From positions 1-54,311 of the forward strand of contig JANWVF010000110.1 of assembly GCA_025056965.1 (NCBI GenBank): DNA of 54,311 nucleotides, written 5' to 3'. Below, piece by piece: positions 1 to 54,311 of this stretch. Under the pieces are notes generated by a model. It worked only from the letters and a program-made list of their open reading frames with translations. It had not been told where the DNA came from and ran no database searches. Positions within the stretch are counted from its first letter, which is position 1, and each line of letters opens with the position of its first letter. A program made the position numbers and the translations under genes. This DNA comes from Thermoflexales bacterium (GTDB taxonomy: Bacteria > Chloroflexota > Anaerolineae > J036 > Brachytrichaceae).

Positions 1-1
1 G

Positions 2-226
2 TTCGATATCCTGGCCAGCGGCACGCGCCGCGAAGAGCTGTTGCTGGGCGAGAAGACCGCGCAGCGCACCTACCTCATGCGCCGCATGCTCAGCCAGTTG
101 ATGGCTCCGCAGCCCCAAGGCGCCGGCTACGACATTACGACGGCGATGGAAGCCTTTCTGCAGCGCTTCTCTAAGACTAAGAATAACGAAGAGTTTCTTG
201 CCTCGCTAACGAAGGACATCGCATAG
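2..226 (+). CDS. C-terminal end of an unidentified protein (5' truncated by window)
   Basis: An open frame enters from the left edge and ends at a TAG at 224-226. It gives about 74 residues that are mostly charged and helical, ending in KNNEEFLASLTKDIA. A TTG at 41 could act as a start, but the frame stays open to base 2, so a longer protein cut by the window edge is more likely. No motif lets me name a family. The next gene begins 14 bases downstream on the same strand, which suggests co-transcription. Confidence 0.5.
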   Translation, partial: FDILASGTRREELLLGEKTAQRTYLMRRMLSQLMAPQPQGAGYDITTAMEAFLQRFSKTKNNEEFLASLTKDIA

Positions 227-240
227 TTGCGCTTTAGGCG

Positions 241-1050
241 ATGGAAGACTTCGACCTCGATAGGTTCGAGCTCGATAAATCCGATCGCATTACCTGCAGG
301 ATCGCCCATGGCATCTATCGCATTCTGCACAACCGCAGGGTCGTGGGCGAAGAGTTGTGGGGAATCTTCGGCCTGCTCAGCGGTGGCTACCGGCTGATGA
401 CCGAGATTGATCTGAGATGGCCGGTGCCCAACCAGCAACGAGCGCAGCTAGACCTGGATTCGTCTTGGTCGGCGCGCAAGCTATGGGTGCAGCTAGACCT
501 GGAAGGGCGGCGGCGCGTTGCGCGCTATATGCCGGACAATGCCGAGCTGGAGATCACCATCTATGAGGAGCCGCTGCGCCATGCTGATCTCGGTCGCATG
601 CCGCACGAACAGCAGCTGCAACTTTCGGTGATGACGAGAGCCAGGCGCGTCTATGCTGCCAGAGCAAGCTATGGACCGCACATCTTCCTTGACTACGGCT
701 CAACGCTGCTCAACTTTGCCCATCTGCAGCGTTTAAGGCATTTGAAGCCGGGGTCTCAGGCACAAATTGAGACCGTCGTCGTAACTCAACCTTTGCTCGA
801 GCCTCTGAGCCTATCACAGACTTACTGCTACGTGCGCGACGAGCAGATCACATCCCCAGTCGAGCCATTCATGATCGCGCGGCGCTATACCATCGAGGAA
901 CACGTCGCGGGCAAAGACAAGGATCACATGCCATTTACCACGCTATGGGCCGACCCATACGGCGTGATCATCAAGCAGGATGTCTTGCTTGGGAAAGAGA
1001 CGCACGGGTGTGAGCTGGTGAACTATCGCTGGATCGGCGAGAAGGTTTAA
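241..1050 (+). CDS. Uncharacterised protein, distantly similar to the protein at 2811-3506
   Basis: A 269-residue soluble protein without signal peptide or membrane segment; function unknown. It starts at ATG 241. Several blocks align by eye, in order, with the protein encoded at 2811-3506: GIYRIL near residue 25, VVGEELW near 35, an Asp-rich strand block near 72, LKPGSQAQIETVVVT near 168, CYVRDEQ near 197, and RRYTIEEH followed by LWADPYGVI near 215-240. The pattern suggests a shared mostly beta-strand fold. It is probably co-transcribed with the partial gene before it and converges with nuoN across a 224-base gap. Confidence 0.7.
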   Translation: MEDFDLDRFELDKSDRITCRIAHGIYRILHNRRVVGEELWGIFGLLSGGYRLMTEIDLRWPVPNQQRAQLDLDSSWSARKLWVQLDLEGRRRVARYMPDNAELEITIYEEPLRHADLGRMPHEQQLQLSVMTRARRVYAARASYGPHIFLDYGSTLLNFAHLQRLRHLKPGSQAQIETVVVTQPLLEPLSLSQTYCYVRDEQITSPVEPFMIARRYTIEEHVAGKDKDHMPFTTLWADPYGVIIKQDVLLGKETHGCELVNYRWIGEKV

Positions 1051-1274
1051 ATCAACTCGCCTTTGCTCGGCCCATCGCCTGCCTCTGAAGAAGCGCCAGC
1101 AGCCGATGACAAATTAGGAGAGTAGAGGACAGCGCTGGGCACGACGGACAGAAGGCAGCCGATGGAGTAGCTGATGGCGTTGCCATCAACTACCACCCAC
1201 GCAGCCCGGCGCCACGCCTGCCGCCCGTGTGTCCGCCACCGAGGCATCCTGGAGTGGAAGCGAACGGCGCGTGA
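1051..1274. other. Convergent intergenic gap with no recognisable gene
   Basis: This 224-base gap lies between two convergent stop codons. Short open frames cross it on both strands, but none has a Shine-Dalgarno site or recognisable protein sequence. I see no clear hairpin with a T tract. The 10-mer GCAGCCGATG occurs twice, about 45 bases apart, with no obvious meaning. Confidence 0.4.
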
Positions 1275-2729
1275 TCATCGGGTGATGCTTTGCACGCCAG
1301 CGGTGATGATGCCGAGCAAAGGCGCCGGCAACAAGCCAAAGATGAACACTGCGGCGACGCTGATGGCGGCAGCCAGCGAACGCGGCGCATTGGCCGGGAT
1401 CGGCTCGCCTTCGGTTTGCGGCTCGCGCATGAACATCGTCATCACCAGCCGCAAGTAGAAATACGCCGACACCACGCTAGTTAGCACGCCGACCACGGCC
1501 AACCAGGTCAGCCCGGCAGCGACTGTTGCGCTGAATAGGAAGTATTTGCCGACAAAGCCGGCCGTCGGCGGGATGCCGATGAGTGAGAACATCGCGATGG
1601 CCATTACGATGCCCAGCAGTGGCTTGCGGCGGCTAAGGCCGGTGTAGGCGTCGAAGGTCTGGTTCTCCTCCGCGCCGCTGCCTACGGCAGTCATCACGGC
1701 GAAGGCGGCCAACGTGGTGAAGGCATATGCGGCCAAGTAGAAGAGCACGCCTACCACGCCTGACTCGCTCCCTGCTGCGACGCCGGCCAGCGCGTAGCCT
1801 GCATGCGCGATGCTGGAGTAGGCTAGCATGCGTTTGATGTTGTTCTGCACCAGCGCAGCGACGTTGCCCACAATCATGGTCAGCGCGGCGATCGCGGCCA
1901 CGATCGGTTGCCACTCCGGCAACAAAGGTTGAAAGCCGAACATGAACACGCGCAGTAAAGCTGCGAAGCCGGCTGCCTTGGTCGCGGTGGCCATGAACGC
2001 GGTCACGGTCGTCGGCGCGCCTTCGTATACGTCGGGCGTCCACATGTGGAACGGCGCTGCGGCGACTTTGAAGCCCAGCCCGACTAAGATCAGCGCGGCC
2101 CCAGCGAAGAGCAGCGCTGAGTCATACGCAGGCGCGCCATTCGTGCTGAGGATGGCCGATAGCGCCGGCAGCGAGGTGGTGCCGGTGGCGCCGTATACCA
2201 GTGCGATGCCGTATACCAAGAACCCTGAAGCAAACGCGCCCGTCAGGAAGTACTTCATCGCCGATTCCTCGCTCTCCAACCGCGGTCGGGCAATACCGCA
2301 CAAGATGTAGAGGGGGATCGAGAGCAGCTCAACGGCCAGGAATGCTGTCAGCAGGTTCATCGCGTGGCCCATCAGCATCATGCCTCCGACGGAGAACAGC
2401 ATGAGCGCGTAGAACTCGCCGCGCAAAATGCCGCGCACCTCGTTGTAGCGCAGCGCCATGAGCACCGCGAGGACGCCGATGGCAGCCAGCAGCGCGTCCA
2501 GGAAGAAGGCATAGCCGTCAGCGCGCACCATATCGCGGAACGCGTTGAATGGCGCAGCGCTCATCAGGAGGAGCGCGACCAGGCCAGCCACGACGAGCGT
2601 GCCGACGGATAGCCAAGCCGTCACGGACTTTCGCTCGGCCGGCAGCGCTAGGTCAATCAGCAGCAGCGCGATGCCGCCGACGGTGACGACAAGGAAGGGA
2701 AGAACTGCGATCAGATCGTTAGCGGACAT
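1275..2729 (-). CDS. nuoN: NADH-quinone oxidoreductase subunit N
   Basis: Membrane antiporter-like subunit of respiratory complex I, taking part in proton pumping coupled to quinone reduction. The 484-residue length and near-continuous hydrophobic helices fit NuoN. Family residues are visible: Glu134 in the AVELLS motif, Lys221 in the GFKVAAAPFHMW motif, Lys251 in the ATKAAGF segment, and LAYSSIAHAGY near 302-312. The start is the ATG at 2729. Subunit N normally closes a nuoA-N operon just after nuoM, but here the upstream gene on the same strand is an unknown protein and no other nuo gene is present. It may therefore be an extra or relocated copy. Confidence 0.93.
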   Translation of the reverse strand: MSANDLIAVLPFLVVTVGGIALLLIDLALPAERKSVTAWLSVGTLVVAGLVALLLMSAAPFNAFRDMVRADGYAFFLDALLAAIGVLAVLMALRYNEVRGILRGEFYALMLFSVGGMMLMGHAMNLLTAFLAVELLSIPLYILCGIARPRLESEESAMKYFLTGAFASGFLVYGIALVYGATGTTSLPALSAILSTNGAPAYDSALLFAGAALILVGLGFKVAAAPFHMWTPDVYEGAPTTVTAFMATATKAAGFAALLRVFMFGFQPLLPEWQPIVAAIAALTMIVGNVAALVQNNIKRMLAYSSIAHAGYALAGVAAGSESGVVGVLFYLAAYAFTTLAAFAVMTAVGSGAEENQTFDAYTGLSRRKPLLGIVMAIAMFSLIGIPPTAGFVGKYFLFSATVAAGLTWLAVVGVLTSVVSAYFYLRLVMTMFMREPQTEGEPIPANAPRSLAAAISVAAVFIFGLLPAPLLGIITAGVQSITR

Positions 2730-2758
2730 AGTGTAGTGTTGACAACAGAGCGAATTGT

Positions 2759-2785
2759 AGCGCCTTCTTCGTTCAGGAAGGCGCT
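2759..2785 (-). terminator. Nine-base-pair hairpin between an unknown gene and nuoN
   Basis: AGCGCCTTC and GAAGGCGCT form a perfect 9-bp stem with a 9-base loop. It lies just past the end of the minus-strand gene at 2811 and before nuoN. There is no T tract on either side, so it may be a weak or Rho-dependent terminator, or an RNA-processing element. Confidence 0.35.
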
Positions 2786-2810
2786 CGGACGTCGAGAGCG
2801 CATGAGGGGG

Positions 2811-3506
2811 TCATACATTTTTCGCCGTCAGCTGAAAGCGCAGGCCATCAGCGGCGATGAAATCGTAGAGCACGCCGTCGTCATCGCACCAGAATTGCGC
2901 CGTGGCGTGCGCTTGTCCGTTGGCTTGGGTCGCGATCTCGTAATGTTGCAACATCATCTCCCCGAAGCGCGTGGAATGGCTTTCATCCGGCCGGCGACGG
3001 TAGATTTGCCGAACCGCAGTCGGTTTGAACGTAATTGCGTCGAGTAAGAAGGCGTCGAACGCTCGCGATTGACCCGGCTGTAGCCGGCTGCGCCAGACAG
3101 TGACCATGACGCACAGTGGCGTCGTCCAGCCGATCTCGATGTCTTCGCGCCAGGCGATGCGCTTTTCATGGATTTCAGCTTGGTGTCGCCAGCAGATCGT
3201 CGCCTGGTCGCGATGCTCGCCTGACACGCAGATGCGGCTTTCGCGCTTACCGAAGAGACCGTGGATGGTGAACTCGATCAGTCGGAGCTGCGGGTCGAGC
3301 ACGATCGTCATGGCGTCGCTGCGCGGCTCATCGAATGGCGCCACGCGCACGGTCTCGTTGTCTACGCGGATCGAGGCGTCGGGCATGCGGATGGCTTGCC
3401 ATCGTTCGTCTGCGATCACGTCGCCGGACGGCGCGAAGGTCTGGTAGATGCCTTTGCGATTGGTGCTCAGCACAGGATGGCCCATGCGCAGTGATGTGAG
3501 TCGCAT
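2811..3506 (-). CDS. Uncharacterised protein, distantly similar to the protein at 241-1050
   Basis: A 231-residue soluble protein of unknown function. It shares ordered sequence blocks with the 241-1050 product: GIYQTF near residue 19, VIADERW near 30, an LDPQLRL strand block near 70, LQPGQSRAFDAFLLD near 142, YRRRPDE near 169, and a final HYEIATQ then FWCDDDGVLYDF. The order and spacing of these blocks suggest two divergent members of one family on either side of nuoN. It is transcribed toward nuoN and divergently from the CNNM gene at 3559. No signal peptide or metal-binding cluster is evident. Confidence 0.7.
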   Translation of the reverse strand: MRLTSLRMGHPVLSTNRKGIYQTFAPSGDVIADERWQAIRMPDASIRVDNETVRVAPFDEPRSDAMTIVLDPQLRLIEFTIHGLFGKRESRICVSGEHRDQATICWRHQAEIHEKRIAWREDIEIGWTTPLCVMVTVWRSRLQPGQSRAFDAFLLDAITFKPTAVRQIYRRRPDESHSTRFGEMMLQHYEIATQANGQAHATAQFWCDDDGVLYDFIAADGLRFQLTAKNV

Positions 3507-3558
3507 TCGGTCGCGCGACGAAGGCTAGAATATGCACGCGGCACGCGGCGCATTATAG

Positions 3559-4899
3559 ATGGATGTGGATATCACCGTTGGCATCGTCAGCCTGTTCGCG
3601 TTGATCCTGATCAACGCTTTCTTCGTCTTTGCGGAGTATAGCGTAGCAGTCTCGCGCAAAACGCGCATTGCCGAGCTTGCGGATAAAGGCAACGCGCGAG
3701 CGAAGTTGATTCTCAATGTGATGCAAGACCCGGACCGCTTCTTCGCCGCAACACAAGTGGGGGTCACCATCACGTCACTGGCCGTCGGCGCGCTGAGCGA
3801 GCCAGCTTTTAGCCGCTTACTAAGTGGCCTGTTTGCGACGTTCGAGGGGGCTGTGCCGTTCGTCCGCGGCATCGCCGCCTTTCTCGGCACGGTCAGTGGC
3901 CTGTTGATCGCCTCGTATTTCCAAATTGTGTTCGCTGAGCTTGTGCCTCGTTCGATCACCCTGCGCGCAGCGGAGCGCGTTGCGCTGATCGTCGTCCCGC
4001 CGATGAACGCGTTGGCGATGCTCTTTCGCCCGTTCGTCGGACTGCTCAAAGGTTCATCGCGCTGGGTGTTGCGCGCGCTGGGTTTTCGGGCGGATGCGGA
4101 GGCCGAGCGGCTGCACACCATTGAGGAATTGCGCATGCTCATCGAGGCCAGCGAGCGCGGCGGCGCGATCGAGTCGGAGCAGGGTGAGATGCTCAGCAAA
4201 GTCTTTACGTTTGGCGACACGACCGTGCGTGAGGTGATGATCCCACGCACGGAGATGATCTGCGTCAACGTCGAGGCGTCGTTGCAGGAGGTCGGGCACA
4301 TCTTCTCCACGCATGCCTACAACCGGCTGCCGGTATACGAAGAATCGCTCGACCACATTATCGGCGTCCTGCATATCAAAGACCTGTTGCGGGCGCTGCT
4401 GTCATCCACGCGCGTGCCGTCCATTCGCCAGCTCATGCGCGAGCCGTTCTTCGTGCCGGATACGCAGCGCGCCGACGAATTACTGCAGCAGTTCCGCGCC
4501 CGGCGTGAATACATGGCGGTCGTCCTGGATGAATACGGCGGCACGGCCGGGCTGGTCACGCTGAACGACTTGGTCGCGCGCATCGTCGGCGAGGTCGGAG
4601 ATGCCGTTGCGTCAACCCTTCCGGATATTCAGCAAACCGGCGACGGCAGCGTGCTGATCAATGGCCTCATGACCATCGGCGACGTGAACGATGCCTTTGG
4701 GCTGAGCCTGGAAGATCCCAATTACGACACGATCGGCGGGTTCGTCATGGGCCAGCTCGGTCGCATCCCCGTCGTGGGCGACTCAGTCGAGCTTAAGTCG
4801 CAGGGGGTGGTGCTTTCCGTCGAGGAGATGGACAAGCTGCGCGTGGCGCGGTTGCGCCTGCGGCGGATCGCCGGAGACTTTCCCACGCGCAAACCTTGA
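3559..4899 (+). CDS. CNNM/HlyC-CorC family membrane protein (DUF21, CBS pair, CorC_HlyC)
   Basis: A 446-residue integral membrane protein, probably an ion transporter or efflux regulator; the family includes CorC/MpfA-type magnesium exporters once called hemolysins. Residues 1-190 form the DUF21 region with hydrophobic helices and the signature FFVFAEYSVAVSRKTR and GVTITSLAVGALSEP. A CBS pair follows at about 210-335, including REVMIPRTEM and VVLDEYGGTAGLVTLNDL. A CorC_HlyC domain closes the protein at about 355-440. The ATG at 3559 is preceded by a short divergent gap. Substrate cannot be told from sequence. Confidence 0.92.
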   Translation: MDVDITVGIVSLFALILINAFFVFAEYSVAVSRKTRIAELADKGNARAKLILNVMQDPDRFFAATQVGVTITSLAVGALSEPAFSRLLSGLFATFEGAVPFVRGIAAFLGTVSGLLIASYFQIVFAELVPRSITLRAAERVALIVVPPMNALAMLFRPFVGLLKGSSRWVLRALGFRADAEAERLHTIEELRMLIEASERGGAIESEQGEMLSKVFTFGDTTVREVMIPRTEMICVNVEASLQEVGHIFSTHAYNRLPVYEESLDHIIGVLHIKDLLRALLSSTRVPSIRQLMREPFFVPDTQRADELLQQFRARREYMAVVLDEYGGTAGLVTLNDLVARIVGEVGDAVASTLPDIQQTGDGSVLINGLMTIGDVNDAFGLSLEDPNYDTIGGFVMGQLGRIPVVGDSVELKSQGVVLSVEEMDKLRVARLRLRRIAGDFPTRKP

Positions 4900-4926
4900 G
4901 CTACCCGTCACGAGCCTAAGTTGCCG

Positions 4927-6213
4927 TTATTCTTGAAGCACAAAGGGTAAGTAGGCTGGCTTGTCACGGATCTCCGAGCGCAGCCGATAGATCGTGCCGC
5001 TGTAGCTCACCAGGTAGAGTTCTCCGTTGACGTCTTCGCCGAACGACGAGATGTTGTAGCCAGTGTCACGGATGAAAGCGCTTGTGAACGGTGCGCCGGG
5101 CGACGGTCTCCAGGCGGCGAATAGTTTGCCCGAGACATAGTCGCCGTAGAAGTAGACCCCGTTTAACCAGGGGAAGTCCGAGCCGCGATATACGTAGCCA
5201 CCGGTCACTGAGCCGCCTAAGCTGCGGCCGTAGTCTGTGATCGGCATCGTGGGCGCGATGCCGCTGGGCGGGCAATCGAACGATCCGCCGATGCTCGACC
5301 CGTCGCTGTAGGGAATGCTGCCCTCGTACTGGCTCCAGCCGAAGTTGAGGCCGGCCGATGCGCCGGCCGGCACAAAGTTGATTTCCTCTCGTGCGCCTTG
5401 TCCGACGTCGGCGATATATAGGTCGCCGGTTTGTCGGTCGAATGAATTACGCCATGGGTTGCGCAGTCCGATGGCCCATACTTCCGGACGCTGCGTAGTG
5501 GTGAAGATATTACCGGCAGGGATGGTGTAAGTGATCTGCCCAACGACGTTCAGGCGCAGGATCTTCCCGCGCAGGTCGCCGGGGTCCTGGGCTGCGCAGA
5601 ATGGGTCGCCCCCACCGCCGCCGTCGCCGACGGCCGCGTAGAGATGGCCGTCGGGGCCGAAGCCGATCCAACCCGCGTTGTGGTTGCCATAGATGGGGTG
5701 GGGGATGGTCAATAGAATCTGCCCACTGCTGGGGTCGGCGACATCCGGGTCGCTGGAGACGCGGTAACGCGCGATTACCTGATCGCCTGACTTGTTGGTG
5801 TAATACACGTAGAAGCGGCCGGTCGTCGGATAGTCCGGCTCGAAGGCTAGGCCGAGCAGGCCGTCTTCGCCGCAGCACAGCACCAGCGCCGTCAAGTTCA
5901 GGAAAGGCGTGCCGAGCACGCTGCCGTTTTTAATGATCTTGATCACTCCTCTCTGCTCGACGACGAACAACCGCGAATCCCCAGCGTGGGTAACGAAAAC
6001 GGGCGAATTGAAACCGCTCGCTACCGGCTCGAAGCCGATGCTTACGATGATTGAGTTAGGTGGAACGATAGTTGACGACCGTGCACTTGCGTAGCCGAGT
6101 GCCTGGGCAGTGCGCAGGGGTTGAAGAATGGCCGCGCAAAGCGCCAACGCGACTGTGATCGGCAGAAGCCGACGACATGCGGTTGACTTAATAGACAGGC
6201 GAGAAGCCGACAT
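4927..6213 (-). CDS. Exported PQQ-type glucose/sorbosone dehydrogenase-like beta-propeller
   Basis: A 428-residue secreted protein of the GSDH (soluble aldose sugar dehydrogenase) family, which uses PQQ to oxidise sugars. A signal peptide occupies about residues 1-38 (basic start, hydrophobic core, then AQALGYA). The propeller begins with GFNSPVFVTHAGDSRLFVVE. It carries GEDGLLGLAFEPDYPTTG, the NHNAGWIGFGPDGHLY strand with the likely catalytic His, AVGDGGGGGDPF, and WAIGLRNPWRNSFD, which all match the family. An AGGAGG six bases before the ATG supports the start. Whether it binds PQQ or is an inactive relative cannot be settled. It lies downstream of the WD40 lipoprotein on the same strand. 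Confidence 0.88.
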   Translation of the reverse strand: MSASRLSIKSTACRRLLPITVALALCAAILQPLRTAQALGYASARSSTIVPPNSIIVSIGFEPVASGFNSPVFVTHAGDSRLFVVEQRGVIKIIKNGSVLGTPFLNLTALVLCCGEDGLLGLAFEPDYPTTGRFYVYYTNKSGDQVIARYRVSSDPDVADPSSGQILLTIPHPIYGNHNAGWIGFGPDGHLYAAVGDGGGGGDPFCAAQDPGDLRGKILRLNVVGQITYTIPAGNIFTTTQRPEVWAIGLRNPWRNSFDRQTGDLYIADVGQGAREEINFVPAGASAGLNFGWSQYEGSIPYSDGSSIGGSFDCPPSGIAPTMPITDYGRSLGGSVTGGYVYRGSDFPWLNGVYFYGDYVSGKLFAAWRPSPGAPFTSAFIRDTGYNISSFGEDVNGELYLVSYSGTIYRLRSEIRDKPAYLPFVLQE

Positions 6214-6488
6214 GTCGGTCCTCCTGACAGGGTGTCATTCTTGTTCCAATGCAGCTCAATGCGCCCTAATCGCCCTGACATTGTAAGCCCTAACTGGGCG
6301 GCTGCACTAACTAATAGGTAGGCAGCGTCTTCGCCCTCAGCGGCCAGGACCGCTCCCTTTCGGACGCTCGCTCGCGGCTTTCGGCTAGATGGCAATCTAT
6401 CGAAGCCAGCGATGAGCGTGAGAAGACGTCGGCGAAGGGTGAGCTATCCCTGCGCTTGAGCGCTTTCGCTGGGTTGCGCGCACGAGGC

Positions 6489-8615
6489 TCAGGGCGATGG
6501 CACGCCCCACACGATGAGGGTGTTGTCGCTTGCAACGGACACGAGTGTCTTCCCGTCGGGCGCAAAAGCAACATGACGCAGGCTGTGGTCCAGTGGGTTG
6601 GTCACAACCCAGCCACGGTTTTCGTCGGCCAGGTCGAACAGCAACAGCGGATAGTCTGTGCCGACTGCGGCCAGCGGCAAGCCACTAATAGGTGAGAGCG
6701 CTAGGTCGAAGTAGCGATTCCCGCTCTCGATATAACGTCGCACTTCGCGCCGTGTGACATCCAGCACGGCCAACTCGCTCCGACGGTTCTCAGCGGCGAC
6801 GACTAGGGTGGTACCGTCGGGGGAAAGTGCGAGGCTCACCGGTTTGCTCGAATGTTGGCCGATTTCCGTCCACGAATCCAGCCGCCGGCCATCGACGGCA
6901 TCCCAGAAGGTCACTGCTCGCCCGTGCGCAGCAACGAGCGCGCGCCCGTCTGGCGTGAAGGTTGGCCCGGCGACTTGCCCATCGAGTCGTTCCAGCACTT
7001 GCAGGCGACGCGGCTCGGCGGCACGCCACAGCTTGATTGTGCCGCGTTCCTGGTTGTGCTCGCGCAGACCAAGGGCTAACGTCGCGCCGTCCGGTGAGAA
7101 CGCTAGTCCGGCTAAGAGGCTGCCCGGCTCGCTGAACTCGGCCAACTTCTGGCTGCTGTTGGCATCCCAGATGCTGACGATGCAGTTGGTACTCAAAGCA
7201 GAGTTCGGCGGGGCAATGTGGAATCCGATAGCCACTCGCGCCCCGTCTGGGGAAATCGCTATGAGCTCCGCCGAGCGGATTTCGTTGCTCGGCACGAGGC
7301 GCTCGCCGATCGTTCGTACGATGCGCCCTTCACTCATGCGCCAGAGGCGGACGAGGCCGGAGCTTTCGCCGAGCCCAAGGAGATCCGCCGATGTTGCGAA
7401 GGCTGCGTCAATGTATAGCGGTAGGTGGTCGAGGCTTTGGACGCGCCAAGCCTCCTCCGTTCTGACTGGCGTCCAGCGCTCCACGTAGTTATCCATCCAC
7501 TCCAGGAAGAGCGCCTGTTCGCCGATCGCCAGCCCCCCGAGCCAGATTTCACGCCACTCTGGCATACCGGTAGCGACGCGATGCTGAACCTGCGAGCCGT
7601 CGCGCAGGTTGCGGATTTCGACCACGCCCCCGGTTAGTCCGATGGCCAGCCGGTCTCCGGCTGGTGAAAGCGCCATCTCGCGCACTGCTTGGTAGTTGCC
7701 ACGATAGGTCTCGATCACACCTGTCGACGCCACGTCGCCCTGACCGGCCGAGGCGAGCTGGATCGTCCCATCCTGCAGCAGGATGGCCAGTTGTCGGCCG
7801 TTCGCGGAGACCGCGACATGCTCTACGTCGGCGGGATAGCGCAGCGCATTCACTGCGCCGCTGTCCGGATCGAGCGTCGCCAGCCCTTCGCCCTGCGAGA
7901 AAAGCAGCCGTCCGTTTGCCAGGAAGTGGAGCGCGAACGGATGGCGATTAGGGCGCGTGATCGAAAGCGTGCGCTCGATCTGCCCGCGCTGCGTGTTGAT
8001 GATCGCAATTTGTCCCGTCTGCCCGCTGTCGAACAGGGTCGTGGCGAAGCGCTCCCCTCGCGGCGCGAGCGCAATGTGTTCGGCGTAACCTTCGGCCGGG
8101 TTGTCCCAGCGGCGCAGTTCCCGGCCGCTCATCGCGTCGAGCAGAATGAAGTCCGTGCGCCCGTCAACATACGTCCCGCTGCTGCGCACGATGGCTAGCG
8201 TTTCTCCGGTTGGCGAGAACGCCACGTCGGTCACGTTCGCGTCGTCCAAGAAGTCGGCCATCGCGTACTGTGGGCTTAGCTGCGCTGCATCGTAGACGTG
8301 CACGCCGGTGGCGGCGACGATGGCGAGAAGCCGCTCGTCGGGCGAGGGGAGAAGCTGGCGGATACTGCCGCTACCTAGCCGCGCCAGCGGCGCGACGCGC
8401 GCCATAGTATCGAGCGTGATCGCCTGCTCGGGGATACGGATGGCCGGCAGGACGGTGACCGGCGGCGCAGGCGTGACGGTGACATTTGGGGTGCGCTGCG
8501 GGGTAGCCGGCGCGCATGCAGCCAGCACCAAGCTGCATGCCATCCCCCATCGTTTTACCTCAGTTAGGACAGCTATACGCCCCATCCCCCACGACGGCAC
8601 TGCACGTTCGCACAT
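6489..8615 (-). CDS. WD40-repeat lipoprotein
   Basis: A 708-residue predicted surface lipoprotein made of WD40-type beta-propeller repeats. The N-terminus has a long basic leader and the lipobox LVLAAC near residue 34, then a Thr/Pro-rich linker. Repeats carry the usual FSPTGETLAIV, LSPAGDRLAIG, FSPDGATLALG and FAPDGKTLVSV signatures, enough for one or two propellers. AGGAGG eight bases before the ATG at 8615 fixes the start upstream of two alternative methionines. Propellers of this kind are usually interaction scaffolds; the partner is unknown. It is divergent from the cobalamin locus and shares a 570-base intergenic region with it. Confidence 0.88.
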   Translation of the reverse strand: MCERAVPSWGMGRIAVLTEVKRWGMACSLVLAACAPATPQRTPNVTVTPAPPVTVLPAIRIPEQAITLDTMARVAPLARLGSGSIRQLLPSPDERLLAIVAATGVHVYDAAQLSPQYAMADFLDDANVTDVAFSPTGETLAIVRSSGTYVDGRTDFILLDAMSGRELRRWDNPAEGYAEHIALAPRGERFATTLFDSGQTGQIAIINTQRGQIERTLSITRPNRHPFALHFLANGRLLFSQGEGLATLDPDSGAVNALRYPADVEHVAVSANGRQLAILLQDGTIQLASAGQGDVASTGVIETYRGNYQAVREMALSPAGDRLAIGLTGGVVEIRNLRDGSQVQHRVATGMPEWREIWLGGLAIGEQALFLEWMDNYVERWTPVRTEEAWRVQSLDHLPLYIDAAFATSADLLGLGESSGLVRLWRMSEGRIVRTIGERLVPSNEIRSAELIAISPDGARVAIGFHIAPPNSALSTNCIVSIWDANSSQKLAEFSEPGSLLAGLAFSPDGATLALGLREHNQERGTIKLWRAAEPRRLQVLERLDGQVAGPTFTPDGRALVAAHGRAVTFWDAVDGRRLDSWTEIGQHSSKPVSLALSPDGTTLVVAAENRRSELAVLDVTRREVRRYIESGNRYFDLALSPISGLPLAAVGTDYPLLLFDLADENRGWVVTNPLDHSLRHVAFAPDGKTLVSVASDNTLIVWGVPSP

Positions 8616-8826
8616 GATTCAGACCTCCTGAGTCGAAGGATAGCCCAGAAATATGCGGCGTGGGTGTGGGCGAAATCATGGGGGAAAGCCCGCGGCGAAT
8701 GGCTTAATGGGCATAGTAGAGTGGATGAGTATGATCGCTCGGAGTGCTTGTAACCGAGACTCTTAGCTCGTTGATGGTTGCTTTCTCCGCTGGCGTCGCT
8801 GGTATAGCGGCGGAACAGACGCGCTG

Positions 8827-8835
8827 TGCTATACT
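8827..8835 (+). promoter_or_regulatory. Extended -10 promoter of the cobalamin locus
   Basis: TG at 8827-8828, one base, then TATACT at 8830-8835 matches an extended -10 element. No good -35 hexamer lies at the expected distance, as is usual for this promoter class. The predicted start near 8842 is about 13 bases before the first helix of the riboswitch, which supports the assignment. Confidence 0.55.
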
Positions 8836-8854
8836 CACGGACGACAACTGAATA

Positions 8855-9001
8855 CGTCGAGGTGACCCGATGTCTGCGCAGTTGCGCAGGCTGAAAAGCT
8901 CGGAAGCTAGGGCTTAAAGGTGGAAGCCGGTGAAAGTCCGGCGCTGTGCCGCAACTGTAAGCGCGCCGCTGAGCGCGCGAGCCAGGATGCTTGCCTCGAT
9001 G
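8855..9001 (+). ncRNA. Cobalamin (adenosylcobalamin-type) riboswitch aptamer
   Basis: The core AGCCGGTGAAAGTCCGGC at about 8925-8942 is followed by the B12 box GCCGCAACTGTAA at 8949-8961. GAGCCAGGATGC then precedes the closing strand. The outer helix pairs TCGAGG (8857-8862) with CCTCGA (8994-8999). These are the conserved parts of the cobalamin riboswitch. The genes downstream encode corrinoid uptake and salvage, so binding of cobalamin is expected to switch them off. The terminator at 9090-9116 suggests transcriptional control. Confidence 0.95.
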
Positions 9002-9039
9002 AGACTTGCGTTACCTTCTCGGGAACAAGGAGGTGGAGC

Positions 9040-9057
9040 ATGGCCAATGCACCGTGA
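9040..9057 (+). CDS. Possible five-codon leader ORF (MANAP)
   Basis: ATG GCC AAT GCA CCG TGA lies between the cobalamin aptamer and its terminator. AAGGAGGT at 9027-9034 sits five bases before the ATG and is among the best Shine-Dalgarno matches in the window. The stop overlaps the start of a small hairpin at 9050-9065. It could be a translated leader that tunes the terminator. It could also be a Shine-Dalgarno kept as part of the expression platform. There is no protein-level evidence. Confidence 0.3.
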   Translation: MANAP

Positions 9058-9089
9058 ACGCGGTGTGTGTCTTGGTTGACTCGTTTCCA

Positions 9090-9116
9090 AACCCCGCTTG
9101 AGAAGGCGGGGTTTTT
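9090..9116 (+). terminator. Intrinsic terminator of the cobalamin riboswitch
   Basis: AACCCCGC (9090-9097) pairs with GCGGGGTT (9106-9113) around an 8-base loop and runs into TTTTT ending at 9116. It lies about 90 bases past the aptamer and 73 bases before btuF1. This is the position expected for a riboswitch expression platform. Confidence 0.85.
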
Positions 9117-9188
9117 CGTTCGCCATGACTGCTCGATCCGCCGGCGTGCCCGTTCGGGCGCGCGTTCATAGCCGTCTGCGATTTAACC

Positions 9189-10514
9189 ATGTCACACACC
9201 GTAAACAAATTCTCAACCTTTCATCGTCTGCTAGCTACGACTCTATTGGCAGCGGCGCTGACTGCCTGCGCCGTGCCTGTGCCGACTGTCACGCCTGCAC
9301 AGCCGCAAGAGCCGACTCAAGCCGCACCTACGGCAACGCTGGAGGCTACTGCTACGCCTCAGCCGACCAGCACGCCTGCGCCGGCCGTCGAGGCTCCGAC
9401 TGCCAACATCACCGATGGCTGTGCCGAGACCTACAGCCCCGACGTTGACTACTTCCCGGAGAAGGTCACCGTCGAGGACGCCACCGGTTTCACGGTGGAG
9501 TACTTCAAGAACTACAAAGTCGTCACCGTGCTCAAGCCCTGGAGTGGGGCCGAGCAGCAGTTCAAGTACGTCATCGTGCAGTGCGGCACGCCTGCACCAA
9601 CCGACGTCGGTGACGCCTTGGTGATCCAGGCGCCGGTCAAGGACTTGATTGCGATGAGCACTACGCACTTACCACACTTGGAGAAACTGGACGTGCTCGA
9701 CCGCCTGCTGGGCCTGGACAGCTTCCTGTATGTGAACAACCCTAAGGTGCGCACGCTGATCGAGGCCGGCGCGCTGGTCGAGATCGGCGGTGGAGCCGAG
9801 GTCAACATCGAGAAAACCATCGCCGCCCAGCCCGATCTCGTGATGACCTACGGGGTGGGTGACCCACAATACGACGCTCATCCCAAGTTGCTGGAGGCCA
9901 AGATCCCCACTGTGCTGAACGCCGAGTACATGGAGGGCACACCTCTGGGCCGCGCCGAGTGGATCAAGTTCACCGCGCTGTTCTTCAACAAGGAGGCCAA
10001 GGCACAGGAGGAATATGCCGGCATGAAGCAGCGCTACCAAGCCGTGGCCGAAAAGGTCAAGGCTGCAACGACCAAGCCCACCGTCATCTCCGGCATGGCC
10101 AGCAAGGACAAGTGGCGCGTGCCGGGCGGCGGCAGCTATGCTGCGCGGCTCATCGCTGATGCCGGCGGCGCTTACCTCTTCGCCGATGACACCAGTGCCG
10201 GCAGCCTCTCGCTGACTTTCGAGGAGGTGTACGACAAAGCTGTCAAAGCGGAAGTATGGCTGTTGACCAGCTTCCAGCGCTACGACAGCATCAAGGCGAT
10301 CTTGGATGAAGAGCCGCGCTACGCCGAACTGGCCGCCGTGAAGAAAGGCAACGTCTGGAACTACGACAAGCGCATCAACGAGAACGGCGGCAATGACTAC
10401 TAGGAGACCGGCGTCGGCAATCCCGACATCCTACTGGCCGACCTGGCCAAGATTCTGCATCCCGAATTGATGGCTGGCCACGAGCTGGTCTTCTGGCGTC
10501 AAATTCCGACCTAG
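9189..10514 (+). pseudogene. btuF: Corrinoid ABC transporter substrate-binding lipoprotein, interrupted by an in-frame TAG
   Basis: A periplasmic-binding-protein-2 family protein (PF01497 type) for B12 or related metal chelates. It has a signal peptide with lipobox ALTAC near residue 26, a Thr/Pro-rich linker, and then a sequence closely matching btuF2 at 11535. The first stop is TAG at 10401-10403, giving 404 residues. In btuF2 the same codon is TGG inside GGNDYWETG. After the TAG the frame continues for 36 codons that still match the btuF2 tail (ETGVGNPDILLADLAKILHP) and ends at TAG 10512-10514. The gene is either a recently truncated copy, read through, or a sequencing error. No Shine-Dalgarno is visible before the ATG at 9189. 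Confidence 0.85.
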
Positions 10515-10545
10515 CCGACGCAGTAGTGGCTCGATCTCTCACCAA

Positions 10546-10573
10546 AGCCAACTCTTGTTTTGTGCAGTTGGCT
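10546..10573 (+). repeat. Eight-base-pair hairpin in the btuF1-FAS1 gap
   Basis: AGCCAACT and AGTTGGCT form a perfect stem around a 12-base T-rich loop. There is no T tract after it, so it is not a standard terminator. It may be an RNA-stability or processing element between btuF1 and the FAS1 gene. The rest of the 10515-10630 gap holds no gene that I can see. Confidence 0.4.
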
Positions 10574-10630
10574 CTGGCCTAAGGCGTTCGACGCCTATGC
10601 AACCCATCTCGTCAACAAGGATGAAAAGCA

Positions 10631-11470
10631 ATGAAGACTAACCTTCGCAGATCATTTGCCTTACTTGTGATCGCAAGCGCGATCGGTGCTGCCATGTCCA
10701 GCTATGCCCCGACAGTTTCAGCGCAGGGGCTCGGATACATTCGCGGCATCGCTTTTGCGGATGCCAATGGCAACGGCAAACGCGACATCGGCGAGCGGGC
10801 GCTCGACGTTGCCCGCTTTAAGATCACCAACGGCGGCAACTTCTGGCGCTGCGGCGCGGTGTTCGGCGAGACGCCGTTCCAAGTTCCCGTCCGCCCGGGC
10901 ACATACTTCGTGATGCCAATTGCCGGTCCCGGCGAGTATCCGACCGTGCCCGTGATCCGAGTGACCGTCGAGGCCGGTAAGTCTGCCGAGGCAGATTTGC
11001 CTTTTGGCTCGAACCCGCTGGCCGTCGCAGAGAACTGCGGCGCATATCAACCCAAGCGAACGGCGCGCGTGCCGATGGGCGTCGTCGAGAGCGCGAACGG
11101 CGCCGGGCTGACGACGTTGACGCGCCTGATTGATCAAGCCGGCCTATTTGAAACTCTGAGCGGTCGCGGGCCGTTCACCGTGTTCGCGCCGACCGACCTG
11201 GCATTCGCCCAGTTCACCGAGGAAGAGCTTGAGGCGTTGCGCGCGGATCGGTCGCGCCTGCGTGCAGTGCTTACCTATCACGTCGTCCCCGGCCTGTTCA
11301 AGGCCGATCAGGTTGCCAAAGCGCTGGGCTTAAGCACGGTCAACGGCAAGCTCTTGATCGTGCGAACCGAAGGCTCAGATGTCTTTGTGGGTGAGGCGCG
11401 CGTGATCAGGACGGATATCACCGCAGCCAACGGCGTGATTCACATCATTGATGGCGTGCTTATGCCCTAG
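10631..11470 (+). CDS. Exported fasciclin (FAS1) domain protein with N-terminal SdrD-like domain
   Basis: A 279-residue exported protein. A signal peptide covers about residues 1-31. Residues 33-130 look like an SdrD/collagen-binding B-type domain, with the Asp/Asn-rich loop DANGNGKRDIGE that often binds calcium. A FAS1 domain follows at about 150-279 with GPFTVFAPTDLAF, LTYHVVPG and the terminal VIHIIDGVLMP. FAS1 domains mediate adhesion or bind small ligands. Its position between two btuF copies and downstream of the cobalamin riboswitch suggests that it is B12-regulated. A role in surface corrinoid capture is only an inference. Confidence 0.85.
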   Translation: MKTNLRRSFALLVIASAIGAAMSSYAPTVSAQGLGYIRGIAFADANGNGKRDIGERALDVARFKITNGGNFWRCGAVFGETPFQVPVRPGTYFVMPIAGPGEYPTVPVIRVTVEAGKSAEADLPFGSNPLAVAENCGAYQPKRTARVPMGVVESANGAGLTTLTRLIDQAGLFETLSGRGPFTVFAPTDLAFAQFTEEELEALRADRSRLRAVLTYHVVPGLFKADQVAKALGLSTVNGKLLIVRTEGSDVFVGEARVIRTDITAANGVIHIIDGVLMP

Positions 11471-11534
11471 CACAGCACCTGTGCATCAACTCAGCAAACA
11501 GATCGTTCACGTTTGATTAGGGATGGAGAAAGCT

Positions 11535-12785
11535 ATGTCACACGCTTCCAAGAACCCACGACACGTTCGCATTCACACTTTGGCCCTGCTGCTCGCAGCA
11601 GCGCTTACCCTTAGCATTGCGCCTGCGCATGCCGGCGCAGTACCTCGACCTGCCCAAGCGGCAAATCTGGTCAACGGCTGCGTGCAAACCTACAGCCCTG
11701 CGGTGGACTACTTCCCGCAGAAGGTGAAGGTGGAGGATGCTACGGGGTTCACGGTGAAGTACTTCAGGAACTACAAGGAGGTCACCGTGCTCAACCCCTG
11801 GCGCGGCGCAAAGGAACAGTTCAAATACGTGCTCGTCCAATGCGGCACCCCGCAACCTCAGGGCATCCGAAACGCAATCGTGATCGAAGTGCCCGTTGGG
11901 CGTGTGATCGCGATGAGCACGACTCACTTGCCGCACCTCGACAAGCTCGGGCTGCTCGACCGTCTGATCGGCATGGATACCTTCAAGTATGTCAACAACC
12001 CCAAAGTTCGTGCGATGATCCAACGTGGCGGCATGGTCGAGATCGGCGACGGTCCACAAGTGAGCATTGAAAAGACCGTCGCAGCCGAGCCGGACATCGT
12101 GATGACCTTCGGCGTTGGTGATCCTAGGTCCGATGCACATCCCAAGTTGCTCGAGGCCGGCATTCCCACGGTGATCAATGCTGAGTACATGGAAGGCACA
12201 CCGCTTGGGCGCGCCGAATGGATCAAGTTCACCGCGCTGTTCTTCAACAAAGAGGCGGAGGCGCAGAGGGAATATGCCCAAATGAAGCGGCGCTATCTGT
12301 CCGTCGCAAACCGAGTGAAGAACGTCGCCAATCGGCCTGTGGTGCTGCAGGGCGTCGTCAGCCGAGACCGCTGGCGCGTGCCCGGCGGCGGCAGCTATGC
12401 TGCGCGTCTGATTGCCGATGCCGGCGGCAAATACCTCTGGTCGGACAACACCGAGGCCGGCAGCCTCTCGCTCACTTTTGAAGAAGTCTTCTTCCGCGCC
12501 ACGCAGGCCGACGTGTGGTTGCTCGCCAGCTTTCAGCGCTTCAACAGCATCAAGCAGCTCGTTGACACAGAACCGCGCTATAGCGGCGTAGGTGCTGTCA
12601 AGAAGGGGCAGGTGTGGAACTACGACAAGCGCTTAAATGAGAACGGCGGCAACGACTACTGGGAGACCGGCGTCGCCAACCCAGACCTCCTGCTCGCCGA
12701 TCTCGTCAAAATCCTGCACCCGAACGTTTTGCCCAATCACGAGCCGGTGTTCTGGCGACAGCTCACCGCTGAACCGACTCAATGA
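11535..12785 (+). CDS. btuF: Corrinoid ABC transporter substrate-binding protein (intact copy)
   Basis: A 416-residue PF01497-type binding protein that delivers corrinoid to BtuCD. A signal peptide ends near AHAGA, without the lipobox seen in btuF1. The mature protein has a small N-terminal region with two Cys (NGCVQTYSP and VLVQCGTPQ), then the binding lobes including MSTTHLPHLDKL and PGGGSYAARLIADAGG. I chose the ATG at 11535 because GGAG lies seven bases before it and because btuF1 also begins with MSH; an ATG at 11523 is possible. Its stop overlaps the btuC start by four bases (ATGA), so the two are translationally coupled. It is clearly a tandem duplicate of btuF1. Confidence 0.92.
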   Translation: MSHASKNPRHVRIHTLALLLAAALTLSIAPAHAGAVPRPAQAANLVNGCVQTYSPAVDYFPQKVKVEDATGFTVKYFRNYKEVTVLNPWRGAKEQFKYVLVQCGTPQPQGIRNAIVIEVPVGRVIAMSTTHLPHLDKLGLLDRLIGMDTFKYVNNPKVRAMIQRGGMVEIGDGPQVSIEKTVAAEPDIVMTFGVGDPRSDAHPKLLEAGIPTVINAEYMEGTPLGRAEWIKFTALFFNKEAEAQREYAQMKRRYLSVANRVKNVANRPVVLQGVVSRDRWRVPGGGSYAARLIADAGGKYLWSDNTEAGSLSLTFEEVFFRATQADVWLLASFQRFNSIKQLVDTEPRYSGVGAVKKGQVWNYDKRLNENGGNDYWETGVANPDLLLADLVKILHPNVLPNHEPVFWRQLTAEPTQ

Positions 12786-13879
12786 AGGTGCAACTTTCCT
12801 CGGCAGAGGCTGGCTGGACACGTGCTCCAGCCAGCCCATTCCCGCCGCTGCGCATGCGCCGCGGCATCCTGCTGCTGCTGATCGCGTTCACCGGCGCCGC
12901 ATTCATGCTGTCTTTGGCGATCGGCGCAGTCAGCATTCCGCTCGATGAGGTGCTGCGCGTGCTGCTCGGCGGGCAAGCCAGCAAAGACACTTGGCAGACG
13001 ATCGTCCTCACCTTTCGCCTGCCGAAGGCGATCACCGCGCTGTTGGCCGGCGCAGCCCTGAGCGCCGCCGGCCTTCAGATGCAGACGCTCTTCCGCAATC
13101 CGCTGGCCGATCCGTTCGTGCTCGGCATCAGCAGCGGTGCAAGCTTGGGCGTGGCGCTGGTCGTGCTCGGCGGCGCGGCCGTCAGCGCCAGCGTCTTCGG
13201 GCGCACGGCATTCCTGGGTGAACTCGGCTTGGTCGGCGCGGCTTCGCTCGGCGCGGCTGCCGTGTTTGCGCTGGTGCTCGCCATCGCCCGCCGCGTGCAG
13301 AGCGTGATCACGCTGCTGGTGCTCGGTTTGATGGTCGGCTACCTCGCCAGCGCCGTCGTCAGCGTGCTGATCTACTTCAGCCTTCCCGAACAGGTCAGCG
13401 CTTACATCAACTGGACGTTCGGCAGCTTTGGCGGGGTGACCTGGCAGCAGATGCGTGCCTTCGCGCCTGCGCTGCTGGTCGGCCTGGGGACGGCACTGCT
13501 CACGGTGAAACCGCTCAATGCGCTGCTGCTGGGCGAAAACTACGCCCGCAGCATGGGCGTCAACGTGCGCGTGGTGCGTTGGTGGGTGACGGCGAGCGCC
13601 TCGCTGCTGGCGGGCGCCGTGACGGCCTTCTGCGGCCCAATTGGGTTCATCGGGATCGCCGTGCCGCACTTGTGCCGAGCGCTGTTTGCCACCAGCGATC
13701 ATCGCGTGCTCATGCCTGCCTCGCTGCTGCTCGGCGGCGGCTTGGCGCTGATCTTCGATCTGATCAGCCAGATGCCCGGCACGCGTGCTGCCCTGCCGCT
13801 CAACGTAGTCACTTCGGCAGTCGGCGCCCCCGTCGTCTTGTGGATCGTGATGCGCCGGCAAAGTTTTGGGAGGATTTAA
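12782..13879 (+). CDS. btuC: Corrinoid ABC transporter permease (FecCD/BtuC family)
   Basis: A 365-residue inner-membrane permease with about ten hydrophobic helices, forming the B12 translocation channel with BtuD. Family segments include the PRLPKAITALLAGAALS-like start of the domain (here FRLPKAITALLAG), GLQMQTLFRNPLADPFVLG, GPIGFIGIAVPHLCRAL and a helix ending LPLNVVTSAVGAPV. The first 40 residues are polar, as in many BtuC proteins. It overlaps btuF2 by four bases and abuts btuD directly, which shows a single importer operon. Assignment to B12 rather than iron chelate rests on the riboswitch and neighbours. Confidence 0.93.
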   Translation: MKVQLSSAEAGWTRAPASPFPPLRMRRGILLLLIAFTGAAFMLSLAIGAVSIPLDEVLRVLLGGQASKDTWQTIVLTFRLPKAITALLAGAALSAAGLQMQTLFRNPLADPFVLGISSGASLGVALVVLGGAAVSASVFGRTAFLGELGLVGAASLGAAAVFALVLAIARRVQSVITLLVLGLMVGYLASAVVSVLIYFSLPEQVSAYINWTFGSFGGVTWQQMRAFAPALLVGLGTALLTVKPLNALLLGENYARSMGVNVRVVRWWVTASASLLAGAVTAFCGPIGFIGIAVPHLCRALFATSDHRVLMPASLLLGGGLALIFDLISQMPGTRAALPLNVVTSAVGAPVVLWIVMRRQSFGRI

Positions 13880-14836
13880 GTGGTGAACCGGTGGGAACAG
13901 GCAGGGTATGCGTTGGGCCAAATGCGCCGCGCATCGGAGCATTCCGAACCGGCGGAGCGTTCGCCGGACGCAACGGCGGCCATCTACGCGCGTGACCTGA
14001 CTACGGGGTATCGGCAAGGTACGCGCGTGCGGGTCGTGCATCGCGGGCTTGGGCTTGCTTTGCCGCGTGGAAAGCTCACTGCGCTGCTTGGCCCGAATGG
14101 AGCCGGCAAAAGCACGCTGATGCGTACGCTCTCTGGGCTCCAGCCGGCGCTGGCCGGCGCGGTGTGGGTGGACGGCGTGCCGTTGCGCACGCTCTCGCCC
14201 CAAGCCATCGCGCGCAAGCTCGCCGTCGTGCTCACCGACCGCGTAGATGTCGGCTACATGACGGCGTATGCCCTAGCCGCGCTCGGGCGTCATCCCTACA
14301 CTCGCTGGGATGGGTGGCTGACGCCTGAGGACGAGCAGATCGTCCAAGAGGCGATGCACGCGGCGGGCTGTGCGGGGCTTGCCGCGCGGATGGTCGCCGA
14401 ATTAAGCGACGGCGAGCGCCAGAGGGTGATGATCGCCCGCGCCTTAGCGCAGCAAACGCCGATCATCTTTCTCGATGAACCTACGGCTTTTCTTGACCTG
14501 CCGCGCCGCATCGAGATGATGCATCTGCTGGCCGACCTAGCTCATCGCACCGGCCGCGCCCTGTTGCTCAGCACACACGACCTCGAACTAGCTCTCCGCT
14601 TTGCCGATGGCCTGTGGCTAATGGGCGGCGATGGCACGTTCGTCACAGGCACGCCGATGGAGCTGTTGCAGCGCGGCGAATTGCTGCGCGTCTTCTCCGG
14701 CGAGGGTCGCGAAGTACGGCGCTACCTACAGGACCTGCATCAGCGCTGGCAAGCAAAGGATTTGTCGGCAGATTGGCTTAAGGCCGAAACGCAAGGATCG
14801 CACGATAAACATCCTGTTTCACAGATAGGTGGCTGA
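13880..14836 (+). CDS. btuD: Corrinoid ABC transporter ATP-binding protein
   Basis: A 318-residue ABC ATPase that energises BtuC. Walker A GPNGAGKST is at residues 71-79, the signature LSDGERQ at 175-181, Walker B PIIFLDEP at 194-201, and the switch His in LSTHDLEL. The start is GTG 13880 or 13883, directly after the btuC stop, with GGGAGG at 13866-13871. About 38 residues precede the ABC domain, longer than usual, so a later start cannot be excluded. The catalytic residues are all intact, unlike the next gene. Confidence 0.92.
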   Translation: MVNRWEQAGYALGQMRRASEHSEPAERSPDATAAIYARDLTTGYRQGTRVRVVHRGLGLALPRGKLTALLGPNGAGKSTLMRTLSGLQPALAGAVWVDGVPLRTLSPQAIARKLAVVLTDRVDVGYMTAYALAALGRHPYTRWDGWLTPEDEQIVQEAMHAAGCAGLAARMVAELSDGERQRVMIARALAQQTPIIFLDEPTAFLDLPRRIEMMHLLADLAHRTGRALLLSTHDLELALRFADGLWLMGGDGTFVTGTPMELLQRGELLRVFSGEGREVRRYLQDLHQRWQAKDLSADWLKAETQGSHDKHPVSQIGG

Positions 14837-14884
14837 GTGTGATCCAAGGGAATCGAGCAAGATCCGGGAGGGGAGGTCTCCGCC

Positions 14885-15667
14885 ATGAAAAGGATTGCGC
14901 CGATTGGTTTGGAAATGCGCGATGTGGCGTATGCCTACCCCGGACAATCGGGTTGGGCCATCAACCACATCAATCTTAAGTTCGACGGCGGTCACAAAGT
15001 CGCCGTCGTAGGACGCAACGGGAGTGGCAAGTCCACTTTGCTCATGGTCGCCGCTGGTTTGCTGCGTCCGACGCATGGCCAGATATTCATCAACGGTCAG
15101 CCGGTCACGTTTGACCTGCAAGGTACGTTGGCCTTGCGTCGGCTGGTGGCAACGGTGCTAGTCGGCTGTGATGACCAGATCATGGACGCCCACTCCAACA
15201 TGCGCGGCGTCACGCTGGACCTCTGGGATAGCACAGCGGCTCATACGCGACTGCGCGATGCAACCCTTGGTCAGCGCGTCGAGCAGGTGAATGAACTGCG
15301 CCGCATGATCAACGCCCTGTTGCGCCCGCGCCACGCGCTCAGCCTAGGTGAACAAGCGATCGCCGCGATGCAGAGCGCGCTGCGGCTTGAGGCCGCGATC
15401 TTGATCCTCGATCATGCCTTCGACGTCCTCGACCGATTCGAGCGCAATGAGTTGTTGCACCAGTTGGATGCCTTCGCAAACTGTGGAGGCCTCGTCTTGC
15501 TTTCCACACATGACATTGCAGCCGTGTGCGACTGGGCGAGCATGCTCTTGGTGATGGCGGGGCACGAAGTGGCGATGATGGCTCCACCGAATTGCATCCT
15601 CGCAGATTCGTTCTTGCGCCGCGTTGTCTTTGGGAAGGATCCTTCAGAACGTTGGGAGTTACACTGA
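14885..15667 (+). CDS. Degenerate CbiO-like ABC ATPase
   Basis: A 260-residue ABC-type ATPase closest in layout to CbiO/EcfA. Walker A GRNGSGKST is intact at 43-51 and the switch His in LLSTHD is at 209. Other sites are eroded. The Q-loop FQNPDD of CbiO becomes VGCDDQ near 93-98. The signature is LSLGEQ at 152-157. The Walker B block reads ILILDH, so the catalytic Glu is replaced by His177. Such a protein should bind ATP but hydrolyse poorly. It may pair with BtuD or CbiO, or be a regulatory ATPase. It starts at ATG 14885 and lies between btuD and cobB in the same transcript. Confidence 0.85.
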   Translation: MKRIAPIGLEMRDVAYAYPGQSGWAINHINLKFDGGHKVAVVGRNGSGKSTLLMVAAGLLRPTHGQIFINGQPVTFDLQGTLALRRLVATVLVGCDDQIMDAHSNMRGVTLDLWDSTAAHTRLRDATLGQRVEQVNELRRMINALLRPRHALSLGEQAIAAMQSALRLEAAILILDHAFDVLDRFERNELLHQLDAFANCGGLVLLSTHDIAAVCDWASMLLVMAGHEVAMMAPPNCILADSFLRRVVFGKDPSERWELH

Positions 15668-15668
15668 G

Positions 15669-17097
<1,429 letters not shown>

Positions 17098-17111
<14 letters not shown>

Positions 17112-17829
17112 CCCGCAAATCTCTGCGCTGACCGTCGAGCTGATGCCCGGCGTGCGCCTACGCCGCTTGCCGAACGCGCTGCACGTTGAAAGCGCCTACG
17201 ATCTAATCTGCCTGAGCTCAGCGGTGCTGGGCGGCGGCATGCTGCGGACGCGCCATATCCTCAATCTGGGCCTGCCGCCCGACTACCGTTGTGGCAATCA
17301 TCTGGCCGATCTTCGCCAAGCAGCGCTGCAACTCGGCATCGCCGAGCCGTTCGTCGGCCTCATGACTGCGGCACGCATCGCCGATGCTCAGCTCGTCGTC
17401 GAGCGCGATGAGGCCGCAACAGTCGCTGCCGTCGTCACGCTGGGGATAAGCCATCCCACGGCGGCGGGGATTAGCCCGTGCGCGCAGGTCATTTATCCCG
17501 GCACCATCAACACCATCGTCCTGGTGGACGCCGAGCTGTCCGCTGCTGCGCAGGTCAACGCGCTCATGACGGCCACTGAGGCCAAGAGCCTCGTCCTGGC
17601 CGAGTGCGACGTGCGCACGGCGGAAGGCCATTTGGCCAGCGGCACCGGTAGCGATGCGCTCGTCATCGCTCAAACGGCGCGCGGCAAACACTTTGAATAC
17701 GGCGGTCCGATCTCGCACGTCGGCGCGATGATCGGCCGTGCCGTGCGCACGGCGACGCTCAATGCTGTGCGCGTATGGCGCGCGCGTCGGGCCGCCGAGG
17801 CGGCAGCGGCCGATCCGATTGTTCCCTAG
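17098..17829 (+). CDS. cbiZ: Adenosylcobinamide amidohydrolase
   Basis: A 243-residue salvage enzyme that cleaves the aminopropanol arm of adenosylcobinamide to give adenosylcobyric acid, so that imported corrinoids can be rebuilt with the preferred lower ligand. The C-terminal signature is clear: TEAKSLVLAECDVRTAEGH, then ASGTGSDALVIAQTARG and FEYGGPISHVGAMIGRAV. The ATG at 17098 overlaps the cbiA stop by 14 bases, which suggests coupled translation. CbiZ is known from archaea and some bacteria as a remodelling enzyme; its presence beside cbiB, cobD and cbiP fits that. Confidence 0.93.
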
Positions 17830-17857
17830 AGCGTGAACCCGAACAAGGACGGCGACT

Positions 17858-18511
17858 ATGACCCTATCCGAATCTGAGACGACCGAATCCCGAACCACCG
17901 ATCGCTTCGGCATCGAGTTGGCCAACACGCCGCTCCGCACCGATCCCGACCGTGAGGCGAAGCGCAAGGCGGTGCGGGAAAGCCACAGGCCGAAAGGGCT
18001 GGTGATCGTCAACACCGGCAAAGGCAAGGGCAAGACCACGGCAGCCATAGGCATCCTCCTGCGCGCCTGGGGGCGCAACATGCGCGTAGGGGGCATTCAA
18101 TTCTTTAAGCATGAAAAGTCGTCCTATGGCGAGCTGAAGGCGCTGGAGAAGATGGGCATCGAGCTGAAGCCGATGGGCGACGGCTTTACTTGGACCAGCA
18201 AGGACATAGACGAGACTAAGGCGAAAGCCCTGCACGGATGGGAGGTGGCCAAACAGAAAATTGCCGGTGGTGAATACGACGTGTTCTTGCTCGACGAGTT
18301 CACCTACGTGATGCATTTCGGCTGGTTGGACGCTGGCGAGGTCGTCGCATGGCTGCGCGCGCATAAGCCGCCGATGACGCATGTGATCATCACCGGGCGC
18401 GATGCGCCCGAGGCACTCATCGAATTTGCCGACCTAGTGACCGAAATGCGCGAGGTGAAGCATCCTTACCGCGACCAAGGCATTCGCGCACAGCCCGGCA
18501 TCGAGTTCTGA
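17858..18511 (+). CDS. cobA: Cob(I)alamin adenosyltransferase, CobA/BtuR type
   Basis: A 217-residue P-loop enzyme that transfers the 5'-deoxyadenosyl group of ATP to cobalt. The P-loop [14 protein letters not shown] lies at about 52-65, followed by the family segments [26 protein letters not shown] and a C-terminal [20 protein letters not shown]. The N-terminal 46 residues form a polar extension typical of CobA. Its stop shares one base with the cobN start (TGATG). CbiZ acts on adenosylated cobinamide, so CobA plausibly supplies its substrate. Confidence 0.95.
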
Positions 18512-21500
18512 TGAACGTGTCTCAGCCTCACACCCGAGTCTTACGCAGCGACGGCAAATACATCAACCTGGTCTTAAAGACCGGGCATCTTTTCGTGTGC
18601 AAGGGTTGCTGCTGTGGCCATGTCGAGCGGGGACATGCGCCGGTGCCGGAAGCGCTGTATCACAACGAATGGGAACGCCGCAGGCTGCGCAACCGCGTTC
18701 ACCTAACCATTGGGGGCTGCCTCGGCCCGTGTCCGCTGTCGAACGTGGTGCTGTTGAACTTCGCCGGCACCAGCCTGTGGTTTCAGTCGTTCAACACCGA
18801 TTGGCAAGTGCTGGCGCTATATGACTACATCGAAGCGATGCTGGCGGCCAATCGGCTGTTGCCCGTGCCGGAGGCGCTGCGCCCTTTCGTCTTCAACTTC
18901 TACGCTTGGCAAAGCCAGCAGGCCGCGGCGGCCGCCGGCGAGGGTGCTATTGGCGAAGCCCCAGCGGCTGCGGAGGCATACGTCGCGCCCATCGTCGTGC
19001 TCTCTCATGCCGACACCGACTTGTTGGCGGTGCGCCGAGCACGCAGCGCGCTGCCGGACGACTTCCCGGCCGTGGCTACGCTGCCGCTGGAGCCGTTGCG
19101 CCATCCAGAGGCTCTGGCGCGCTTTGAGCGAGGCGAGCTGCGCGATGCTCAGCTCGTCTTGGCGCGCGTCGAAGGCGGATTAGAGAATGCGCCGCAGTTG
19201 CGGCACATCGCCGAGTTCTGCCGCCAGGCAGATCGCGTGTTCCTGTGCGTCTCGGCCATTCAGCCCGACCCGCAGCTGGATGCCCTCTCTACCGACCCGA
19301 CCATCGCCCGTGAGGTCTACGCCTATTTGCAGGAAGGCGGCATAGAAAACGCCACCCAGCTCCTGTTGTTCCTCAGCGACCATTACTTCGCCACCGGCTA
19401 CGGTTTTGCCCCTCCGCAGCTACAGCCGCGGCTGGGCATCTATCATCCGAAATTAGGCAGGCTATGCGACTTCGCCACGTGGCAGGCATATGCGCGCGCT
19501 GACCGTCCCACCATCGGGGCAATGTTCTATCGTGCCCATTGGCTGAGCGGCAACACCGCTTTTGTAGATGCGCTGGTGGCCGAAATCGAGGCCCAGGGCG
19601 CCAACGCGCTGCCTTTCTTCGTCAGCACCCGCAATGATCTGGCGACTCTGATTCGTGACTTCGGCCTGGGCGATGCGCAACCGATGGATGCGATGATCAG
19701 CACGGTGAGCTTCGCGATGTCACCGGAGGTCGCCGCACAGGCGCGCTTCCCCATCCTCCAGGCCATCACCGCCGGCACGACGCGCGAGCAATGGCTGGCC
19801 GCGCAGCGCGGCTTGGGACCGCTGGACACGGCGATGAACGTCGTGCTACCCGAGTTCGACGGTCGCGTGATCACCGTGCCGACCAGCTTCAAGCATGAGC
19901 AGGCCTATCTGCCCGACTTGGAGCGCGTCGCCCGGCTGGTGCGCCTGGCGCTGGGCTATGCCCGGCTGCGCCGCAAGCCTAATGCCGAAAAGCGGGTCGC
20001 TTTCGTGCTCACCAACAGCAGCGCCAAGGCCGGCAAGATCGGCAACGCCGTCGGGCTCGACGGCCCGGCTTCGTTGCTGCGCATCTTCGCCGGTATGCGC
20101 GAGCGCGGATACACCCTTCAGGATGTGCCGGAGGACGGCGACGCCTTGATGCATGCCATCATCTCTCGCGGCAGCTACGACACGGATTTCCTCTTGGACT
20201 TTCAGCGCCAACATGCCTTTCGCGTGCCGGTCGAGCGCTACGCCGAATGGAATGCCGAGCTGACCCCCTTTCAGCGCCGCTATCTGGACGAGCGCTGGGG
20301 CGGTCCTCCAGGTTCATCCTACGTGCACGACGGCGCGATACTCTTCAGCGCACTGGAACTGGGCAACGTCCTAGTGGCCCTGCAACCCCCTCGCGGCTAT
20401 GCCGATGACCCAGAAGCCATCTATCACTCGCCTGACCTGCCGCCGAGCTACCAGTATCACGCCTTCTACCGTTGGCTGACAACCCCGCGCGAAGCCGGCG
20501 GCTGGGGCGCCGATGCCATCGTCCATATGGGCACCCATGGCACGCTCGAATGGCTGCCGGGTAAAGGCGTCGGCCCTTCGGCGGACTGTTTTCCGGATAG
20601 CTTGATCGGTGATGTGCCGTTCTTCTATCCCTATATCGTCAGCAACCCAGGCGAAGGCGCCCAAGCCAAGCGCCGCGCCCACGCCGTCATCCTGGATCAC
20701 CTCATGCCGCCGCAAACGACGGCTGAGCTTTACGGCGAGTTGGCCGAGCTAGCTCAGCTCGTGACGGAATACTACGCCTGCGAGGCTACCAGCCCGGATA
20801 AGCTGCCGATCCTGCAATCGCAGATCTGGTCGTTGATCTGCCGCGCCCAGCTGGACAAGGAGATCGAGGCTATCTTGAAACGCCAGAACGCTAAACATAG
20901 CCACAGCTGGGATCCGACGCTCACCCCTGAAGGCATCCCGGTGCGCATCGTGGAGTTCAGCGGCAAAGAGTTCGCCCACATGATGGAGGACGTAGACGGC
21001 TATCTGTGCGAGCTGCAGAGCTTGCAAATTCACTGTGGCCTGCATGTCCTCGGGGAATCTCCGCGCGGCGAGATGCAAATAGACACTATGCACGCATTGC
21101 TGCATCTGCCGAATTTGGATGTTCCTTCGCTGCGCGCGGCCGTGGCAGCGGCGCTGGACGCCAGACTGGATCACGACTGGCGGCGCGGCAAAACCCAAGC
21201 CGATCAACGAGTGGACGCGGTCGCGCGGGCGCTCCTGCGCGCGCTGGCCGACCGTGATTTCGACGCTCGTCAGGTCGAAGCCATCGTCCAAGCGCACCTG
21301 CCCGACGCGCCAAACGCTGCCGAGATTGCCGCAGCGCTGCGCTATGCCTGCGCGCATATAGCACCGGCACTGGCCCGCACAAGCGATGAAATCACCAACC
21401 TACTGGATGCGCTGGAGGGCCGGCCTGTGCCGGCCGGGCCGGCCGGCGCGCCCACGCGCGGCATGGCCCATGTGTTGCCTACTGGTCGCAACTTCTTTAC

Positions 21501-22746
21501 CGTGGATCCGCGCGCCTTGCCCAGCCCCACGTCCTGGCAGGTGGGCAAGCAACTGGCCGAAACCTTGGTCGAGCGCTACCGCGCCGAACAAGGCAGCTAT
21601 CCGGAGCGCATCGGCCTCAGCATTTGGGGCACTACGGCCATCCGCACCCAAGGCGATGACATTGCGCAGGCGTTGGCATTGCTGGGTGTGCGGCCGGTAT
21701 GGCAGCGTGAGAATCGTCGTGTCGTCGGCTTGGAGGTGATCCCATTAAGCGAGCTGGGCCGGCCGCGCGTGGATGTGCTCATGCGCATCACCGGCTTTCT
21801 GCGCGATGCCCTGCCGCACGTCATCGCGCTGTTGGACGAAGCGGCGCAGATGGTCATCAGCCTGGACGAGCCACTAGAGCAGAACGCGCCCCGGCGGCTC
21901 TATTTCGAGCGCTTGGCGTCGTTGATCAACGCCGGCATTGCGCCACAGGAGGCCGATCGCCGGTCGCGCTACCGCGTGTTCGGCAGCAAGCCAGGCGCCT
22001 ACGGCGCCGGCATTCTGCCGCTGATCGAAGCCGGCAACTGGCAAGATGTGCGCGACTTCGCGCTGGCCTACGTGAACTGGGGCGGTTATGCCTACACGCG
22101 GAGCGAAGAGGGCACCGATGCGCGCGAGGACTTTCGCGCAGCGCTGGCCAAAGTGCAAGTGGCGGCCAAGAATCAAGACAATCGCGAACACGACATTTTC
22201 ACCTATGACGACTACCTGCAATATCACGGCGGCATGATCGCCGCCATCCGCGCCTTGAGCGGCAAACCTCCGCTCGCCTATTTTGGCGACTCCAGTGATC
22301 CCAGCCGTGTGCGGACTCGCAGCCTGAAGGAAGAAGCTGCCCGCGTCTTCCGCAGCCGTGTGGTCAACCCAAAGTGGATTCAGTCCATGATGAAGCACGG
22401 CTACAAAGGCGGCCTGGAGATGGCGGCCACGGTGGACTACTTGTTCGGATACGACGCCACATCTGACGTGATCGAGGATTGGATGTATGAGACGTTGGCC
22501 GAGCGCTACGCGCTCGATCATGAGGCGCAGGCCTTCCTGCGCCGCAGCAATCCGTGGGCGCTGCGCGAGATCATTCAGCGTTTGCTCGAGGCCATAGAGC
22601 GCGGGCTGTGGCAAGCCGATGAGGCGATGCATCAGCGCTTGCTGGATGCGCTGGCCGAGCTGAGCGGCGACCTGGAAGACTTCATGGATCGGGCATGGCT
22701 GTCGCACGGAGCGGCACGCGCCGAAGGAAGCCGCGTTCGCGCATAG
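18511..22746 (+). CDS. cobN: Cobaltochelatase CobN with N-terminal [2Fe-2S] ferredoxin-like domain
   Basis: A 1411-residue large chelatase subunit that inserts cobalt into the corrin ring in the aerobic pathway. The CobN/BchH-type body holds [16 protein letters not shown] near 673, [28 protein letters not shown], and [20 protein letters not shown] near the end. In front lies a roughly 110-residue domain with Cys30, Cys33-35, Cys70 and Cys74 in a CxxCCC / CLGPC arrangement typical of thioredoxin-like [2Fe-2S] ferredoxins. This extension makes it longer than ordinary CobN (about 1250-1280). CobS and CobT partners are not in the window. The ATG overlaps the cobA stop. Confidence 0.92.
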
Positions 22747-22818
22747 CTCAATGGCACTTCGCATCGGGCAACGTCATGCAGTCTTAACCGAAGCATCCAA
22801 ATTGGAAAGGAGGTATCT

Positions 22819-23571
22819 GTGAAGTCACGCGTTGTTTCTCTCAAACTCGGTGCAGCGCTTCTGCTTCTGTTGGCTGCACAGCCGGCGATGGCCAGGTCGC
22901 CGGAGATGCACATCATGGAGGGCTTTCTGCCTCCTGAATGGGCGATTCTCTGGTTGGCCGTCGCCGTTCCGTTCTGGGTCGTCGGCTTCTTACAGATTCA
23001 GCGCATGGTGCGGGAGAAGCCGGAGAGCCGCCTAATGCTGGGGCTGGCTGCGGCGTTCGCATTTGTGCTCAGCGCGCTTAAGCTGCCTAGCGTCACCGGC
23101 TCATGCAGCCATCCCACGGGCACGGGACTAGGCGCTATCTTGTTCGGACCCTTCGTGATGTCCATCCTGGGCACGATCGTGCTACTCTTTCAAGCACTGT
23201 TGGTAGCGCATGGTGGCCTGACCACGCTGGGCGCGAATGCCGTCAGCATGGCCATCTTCGGCCCGCTGGTGGCCTGGATCATCTGGAAGGGGCTGCGCGG
23301 TCGCTTGGCCGAGGGATGGGTGGTCTTCTTGGCCGCTGCGCTGGCTAACTTGGCGACCTACGTGCTCACCTCGGCACAACTCGCCGTTGCCCATCCCGAT
23401 CCGGTGGGCGGCATCGCGGCCTCCTTCGCCAAATTCGGCGCCATCTTCGCCGTCACTCAGGTGCCGTTGGCGATCAGCGAAGGCATTCTGACCGTACTGA
23501 TCTTCAGGGCGCTGCGCCAAAATGCTGCCGCCGAGCTGCAAGCGCTGGGCGTGCAAAGGGCACAATCATGA
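22819..23571 (+). CDS. cbiM: Energy-coupling-factor cobalt transporter, substrate-specific component CbiM
   Basis: A 250-residue membrane protein that binds cobalt for the CbiMNQO importer. AAAGGAGG lies just upstream of the GTG start. A signal peptide runs to AMA at 23-25, and the metal-site motif MHIMEGFLP begins at Met30. The conserved [13 protein letters not shown]-like segment (here [14 protein letters not shown]) carries a ligand His. In characterised CbiM and NikM the mature N-terminus is the Met-His of this motif. Here four residues (RSPE) separate it from the predicted cleavage site. The gene opens the cbiMNQO cluster after a 72-base gap. Confidence 0.95.
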
Positions 23572-23873
23572 AAGGCTCAAATCTGATCCTCATCGCGCTC
23601 GTCATCCTGCTGACCGTCTTTCCGCTCGTCGTAGTACGGGACGCTGAGTTCCCCGGCGCCGATGCCCAAGCCGAAGATGCGATTACCGAGATCCGGCCTG
23701 ACTACAAGCCCTGGTTCAGCCCGATCTTTGAACCGCCTAGCGGCGAGATCGAGAGCCTCCTGTTCGCTGCGCAGGCCGCCCTCGGCGCAAGCGTCCTGGC
23801 CTATTTCTTCGGCTACAAGCATGGGCTGAGGAAAGGGAAGCAGGAGAAGCAGCGAGTAGATGCGTCAGATTGA
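23568..23873 (+). CDS. cbiN: Cobalt transporter accessory protein CbiN
   Basis: A 101-residue protein with two membrane helices (about 5-23 and 66-84) and a short extracytoplasmic loop, which fits CbiN. CbiN assists metal loading of CbiM. The ATG overlaps the cbiM stop by four bases (ATGA). The loop contains [15 protein letters not shown] and the second helix starts after [15 protein letters not shown], both family-like. Its C-terminal basic tail overlaps the cbiQ start. Confidence 0.93.
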
Positions 23874-24564
23874 CTCGTATGCGCACAGCAACAAGCTGAG
23901 CAGGTTGCATCCTGCCTATAAGGCCGGGTGCAGTTTGCTGGCGTTGACTTTGTGCCTTGCGCTCGACCATCCGACGGTGAGCCTGCTCATCACAGCGCTG
24001 ATGCTCGCGTTGACCGTCGGCTGGGCCGGTTTGCCGTGGCGATTCGTGCTTAGGTTGCTCGGGGCGGAGGGCGGCTTCTTGCTGACCGGGGTGCTGGGGA
24101 TCGCGATCAGCGTGCGCCTGTCATTCGACCAAGCCGGTGGCCTAGGGCCGGTGCAGATAGGCGTCACTGCCGAGTCGGTGCAGCAGGCACTGCACGTGTT
24201 TCTACGCGCTCTGGGCGGCGCTGCCGCGCTGAACTTCTTGGCGCTGACGACGCCGGCGGCAGACTTGCTGGAGCTTTTGCGATCTCTGCGCGCGCCGGCC
24301 ACGCTGATCGAAATCATGGGGCTGACCTATCGCTTTATCTTTGCCCTATTCGACAGCCTGGAGCGGATGACGATGGCACAGGAGGTTCGCCTGGGTTTTG
24401 CCGACTGGCGCAACAGCCTGCGCAGCGCCGCGTTGATCGGAACGAACCTGTTCGTCGAAGCCTTTCGTCGCAGTCGCGCGCTGGAGACGGCGTTGCAAGC
24501 CCGTGCCTGGACGGGCAGCTTGCGCGTCTTGCCGCGCGAGTATGAACATCTCTTTCGACGATGA
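23860..24564 (+). CDS. cbiQ: Energy-coupling-factor transporter transmembrane protein CbiQ
   Basis: A 234-residue membrane protein that couples the ATPase CbiO to CbiM. Several hydrophobic helices are followed by the coupling-helix motifs, including a segment near AQEVRLGFADW and the second one in RSRALETALQARAWTG. The start overlaps cbiN by 14 bases and the stop overlaps cbiO by four, so the cluster is translationally coupled. Confidence 0.93.
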   Translation: MRQIDSYAHSNKLSRLHPAYKAGCSLLALTLCLALDHPTVSLLITALMLALTVGWAGLPWRFVLRLLGAEGGFLLTGVLGIAISVRLSFDQAGGLGPVQIGVTAESVQQALHVFLRALGGAAALNFLALTTPAADLLELLRSLRAPATLIEIMGLTYRFIFALFDSLERMTMAQEVRLGFADWRNSLRSAALIGTNLFVEAFRRSRALETALQARAWTGSLRVLPREYEHLFRR

Positions 24565-25265
24565 CGCTGACGTTCAGGAACGTGCACGTGACCTATCCCG
24601 GCTCGGACAGGCTCGCCCTGCGCGGCGTCAGCGCAGAGATTGCCGCCGGTCAGCGCGTGGCGCTGGTAGGACGCAACGGCAGCGGCAAGTCCACGCTGAT
24701 GCTGGTGGCGAACGGCATCTTACGGCCGCAGCAGGGCGAGCTGTTGTTGGATGGTCGGTCTGTCCGCTATGACCGCCGCAGCCTTGCCGAGTTACGGCGT
24801 CAGGTGGGTGTGGTGTTCCAAAATCCCGACGACCAACTCTTTAGTGCCAGTGTCTATCAGGACATCAGCCTAGGGCCGCTTAACCTCGGGCTGAGTCAAG
24901 CCGAGGCCCGGGCGCGCGTTCTGCAGGCTGCCGAGCTGTGTGGCCTCGGCGAGTTGTTGGAACGCCCCACGCACGCGCTAAGCGGAGGCGAAAAGGTGCG
25001 CGTCGCCTTAGCGGGCGTGCTGGCCATGTCCCCGCGCTTTCTATTCGCCGACGAGCTGATCAACGGCCTTGATCCTTGGATGCGCCGACAGGTGCTGCAC
25101 ATCTTAGAGCGCCTATCTGCATCCGGCTGTGCCGTCATCCTAGCCACCCACGATTGGGGCTTGGCGCGCGAATGGGCGGACTACGCCATTTGGATGGATG
25201 CGGGTCGCGTCTTTCGCCAGGGCAAGCCGCAGACGGTGCTCAGCGGACCGGAGTGCCCCGATTAA
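24561..25265 (+). CDS. cbiO: Cobalt transporter ATP-binding protein CbiO
   Basis: A 234-residue ABC ATPase driving cobalt import. Walker A GRNGSGKST is at 37-45, the Q-loop VVFQNPDDQLFSASV is typical of ECF ATPases, the signature is LSGGEKVRVALA, and the switch His lies in LATHDWGL. Walker B reads FLFADEL, keeping the catalytic Glu but lacking the usual Pro after it. It is intact by comparison with the degenerate paralogue at 14885. It is shorter than many CbiO proteins because the C-terminal extension is missing. Confidence 0.94.
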   Translation: MTLTFRNVHVTYPGSDRLALRGVSAEIAAGQRVALVGRNGSGKSTLMLVANGILRPQQGELLLDGRSVRYDRRSLAELRRQVGVVFQNPDDQLFSASVYQDISLGPLNLGLSQAEARARVLQAAELCGLGELLERPTHALSGGEKVRVALAGVLAMSPRFLFADELINGLDPWMRRQVLHILERLSASGCAVILATHDWGLAREWADYAIWMDAGRVFRQGKPQTVLSGPECPD

Positions 25266-25361
25266 TCCCATGCGCGTGTAGCGAGATGATCATTGATAGT
25301 TCGTCGGCTGGAATGCGCGCCGGCGCGCGACGCCCCAGGCCGACGAGCGCGACAAAAAGCG

Positions 25362-26258
25362 ATGGTCCTGGTTGCTTTTGTGCTCGATGCGCTGTTCGGC
25401 GAGCCGCCGACGCGGATTCATCCGGTGGTGTGGATGGGCAGCTTCTTGCGATACGCGCAGGCGCGCCTGCCGAGGACGCTTCTCGCCGGGGCAGGCGCCT
25501 GGTTGCTAGGGGCAGGGCTGTTCGCCGGCGCCGCCTGGTTGTTGCAAAGTGCGGTCACGGCCCTGTTGCCGTCCTTAGCAGCCGGTTTGGTTATAGCCGT
25601 CTTGCTCAAGCCCCTGTTCGCGTGGCGGGCGCTCCGCGAGGCAGTAGCCGACGTGCTGAACGCGCCGACGCTGGACGAAAGGCGGCGCCTGCTGAGTTGG
25701 CATTTGGTGAGCCGAGACACGCGCGATCTCAGCGCCGGGGAAGTCAACGGCGCAACGATCGAATCGCTGGCCGAGAATCTGAGCGATAGCCTTGTTGCGC
25801 CTCTCTTCTGGTTCGTCGTCGGCGGGCTGCCGCTGGCCGCGCTCTATCGTTTTGCCAACACCGCCGATGCCATGTGGGGCTACCGCACGCCCGAGCTGGA
25901 GTGGTTCGGCAAGTGGGCCGCGCGAGCCGATGATGCCTTGAACTTTGTGCCGGCGCGCTTGACGGCGCTGGCGCTGCTGGCGACGGCCTGGCTGTTGGGC
26001 TTAGATGCGCGCGCGGCTTGGCGCGTCTGGCGGCGCGATGGACGCAGCACGCCCTCACCCAACGCCGGCCAACCGATGAGCGTAGCCGCCGGCGCGCTGC
26101 GCGTCAATCTCACCAAGCGCGGGCTCTACTCGCTCGGTGGCGAGTTCCCCTTGCCCGACGATTCGTCCGTAGCCCAGGCACTGCGCTGGGCGACGATCAC
26201 GGCATTTGCCGTCGTGCTTCTGGCGCAGGCAGCAGAATACGCGCGATGGATGCTCTAA
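25362..26258 (+). CDS. cbiB: Adenosylcobinamide-phosphate synthase
   Basis: A membrane enzyme that attaches (R)-1-amino-2-propanol phosphate to adenosylcobyric acid. From ATG 25362 the protein has 298 residues and starts with the family pattern [44 protein letters not shown] and [12 protein letters not shown] also match CbiB. A TTG at 25293 would add 23 polar residues that homologues lack, so I prefer the later start, although neither has a convincing Shine-Dalgarno. The gene overlaps cobD by 13 bases. It re-closes the arm that CbiZ opens. Confidence 0.93.
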
Positions 26259-27247
26259 GCTCACTCCATGCGTTCGTCCATGGCGGCCCGCAAGGTCCGG
26301 ACGACGCACTGCTCGACTTCAGCGTGAACACCAACCCGCTGGGTCCCAATCCCGATTTGGTGCAGGTGTGGCGCGATGCGCCGCTCGATGGCTACCCCGA
26401 CCCGCACTACACCCGGGCGCGGCGCGCGCTGGCCGAGTACCACGGCTGGGATGCGGACGGCGTGGTGTTGGGCGTGGGCGCCAGCGAGCTGTTGCATCGC
26501 ATCGCGCGCGCTTTCATGCGCGCCGGCGACTTAGCCTGCTCGCTGGGCGCGCCGTTCGGCGAGTTTGCGCGCGGCGTAGCGCTGCAAGGCGGCGTGCTAG
26601 ACGTCTTGCCGCGCGAAGGATGGTCGCGCCGTGTGCCCGAGTCGGTTCGGCTGATCTACTTGTCTAACCCGCACAACCCAACCGCTCATTGGATCGAATT
26701 GTGTGATCTGCACGCATGGCCGGGCATTCTCGTCGTGGACGAAGCGTACCTGCCGTTCGCCGAGCAGCCGGTTAGCCTACCGATGCGCCCCGATCTGATC
26801 CGCGTGCTTTCGCCCGGCAAGGCGCATGGGGTGCTGGGGATGCGCCTGGCCTATGCGTTAACGACGCCGCTGCTGGCACGTCGGCTGACCGCGCTCCAGC
26901 CAGCATGGGCGATCCCGGCGTCGCTGGCGGCGGTGCTGGAAAGGTTGCCTGATCAGGAGCCGTTCATCGCGCGCACTGTGCCGACCGTGCGCGCGTGGGC
27001 GCGGGAGCTTGCCGAGGCGCTGGGCGCGCAGCCCAGCGGTCTCCACTTCTTCACCGTGGATGTCGGTGACGCAGGCGCCGTGGCAGATGCGCTGCGGGGG
27101 CAAGGCATTCGCGTGCGCGACTGCGCTTCTTTCGGACACCCGAACCTCGTGCGCATCGCCACGCGCACCCCTTCCGATAACCGGATATTGATCGAGGCAT
27201 GGCGGACTCTCAACCTCTCCCCATCCGGCGCTACAAGCCGATCATGA
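26246..27247 (+). CDS. cobD: L-threonine-O-3-phosphate decarboxylase (class I/II PLP aminotransferase fold)
   Basis: A 333-residue PLP enzyme predicted to make (R)-1-amino-2-propanol phosphate, the substrate of CbiB. It has [11 protein letters not shown] near the N-terminus, SNPHNPT with Asn144, VVDEAY with Asp165, and the PLP lysine Lys192 in [15 protein letters not shown]. The fold is shared with histidinol-phosphate aminotransferase, so sequence alone does not separate them; the position between cbiB and cbiP decides. An upstream in-frame start at 26018 lies inside cbiB and was rejected. It overlaps cbiP by 49 bases. Confidence 0.88.
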
Positions 27248-28659
27248 TCATGGGTTGCACGAGCGGCGCCGGCAAGTCCTTCCTGGTCACCGCCCTGTGT
27301 CGCCACTTCGCCAACCAGGGCATCCGCGTCGCGCCGTTCAAGGCGCAGAATATGAGCAACAACGCTGCCGTGACGCCCGAGGGGTTGGAGATCGGCCGCG
27401 CTCAATATGTGCAGGCGCTGGCCGCGCGGGTGACCCCCGAAGCGCGCATGCAGCCGGTGCTGCTCAAGCCCCAAGGCGACACGCATTCGCAGGTGGTCGT
27501 GCTGGGCCGCTACGATCCGGTCATCACCGCGACGCCTTGGCCGGCGCGCAAGCCGTTGCTCTGGGACACGGTGCGCGAAAGCCTGCGTTCGCTGCTGCGC
27601 GATTTCGAGCTGGTTGTGATCGAGGGCGCCGGCAGCCCGGCGGAGATCAACCTGCGCAGCGGCGACATCGTCAACATGCGCGTGGCGCTAGAGGCCGGCG
27701 CAGACGTGTATTTGGCCGCCGATATTGACCGCGGCGGTGCGTTTGCCCATCTGCTCGGCACATTCCTGTGCCTAGAACCGCACGAGCAAGCCGTGGTCAA
27801 GGGCTTCGTGCTGAACAAATTTCGGGGCGACCCGGCGTTGTTGGGCAACGCCATGGATTGGCTGCATCAGCGCACCGGAGTGCCAACCGTGGCCATCGTG
27901 CCGATGCTCGATCATCGCCTGCCCGAGGAGGACGACATTGCCGTGTTGGCAGACCGCGCCCTGCTTACCGATCGGCAGAATAGTCGCTCCGTGCGCGTCG
28001 CGATCATCGCTTATCCCTACGCCAGCAACTTCGACGAGTTCGATCCGCTGCTGGATGAGCCGGGCGTCAGCGTGAGCGTGGTGCGCGAGCGCCGTTCGCT
28101 GGACGAGTTCGACGCCGTGATCTTGCCGGGCAGCAAGCACACGGCGGCCAGTTTGCGCTACCTGCGGAGCGTCGGCCTGGCCGCGGAGGTGTCGCGCGCG
28201 GCGCGGCACGGAGTGCTGATCCATGGCGTGTGTGGCGGCATGCAAATGCTCGGCCACGCCTTGCGCGATCCGCATGGCATAGAAGGGGGCGACATCGCCG
28301 GGCTGGGGCTGCTGGACGTGACGACCGAGCTGGCCTCGACCAAGGTGACCCGCCAGCGCGCCGCGCACTGCGTCGAAGTCGGCGCCGTGGAGGGCTATGA
28401 AATTCACCACGGCATAACCATGGCCGGCCCTCAGGCCCGCCCGCACTTGAGCGACGGCCTGGGGTGGCAGCAGGACAACGTCATCGGCGTCTATCTCCAC
28501 GACTTGTTCAAGCACACGGCCTACCGCTGCTGGTGGCTAGGACGGTTAGGCTGGCAGGGCGAGGCGCAAGACTGGCACGCGCGACTCGATGCCGAGTTGG
28601 ATCGCGTCGCGCGTGAGGTGGCGAGCCGGTGGCCGGGCTTGGCACCGCTCAGCGTCTAG
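27199..28659 (+). CDS. cbiP: Adenosylcobyric acid synthase
   Basis: A 486-residue glutamine-dependent enzyme (CobQ/CbiP) that amidates the b, d, e and g side chains. The N-terminal ATPase domain carries GCTSGAGKSFLV at about 19-30, FKAQNMSNNA, and IEGAGSPAEINL. The C-terminal amidotransferase domain has GSKHTAASL, the nucleophile Cys345 in HGVCGGMQML, and the His in GVYLHDLF. The ATG at 27199 lies within cobD. The gene converges with bioY, and their ends overlap by 11 bases. It ends the cobalamin locus. Confidence 0.95.
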   Translation: MADSQPLPIRRYKPIMIMGCTSGAGKSFLVTALCRHFANQGIRVAPFKAQNMSNNAAVTPEGLEIGRAQYVQALAARVTPEARMQPVLLKPQGDTHSQVVVLGRYDPVITATPWPARKPLLWDTVRESLRSLLRDFELVVIEGAGSPAEINLRSGDIVNMRVALEAGADVYLAADIDRGGAFAHLLGTFLCLEPHEQAVVKGFVLNKFRGDPALLGNAMDWLHQRTGVPTVAIVPMLDHRLPEEDDIAVLADRALLTDRQNSRSVRVAIIAYPYASNFDEFDPLLDEPGVSVSVVRERRSLDEFDAVILPGSKHTAASLRYLRSVGLAAEVSRAARHGVLIHGVCGGMQMLGHALRDPHGIEGGDIAGLGLLDVTTELASTKVTRQRAAHCVEVGAVEGYEIHHGITMAGPQARPHLSDGLGWQQDNVIGVYLHDLFKHTAYRCWWLGRLGWQGEAQDWHARLDAELDRVAREVASRWPGLAPLSV

Positions 28660-29266
28660 CGTGGGCAGATGCATCGTCTCGCGGCCGGTTGCGCTCGACG
28701 ATCCGCCACGCGCCCGGCAGGGCGAACGCGGCCAGCAGCGCCTTGAGGATGTCGCCGGGGATGAACGGCAGCAACCCGAGGGCGATGGCCTGCTCCCAGC
28801 CCACCGTTCGGGCGAGCCACGGCAAGCCGAATAGGTAAATGACCGCGTTGCCGAGCGCCATGGCCAGCAGCGTGCTCGGCAGTCGCCGATCCCAGCCGCG
28901 CTCGCTCAGCCAACCGGTGAGGGCAGCGGCGAACACAAAGCCGATCAAGTAGCCTCCGGTTGGGCCGAACAAGCGCGCGATGCCGGCCGTGCCCCCTGCG
29001 AAGAAGGGCAAGCCGGCAATGCCTTGCAATAAATAGAGCAGTAGGGCCAACGCGCCTCGGCGCCAGCCGAGCGCAGCGCCGACCAGCAATACGCCGAACG
29101 TCTGCCCGGTGATCGGGACGGGCTGGAGCGGGATGGAAAGCTGCGACATCAACGCAACCAGCCAGCTCCCGGCTACGATGAGCGCAAGGTCATACTGCAT
29201 CCCGACTTGTGGGAGCAGCCTGCGTGCGAGTGTGGGATATGGGGTGTGGGTCATAGCGCTTTCCAT
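28649..29266 (-). CDS. bioY: Biotin transporter substrate-binding component BioY
   Basis: A 205-residue integral membrane protein that captures biotin as an ECF S component. About six helices are visible, with the family segments SIPLQPVPITGQTFGVLLVGAALG, GIAGLPFFAGGTAG, FGPTGGYLIGF and FIPGDILKALLA. The first ATG directly follows the metK stop, so bioY is probably translated from the SAM-controlled metK transcript; an ATG four codons later is equally plausible. No bioM/bioN genes are adjacent, so it may act alone or with a shared ECF module. Confidence 0.94.
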   Translation of the reverse strand: MESAMTHTPYPTLARRLLPQVGMQYDLALIVAGSWLVALMSQLSIPLQPVPITGQTFGVLLVGAALGWRRGALALLLYLLQGIAGLPFFAGGTAGIARLFGPTGGYLIGFVFAAALTGWLSERGWDRRLPSTLLAMALGNAVIYLFGLPWLARTVGWEQAIALGLLPFIPGDILKALLAAFALPGAWRIVERNRPRDDASAHARR

Positions 29267-30457
<1,191 letters not shown>

Positions 30458-30551
30458 GAAGCTGTTCACGTTGTGCTCTCTCTCGCTTGCTTTTATGCTC
30501 CAGGCGGTTTGTGATTCATCTGCACTCAATCGGTCATCTGCGTAAAAACAT

Positions 30552-30585
30552 CGCCCTCTTGCGCTCGCTGGGAGACAAGAGGGCG
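30552..30585 (-). terminator. Intrinsic terminator of the SAM-I riboswitch
   Basis: Read on the minus strand, CGCCCTCTTG (30585-30576) pairs perfectly with CAAGAGGGCG (30561-30552) around a 14-base loop. A TTTTT run follows three bases later, read from 30548-30544. It lies between the SAM-I aptamer and metK. Confidence 0.93.
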
Positions 30586-30607
30586 TGAAGGTTTCATGCG
30601 CGTCCGC

Positions 30608-30739
30608 CTCTCATCTTCCAGTTATCCTGCCGGAATTGGCACCGTTTCGCATCCGGATTCCGGTTCTACCCGCGAATCTAGGATCGCGAAGGTTGCCGAG
30701 GCTTCGTCGGGCCGGTCCCTCCGCCTCTCTGGATAAGAG
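30608..30739 (-). ncRNA. SAM-I (S-box) riboswitch aptamer upstream of metK
   Basis: Read on the minus strand, P1 pairs CTCTTATC (30739-30732) with GATGAGAG (30615-30608). Between them lie the conserved CAGAGAGGCGGAGGGACCGG and CCCGACGAAGCCTCGGCAACC-like core (GACGAAGCC then CGGCAACC), and GGTGCCAATTCCGGC before the last helix. These are hallmark S-box elements. With the terminator downstream, SAM binding should stop transcription of metK and probably bioY. Confidence 0.97.
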
Positions 30740-30794
30740 CGCGCGATCGGGCTAATAGCGCTTGCCCAGGACTCCTAGTCCCGGACAAGCTTAG

Positions 30795-30800
30795 ATTATA
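30795..30800 (-). promoter_or_regulatory. Probable -10 element of the metK-bioY transcript
   Basis: A perfect TATAAT is read on the minus strand at 30800-30795. It would start transcription near 30788, about 50 bases before the SAM-I aptamer. No good -35 hexamer is visible at 16-18 bases, so the call is tentative. Confidence 0.45.
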
Positions 30801-30936
30801 CGCGCCTGAGAGGATGCGGCGAGGGCGCATCTCAAGCTCGCGCCGTCGCGAGTGGCCGGGCGGAGGTGCGCGGGCAATGCGCCGGTCGAACGATCTGATC
30901 GCCTATTCGACGCGAAGAGTGCATACAATCCCCTGC

Positions 30937-31878
30937 GTGAAAGGCATCGCGCACTTCGCCTCTGGCCTGTGCGTCGCTTCGTTTGTGCCGGGCGTGGCCG
31001 AACAAGCTGCGCAGGGCAGCCTGTTGATAGCGCTGGGTGGGGCATGCGCGATGCTGCCCGACACGCTCGACTTTCGCTTCGCCAAGTTCATTGAGCGGCG
31101 CGACGCGGACATCGTTCCCAGCCGCGAGCGTCCTGATCCGCAGGCTCTGGCCGATGCGCTGGCGCGTGAGTTCGCCCTGGTCGCGCCGGGGCGTCCGCGC
31201 ACCGTGCAGCTTCACCCTCTGCGCCTCACCGCGGTGGACTGGGTGACCTATGCGCTGCGCTTCGACGTGGATCGCGGCGACGTCGTGGTGACGATGGACG
31301 GCGTTGAGGCGCGCGCCCACGTGGGCAAACTAGACTACCAATACGAAGGCGCGCTGGAGGTCATCGAGCTGGGTGGGCCTTCGCTCAGGCTGTCACAAGG
31401 CGCAAACGGCTATCAGGTCGAGTTCCTGCCCTGGCATCGCCAGTGGTCACATTCGTTGACGCTGGCGGCCGTAGTGGGCGCGGCGCTGGCGTTACTCATC
31501 AGTCCGACTGCTGGTTTGGTGGGCGGGTTAGGCTATGCCGTGCATGTGTTGGAAGACCAGCTCGGCTACCTCGGCTCGAACCTGTTCTGGCCGTTCACGC
31601 GCCGACGCTTCGAGGGCATGAAACTGTTGCACTCCGGCGACGCCATCCCTAACCTCGTGACGGTTTGGCTGTCGCTCACGTTGCTGCTGCTCAATCTAGA
31701 TCGCGCGCGCGACTTGCCGCTCATCGCAACCGGGCCGTTCCTCGGCTTCGCGGTGGTGCTGCCGGTGACGTTGTTGATCGTGGTCTACGCACGGCGCAAG
31801 TGGCGGCGCTATACCGCTTCGTTGCAGGCTGCGCGCAACCGCGATGCATTGGCGGAGGGCGAAGACGCCCTGGGCTAG
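30937..31878 (+). CDS. DUF457-type membrane protein (predicted metal-dependent hydrolase family)
   Basis: A protein of about 313 residues resembling the YdjM/DUF457 family of membrane proteins with conserved His and Asp residues. From GTG 30937 it starts MKGIAHFASGLCVASF, the usual family beginning. LPDTLDFRF follows and the His motif HRQWSHSLTL lies near residue 176. Three or more helices occupy the C-terminal half, with HVLEDQLGYLGSNLFWPF between them. About 110 residues of soluble sequence are inserted between the first and second motifs. An upstream ATG at 30814 would add 41 low-complexity Arg-rich residues and is less likely. The enzymatic activity of the family is not established. Confidence 0.75.
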   Translation: MKGIAHFASGLCVASFVPGVAEQAAQGSLLIALGGACAMLPDTLDFRFAKFIERRDADIVPSRERPDPQALADALAREFALVAPGRPRTVQLHPLRLTAVDWVTYALRFDVDRGDVVVTMDGVEARAHVGKLDYQYEGALEVIELGGPSLRLSQGANGYQVEFLPWHRQWSHSLTLAAVVGAALALLISPTAGLVGGLGYAVHVLEDQLGYLGSNLFWPFTRRRFEGMKLLHSGDAIPNLVTVWLSLTLLLLNLDRARDLPLIATGPFLGFAVVLPVTLLIVVYARRKWRRYTASLQAARNRDALAEGEDALG

Positions 31879-32292
31879 TCAGTCGAACTGCGTCGGCACG
31901 CTGGCGGCGCATAGCACCAGCTCCTGCGCGGCGCGCACGCTGCGCATGATCTTGGCGAAGTTGCCCTTGAGCTTGAGCTGGTTGGTCATCAAGGCCTTGA
32001 TCGGGTCAATCTCGCGGTTGATGACGCGACGCCAGTTCTTGGCCGGCGCCCAGATGCGGAATTCGGGGTTGCGTTCGCTTTCGTCCTGAGCCAAGAAGGC
32101 CTCGCGACATTCGCCGTGCCATAGGTCGAGATACATCAGCTTGCGTTCGCTGTCGGGTTGGCCGGCCTCCGGCTCAACGATGAACCAGAAGTCGCCTTCC
32201 CACGTCTTGGCCGCTTCGCGATATGCCGCGCTGGCGTTGATCGCATCTTTGAAGGCTGCGACCCACTCCGGTGTGGCAAAGGGGATGCTCAT
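31879..32292 (-). CDS. SCP2 sterol-transfer-like domain protein
   Basis: A 137-residue soluble protein resembling SCP2-type lipid-binding domains. Typical parts are the opening FATPEWVAAFKDAINAS, a strand block around GDFWFIVEP, and the helical end DPIKALMTNQLKLKGNFAKIMR, which resembles the family's C-terminal LKGDMGKLM-type segment. ATG 32292 is chosen over an ATG at 32355 because homologues begin close to this position. It abuts the DUF457 gene end to end, converging. Ligand unknown. Confidence 0.75.
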   Translation of the reverse strand: MSIPFATPEWVAAFKDAINASAAYREAAKTWEGDFWFIVEPEAGQPDSERKLMYLDLWHGECREAFLAQDESERNPEFRIWAPAKNWRRVINREIDPIKALMTNQLKLKGNFAKIMRSVRAAQELVLCAASVPTQFD

Positions 32293-32406
32293 GCGCAACC
32301 ATTCTACCGATCTCGCGTCGGCGCGCGCGGCGAAGGGCGCCACGGAATGGCACACCCCCTAGCATCCGCCGGCACGATCGGCGCCTCGCTTAACATTAGG
32401 GCAGCC

Positions 32407-33579
32407 ATGCGCATCGCTTTGATCGCCGGCGAATACCCGCCGCTGCAAGGTGGCCTAGGCGACTACACGCGCCGGCTGGCCTTGGCGCTGGCCGAGCTTG
32501 GCCACGAGCCGCACGTGTTGACCAAATTCGTCGCCGGCGCGCCGACCATCGAACAGGAGGGCGGCGTGACCGTGCATCGTCTGGTCACGGCGTGGAACTG
32601 GGAGACGCGCCGACGCATCGAGGGCTTCAATCGCTTGTTCCACCCCGACGTGTTGAATTTGCAATATCAGGCGGCTGCGTATCAAATGCATCCGGCGATC
32701 AACTTGTTGCCCGCTGCCCTGGCCAAGCGCACCCCCATCGTGGTCACCTTCCACGATCTCCGCGCGCCGTATCTCTTCCCCAAAGCCGGCTTTCTGCGCT
32801 GGAAGTCCATCGTCATGATGGCGAAGGGCGCTTCGGCCTGCATCACGACGAACGTCGAAGATCGCGATACCCTCTTGCGAGAGGGCGTGCGCGACGTGGC
32901 GATGATCCCGATCGGCAGCAACATCACGCCGGTCGCCCTGGACGGCTTCGACCGCGCCGCGTGGATGCGCGCGCGGGATATTCCGGATGGCACAGTCCTG
33001 ATCGGTTACTTCGGCTTCATGAACGAGAGCAAGGGCGGCGAAACGCTGATCCGCGCCTTGAGTGAGCTGCGCCGGCGCGGCTTGAACGTGGGGCTGTTGC
33101 ACATCGGCGGACAGGTCGGCGACAGCGATCCTACCAACATCGCGTATGCCGCGCGCTTGCAGCGTCTCGCCGTCGAGCTCGATGTGGATCGGCAGATTTA
33201 TCTCACCGGCTTCCTCGACGAGCGCGGCGTGAGCGAAGCGTTCGCAGCCTGCGCATGCGTTGCCCTGCCGTATCGCGATGGCGCATCCTTCCGTCGCGGC
33301 ACGCTGATGGCAGCGCTGGCGCATGGTTGTCCAATCGTTACTACCAGGCCGCGCGTGGCGCTGCCGGAGTTGGTGGACGAGCTAAACGTGCTGCTCACGC
33401 CGCCCGACGACGCCTCGGCGCTGGCGCAGGCGATCGCTCGCGTGATTGCCGATGACGCGCTGCGGTATCGGTTGCGGGCCGGCGCGGCAGCACTGAGCAA
33501 GCGCTTTCAATGGGACGCCATTGCCGACCAAGCGGCCAAACTTTTCGAGCGAATCGCGAATCGGTCGCCGGCCGATTGA
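32407..33579 (+). CDS. Glycosyltransferase family 4-like protein
   Basis: A 390-residue GT-B fold glycosyltransferase. It opens with MRIALIAGEYPPLQGGLGDYTRRLA, the usual nucleotide-sugar transferase start with a Gly-rich loop. The C-terminal Rossmann domain includes IGYFGFMNESKGGETLIRAL, LHIGGQVGD, ACACVALPYRDGASFRRGTL and a region near PIVTTRPRVALPELVD where the donor is bound. ATG 32407 is supported by the family start; the open frame extends further upstream, antisense to the SCP2 gene. It is followed seven bases later by a methyltransferase, so the two probably act together, perhaps in surface glycan synthesis. Donor and acceptor are unknown. Confidence 0.87.
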   Translation: MRIALIAGEYPPLQGGLGDYTRRLALALAELGHEPHVLTKFVAGAPTIEQEGGVTVHRLVTAWNWETRRRIEGFNRLFHPDVLNLQYQAAAYQMHPAINLLPAALAKRTPIVVTFHDLRAPYLFPKAGFLRWKSIVMMAKGASACITTNVEDRDTLLREGVRDVAMIPIGSNITPVALDGFDRAAWMRARDIPDGTVLIGYFGFMNESKGGETLIRALSELRRRGLNVGLLHIGGQVGDSDPTNIAYAARLQRLAVELDVDRQIYLTGFLDERGVSEAFAACACVALPYRDGASFRRGTLMAALAHGCPIVTTRPRVALPELVDELNVLLTPPDDASALAQAIARVIADDALRYRLRAGAAALSKRFQWDAIADQAAKLFERIANRSPAD

Positions 33580-33588
33580 TATACTTTG

Positions 33589-34416
33589 ATGCGGCCGACG
33601 ATGAGCGATCCGCGACCCAACGCGCACGAGGCGCCGCTGCCGTCCGACTTATACGACGAAAACTACTTCCTCACGGCCTGCGAGGGCTACGATGAGTTCC
33701 TCAAGACCGAGGGCGAGCATCTCTCGCGGCGGCTGCGCCAAGCTTTCGAGTTCGCTTCGGTGTCGCCGGGCATGAGCGTGCTCGACCTGGGCTGCGGGCG
33801 CGGTGAGATCGTTCGGCGCGTCGCGCGAATCGGCGCCAAATCCTTCGGCATTGACTACGCGCGCGCTGCCGTCCGGCTGACCCAGCGCATTATGCAGAAC
33901 GAGACCGGCACCTATGGCATCGCGCGTGCCGATGCGAAAAACCTGCCCTTTACCGATGCAGCGTTCGACCGCGTGCTGATGTTCGACGTAGTCGAGCATC
34001 TGCAGCCGTGGGAGCTGGAGACCTGTTTGCGCGAAGTGTGGCGCGTCCTCAAGCCGGCCGGACAGATCGTCGTGCATACTGCGCCGAATCGCTGGTACGA
34101 CGCCTATGCGTATCCGGTCGTGCGCACCATTCGCACGATGATGGGGCAGGGGCATAAATATCCGAAGAACCCACGCGCGCTCAACGTGGCGATCAACACC
34201 GAGGTACACGTCAACGAGCAAGATATGCTGCGCCTGCGCCGCTACCTGGTGCGCGCCGGTTTCAAGCGCGTGCGAGTGTGGTTAGACACACCGCCGCAGA
34301 ATCGCAGCGAAGGCGCCGTGATGAGCATGCTGCGCTACGTCGCGTTCAACTGGGTGCCGTTCGCCTGGTTCTTCCAGCGCGAAGTCTTCGCCGTGGGCGC
34401 CAAGCTTGCGGACTGA
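33589..34416 (+). CDS. Class I SAM-dependent methyltransferase
   Basis: A 275-residue methyltransferase with motif I VLDLGCGRGEIVRRVA near residue 63, an acidic residue after the second strand in FGIDYARAAV, ARADAKNLPF, and FDVVEHLQPWELETCLREVWRVLKPAGQIVVH. The start could be ATG 33589 or 33601. The C-terminal third contains a hydrophobic stretch near YVAFNWVPFAWFF. It follows the glycosyltransferase closely, suggesting a shared pathway. Substrate unknown. Confidence 0.85.
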   Translation: MRPTMSDPRPNAHEAPLPSDLYDENYFLTACEGYDEFLKTEGEHLSRRLRQAFEFASVSPGMSVLDLGCGRGEIVRRVARIGAKSFGIDYARAAVRLTQRIMQNETGTYGIARADAKNLPFTDAAFDRVLMFDVVEHLQPWELETCLREVWRVLKPAGQIVVHTAPNRWYDAYAYPVVRTIRTMMGQGHKYPKNPRALNVAINTEVHVNEQDMLRLRRYLVRAGFKRVRVWLDTPPQNRSEGAVMSMLRYVAFNWVPFAWFFQREVFAVGAKLAD

Positions 34417-34463
34417 CTTGCTCCTAGCTGCCGATACCGACAACCCCTTGATACGAACCGAGT

Positions 34464-34724
34464 ATGTCCAAGAAATCACGTCGCGAAAGAAGACCCAACC
34501 TGCCCCCGGAGGCGTTCAACGTGCCCGTGCGCGCGTCTGCGCCGGCATCACCGGATGCAAAAGCCGGGCCGGCCAAGGCGGATGCCGCAGCGCCCTCCTC
34601 CATGCCCGCGGTGGCGAACCTGCGTCGCGAGTACGGCGAAGTGCTCGATGATCTGCGGCTGACCTCGCTGATCTTTCTCGCGATCGTCGCCGTCATGGTT
34701 GTGCTGTCGTTCGTCGTTCGCTAA
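34464..34724 (+). CDS. Small single-pass membrane protein, unknown function
   Basis: An 86-residue protein with a basic N-terminus (SKKSRRERRP), an Ala/Pro-rich middle and one C-terminal membrane helix (SLIFLAIVAVMVVLSFVV, about 67-84) ending in Arg. The layout suggests a tail-anchored cytoplasmic domain. It lies between two methyltransferase genes on the same strand. No family recognised. Confidence 0.55.
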   Translation: MSKKSRRERRPNLPPEAFNVPVRASAPASPDAKAGPAKADAAAPSSMPAVANLRREYGEVLDDLRLTSLIFLAIVAVMVVLSFVVR

Positions 34725-34761
34725 CCCATGATCGGCGCACAGTGCGCTGGCGTACTGCCTC

Positions 34762-35973
34762 ATGTCGTCTGCCGTCGTCGTCCTCAAATCTGGGCGTGAC
34801 CGCTCCGTCCGTCAGCGCCACCCGCGCCTGTTCGCCAGCGCCATTAAGGAAGTCTCCGGCAAGCCCAGGGATGGCGACGTCGTTGACGTCACCGACAACA
34901 AAGGCGAGTGGCTGGCGCGCGGCGTGATTAACCGGCAGGCGCAAATCGCGGTGCGCTTGCTCACCTGGGACCGCGATGAGACGGTAGATGAGGCCTTCTG
35001 GCGACGGCGCGTGCATGCGGCCATTGCGCGGCGCAAGTGCGACCCGGCCCTCAAGCACACCGATGCGATTCGCTGGGTCTTCGGTGAGAGCGATGGCTTG
35101 CCGGGCCTAATCGTTGACGGCTATGCCGGCTGGCTCGTCGCCGAAATCTCGACCCTCGCTGCCTGGCGCGCCCTGCCGATTCTGACGGATGCCTTGAATG
35201 AGGCGCTTGCGCCGCGGGGGATCGTGCAGCGCACAGACGAAGAGCGCTTGGCGCATGAATTCGGCGGCGCGGTGCCGCGCACCGTGCGCGAGGCTTTGAA
35301 TGACGAAGCGCCGAGCGATCCGATCGAGATTCATGAGCGTGGGTTGCGCTTCTGGGTCAACCTCTGCAGGGGACAGAAGACCGGCTTCTACTTGGATCAG
35401 CGTGATAACCGCGCGCGGCTGGCGGCTTACTGTGCCGAAGCCACGGTGCTCAACGGGTTCTCCTATACAGGCGCGTTTGGCCTGCATGCGTTGGCCGGCG
35501 GCGCAGTGCGCGTCGTCAACGTGGACTCCAGCCGCGAGGCGCTGGCGTTAGCCGAACGCAACCTGCTCCTCAACGACGACCTGCAGGCCGGACGACGCTA
35601 CGAATGTGTCGAAGCCGACGTGTTTGACTATCTGCGCGACTTGCGCGCCCGCGACGAGCGCTTCGACGTCGTCATCCTCGATCCGCCCAAGTTTGCGCAT
35701 CACCCCGGTCAGATCGAGCGCGCGGCGCGCGCATACAAAGACCTCAATCGCGTTGGCATGGGCATCGTTAACCGTGGGGGGATTCTTGCGACGTTCTCCT
35801 GTAGCGGCGTCGTGGACGCGGCGTTGTTTCAGAAAATCATCTTCAGCGCGGCGCTGGAGGCCGGGCGCGAGGCAAGGATCATCGAGCGGTTGACGCAAGC
35901 CAGCGATCACCCCGTGTTGCTCAGCTTCCCGGAGGCGGAATACTTGAAAGGACTAATCTGTCGGATCGAATGA
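34762..35973 (+). CDS. rlmI: RlmI-like 23S rRNA (cytosine-C5) methyltransferase
   Basis: A 403-residue SAM-dependent RNA methyltransferase. An N-terminal PUA domain covers about 5-80 (VVVLKSGRDRSVRQRHPRLF, then GDVVDVTDNKGEWLARGV). A linker domain follows, and a Rossmann methyltransferase domain starts near 205 with GQKTGFYLDQRDNR, VLNGFSYTGAFGLHALAGGA and FDVVILDPPKFAHHPGQ. The CSGVVD-containing segment near 350 (ATFSCSGVVDAALF) matches the RlmI active-site Cys region. The stop overlaps the dgkA start by four bases. RlmI of E. coli modifies C1962; the same target is inferred. Confidence 0.87.
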   Translation: MSSAVVVLKSGRDRSVRQRHPRLFASAIKEVSGKPRDGDVVDVTDNKGEWLARGVINRQAQIAVRLLTWDRDETVDEAFWRRRVHAAIARRKCDPALKHTDAIRWVFGESDGLPGLIVDGYAGWLVAEISTLAAWRALPILTDALNEALAPRGIVQRTDEERLAHEFGGAVPRTVREALNDEAPSDPIEIHERGLRFWVNLCRGQKTGFYLDQRDNRARLAAYCAEATVLNGFSYTGAFGLHALAGGAVRVVNVDSSREALALAERNLLLNDDLQAGRRYECVEADVFDYLRDLRARDERFDVVILDPPKFAHHPGQIERAARAYKDLNRVGMGIVNRGGILATFSCSGVVDAALFQKIIFSAALEAGREARIIERLTQASDHPVLLSFPEAEYLKGLICRIE

Positions 35974-36353
35974 AGTCGCCCAGCCTGATCGCCTCATTTC
36001 GCTTTGCCTTCGCCGGCATCGCCTATGCCTTTCGCACCCAGCGCAACCTAAGGGTTCATCTCGGCGTCATGCTGGCCGTGGTAGTTGTGGGCTTCGTGCT
36101 GAGGCTTTCGCCGGAGCAGTGGGCGATCCTGGCGTTGGCGTCGGGCTTGGTCTTTCAGGCCGAGCTGATGAATACGGCGTTGGAGGCGGTCGTGGACCGC
36201 GTCTCGCCCGAATTTCACGCGCTGGCGAAGGCGGCGAAGGACTGTGCGGCCGGCGCAGTCTTCTTGACTGCCCTGTGCGCCGTGATCGTTGGCCTGTTGG
36301 TGCTCGGTCCGCCGTTGATCGGCGCATTGACGGCATGGCTGGCCAGGGCATGA
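35970..36353 (+). CDS. dgkA: Diacylglycerol/undecaprenol kinase family protein
   Basis: A 127-residue membrane protein of the DgkA family, phosphorylating diacylglycerol or undecaprenol. Three helices are visible. The signature reads AELMNTALEAVVDRVSPEFHALAKAAKDCAAG-like; key parts are LMNTALEAVVD and LAKAAKDCAAGAVF. In Gram-positive-type envelopes the substrate is usually undecaprenol. The start overlaps the rlmI stop, so the two are co-translated. Confidence 0.92.
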   Translation: MKSPSLIASFRFAFAGIAYAFRTQRNLRVHLGVMLAVVVVGFVLRLSPEQWAILALASGLVFQAELMNTALEAVVDRVSPEFHALAKAAKDCAAGAVFLTALCAVIVGLLVLGPPLIGALTAWLARA

Positions 36354-36398
36354 AGGCCCGCGCCGGCTAACAGCCGAAGATCCTGCATAATCGCCGGC

Positions 36399-37631
36399 AT
36401 GACGATCAAACAGGCCTCACCTCAGGGCATCACCTGGTTTCAGGACGCGCGCTTCGGGATGTTCATCCATTGGGGGTTGTATTCCATCCTGGGCCGCCAG
36501 GAATGGGTCATGCACATCGAGCGCATCCCGGTAGCGGAATATGAGAAGCTGATGCAGCGATTCAACCCCACGGCGTTCGACGCCGACACGTGGGTGAGCA
36601 TCGCCGCCCAGGCCGGGCAGAAATACATCGTGATTACCAGCCGGCATCACGATGGCTTCTCGATGTATGACACCGCGCTGAGCGATTACAAGGTCACCAA
36701 CACGCCGTTCAAGCGCGATCCGCTCGCCGAATTGGCGAACGCCTGCGCAAAGCGCGGCGATGTCAAGCTCGGCTTTTACGTGTCGCTGCTGGACTGGCAT
36801 CACCCGGCCTATCGCTTCCGCGAAGAGAGCGGCTTGGCCTGGAGCGACTATCTCGAATTCCTGCATGGACAGGTGCGCGAGCTTTGCACCAATTTCGGGC
36901 CGATCGCCTGCATCTGGTTCGATGGGGACTGGCCGAATCACAAGCTCGACGAGACTAACGCCTATTTCGCTCCCGGCGGCTCGTTCGAGTATGACAAGCT
37001 GTATGACATGATCCACACCCTGCAGCCCGACGCCGTCATCCACAACAACCGGCACGACCGGCCGCTGCCCGGCGAGGACGTGCAAGGCTTCGAGCAAGAT
37101 CTGCCCGGCGAAAACACTGCCGGTTTTAACGAGACGCGCATCTTCGATCTGCCGATCGAGGTGTGCATGACGATCAACGACCACTGGGGCTACCATGCCG
37201 AGGATGACAACCACAAAAGCACGCGCACGCTGATCCACAAATTGGTGCGCAGCGCGGCGCATGGTGGGAATTACCTGCTCAACGTCGGGCCGACGGCGGA
37301 AGGGGTGATCTTGCCGATACACGTACAGCGCTTGCGCGCCATGGGCGCATGGCTGGCCGTCAACGGTGAATCCATCTACGCTACGCGCAAAGGGGCGATT
37401 CCCGCGACGCCTGAGGTCGTGAGCACGCGCCGGGGAGACGTGCACTATCTCCACGTGCTGGACTACGTCAGCGACGAGGTTTACGTGCCGGGCGTCCCCC
37501 CGACGGCGCAGGCAACCCTGCTGCGCAGTGGCGCATCGGTGCGCGTCAAGCCGGCCAAGGGCGGCATCCGGCTGGTGCTGCCGGAGGAGACCCGCGATCC
37601 GTTCGACACCGTGGTGAAGCTACAGATGTGA
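36399..37631 (+). CDS. Alpha-L-fucosidase, GH29 family
   Basis: A 410-residue glycoside hydrolase that releases alpha-linked fucose. The N-terminal barrel starts with [20 protein letters not shown], then [15 protein letters not shown], and the nucleophile Asp sits in [25 protein letters not shown] near residue 295 is a further family block. A small beta domain closes the protein. There is no signal peptide, so it is probably cytoplasmic and acts on imported oligosaccharides. It follows dgkA after a 45-base gap; a functional link is doubtful. Confidence 0.92.
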
Positions 37632-37795
37632 GACGCGCGTCGGCGCGCGCCAAGCGTGGCTTTGGCCGGCGCGAGCGGAATCTCGGCAGTGGCCGGACTG
37701 CGCTTTCGGCGAGGTTTTTAAGCGTGTTGAGATGCCGAGCGCAGCCGGTGCGTTGGCTAACCGAGCAGGTCAGCATCCACCCAGCTGAATCTGTG

Positions 37796-38935
37796 CTAGG
37801 TTGGCTCGAAGCGCTCTTTGCCGAAATACAGGCGCGCCGCGTTGCGGTGCAGGATGTCGAGCGCGGCCGCGTCCGCTTCTGCGGACGACAGGTCACCATC
37901 CGCGACGGCATGCGACAACACCTCGGCGATGATCTCGCGACCGCAACGCGCGCCTAAGTAGAACGTCTCCGGGATGAGGTGGGCATCGGTGGAGAACATG
38001 ACCTTGCTGACCGGCGCCAGCTCTAGCGCTGCGCTCACGGCGAAGCGCATCCCCGGACGGCTCAGGTAAGGCAACGCCAGCCCCAAGTCGAGATAGGCGT
38101 TTGGATAGACCGCTGCCAAGTAGCCACCCTCGCGCGTGAAGGGATAGCAGGCGTGCAACAGCACGATCGGCGCGCCGCGCAGCGCGGCATTTTCAAAGAT
38201 CGGGCGAAGGTGCAACGGATTGGCCGTGCGCAGATCCAGGTCGGGGTCGCCGAAGCCGGTGTGGAACTGCACCGGCACACGGTCGCGCGCGGCGATCTCG
38301 AGCATCGTCCAGACCAACCAATCGTTGAGCGGCTTATCTGCGACGCGCACCGGCTCGCCGCGCTCGGCCCGGGCGCGCAGCGCGATGAATGCACGTTCTG
38401 CGCCCTGCGCATCCATGGGTTGAACATCCAGGCCGGTGCGATAGGCCACGATGCTCTTGAAGCCGATAACATCCGGGCCGCGCGCCTCTAGGGCGGCCCG
38501 AAAGGCTTCGCAAAAACGCGGCCAGGTGGCGTGCTGCGCGATCAACTGGGCTGCCAGATGCTCGATGCGGATGAAACGATAAGTCGGCGCGAACCGGTTG
38601 TGCCATGCCGTGGGCATGATGCGATCTGGCATGAACCCGTCGTCCAGCAACAGCGCCGCGAAGCCGCCCGCGTCGAACAGCACCTGTGCCGTCTGCTCGT
38701 AGCCTAGCCGCGCGCGTGCGTCGAGCAACCCCTCCAGCGTAGGGGCGCAACCCAGCACCTCGGCCAACTGGCGCAAGCTGCGCTTGAAGAAAAGCGTCTC
38801 GTACACATGTCGCGAGACGATCTCCTGCGCATAGCCTTCGGTAAACGCCGCCGTCAGCGTGAAATTGGCCATGGCCTCCGGCCTCAGCAGGTTATGCGCG
38901 TGATGATCGAGGATGGGGATGTGGCTTAGATTCAT
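37796..38935 (-). CDS. Amidohydrolase-2 family protein (FluG N-terminal-like)
   Basis: A 379-residue metal-dependent hydrolase with a TIM-barrel fold. The metal-binding HxH appears in ILDHHAHNLL at about 8-17. VQFHTGFGDPDLDL near 225 and IVLLHACYPFTREGGYLA near 260 supply further metal His residues, and FSTDAHLIPETFYLGAR near 320 has the Asp. The gene sits 46 bases after a glutamine-synthetase-like gene on the same strand. In fungal FluG and related bacterial proteins these two domains are fused in this pairing. The substrate is unknown; a gamma-glutamylated amine is plausible. Confidence 0.85.
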   Translation of the reverse strand: MNLSHIPILDHHAHNLLRPEAMANFTLTAAFTEGYAQEIVSRHVYETLFFKRSLRQLAEVLGCAPTLEGLLDARARLGYEQTAQVLFDAGGFAALLLDDGFMPDRIMPTAWHNRFAPTYRFIRIEHLAAQLIAQHATWPRFCEAFRAALEARGPDVIGFKSIVAYRTGLDVQPMDAQGAERAFIALRARAERGEPVRVADKPLNDWLVWTMLEIAARDRVPVQFHTGFGDPDLDLRTANPLHLRPIFENAALRGAPIVLLHACYPFTREGGYLAAVYPNAYLDLGLALPYLSRPGMRFAVSAALELAPVSKVMFSTDAHLIPETFYLGARCGREIIAEVLSHAVADGDLSSAEADAAALDILHRNAARLYFGKERFEPT

Positions 38936-38981
38936 GGGAAGTATTTGACGCGGCCTCGCTGCGTTCAGCGCGAAGGCGCAA

Positions 38982-40325
38982 TCAGTAGCGCTCCAGCAAC
39001 AGCCTCACCTCTTCCTCGTGCGGCATGTGCTTCATCGCCTCCCATTCCGCTCGGCGCACGGCTAGATACGAGCGCGCGAGGTCATCGCCCAGCGCATCGA
39101 GCAGAACCTCGTCGCCCTCCAAAGCGGCGATGGCTTCTCCGAGCGAGGCGGGCAGTTGGCGAATGCCGCGTGCGGCGCGCTCCTCGTCCGAAAGGTCGGC
39201 CGGATCGCCGGTCACCGGCTCGCCCAAGCGCATGTCTCTCGCGATGCCGTCCATGCCGGCGGCGATGACGGCGCCTAGCGCGAGGTAGGGGTTGGCGGTT
39301 GCGTCAGAGGTCTTCAACTCAATGTTGGTGATCGGGCGGCCGGCGGAAGGTTGCGGCGCGCGCAAAGCTGCCTCGCGGTTGCCGATGCCCCAACAGGTGT
39401 AAGCCCCGCTCCAGAAGCGCGGGCGGATGCGCTTGAAGCTGTTGACGCTGGGCGTCGTCAGTGCCATCAGCGCCGGAAGGTGATGCAACACGCCGGCCAT
39501 GAAGGCGCGCATCTCGGCGGTGAGCTGATGCGGCTGACCGGGCTCGACGACGATGCTGTGGCCGTCGCGTTGCAAGCTGAAGTGCAGATGCGCGCCGTTG
39601 CCGGCTTTGTCGGGGTAAATCTTGGGGACGAATGAGGCGAGCGCGCCATGCTGGTGCGCTACGGCCTTCACCGTCTCGCGGAAGATAATTTGGTTGTCGG
39701 CAGCGCGCAGAGCATCAGCGTAACGCACTGGCAGCTCGAACTGGCCCGGCCCAGACTCCGGATAGGTCATCTCGACCTGTATCCCCTGCGCCTCCAACGC
39801 TTCGGTGATGGCATTGATGATCGGCGTGGCCTGGTCGAGCGCCCACGTCTGGCAGAAGACGGTCGTATCGAACGGCTGCGGGCCGCGATCGGATGGCCGC
39901 AGCAGCGAAAACTCGTTCTCGAACGCGGCGAAGACCTGTAAGCCGCGTTCGGCGGCTCGAGCGATCATCCGGCGCAGGAAGCTGCGCGGACAGTGCGCCC
40001 AAGGTTGCTCGCCGGCGTAGATGTCGGTCAGCACGCGAGCGTGGCCGCGGGCATACGGCAACACGGCGAAGGTGCGCCAATCGGCGCGCATGTGGGCTTC
40101 GCCGGCAGGCGTGAGGCCGCTGCCCGGCGCCAGCGCGTCGTACATCACCGGCAGCGCTTGCTGCGCGGCGGCGATGCCTACGCCTTCGCCGTCCAGGTAG
40201 TCGCGAATGAAAGTCGTGCGCACGGCTTTGGCGCGGATGACGTTTGCGTTGTCGCACCAGATGAAGCGCACGAAGCGCACGTCGTGCTCTTGAATCAGGT
40301 TGAGGATGTCGTTGGCGGAAGTCAT
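38982..40325 (-). CDS. Glutamine synthetase-like ligase (FluG/PuuA-type)
   Basis: A 447-residue protein with the glutamine-synthetase fold, probably forming gamma-glutamyl amides with a non-ammonia amine. It has VRFIWCDNANVIRAKAV at the N-terminus, AAFENEFSLL, ESGPGQFELPV, the GNGAHLHFSL loop, and GIGNREAALRAP. Near the C-terminus the block IELKTSDATANPYLAL has Lys where the family normally has Arg. ATG 40325 (MTSANDIL) is preferred over an ATG at 40367 because homologues begin here and a terminator lies between them. It precedes the amidohydrolase and follows a branched-chain-type importer. Confidence 0.87.
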   Translation of the reverse strand: MTSANDILNLIQEHDVRFVRFIWCDNANVIRAKAVRTTFIRDYLDGEGVGIAAAQQALPVMYDALAPGSGLTPAGEAHMRADWRTFAVLPYARGHARVLTDIYAGEQPWAHCPRSFLRRMIARAAERGLQVFAAFENEFSLLRPSDRGPQPFDTTVFCQTWALDQATPIINAITEALEAQGIQVEMTYPESGPGQFELPVRYADALRAADNQIIFRETVKAVAHQHGALASFVPKIYPDKAGNGAHLHFSLQRDGHSIVVEPGQPHQLTAEMRAFMAGVLHHLPALMALTTPSVNSFKRIRPRFWSGAYTCWGIGNREAALRAPQPSAGRPITNIELKTSDATANPYLALGAVIAAGMDGIARDMRLGEPVTGDPADLSDEERAARGIRQLPASLGEAIAALEGDEVLLDALGDDLARSYLAVRRAEWEAMKHMPHEEEVRLLLERY

Positions 40326-40340
40326 CGAGCAGTGAGGCAC

Positions 40341-40378
40341 AAAACGTTCGCGGGCGTGATCGCGCACGCCCGCGAACG
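40341..40378 (-). terminator. Strong intrinsic terminator between livJ and the glutamine-synthetase-like gene
   Basis: Read on the minus strand, a 14-bp perfect stem (40378-40365 with 40358-40345) surrounds a 6-base loop and is followed by TTTT (40344-40341). It lies 32 bases past the livJ stop. It should end most importer transcripts, leaving partial read-through into the ligase gene 15 bases later. Confidence 0.88.
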
Positions 40379-40409
40379 CTTACGGGTCTACAACGATCGG
40401 CGCAAGGGT

Positions 40410-41615
40410 CTAGGGTTTGATCTCTTTGACGAAGGAGTACTTGCCATCCTGCACCTTGATGATGGTGACCGACTTATTGGGCTTGCGCTTGCCCTCTTGA
40501 TAGGTAATCTCACCGGTGACGGCGTTGAAGCCTTGGGTGGCCGCTAGCGCGTCTCGGATGGCCTTCGGATCGGCCGAACCGGCCCGCTTGATTGCATCGG
40601 CGATCAAGTTCAGCGTGTCGTAGCCAAGCGCGGCAAAGGCGTTCTCCGGGCCGCGGCCATACTCCTCGGTGTAGGCCTTGACGAAGTTCTGTACCTTTGG
40701 GTCGGGGTTGTCCAGCGCGGCGTGCGTGGAGTAGTACACCTCGTCGGCAACCTCGCCGGCCACTTCGGCAATCAGAGGCGTATCAAAGCCGTCGCCGGAG
40801 ATGATTGGTTGGGTGAGGCCGGCATCGCGGAACTGTTTGGTCGTCAGCCCGGCCTCGCTGGGCACGGCCGAGATGAACAGCACGTCGGGCTGTGGGTTGA
40901 GGGCCTTCACCTTGGCAATTTGCGCTGAGAAGTCAGTGTCGCCGGACTTGTAGATGTCTTCGAGCACGATCGTGCCGCCGCGCCCGGTGAAGCGTTCCTT
41001 GAAGAACTTGGCTAGCGCCGTGGTGAAGTCATAGGCCTGATCCACCAGCATATATGCCGTCTTAGCGCCGAGGTCATCTATGGCATAGTCGGCGATCGCG
41101 TAGGCTTGGGCGTCGTCGCCGAAGGGCGCCATAAAGAAGAAGTCGCCGATCTGCTCCGGCAGCGTCGGCAGTGTCGCGCCGGCGGTGACGAAGGGGATGC
41201 CGGCCTGCTGCGCGATCGGCCCGGCAGCCAAGGCGAACGTGGAGTCGTTCAGTCCGCCGATGGCCACAACCTTGTGGACGTTGATCATCTCTGAGGCAGC
41301 GTTTGTCGTGGCGGTCTGATCGGTCTTGCCGTCAATGGCGATCAGCTCGATCTGCCTGCCCAGCACGCCGCCAGCGGCGTTGATTTGTTTGGCGGCCAGC
41401 TTCATCCCGTTCAAGCCAGGTGCGTCAATCGAAGACATGCCGCCGGTCACGCCGTAGAGCGCGCCGATCTTGATCGTCTCTGCGGCAGGCGCCGTAGGTT
41501 GCTCTTGGGGTTGAGCCGGAGGGCGTGCAGCCGGCGGTGGTGCCGCGCAGGCAGCCGCCAGAGCGGCGAAGGTGATTGAGACTGTGAGCAAACGAAAACC
41601 GGAAATGCGGGACAT
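40410..41615 (-). CDS. livJ: Branched-chain amino-acid-type ABC transporter substrate-binding lipoprotein
   Basis: A 401-residue periplasmic-binding-protein type I (LivJ family) lipoprotein. The signal peptide ends in the lipobox LAAAC near residue 24, then a Pro-rich linker. The binding domain begins IKIGALYGVTGGMSSIDAPG and includes NAAGGVLGRQIELIAIDGKTD and VVAIGGLNDSTFA. AAGGAG lies eight bases before ATG 41615, so I prefer it to an ATG at 41642. It has its own promoter upstream. The family binds Leu/Ile/Val but also amides, urea and aromatic acids, so the ligand is open. Confidence 0.92.
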   Translation of the reverse strand: MSRISGFRLLTVSITFAALAAACAAPPPAARPPAQPQEQPTAPAAETIKIGALYGVTGGMSSIDAPGLNGMKLAAKQINAAGGVLGRQIELIAIDGKTDQTATTNAASEMINVHKVVAIGGLNDSTFALAAGPIAQQAGIPFVTAGATLPTLPEQIGDFFFMAPFGDDAQAYAIADYAIDDLGAKTAYMLVDQAYDFTTALAKFFKERFTGRGGTIVLEDIYKSGDTDFSAQIAKVKALNPQPDVLFISAVPSEAGLTTKQFRDAGLTQPIISGDGFDTPLIAEVAGEVADEVYYSTHAALDNPDPKVQNFVKAYTEEYGRGPENAFAALGYDTLNLIADAIKRAGSADPKAIRDALAATQGFNAVTGEITYQEGKRKPNKSVTIIKVQDGKYSFVKEIKP

Positions 41616-41694
41616 ACTGCTTTCTCCTTGAGATATGTTCAAGACTTTGGCCGTCTCTTAAGCATCGCGGATGAAGAGCGCGTCCAGCGACTCG

Positions 41695-41722
41695 ATTATA
41701 GAAACCTCTCTACAGACCGCAA
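41695..41722 (-). promoter_or_regulatory. Sigma-70-type promoter of livJ
   Basis: Read on the minus strand, TTGCGG (41722-41717), 16 bases, then TATAAT (41700-41695). Transcription would begin near 41688, about 70 bases before the livJ start. This explains how the binding protein can be made in excess over the permease genes upstream. Confidence 0.65.
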
Positions 41723-41785
41723 CCGTGGTCGAGCGATCCAAGGACGGGCGAAGCGGCCTGGCCGGGGCTGCGCGCCAGCGCGCCT

Positions 41786-42850
41786 TCAGCCGGGCGTTTG
41801 TGCCTGGGCCGTCTTTTCGCCGGCTGCTTCGACGCGCGAGGGACGTGTGGGGACGCCTATGCCCATCGCGGCCAGGACTTCGGGGAGTTCTCGTCGTCCC
41901 ATCAACCCTTGCGGCCGGAACAGCATCACCCCGAGCATCATGAGCGCGACGACAATTTGGCTGAGGCCGTAGAGCGGCTGACCGCCGATCGCCAACGCCG
42001 TCTCAAACCGGCGCAGCAGCTCGGGAAGCAGCGTCATGAGCACCGCGCCGATCACCGATCCGGTAATGCTGCCCGAACCGCCGATGACCACCATCGCTAC
42101 CACGTTAAAGGTGATCAGGAATGAGAAGGACGAAGGAGTGATGGCCGTGATCAGGTGCGCCCATAGCGCCCCGGCGATGCTGGCGAACAGTGCGCCGCAC
42201 ACGAATGCCAGCAGCCGCGTGCGGAAGATCGGCACGCCGCGACACGCCGCCGCCAGCTCATCTTCGCGCACGGCCATCATCGCTCGACCGAAGGACGAAT
42301 GCACAATCCGCCAGATCACCGCGATGGTGACCAGCATCCAACCGTATGCCCATAGCAGCGTCGTAAAGGGCGGTAGGCCGTTGATGCCGCGCGCGCCGCG
42401 CGTGAACGGCTGCCAGTTGAGAGCGATGACCTGGACGATCACCATCAGCCCTAGCGTGGCCACGGCTAGGTAATGTCCTCGCAGCCGCAGCACCGGTATG
42501 CCAACGATGAACGCGACCAGTGCGGCCAACCCGCTGCCGATGACCACGGCGACGGCGAACGGCAGCTCGACTTGGCCGAGCCACGGCGGCAAGTCCGGCA
42601 GCACGACCGCCTTCATGCGCACCGGCAAGGTGAGGATGGCTGAGGTATACGCACCGATGGCCATGAACGCGGCATGCCCTAACGAGAAATCTCCGCTGTA
42701 GCCGTTGGTCAGGTTCAGGCTGACGGCCAGAATGACGTTGATGGCGATGACGGCCAGGATGCGCTGGTAGTAATCGTTCAACGCCGACTGCGCCAAGCCG
42801 GCCAGCCCCATCACGACGGCGATCGGAATGAGCGGCACGAGGCGTTTCAT
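41786..42850 (-). CDS. livM: Branched-chain amino-acid-type ABC transporter permease LivM
   Basis: A 354-residue permease with about ten helices. LAVSLNLTNGYSGDFSLGHAAFMAIGAY and the coupling segment GRAMMAVREDELAAACRGV identify LivM, as does VIGGSGSITGSVIGAVL. The start ATG 42850 overlaps the livH stop by four bases. A longer frame reaching 43225 lies inside livH and was rejected. The C-terminal 40 residues after GLMGRREL are polar. Confidence 0.94.
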   Translation of the reverse strand: MKRLVPLIPIAVVMGLAGLAQSALNDYYQRILAVIAINVILAVSLNLTNGYSGDFSLGHAAFMAIGAYTSAILTLPVRMKAVVLPDLPPWLGQVELPFAVAVVIGSGLAALVAFIVGIPVLRLRGHYLAVATLGLMVIVQVIALNWQPFTRGARGINGLPPFTTLLWAYGWMLVTIAVIWRIVHSSFGRAMMAVREDELAAACRGVPIFRTRLLAFVCGALFASIAGALWAHLITAITPSSFSFLITFNVVAMVVIGGSGSITGSVIGAVLMTLLPELLRRFETALAIGGQPLYGLSQIVVALMMLGVMLFRPQGLMGRRELPEVLAAMGIGVPTRPSRVEAAGEKTAQAQTPG

Positions 42851-43746
42851 GCTCGGTTCACCTCGCGGGCACCCAGCAAGCCGGATGGACGCACCAGGAG
42901 CACGATGAGAAGCAGCACGAACACGAAAGCGTCGCGATAGCCGGACACCTCCGGCGGCATGAATGCGACGAAGAATACTTCGGCGAAGCCGAGCAAGTAG
43001 CCGCCCAGCATTGCGCCGGGGATATTGCCGATGCCGCCGATGACCGCGGCGACGAACGCTTTCAGCCCAGGCAGGAAGCCCGTAAACGGATCTACGATGC
43101 CGAATTTGCCCGTCCAGAGCACGCCTGCGGCTGCCGCGAGACCGGCGCTGATGGCGAACGCGACGGCGATGACCCGATTGACGTCTATGCCCATGAGCTG
43201 GGTGACGCGCACGTTCTCGCTGCACGCTCGCATGGCGATGCCAAGCGTCGTGCGCTGCACGAACAACGTGAGCGCGACCATCAGCGCGATGGCTAAAGCG
43301 ATGATGATGACGTCCATGACTGCGAAGCTAAGCCCCAGCGCGCTGATGCGCTGGGTCAGTTCAGCCGGCAAGCGCACTGGTCGCGGTTGCGCGGTGAGCG
43401 TCATCGTCGCGCCGTTCTGGATCAGCGAGCTAATCGCAAGCGAGGTGATCAGCATGGCTACCTCCGGCGCGCCGCGCAACGGACGATATGCCAACCGCTC
43501 GATCACGATGCCGAGTGCGCTGACGACCAGCATAGCGATGAGCAGCGCAGCTACCGCCGGCATCGCCAGTGCCGTTAACGCCGCTAGCGCCACATACGCG
43601 CCTACGGTCATCATGTCGCCGTGGGCGAAGTTGATCAGCCGGAGGATTCCGTACACCACCGTCAGACCAATGGCGACCAAGGCGTAGATGCTGCCGATGT
43701 TCAGCGCGTTGATAACCTGTTGAGCGACATACGATGGGGTGAGCAA
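42847..43746 (-). CDS. livH: Branched-chain amino-acid-type ABC transporter permease LivH
   Basis: A 299-residue permease with eight or so helices. NIGSIYALVAIGLTVVYGILRLINFAHGDMM is the family start, and MRACSENVRVTQLMGIDVNRV is the coupling loop. Next comes FVAAVIGGIGNIPGAMLGGYLLG. It follows livF after three bases and is coupled to livM by an ATGA overlap. Confidence 0.95.
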   Translation of the reverse strand: MLTPSYVAQQVINALNIGSIYALVAIGLTVVYGILRLINFAHGDMMTVGAYVALAALTALAMPAVAALLIAMLVVSALGIVIERLAYRPLRGAPEVAMLITSLAISSLIQNGATMTLTAQPRPVRLPAELTQRISALGLSFAVMDVIIIALAIALMVALTLFVQRTTLGIAMRACSENVRVTQLMGIDVNRVIAVAFAISAGLAAAAGVLWTGKFGIVDPFTGFLPGLKAFVAAVIGGIGNIPGAMLGGYLLGFAEVFFVAFMPPEVSGYRDAFVFVLLLIVLLVRPSGLLGAREVNRA

Positions 43747-43749
43747 CCT

Positions 43750-44454
43750 TCAACCTCCTAGATAAGCGGCCTTCACTGCCGGATCGTCGGCCAACACTTG
43801 CGACAGACCACTGGCTTTGATGTAGCCAGTCTCCATCACGTAAGCGCGGTCGGCCAGCTGTAAAGCGCGGTACGCATTTTGTTCGACGAGCAGGATGGTG
43901 ACGCCATGTTGGCGCAGCGACCCAATGACGCGGAAGATCGTCTCGACGACCATCGGCGCCAATCCGAGCGAGGGTTCATCGAGCAGGAGTAGGCGTGGAC
44001 GGCTCATGATAGCGCGTCCGATGGCAAGCATTTGTTGCTCGCCGCCGCTCAGCGTGCCGGCGTGCTGGTTGCGTCGTTCGGCGAGGATCGGAAAGAGCTG
44101 ATGTACGTATTCGAGATCACGCGCCACATTCTTGCGGTCGGTGCGATGCGCCGCTGCTAACCGCAGGTTCTCGGTGACGGTCAAGCGGGCGAACACCTGG
44201 CGGCCCTCCGGGCAATGCACGACTCCCAGCCGCACGATCTGGTGCGCGGGCAGGCGTGTCAGATCTCGGCCTTCAAAGTAGATGTGGCCTTCGCGCGGCC
44301 GCAGCAGCCCCGAGAGCGTCGCCAGCGTGGTCGTCTTGCCGGCTCCGTTGCTGCCGATCAGCGCGACGATTTCACCGGCGTTCACCTCTAGCGAGATGCC
44401 CTTCAAGGCGTGAATACGCCCGTAGTAGACATGAAGATTTTGTACGCTCAGCAT
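43750..44454 (-). CDS. livF: Branched-chain amino-acid-type ABC transporter ATPase LivF
   Basis: A 234-residue ABC ATPase. From ATG 44454 it begins MLSVQNLHVYYGRIHALKG. Walker A is GSNGAGKTT, the signature LSGGEQQMLAIGRA, and Walker B LLLLDEPSLGL with the LivF-type GLAP. A frame extending to 44568 lies in livG and was rejected. It is two bases past the livG stop. Confidence 0.95.
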   Translation of the reverse strand: MLSVQNLHVYYGRIHALKGISLEVNAGEIVALIGSNGAGKTTTLATLSGLLRPREGHIYFEGRDLTRLPAHQIVRLGVVHCPEGRQVFARLTVTENLRLAAAHRTDRKNVARDLEYVHQLFPILAERRNQHAGTLSGGEQQMLAIGRAIMSRPRLLLLDEPSLGLAPMVVETIFRVIGSLRQHGVTILLVEQNAYRALQLADRAYVMETGYIKASGLSQVLADDPAVKAAYLGG

Positions 44455-44456
44455 AG

Positions 44457-45227
44457 TCAAGCAGCGACGCCGAGATAGGCCTCCAGCACGCGCGGGTCCT
44501 GCTGGATTGCTTCTGGGGAGCCCTCCGCGATCAGGCGACCGTAGTTCAAGACTTGGATGCGCTGACACACGCCCATGACTACGCGCATGTTGTGCTCGAT
44601 CAGGATAATCGTCAGTTCGTGTTCGCCGTGCAAGCGCGCGATCAAGCGCATGAGCGCCTCGGCCTCGGCGGGGTTCATGCCGGCTGCCGGTTCGTCGAGC
44701 AGCAGCAGCTTCGGGCGCGTAGCCAGCGCGATGGCGATCTCGAGTCGGCGTTGCAGGCCGTATGGAAGGGTATCGGCTTGGACGCCGGCGTACTCGGCCA
44801 AATCCAGCATGTCGAGCAGTTCGCGCGCTTGTTGCTCTAGCCGTCGCTCTTGAGTAGCGAAGCCGGGGAGTCGCAGCACGACTTCGTGCAAGCGGTTGCG
44901 GCCATGCGCCTGCAGACCGATGCGCACGTTGTCCAAGACCGACAGCCGTCGAAACAGGCGAATGTTCTGGAAAGTGCGCGCGATGCCGGCGCGGCAGATG
45001 GCATCTGGCGTGGCCCGAGTGATGTCTTGGCCGTTGAACACGATGCGTCCACGCGTGGCCGGGGCAACTCCGGTGAGCACGTTGAACAATGTGGTCTTGC
45101 CGGCGCCGTTTGGGCCGATTACCCCGATCAGCTCGCGGTGTCCCAGCTCCAACCGATAGTCTTGCAGCGCCTGCACGCCGCGAAACGACTTGGCCAGATC
45201 GTGCACCTGCAGGAGGGGAACAGCCAT
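44457..45227 (-). CDS. livG: Branched-chain amino-acid-type ABC transporter ATPase LivG
   Basis: A 256-residue ABC ATPase and first gene of the importer cluster. It carries Walker [10 protein letters not shown], the LivG-type [17 protein letters not shown]-loop, an eroded signature ([16 protein letters not shown] in place of LSGGQ, normal for LivG) and Walker [14 protein letters not shown]. The switch His lies in [13 protein letters not shown] 45227 begins [15 protein letters not shown]. Confidence 0.95.
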
Positions 45228-45305
45228 GGCGCTAATTATGCAACTACGCTAGGCGTTCGGCGTTGCTGTGGCCCTTGAATCCCTCGCATGACTTAGGAGA
45301 ACGCG

Positions 45306-45419
45306 ATGCCGACCAGCCCGTCCTTCACGCTTCAAAGCGGTCTCGCGTTGGAGAATCACCGGTGCTGTCGGCGTCGTCGGGCTAAATGGGCAATCTGCGT
45401 TAAACTACGGCGCGTGTAA
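45306..45419 (+). CDS. Possible small ORF (37 residues) upstream of the DUF2207 cassette
   Basis: ATG 45306 has AGGAG seven bases upstream, and the frame runs to TAA 45417-45419. The product begins MPTSPSFTLQSGLALENH and ends in a Cys/Arg-rich stretch. No homology is recognised and the composition is not convincing, so it may be chance. It is the only candidate gene in the 309-base gap 45228-45536. Confidence 0.2.
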   Translation: MPTSPSFTLQSGLALENHRCCRRRRAKWAICVKLRRV

Positions 45420-45426
45420 CGCAGAT
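45393..45426. repeat. Ten-base-pair perfect inverted repeat upstream of the DUF2207 cassette
   Basis: ATCTGCGTTA (45393-45402) and TAACGCAGAT (45417-45426) are exact inverted copies with 14 bases between them, centre to centre about 24 bases. This could be an operator for a dimeric repressor between the divergent livG and DUF2207 genes, or an RNA hairpin. A smaller repeat, TCTTGG and CCAAGA with a 7-base spacer, lies at about 45470-45488. Confidence 0.5.
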
Positions 45427-45536
45427 GATCGTTCGGCGCCCATTCGCGCCCAGACACCATGATCGCTATCTTGGCTTAAATCCAAGAAACCGAGGGTCGC
45501 GGATGTGATCCACAGAAGCTTGAAGCTCCAAATGCG

Positions 45537-47453
45537 ATGCTCTTTCGTCGAGTGAATAATTCCATGTCGGCCTATCAGTTGCGGGCTGCGTTGTTGGTCA
45601 TCCTCATTGGCCTGCTCGGCAGTACCGTCCTGTTTCCGACTGCCGCCCGCGCCGAAACTAAATCTTTGGTGTGGCTACGGTTGGATACCGAGATTGAGGT
45701 GCAGCCGAACGGCGATCTCAAGATCACCGAGACCAACGTCATTGATTTCACCAGCGGCACCTTCTCGTGGGGCTTTCGCGATCTCGATCTGTCGCGCTTG
45801 ATCGAGGTGCGCGACATCCGCGTGACGGAAAGCGGCCGACCACTTGAGACCGAGGTCACGACCGACGACAACACGCTGCGCATCAAGTACTACTTCTTGA
45901 CCCCGGCGCGCGATGAGCAGCGCACGTTCGTGCTGAACTATACCGTCGTCGGTGCGACGCGCTACTACGATGAAGGCGATCAAGTGTTCTGGGCGGCCGT
46001 GTATTCCGAGCGCGCCGGCTTCCCTGTGCAGAACGCACGCGCCGTCGTTCGATTGCCGGCCGGCGCGACGGCAACGAACGCCGAGGTGTATGGCGTGCGT
46101 GCCGATGTCAAAGGCCTCGGTGAAAGTGTGATCATCGCCGAAGCACTCGAACCGATCCCCAGCGGCAGCGAGATGGAGGTTCGGGTGCAGTTTCCGCACG
46201 GCATCATCACGGGCGAGCCGCCGCCCTGGCAGCAGGCCTATGACGAGCGCCGACGCTTCGAGGAAACCCAGAAGCCCTTCTACAACTTCTTTACCTTGCT
46301 GCTTTCGCTGCTGATCCTTTTCGGCGGGCCAAGCCTGGCACTCGTCTTGTATTACACGCGCGGCCGCGACCCTAACGTCGGTCTGGTGGCGGAGTATCTG
46401 ACCGAGCCGCCCGACGTGCCGCCCGGTGTGCTCGGCACATTGATTGACGAAAAGGCCGACATACAGGATGTGGTCGCGACGCTTGTGGACTTGGCGCGGC
46501 GCGGCGTGTTGGTGATGAAGGAAAGCCCGGTCGCGTGGCTAGGTGGCGCGTTGACTACCACCGACTGGGTGTTTGCGCCGGGGGAGAATTTCGGCAAGGT
46601 CGCGCTCCGACCGTTCGAGAAGAAATTGGTGGATGCGCTGCAGCTTGATCAAGGTGAGCGCGCACTTTCGAGCTTCCGCAATCGCTTCTACACCAAGCTG
46701 CCTGAGCTGCAGGAGGCGCTATACCAGACGATGGTGAATGAAGGCTACTATGATCGCGCGCCGAACACCACACGTGCGGTGTATACCTCGCTGGCAGGAG
46801 TGCTCGCCGTGGCGACGGTGGTGACTTTCTGTTTCTCGATCGCGGTGCTGAATCAGTTGACCGATTTGGCGATCTGCCCGCCATTCGCGCTGGCCATAAC
46901 GGCGGTGGCCTTTGCGGCCATTGCGCAGGCCATGCCGGTGCGCACGCGCAAAGGCGCCGATATGCGCATGCGTGCCGAAGCCTTCAAGCGGTATTTGCAG
47001 AACATCGAGAAGTACACCGATCTCAAAGAGGCAAAAGACCTCTTCGATAAATTCTTGCCGTATGCCATCGCCTTCGGTCTGGAACATAGCTGGACAAAGA
47101 AGTTCGCTGCAGCGGACGCGCCGATACCGCCATGGTATATGCCGGCAATGCCGCGCCCATACGCCGCCGGCCGGGGTGGACAATTCGCCCCGGCCAGCCG
47201 CCCAACGGTCGGTGAAACGCTCGGCGACATCAGCGGTCAAGCGCGCGCCGATCGCGGCATCGAGGGCATTGAGCAGGCCATGGGGCGAAGCATCAGCTCA
47301 ATCGAGCGCGGGCTGGCCTCGATGTTCGAGTCCATGTCCACCACGCTCAGCAGCCAGCCTGTCTCCAGTGGTGGTCGTTCTGGCGGTGGGTGGAGCGGTG
47401 GAGGCAGCTTTGGCGGCGGAAGCTCCGGCCGAGGCGGCGGCGGCTTCGGTTAA
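45537..47453 (+). CDS. DUF2207 domain membrane protein
   Basis: A 638-residue membrane protein of unknown role. A signal peptide covers about 10-40. The external DUF2207 domain starts LVWLRLDTEIEVQPNGDLKITET and includes WGFRDLDLSRL and VFWAAVYSERAGFPV. One helix near 245-270 (FFTLLLSLLILFGGPSLALV) leads to a cytoplasmic winged-helix-like region with VVATLVDLARRGVLVM. Two more helices lie near 420-460, then a C-terminal domain and a Gly/Ser-rich tail. The start may be ATG 45537 or 45564. It leads a four-gene cassette with zinc-ribbon, coiled-coil and SPFH proteins. Confidence 0.87.
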   Translation: MLFRRVNNSMSAYQLRAALLVILIGLLGSTVLFPTAARAETKSLVWLRLDTEIEVQPNGDLKITETNVIDFTSGTFSWGFRDLDLSRLIEVRDIRVTESGRPLETEVTTDDNTLRIKYYFLTPARDEQRTFVLNYTVVGATRYYDEGDQVFWAAVYSERAGFPVQNARAVVRLPAGATATNAEVYGVRADVKGLGESVIIAEALEPIPSGSEMEVRVQFPHGIITGEPPPWQQAYDERRRFEETQKPFYNFFTLLLSLLILFGGPSLALVLYYTRGRDPNVGLVAEYLTEPPDVPPGVLGTLIDEKADIQDVVATLVDLARRGVLVMKESPVAWLGGALTTTDWVFAPGENFGKVALRPFEKKLVDALQLDQGERALSSFRNRFYTKLPELQEALYQTMVNEGYYDRAPNTTRAVYTSLAGVLAVATVVTFCFSIAVLNQLTDLAICPPFALAITAVAFAAIAQAMPVRTRKGADMRMRAEAFKRYLQNIEKYTDLKEAKDLFDKFLPYAIAFGLEHSWTKKFAAADAPIPPWYMPAMPRPYAAGRGGQFAPASRPTVGETLGDISGQARADRGIEGIEQAMGRSISSIERGLASMFESMSTTLSSQPVSSGGRSGGGWSGGGSFGGGSSGRGGGGFG

Positions 47454-47487
47454 TCAAGCGCGCAGCATAGAGGAGGCGCTGTAAGCG

Positions 47488-47997
47488 ATGAATCAAGGCA
47501 AAACGCTAGGTTACATCCTGACCGGTATCGGCGCAGGCATCTTCCTGCTCGGCACGCTATGGGCGCTCGGCGGCTCGATCGAGACGCAGGGCGCGCGCAT
47601 CTTAGCGATCGGATTCGCGTTCATCATCTCTGCTCCACTGATCGGGTTCGGCATCTACACGCTGAACAGAGGCAGCCTGGAAGCAGCTGAGACGGTCCAG
47701 ATCAAGCAACAACAAAAGCTGCTCGGCTTGGTGCAGACGCAAGGTAAAGTGGATATCTCCATGGCTGCGTTGGAGCTGGGCCTTAATCGCGATCAGATGA
47801 AGCAGTTGATCTACGACCTGATCGGCAAACAGTTGTTCAGCGGCTATGTGGACTGGGACGACGGCGTGTTGTATTCTTCGGATGCCTCGAAGCTGAAAGG
47901 CGGCTCGTGCCCGAAGTGTGGCGGCCCGTTGACGCTGGCCGGCAAAGGGCTGGTGAAATGTCCTTATTGTGGCAGCGAGATCTTCACGATCTCGTAG
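47488..47997 (+). CDS. Two-helix membrane protein with winged-helix-like segment and C-terminal zinc ribbon
   Basis: A 169-residue protein. Two membrane helices (about 8-28 and 39-59) are followed by a helical segment KVDISMAALELGLNRDQMKQLI that resembles a small winged helix. A zinc ribbon follows with CPKCGG and CPYCGSEIF near 140-163. The ATG at 47488 lies 34 bases after the DUF2207 stop. Domains of this type often accompany SPFH proteins. Function unknown; probably a partner in the same membrane complex. Confidence 0.75.
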   Translation: MNQGKTLGYILTGIGAGIFLLGTLWALGGSIETQGARILAIGFAFIISAPLIGFGIYTLNRGSLEAAETVQIKQQQKLLGLVQTQGKVDISMAALELGLNRDQMKQLIYDLIGKQLFSGYVDWDDGVLYSSDASKLKGGSCPKCGGPLTLAGKGLVKCPYCGSEIFTIS

Positions 47998-48033
47998 GAG
48001 TGTCGAGCCCGTTGGGCAGATCAAGGAGACAAG

Positions 48034-48552
48034 ATGAGTGCGAACTACGACAGGATCGAAAGAGAAAGGGGGACGCTGGAGCGCATCATCGGCGCAATCC
48101 CCGGTTACAAGGGCTACAAAGAGAAGGAGATGCGCCGTGAGGCCGACCGCCTGTTGCGAGAAGCGCTGGTGCGCGACTTCACGCTGCAGCTCGATCGCAT
48201 CACGCCGATCCAGAACGCGGTGCTGGACAACATCGGCATCGAATGGATGGATGACATCGGCGCTTTGAAGACCGCGCTGCAAACCCTGATTGATCGCATT
48301 CGTCACGCGCCTCAGGGGTATGCCGGCTTCTTCGACGCCGTGCGGGTGAAGGAGGACGACCTAGACCGGATCGAGGAGTTCGACCGGCAACTCCTGGACG
48401 AGTTGGGGAAGATGCGGGCTGCGATTGACGAGCTGGAAGGCGCGACGAGCGACGCAACTGCGCTGAAAACGGCGCTGGCGAACGCCACGAAGACGGTTAA
48501 GGCGACCGCGGAGTTGTTCGCCCAGCGCAGCAAGGTGATTACGGGAATCTAA
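48034..48552 (+). CDS. Coiled-coil protein of the SPFH cassette, unknown function
   Basis: A 172-residue soluble, almost wholly helical protein. It begins YDRIERERGTLERIIGAIPGYKGYKEKEMRREADRLLRE; heptad patterns continue to the end. There is no signal or membrane helix. AGGAGAC lies shortly before the ATG. Its position between a zinc-ribbon protein and an SPFH protein, and its helical nature, recall PspA-type partners, but I see no PspA sequence signature. The stop lies inside a 15-base tandem duplication. Confidence 0.65.
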   Translation: MSANYDRIERERGTLERIIGAIPGYKGYKEKEMRREADRLLREALVRDFTLQLDRITPIQNAVLDNIGIEWMDDIGALKTALQTLIDRIRHAPQGYAGFFDAVRVKEDDLDRIEEFDRQLLDELGKMRAAIDELEGATSDATALKTALANATKTVKATAELFAQRSKVITGI

Positions 48553-48569
48553 ACTACGGGAATCTAAAC
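48540..48569 (+). repeat. Fifteen-base perfect tandem duplication at a gene end
   Basis: TACGGGAATCTAAAC occurs twice head to tail at 48540-48554 and 48555-48569. The first copy contains the stop codon of the coiled-coil gene; the second lies between that stop and the Shine-Dalgarno of the SPFH gene. It looks like a recent replication-slippage duplication. Confidence 0.85.
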
Positions 48570-48579
48570 AAGGAGAGAA

Positions 48580-49620
48580 ATGCCTCGAATCATAGATGTA
48601 ATCGAGTGGCCGGATCAGGGGCCGAACGACATCGTCAAGCGCGTCCCGGAGCAGGGCAGCGGCGACATCCGCCTCGGCTCACAGGTGATCGTGCGGGGGG
48701 CGCAGGTGGCCGTCTTCTATCGCGACGGCAAGGCGCTGGACATGTTCACCGAGGGGCGTCACACGCTCACGACGATGAACCTGCCGCTGCTGAGTAGTCT
48801 GCTTGGCCTGGCGACCAACTCTCGCACGCCGTTCCCGGCTGAAGTGTATTTTGTCACCACGAAGGAATTTGTGGATATGAAGTGGGGCACGCCCGGTGAG
48901 ATCACCGTGCCGGATGCCGTGCTTGGCATGGTGCAGTTGCGCGCTTTCGGCAACTACTCCATGCAGATCAAAGATCCGCAGCGCTTTGTCAACCAGATCG
49001 TTGGTGTTCAGGGCATCTATACCACCTCACAGATCCAGGATTACCTGCGTGGCATCTTGGTGAGTGAGATCGCCAGCGTGATGGGTGCGGTCATGAAGAC
49101 TAAGTCGCTGCTCGATCTGGCAGCGCTCCAGTCTGACCTGGGCGCAGCCATCCAGGCCAAAGCAGCGGATGACTTCGAGGCGATCGGGATTGCGCTGAGG
49201 AAGGTCTACGTCATCAATATTCAGCCCGGGGAGGAAACGGCGAAAGCGATCGCCACGCGCAGCGCGATGGGCGCGGTCGGCGCGACGTATATGCAGTATC
49301 AGGCCGGGCAGGCCATGCGCGAGGCGGCTCAGAACCAGAGTGGTGGAGGCGCCGGCATCGGCGCGGGTCTGGGCGCCGGCATCGGCCTGGGCCAGGCCAT
49401 GGCCGATGCCATCCGCCAGGGCATGCAAGCGCCGGCTCAACCTGCGTCGCAACAAGCGCCCGCCGGCGGCCCGGCGACAAATGCGCCGCTGACCAGGGCG
49501 CAGATCGAGCAGGCGCTGGTCAACCTTGATCTGCGGCTGGCCAACGGCGAGATTAGCGAGGCGACCTACAACAAGCTGCGGGAGAACCTGGAGAAGGCAC
49601 TACAGAATGCGTCGGGCTGA
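48580..49620 (+). CDS. SPFH/band-7 domain protein with C-terminal SHOCT domain
   Basis: A 346-residue SPFH family protein similar to the virion-core-like YdjI group. The SPFH domain covers about 1-230, with IIDVIEWPDQGPNDIVKRVP, GSQVIVRGAQVAVFYRDGKALD and GRHTLTTMNLPLL. A Gly/Ala-rich linker (about 250-290) leads to a SHOCT domain, LTRAQIEQALVNLDLRLANG then EISEATYNKLRENLEKAL. AAGGAGAG lies seven bases before the ATG. SPFH proteins organise membranes into ordered assemblies; SHOCT domains mediate oligomerisation. It closes the four-gene cassette. Confidence 0.87.
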   Translation: MPRIIDVIEWPDQGPNDIVKRVPEQGSGDIRLGSQVIVRGAQVAVFYRDGKALDMFTEGRHTLTTMNLPLLSSLLGLATNSRTPFPAEVYFVTTKEFVDMKWGTPGEITVPDAVLGMVQLRAFGNYSMQIKDPQRFVNQIVGVQGIYTTSQIQDYLRGILVSEIASVMGAVMKTKSLLDLAALQSDLGAAIQAKAADDFEAIGIALRKVYVINIQPGEETAKAIATRSAMGAVGATYMQYQAGQAMREAAQNQSGGGAGIGAGLGAGIGLGQAMADAIRQGMQAPAQPASQQAPAGGPATNAPLTRAQIEQALVNLDLRLANGEISEATYNKLRENLEKALQNASG

Positions 49621-49690
49621 TCGGCCGTTCAGGCTTGAGCGCATCGGCGTATAACCCGTAGCCCGGATGCGTTAGTAACCTTGCGATCCG

Positions 49691-50791
49691 ATGACGCGCA
49701 AAACTACCATGAACATCACCATAGAACCCCTGGGTCCAAACGCGCGGCGGCCGCTTGCCGAGAAGCCTGCCTTTGGCAAGACCTTCACCAACCGCATGTT
49801 CACGCAGCGATGGACTGAAGAACGCGGCTGGCACGACGCCAAGATCGGTCCGTATCAGCCTCTGGCGCTCGACCCGGCAACGGCGGTGCTTCACTATGCC
49901 CAGGAGATCTTCGAGGGCACCAAGGCCTATCGTCGCCCAGATGGGCACATCAACTTATTCCGACCGTGGGAGAACGTCGCCCGCTTCAACCGCTCTGCCG
50001 ATCGCATGGCGATGCAGAAGGTGGATCCTGAAGCTCATCTGGAAGCCATCGTCGAGCTGGTGCGGCTTGAGCATGAGTGGGTGCCGCATGGCGAAGGTGA
50101 GTCGCTCTACATTCGCCCTGTGATGATCGCGACGGACGTCAGCTTGGGCGTACACGCGAGCAAGAGCTACCTACACTACATCATTGCCAGCCCGGCCGGC
50201 CCCTACTTCTCCACCGGCTTCAAGCCGGTCTCGGTCTTCGTCTCGGACGAGTATGTGCGCGCCGTGCGCGGCGGCACCGGTGCAGCCAAGACCGGGGGCA
50301 ACTATGCCGCCAGCCTGCGCGAGAGTGAACGCGTCAAGCATCTGGGATATCACCAGGTGCTCTGGCTGGACGCGATCGAGCGCAAGTATGTCGAAGAGGT
50401 GGGCGCGATGAACATCGCGTTTGTTTACGGCGGCAACCACATCGTTACGCCGGAGCTATCGGGCAGCATTTTGGAGGGCGTCACGCGCGACTCCGTGCTG
50501 AAGCTCGCGCCGGATCTAGGCTACGCGGCGTCGGAGGCACGCTTAGCGATTGACGATGTGCTGCGCGACATCGAGTCGGGAGAGATCACCGAAGTCTTCG
50601 GCATGGGCACAGCGGCAGTCATCGCGCCGGTGGACAAGATGGGCTATCGCGGCAAAGACTATTTCGTGCGCAATGCTCCTGGTCCGGTTGCCATTCACCT
50701 CTTTAATCACCTGACCAACATCCAGTATGGTCGCATCCCCGATCCGTATGGCTGGACGCACAAGATTGAGATTGGCGTAGACGGCAGGTGA
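49691..50791 (+). CDS. ilvE: Branched-chain amino acid aminotransferase
   Basis: A 366-residue fold-type IV PLP enzyme exchanging amino groups between glutamate and Leu/Ile/Val. Key blocks are LHYAQEIFEGTKAYRRPDG, LYIRPVMIAT and the PLP lysine Lys200 in GGTGAAKTGGNYAASL. ILEGVTRDSVLKLA and EVFGMGTAAVIAPV follow. The length fits the larger eukaryote/actinobacteria-like BCAT group. ATG 49691 or the internal ATG seven codons later may start it. Its stop overlaps a GTG at 50788. Confidence 0.94.
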   Translation: MTRKTTMNITIEPLGPNARRPLAEKPAFGKTFTNRMFTQRWTEERGWHDAKIGPYQPLALDPATAVLHYAQEIFEGTKAYRRPDGHINLFRPWENVARFNRSADRMAMQKVDPEAHLEAIVELVRLEHEWVPHGEGESLYIRPVMIATDVSLGVHASKSYLHYIIASPAGPYFSTGFKPVSVFVSDEYVRAVRGGTGAAKTGGNYAASLRESERVKHLGYHQVLWLDAIERKYVEEVGAMNIAFVYGGNHIVTPELSGSILEGVTRDSVLKLAPDLGYAASEARLAIDDVLRDIESGEITEVFGMGTAAVIAPVDKMGYRGKDYFVRNAPGPVAIHLFNHLTNIQYGRIPDPYGWTHKIEIGVDGR

Positions 50792-50805
50792 GGGTCGGCC
50801 GCACA

Positions 50806-51399
50806 ATGCCGCGCTTGCTGATCGGCCTGACCGGCAACATTGCCACGGGCAAGAGTGCTGTCGCCCACATGCTGCGTGAACTCGGTGCGGTCGTGATTGA
50901 CGCCGATCGGATCGCGCGCGACGTCGTGCGCCCTGGCCAACCGACATTGGACGCAATTGTGCGCGCCTTCGGGCCGGAGGTGCTCCTGCCCAATGGTGAG
51001 CTCGATCGCCCTAAGATGGCCCGCTTAGTGTTCAGCGACCCGGATAAGCTCAAGCAGCTCGAAGCGATCGTCCACCCGGCCGTTCGCGAAGCGATGCAGC
51101 GGGAGATCCAGGCGCAGCCGGATGATGCCGTCGTCGTCATCGAGGTCATCAAGCTCTTCGAGAGTGGCTGGGCGCGTTTGTGCGACCAGGTGTGGGTGAC
51201 GCATTGTCCACCGCAGATGCAGGTGGAGCGCCTGGTGAAGTATCGCGGCTTGTCGCCGGAGGAGGCGCGCGCTCGTGTGGAGGCGCAGAATCCGCAGGCC
51301 GAGAAGCTCAGCCGGGCTGATGTCATCATTGATACATCGGGCAGCCTGGAGGAGACTCGCCGACAGGTGGTTGCTGCGTGGCAAGCCGCAAACTGCTAG
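50806..51399 (+). CDS. coaE: Dephospho-CoA kinase
   Basis: Catalyses the last step of coenzyme A synthesis, phosphorylating the 3'-hydroxyl of dephospho-CoA. From ATG 50806 the protein has 197 residues and begins MPRLLIGLTGNIATGKSAVAHML with the P-loop at about 10-17. DADRIARDVVRPGQP and VIEVIKLFESGW match the family. A GTG at 50788 overlapping the ilvE stop would add six residues and gives translational coupling, so it is also plausible. Confidence 0.93.
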   Translation: MPRLLIGLTGNIATGKSAVAHMLRELGAVVIDADRIARDVVRPGQPTLDAIVRAFGPEVLLPNGELDRPKMARLVFSDPDKLKQLEAIVHPAVREAMQREIQAQPDDAVVVIEVIKLFESGWARLCDQVWVTHCPPQMQVERLVKYRGLSPEEARARVEAQNPQAEKLSRADVIIDTSGSLEETRRQVVAAWQAANC

Positions 51400-51412
51400 A
51401 ATCCTCCCGCGT

Positions 51413-52651
51413 ATGGACTCGCTCAGCCAACCGAGCGCGGCGGCTGCGTCCACTCAGAGTGAGGTGACGCAGCTTCCCCAACCCCCGTCAGGAAAGGTCA
51501 TTACACTCGTTGACTTGGGGGTGCGCGTGGCTTTGTTCGCCGCATTCGTCGGCATGTTGCTGCGGCAAGTGGGCGCGTCTTCATTCGATGAATCGCTTTA
51601 TCCGCTGCTGGTCTATAGTCTGCCGGCAGCGGCTTATCTCCTGGCCAGTACGCCGGCGGTAGCAGCGGCGATTCGTCGCCAGGCCGAAAGTCAACCGTTG
51701 GGCATGGCGCTGCTGGCGCTGGTGCCGCTCGTTCCCGTGGTTGCGTATGCGCGCGTCGCGCTCGATGATTTTGATTGGGCGCAGCTATTGTTCGGCGGAG
51801 TGCTAATCTTCTTGCCGGCCGCGTGTGCCATCTTGAACGTGCCGCAGCTGCGCCGCGCCGATGTGTCGCTCGGCCTGGTCACGGTGGCGTTGCCGTTGCT
51901 CTTGCCGTATGTGCCGGATTCAGGCGTGCGCGCGTCGGCTGGGCCACCCGCGACGTTTGATATTGTCCTGCGGGTCGGCGCGTTCTTACTACCAGTCGCC
52001 CTGTTGGTGTTCACGACGCGCGAACAGAAGCAGCGGCTCAACTTTCTCTTCCTGTGCGCCGTAACGTCGCTCTGGTACTCCGTTCAGTTCGGGGCATTCC
52101 CGGAACTTCCGATCGCAGACCGGATAGACGTGACGTATTACCAGCTCGTGATTATTCCGGTATTCCTGTACGTGCTGGCAGTAGCGGGACGCTTCGACCG
52201 GCTGGGGATGATGTTCAACCCGACGCCACGCGGCGTGAGCATCGTGGCCACGAATCTCGTCCTTCTAGCGGCCATCGGCGTGCCCTTAGGTTTGGTCACC
52301 GGCGCCCTGACGCCGACCTTCCACGGTCCGCCACCGCTTGAGGCGGCTGCTCAGGCGCTGAGCATTTTCCTCCTGATTGCACTGCCTCAGGAAATCTTGT
52401 TTCGTGGCACTCTGCTGACCTATCTGCAAGATGCGTTACACTTAGATTTGCGGGTTGCCGGGATCGTCAGCGCTGTTCTCTTCGGCGCGGCGCAGCTCAG
52501 CAGTTCGGCGGGTGTTAGCTGGCTATTCGTCTTAGCGATCCTAACGGGTGCATTTTGTGCGCGCGTCTTCCTTGCTACGCAGAACGTCGTCGCTGCTGCC
52601 GTCGTCCATGGATTTGCGCGCTGGGTGCGGTGGTTGCTATTCGGTGGGTAA
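51413..52651 (+). CDS. CPBP-family (CAAX protease-like) intramembrane metalloprotease
   Basis: A 412-residue membrane protein with about ten helices. The C-terminal CPBP/Abi domain carries the first motif in LPQEILFRGTLLTYLQD near residue 325, where the usual first Glu of EExxxR is Gln. A following block FGAAQLSS and AAAVVHGFARW near the end supply the remaining motif residues. Related proteins process prenylated or signal peptides, or confer bacteriocin immunity. ATG 51413 starts just after coaE; a frame reaching 51275 lies inside coaE and was rejected. The long N-terminal helical part has no named domain. Confidence 0.8.
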   Translation: MDSLSQPSAAAASTQSEVTQLPQPPSGKVITLVDLGVRVALFAAFVGMLLRQVGASSFDESLYPLLVYSLPAAAYLLASTPAVAAAIRRQAESQPLGMALLALVPLVPVVAYARVALDDFDWAQLLFGGVLIFLPAACAILNVPQLRRADVSLGLVTVALPLLLPYVPDSGVRASAGPPATFDIVLRVGAFLLPVALLVFTTREQKQRLNFLFLCAVTSLWYSVQFGAFPELPIADRIDVTYYQLVIIPVFLYVLAVAGRFDRLGMMFNPTPRGVSIVATNLVLLAAIGVPLGLVTGALTPTFHGPPPLEAAAQALSIFLLIALPQEILFRGTLLTYLQDALHLDLRVAGIVSAVLFGAAQLSSSAGVSWLFVLAILTGAFCARVFLATQNVVAAAVVHGFARWVRWLLFGG

Positions 52652-52770
52652 ACGTTGAGTCTTACGGCCGCACCTGAGGCATCGTCGGGCTAGCTCGTCG
52701 TCGGTCGTGTGCATCCAGAGTGGCGCACAGATGGGTACGGCGTCTCATTCTGCCGGCGAACCCTCGAGCC

Positions 52771-54311
52771 ATGAAGCCGCAAAATATCGGTCGCTATCAA
52801 ATCAAAGCCGAGCTGAACCGCGGCGGCATGTCGGTCGTTTATCTCGCCTACGACCCGAATATCGGGCGCAATGTGGCGATCAAGGTGCTCCCGCGCAGCC
52901 TGTCCGACCAAGCCGCGGCGCGCGAGCGCTTCGTTCGCGAAGTGCGGGCCGTCGTGCAGCTCGACCACCCGGCGATTGTTCCCATCTACGACTTTGGCGA
53001 GGAGGATGGACAACCGTATATCGTCATGCGCTACATGCCCGGCGGCTCATTGGCGGATGTGCTCAGCTATGGCCGGCTGAACCTCGCCGACGCAAACCGC
53101 GTTTTGCAGCGAATGGCGCAAGCGCTGGACGCGGCACACAAACGGAAGATCATCCATCGCGACTTGAAACCGGGCAACATTCTCTTCGATAACTACGGCG
53201 AAGCTTTTCTCAGCGATTTCGGCATCGTTAAAACCTATGAGGCCGGCGCAAGCGCGCCGACCCTCACGGGCAGCGTGGTGCTCGGCACGCCGGCATACAT
53301 GAGCCCGGAGCAGGCACTTGGCAAGCGGCTGGATGAGCGGAGCGACGTGTACTCGCTCGGTGCCGTGCTGTATGAGATGCTGACCGGCATGCCTCCCTAC
53401 AAAGGACCTACCGGCATCAGCGTGGCAATGAAACATGTGATGGAGGCGCCGCCAGACTTGCGCCAGCACCGGCCGGACTTGCCCGAGGCCTGCATCGCCG
53501 TCGTACAAAAAGCGATGGCCAAGGAGCCAGATGCGCGTTTTGCTTCGGTTGTTGAGATGGCCGACGCATTCGCCGCGGCGGTAGCGAGTGCGACAAATGC
53601 AGAGCCGATGATGCCACCGCTGATCGTGCGCAGGAAACCGCGCATGACCTCCAAGGCCGCAGCCTTGTATGAGCCGTCGGATCAACCTGCCGTGACGACC
53701 GAGTTGCAGCTCGGCCAAGCCTCATTGGATAGCCGTTTCCAGCGCGCGATTGCGTATGCCGTCGTGAGCGTAGCGACGCTGTTCGCTGTCGCCGTTGCTA
53801 TATTCTTTTTTGCGATTGCCCAAAGGTCGGGGAGCGCCGCGCAGCAGACCCCCAGCGAAGCCTTGACTCGCCCGGTTGGACGTGCGACGGCCACGTCGAG
53901 TTCCATGGCGAATACGCCTGCGGCGCTCACATCGCCAACCGCACCGAGCATTTTGCCGCCGACTGACCCGCCAGTTGACCCCACGCATACTCCAACGCCT
54001 GAGGCGGTGCGCCTCCGCGTGAATCAACTCACGAATGTGCGCGCCGGCCCGGGCATTCACTTTCCCGTAATCGCTCAGATGCAGCCGGGCACCGAGTTAA
54101 GCCCCTTCTCTGTCACCCAGCAGCCGGGCGGCGAATGGTACTTGATTCGTTTGCACGACGGCCGGATTGGCTACATGTTCGCGGGGGTTCTGGAAGTGCT
54201 CAATCCCGCCGCGCTCCCGTACTTGCCAACTGTAGTCGTCGTCGTTCCTCCTACGATCACACCGGCACCGGTCACACCATCACCTACGCCAACAGCCTCT
54301 CCGACGCCGAC
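52771..54311 (+). CDS. Membrane Ser/Thr protein kinase with extracytoplasmic SH3b domain (3' end outside window)
   Basis: The open frame runs from ATG 52771 past the window end, at least 513 residues. The kinase domain (about 8-270) opens with the glycine loop LNRGGMSVVYLAYD and the lysine of VAIKVL. The catalytic loop HRDLKPGNILF, the DFG motif in LSDFGIVK, and GTPAYMSPEQ complete it. A membrane helix lies near 328-350. An extracytoplasmic part holds an SH3b domain near 413-475 (LRVNQLTNVRAGPGIHFPVIAQM) and then a Thr/Pro-rich tail. This is a Hanks-type receptor kinase layout; SH3b suggests peptidoglycan or peptide sensing. Confidence 0.92.
   Translation, partial: MKPQNIGRYQIKAELNRGGMSVVYLAYDPNIGRNVAIKVLPRSLSDQAAARERFVREVRAVVQLDHPAIVPIYDFGEEDGQPYIVMRYMPGGSLADVLSYGRLNLADANRVLQRMAQALDAAHKRKIIHRDLKPGNILFDNYGEAFLSDFGIVKTYEAGASAPTLTGSVVLGTPAYMSPEQALGKRLDERSDVYSLGAVLYEMLTGMPPYKGPTGISVAMKHVMEAPPDLRQHRPDLPEACIAVVQKAMAKEPDARFASVVEMADAFAAAVASATNAEPMMPPLIVRRKPRMTSKAAALYEPSDQPAVTTELQLGQASLDSRFQRAIAYAVVSVATLFAVAVAIFFFAIAQRSGSAAQQTPSEALTRPVGRATATSSSMANTPAALTSPTAPSILPPTDPPVDPTHTPTPEAVRLRVNQLTNVRAGPGIHFPVIAQMQPGTELSPFSVTQQPGGEWYLIRLHDGRIGYMFAGVLEVLNPAALPYLPTVVVVVPPTITPAPVTPSPTPTASPTP

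Follow-up and report, generated by a model that had tools for sequence, protein, structure and literature searches.

A CbiO-derived ABC protein without the catalytic glutamate and the ECF contact segment in a riboswitch-headed corrinoid gene cluster

The stretch of DNA analysed here (the window; 54,311 nucleotides) belongs to a Chloroflexota genome whose genus includes Candidatus Roseilinea, and holds a corrinoid gene cluster in which an ATPase gene, here called X, lies between btuD and cobB (Table 1). Because the + strand gene order is unbroken, the cobalamin riboswitch at the head of the cluster probably controls the gene run holding X. The open reading frame of X starts with ATG and is uninterrupted, giving a product of 260 aa; its ribosome-binding sites are good, cobB follows closely, and probable translational coupling of the two genes follows from the start codon of cobB lying one base after the stop of X. 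A single weak promoter-like match, within btuD, is all that was found by way of a separate promoter for X, and no unusual fold was seen that would represent an RNA structure or terminator specific to it. Elsewhere in the window, btuF1 (9189-10403) has an in-frame stop where btuF2 runs about 40 residues further, with the frame continuing in the same phase beyond; btuF2 (11523-12785) is intact, and a gene for a fasciclin-domain protein (10631-11470) stands between the two.

Table 1. Positions of X, its motifs and the surrounding corrinoid and cobalt genes in the window.
Feature	Position	Strand	Remarks
Cobalamin riboswitch RF00174	8857..8999	+	Rfam 44.8 bits, gathering score 31.5; heads the cluster
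btuC, FecCD-type permease	12782..13879	+	Pfam FecCD 258 bits; NCBIfam BtuC models are top matches
btuD, corrinoid importer ATPase	13880..14836	+	Canonical catalytic motifs; ends 48 bases upstream of X
X	14885..15667	+	CbiO-derived ABC ATPase without catalytic Glu, Q-loop Gln and ECF T-contact segment
Walker A of X	15011..15037	+	Residues 43-51, GRNGSGKST; intact; orthologue identical there
Rewritten Q-loop/Q-helix segment of X	15158..15259	+	Residues 92-125
Signature LSLGEQ of X	15338..15355	+	Residues 152-157; Ser and second Gly retained; ECF signature Arg at 159 gone
Walker B ILILDH of X	15398..15415	+	Residues 172-177; catalytic Glu replaced by His177
cobB/cbiA, cobyrinate a,c-diamide synthase	15669..17111	+	Pfam CbiA and GATase_3; TTG start
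cbiM, cbiN, cbiQ, cbiO	22819..25265	+	Cobalt ECF transporter of the ordinary kind; flanked by cobN and cobD

The motif columns of X were judged against an alignment of 106 other ABC ATPases. The A-loop tyrosine (Y18), the Walker A motif, the Walker B aspartate (D176), the D-loop aspartate (D183) and the H-loop histidine (H209) are all retained, and the ATP-sandwich residues Ser153, Gly155 and Asp183 are present. The position of the Walker B glutamate is held by H177 (in the other 106 proteins: Glu 103, Gln two, Asp one and His none) and that of the Q-loop glutamine by V93 (Gln 94, Thr nine, Glu two, Cys one, Val or Met in none). The first-pass annotation, made from the sequence by itself, was therefore right that Walker A and the switch histidine are intact, that His stands in place of the Walker B glutamate and that the Q-loop is altered. 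It overstated the case in counting the signature among the altered motifs: the first glycine is missing in 42 of the 106 proteins (LSFGQ, LSDGE and similar), so that LSLGEQ is unremarkable and at most a mild change. Its description of btuD next to X (LSDGE/FLDEPT) and of cbiO farther downstream (LSGGE/FADE) as intact holds, since both have canonical catalytic residues.

The ancestry proposed for this reading frame is supported by profile match and tree. The top NCBIfam match of X is TIGR01166 (cbiO) at 110.8 bits, which lies under the model cut-off of 211.8. In a tree of 108 rows, X and its orthologue are nested in the clade of CbiMNQO-type CbiO proteins (33 rows; support 99/98), and the BtuD rows form a separate clade with which X does not group. 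The predicted fold is nearest to the CbiO structure 5X40 (Z 25.2, rmsd 3.7, 232 residues aligned). Descent from CbiO is thus established as far as sequence comparison can do so, making X a diverged paralogue. The stem of the X pair is long, at 1.6 changes per column, where its two tips measure 0.32 and 0.08, as though a burst of change had given way to constraint. Of 77 CbiO-conserved columns, the two X orthologues both retain the usual residue in 40, share one and the same new residue in 27 (including E177H, P95C and S103H) and differ in 10.

Change has also reached the part of the protein that would hold the membrane. In ECF ATPases the stretch contacting the membrane T subunit is the Q-loop/Q-helix region, and the key residues are the Q-helix motif X-P-D/E-X-Q-hydrophobic, an acid of the first helix that makes contact by gripping an Arg of the T subunit, and an Arg in the signature (PMC6828968). 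In X this segment carries an insertion of about 12 residues, Q93 has become V and P95 has become C, and the region of the T-contact Asp is gone; the Q-helix motif reads C-D-D-Q-I, with the Pro lost and the Asp and Gln kept. The Q-loop Gln, the contact Asp and the catalytic Glu are each present in 31/31 CbiO proteins, whereas the two X orthologues have Val/Met at the first position and His177 at the third, and the contact Asp is missing in X, with the reservation that the alignment is uncertain over residues 104-122 and D101 might replace the lost acid. The position of the ECF signature Arg holds Ile and Lys in the X pair.

The same segment also differs in how it has been conserved. Across 378 CbiO pairs it is the most conserved part of the protein, averaging 84% identity against 63% overall, whereas between X and its orthologue residues 92-125 are the least conserved part (39% against 68%). 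Segment identity minus overall identity is -28.8 for the X pair and ranges from +3.7 to +41.2 for the CbiO pairs. In the AlphaFold2 model of X, residues 96-124 and 126-129 have pLDDT <50 and are modelled as coil, whereas from the same five-row alignment the CbiO of the window builds the helices of the segment with no stretch at pLDDT <50; with so shallow an alignment this is a soft test, and it agrees with the sequence result. Judged from the alignments, X has lost the T-contact segment and fails the ECF T-contact features. Because X falls short of what characterises a functional ECF A subunit, it should not be called CbiO, and CbiO-derived pseudo-ATPase is the proper name.

The distribution of X is narrow. 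A peptide-pattern search of 84,980 species genomes returned a sole orthologue, 67% identical, in Candidatus Roseilinea sp. SKYG71 (JANWYN01). No third member was found by profile search of 400 genomes of the phylum, 396 of the class and all 28 of the order/family, where the next best matches inspected were CbiO proteins, mostly beside cbiMNQ, and none was found in IMG/VR viral contigs. X is present in two of the 28 order/family genomes and missing from the other 26, including its seven remaining congeneric species, five of which have the btuD-cobB pair without it; it is thus dispensable and could be a marginal gene. Across the window (14836-15669) and its relatives, the btuD-cobB slot holds nothing (two genomes of a sister genus), DUF7676, a broken DUF7676 or a 2Fe-2S ferredoxin-like gene (five other congeneric species), X, or a ferredoxin-like gene, DUF7676 and X together.

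In SKYG71 the gene keeps its surroundings: cobB follows it directly, and btuD precedes it at a distance of two intervening genes, in line with the linkage to these genes that the first-pass annotation had proposed to check. The orthologue retains LSLGEQ and the DH pair, with Met at the Q-loop Gln position. The His in place of the catalytic Glu is thus kept, VDH being conserved where a normal LDE would have pointed the other way. Comparison of the two genes gives a dN of 0.23, a dS of 1.70 and a dN/dS of about 0.14, a rough value with dS near saturation, and reveals no stops; identity rises to 82-86% in the N-terminal Walker A part. The substitution pattern, though drawn from two sequences, indicates that X is under purifying selection and is not decaying.

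The relation of X to cobalt transport can be followed in the two genomes that carry it. Among the family junctions seen, the arrangement cobN-cbiMNQO-cobD is found only in the window, 7-10 kb downstream of X, and in a genome of a different genus (G022); in a further genome (G003) cobN directly adjoins cobD. In SKYG71 the cobN-cobD junction is intact and holds a phosphatase-like gene instead of cbiMNQO, and CbiM was not found in that metagenome-assembled, approximately 91% complete assembly; cbiMNQO could sit on a missing contig, yet the syntenic site is empty. X is therefore selected in an assembly in which no cobalt ECF transporter was found. An orphan ECF T subunit served by X was also considered and rejected, since every CbiQ-family protein in both genomes adjoins its own ATPases: SKYG71 has two, each beside its own, and the CbiM/CbiQ of the window genome come with their own CbiO.

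The first-pass annotation had suggested either an asymmetric ATPase dimer or a regulator. A regulatory role is possible; the asymmetric dimer for cobalt import is disfavoured by the comparison. As a non-catalytic second ATPase of the cobalt ECF transporter, X would pair with CbiO on CbiQ, giving one live and one dead site. This has in its favour the CbiO ancestry of X, its retained ATP-binding motifs, the cbiMNQO genes farther along the window and the precedent of ABC exporters, in which degenerate sites with residues other than Glu are well known (PMC7756269). It is nevertheless improbable, because the SKYG71 assembly has neither a CbiM match nor cbiMNQO at the syntenic place and because the segment that would contact the T subunit has been rewritten; X also lies between btuD and cobB, outside cbiMNQO. 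A partnership closer at hand would tie X to the BtuCD corrinoid importer as a subunit or as a brake: pairing with BtuD, it would reduce or gate that protein's ATPase activity. X adjoins btuD in the window and is two genes away from it in SKYG71, the two genes share one riboswitch-headed cluster, and the ATP-sandwich residues that such a pairing would use are in place. We regard this as unlikely: X is of CbiO and not BtuD type, its permease-contacting segment is rewritten, and the seven sister species do without it, five of them with the btuD-cobB pair. Moreover, BtuD has full catalytic motifs, and the known B12 importer runs on a BtuD homodimer.

A third explanation sees in X a slowly decaying or inconsequential leftover of a duplicated cbiO, as its presence in only two of the 28 genomes of the order, the number of motifs gone and the variable content of the slot among relatives might suggest. 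The low dN/dS and the absence of stops argue against decay, as do the better conservation of the Walker A part than of the whole, the same derived residues fixed in both orthologues, the good ribosome-binding sites and the tight spacing to cobB; together these leave the explanation little probability.

The reading preferred here, to which we would give about an even chance, is that X is a selected ATP-binding CbiO paralogue, poor in hydrolysis and undocked from the ECF membrane components, that forms an ATP-dependent dimer and serves as a nucleotide-responsive partner or regulator in the corrinoid operon. Within it, ATP binding, dimerisation, the partner and any regulatory effect are all inferred. 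X keeps the parts of the ATP sandwich while the residues for splitting ATP and for holding the ECF membrane subunit are gone, and the most economical interpretation of that combination is a soluble or peripheral ATP-binding protein. Such a protein would bind ATP but hydrolyse it poorly, would be uncoupled from the membrane, and could dimerise in an ATP-dependent manner, either as a homodimer or together with BtuD as non-coupling partner. For a heterodimer with one degenerate site, the ATPases that might supply the competent half are BtuD, in both genomes, and CbiO, in one. ATP would then change the shape or the partner of X, which would act inside the riboswitch-headed operon, where the nearest candidate targets may be CobB, probably translationally coupled to it, and BtuCD or BtuD upstream. 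A more specific version is doubtful: that X is a soluble, non-hydrolysing ATP-binding controller of corrinoid synthesis or uptake in which His177, the active-site His209 and perhaps Cys95/His103 provide a new response to a ligand or metal, for example by gating CobB or braking BtuCD.

Among known systems X is nearest by tree, profile and fold to the CbiO of group I CbiMNQO transporters (5X40, 5X3X), with which it shares Walker A, D-loop and H-loop. Unlike that CbiO, it lacks the catalytic Glu, the Q-loop Gln, the Q-helix Pro, the T-contact Asp and the signature Arg, carries the insertion of about 12 residues and sits outside any cbiMNQO operon. It resembles ABCI11 of plants and cyanobacteria in being a CbiO-domain ATPase without the ECF-specific contact motif; ABCI11 lacks a full Q-helix and is not believed to work with an ECF T subunit (PMC6828968). 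The losses differ, however: in ABCI11 the Q-helix Gln is lost and the nucleotide motifs are described as complete (PMC6828968), whereas X keeps that Gln and has lost the Pro, the T-contact region and the catalytic Glu. The degenerate sites of heterodimeric ABC exporters likewise replace the catalytic Glu while the ATP-binding motifs stay, but in the part of the source available the substitutes are Asp, Ser, Met and Asn, where X has His, and the sites belong to transporter domains with a known partner (PMC7756269). For an ABC ATPase that has no membrane domain and works on a metabolic enzyme complex from its own operon, PhnK and PhnL of the C-P lyase provide a precedent; unlike X as proposed here they require ATP hydrolysis, and the common ground is the ABC fold (PMC9947105).

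No paper discussing a degenerate CbiO was found in the literature. If the preferred reading of X as an ATP-binding partner or regulator is true, a transporter motor has been recruited as a regulator in a cofactor pathway, keeping the ATP switch and dropping hydrolysis and the grip on the membrane, and His would join the substitutes for the catalytic Glu in ABC proteins that are under selection and not decaying. The general weight of the case is limited by its distribution in two species of one genus. On the other strand of the window, a SAM riboswitch (30608-30739, -; 87 bits) lies upstream of a metK-like gene (29267-30529, -).
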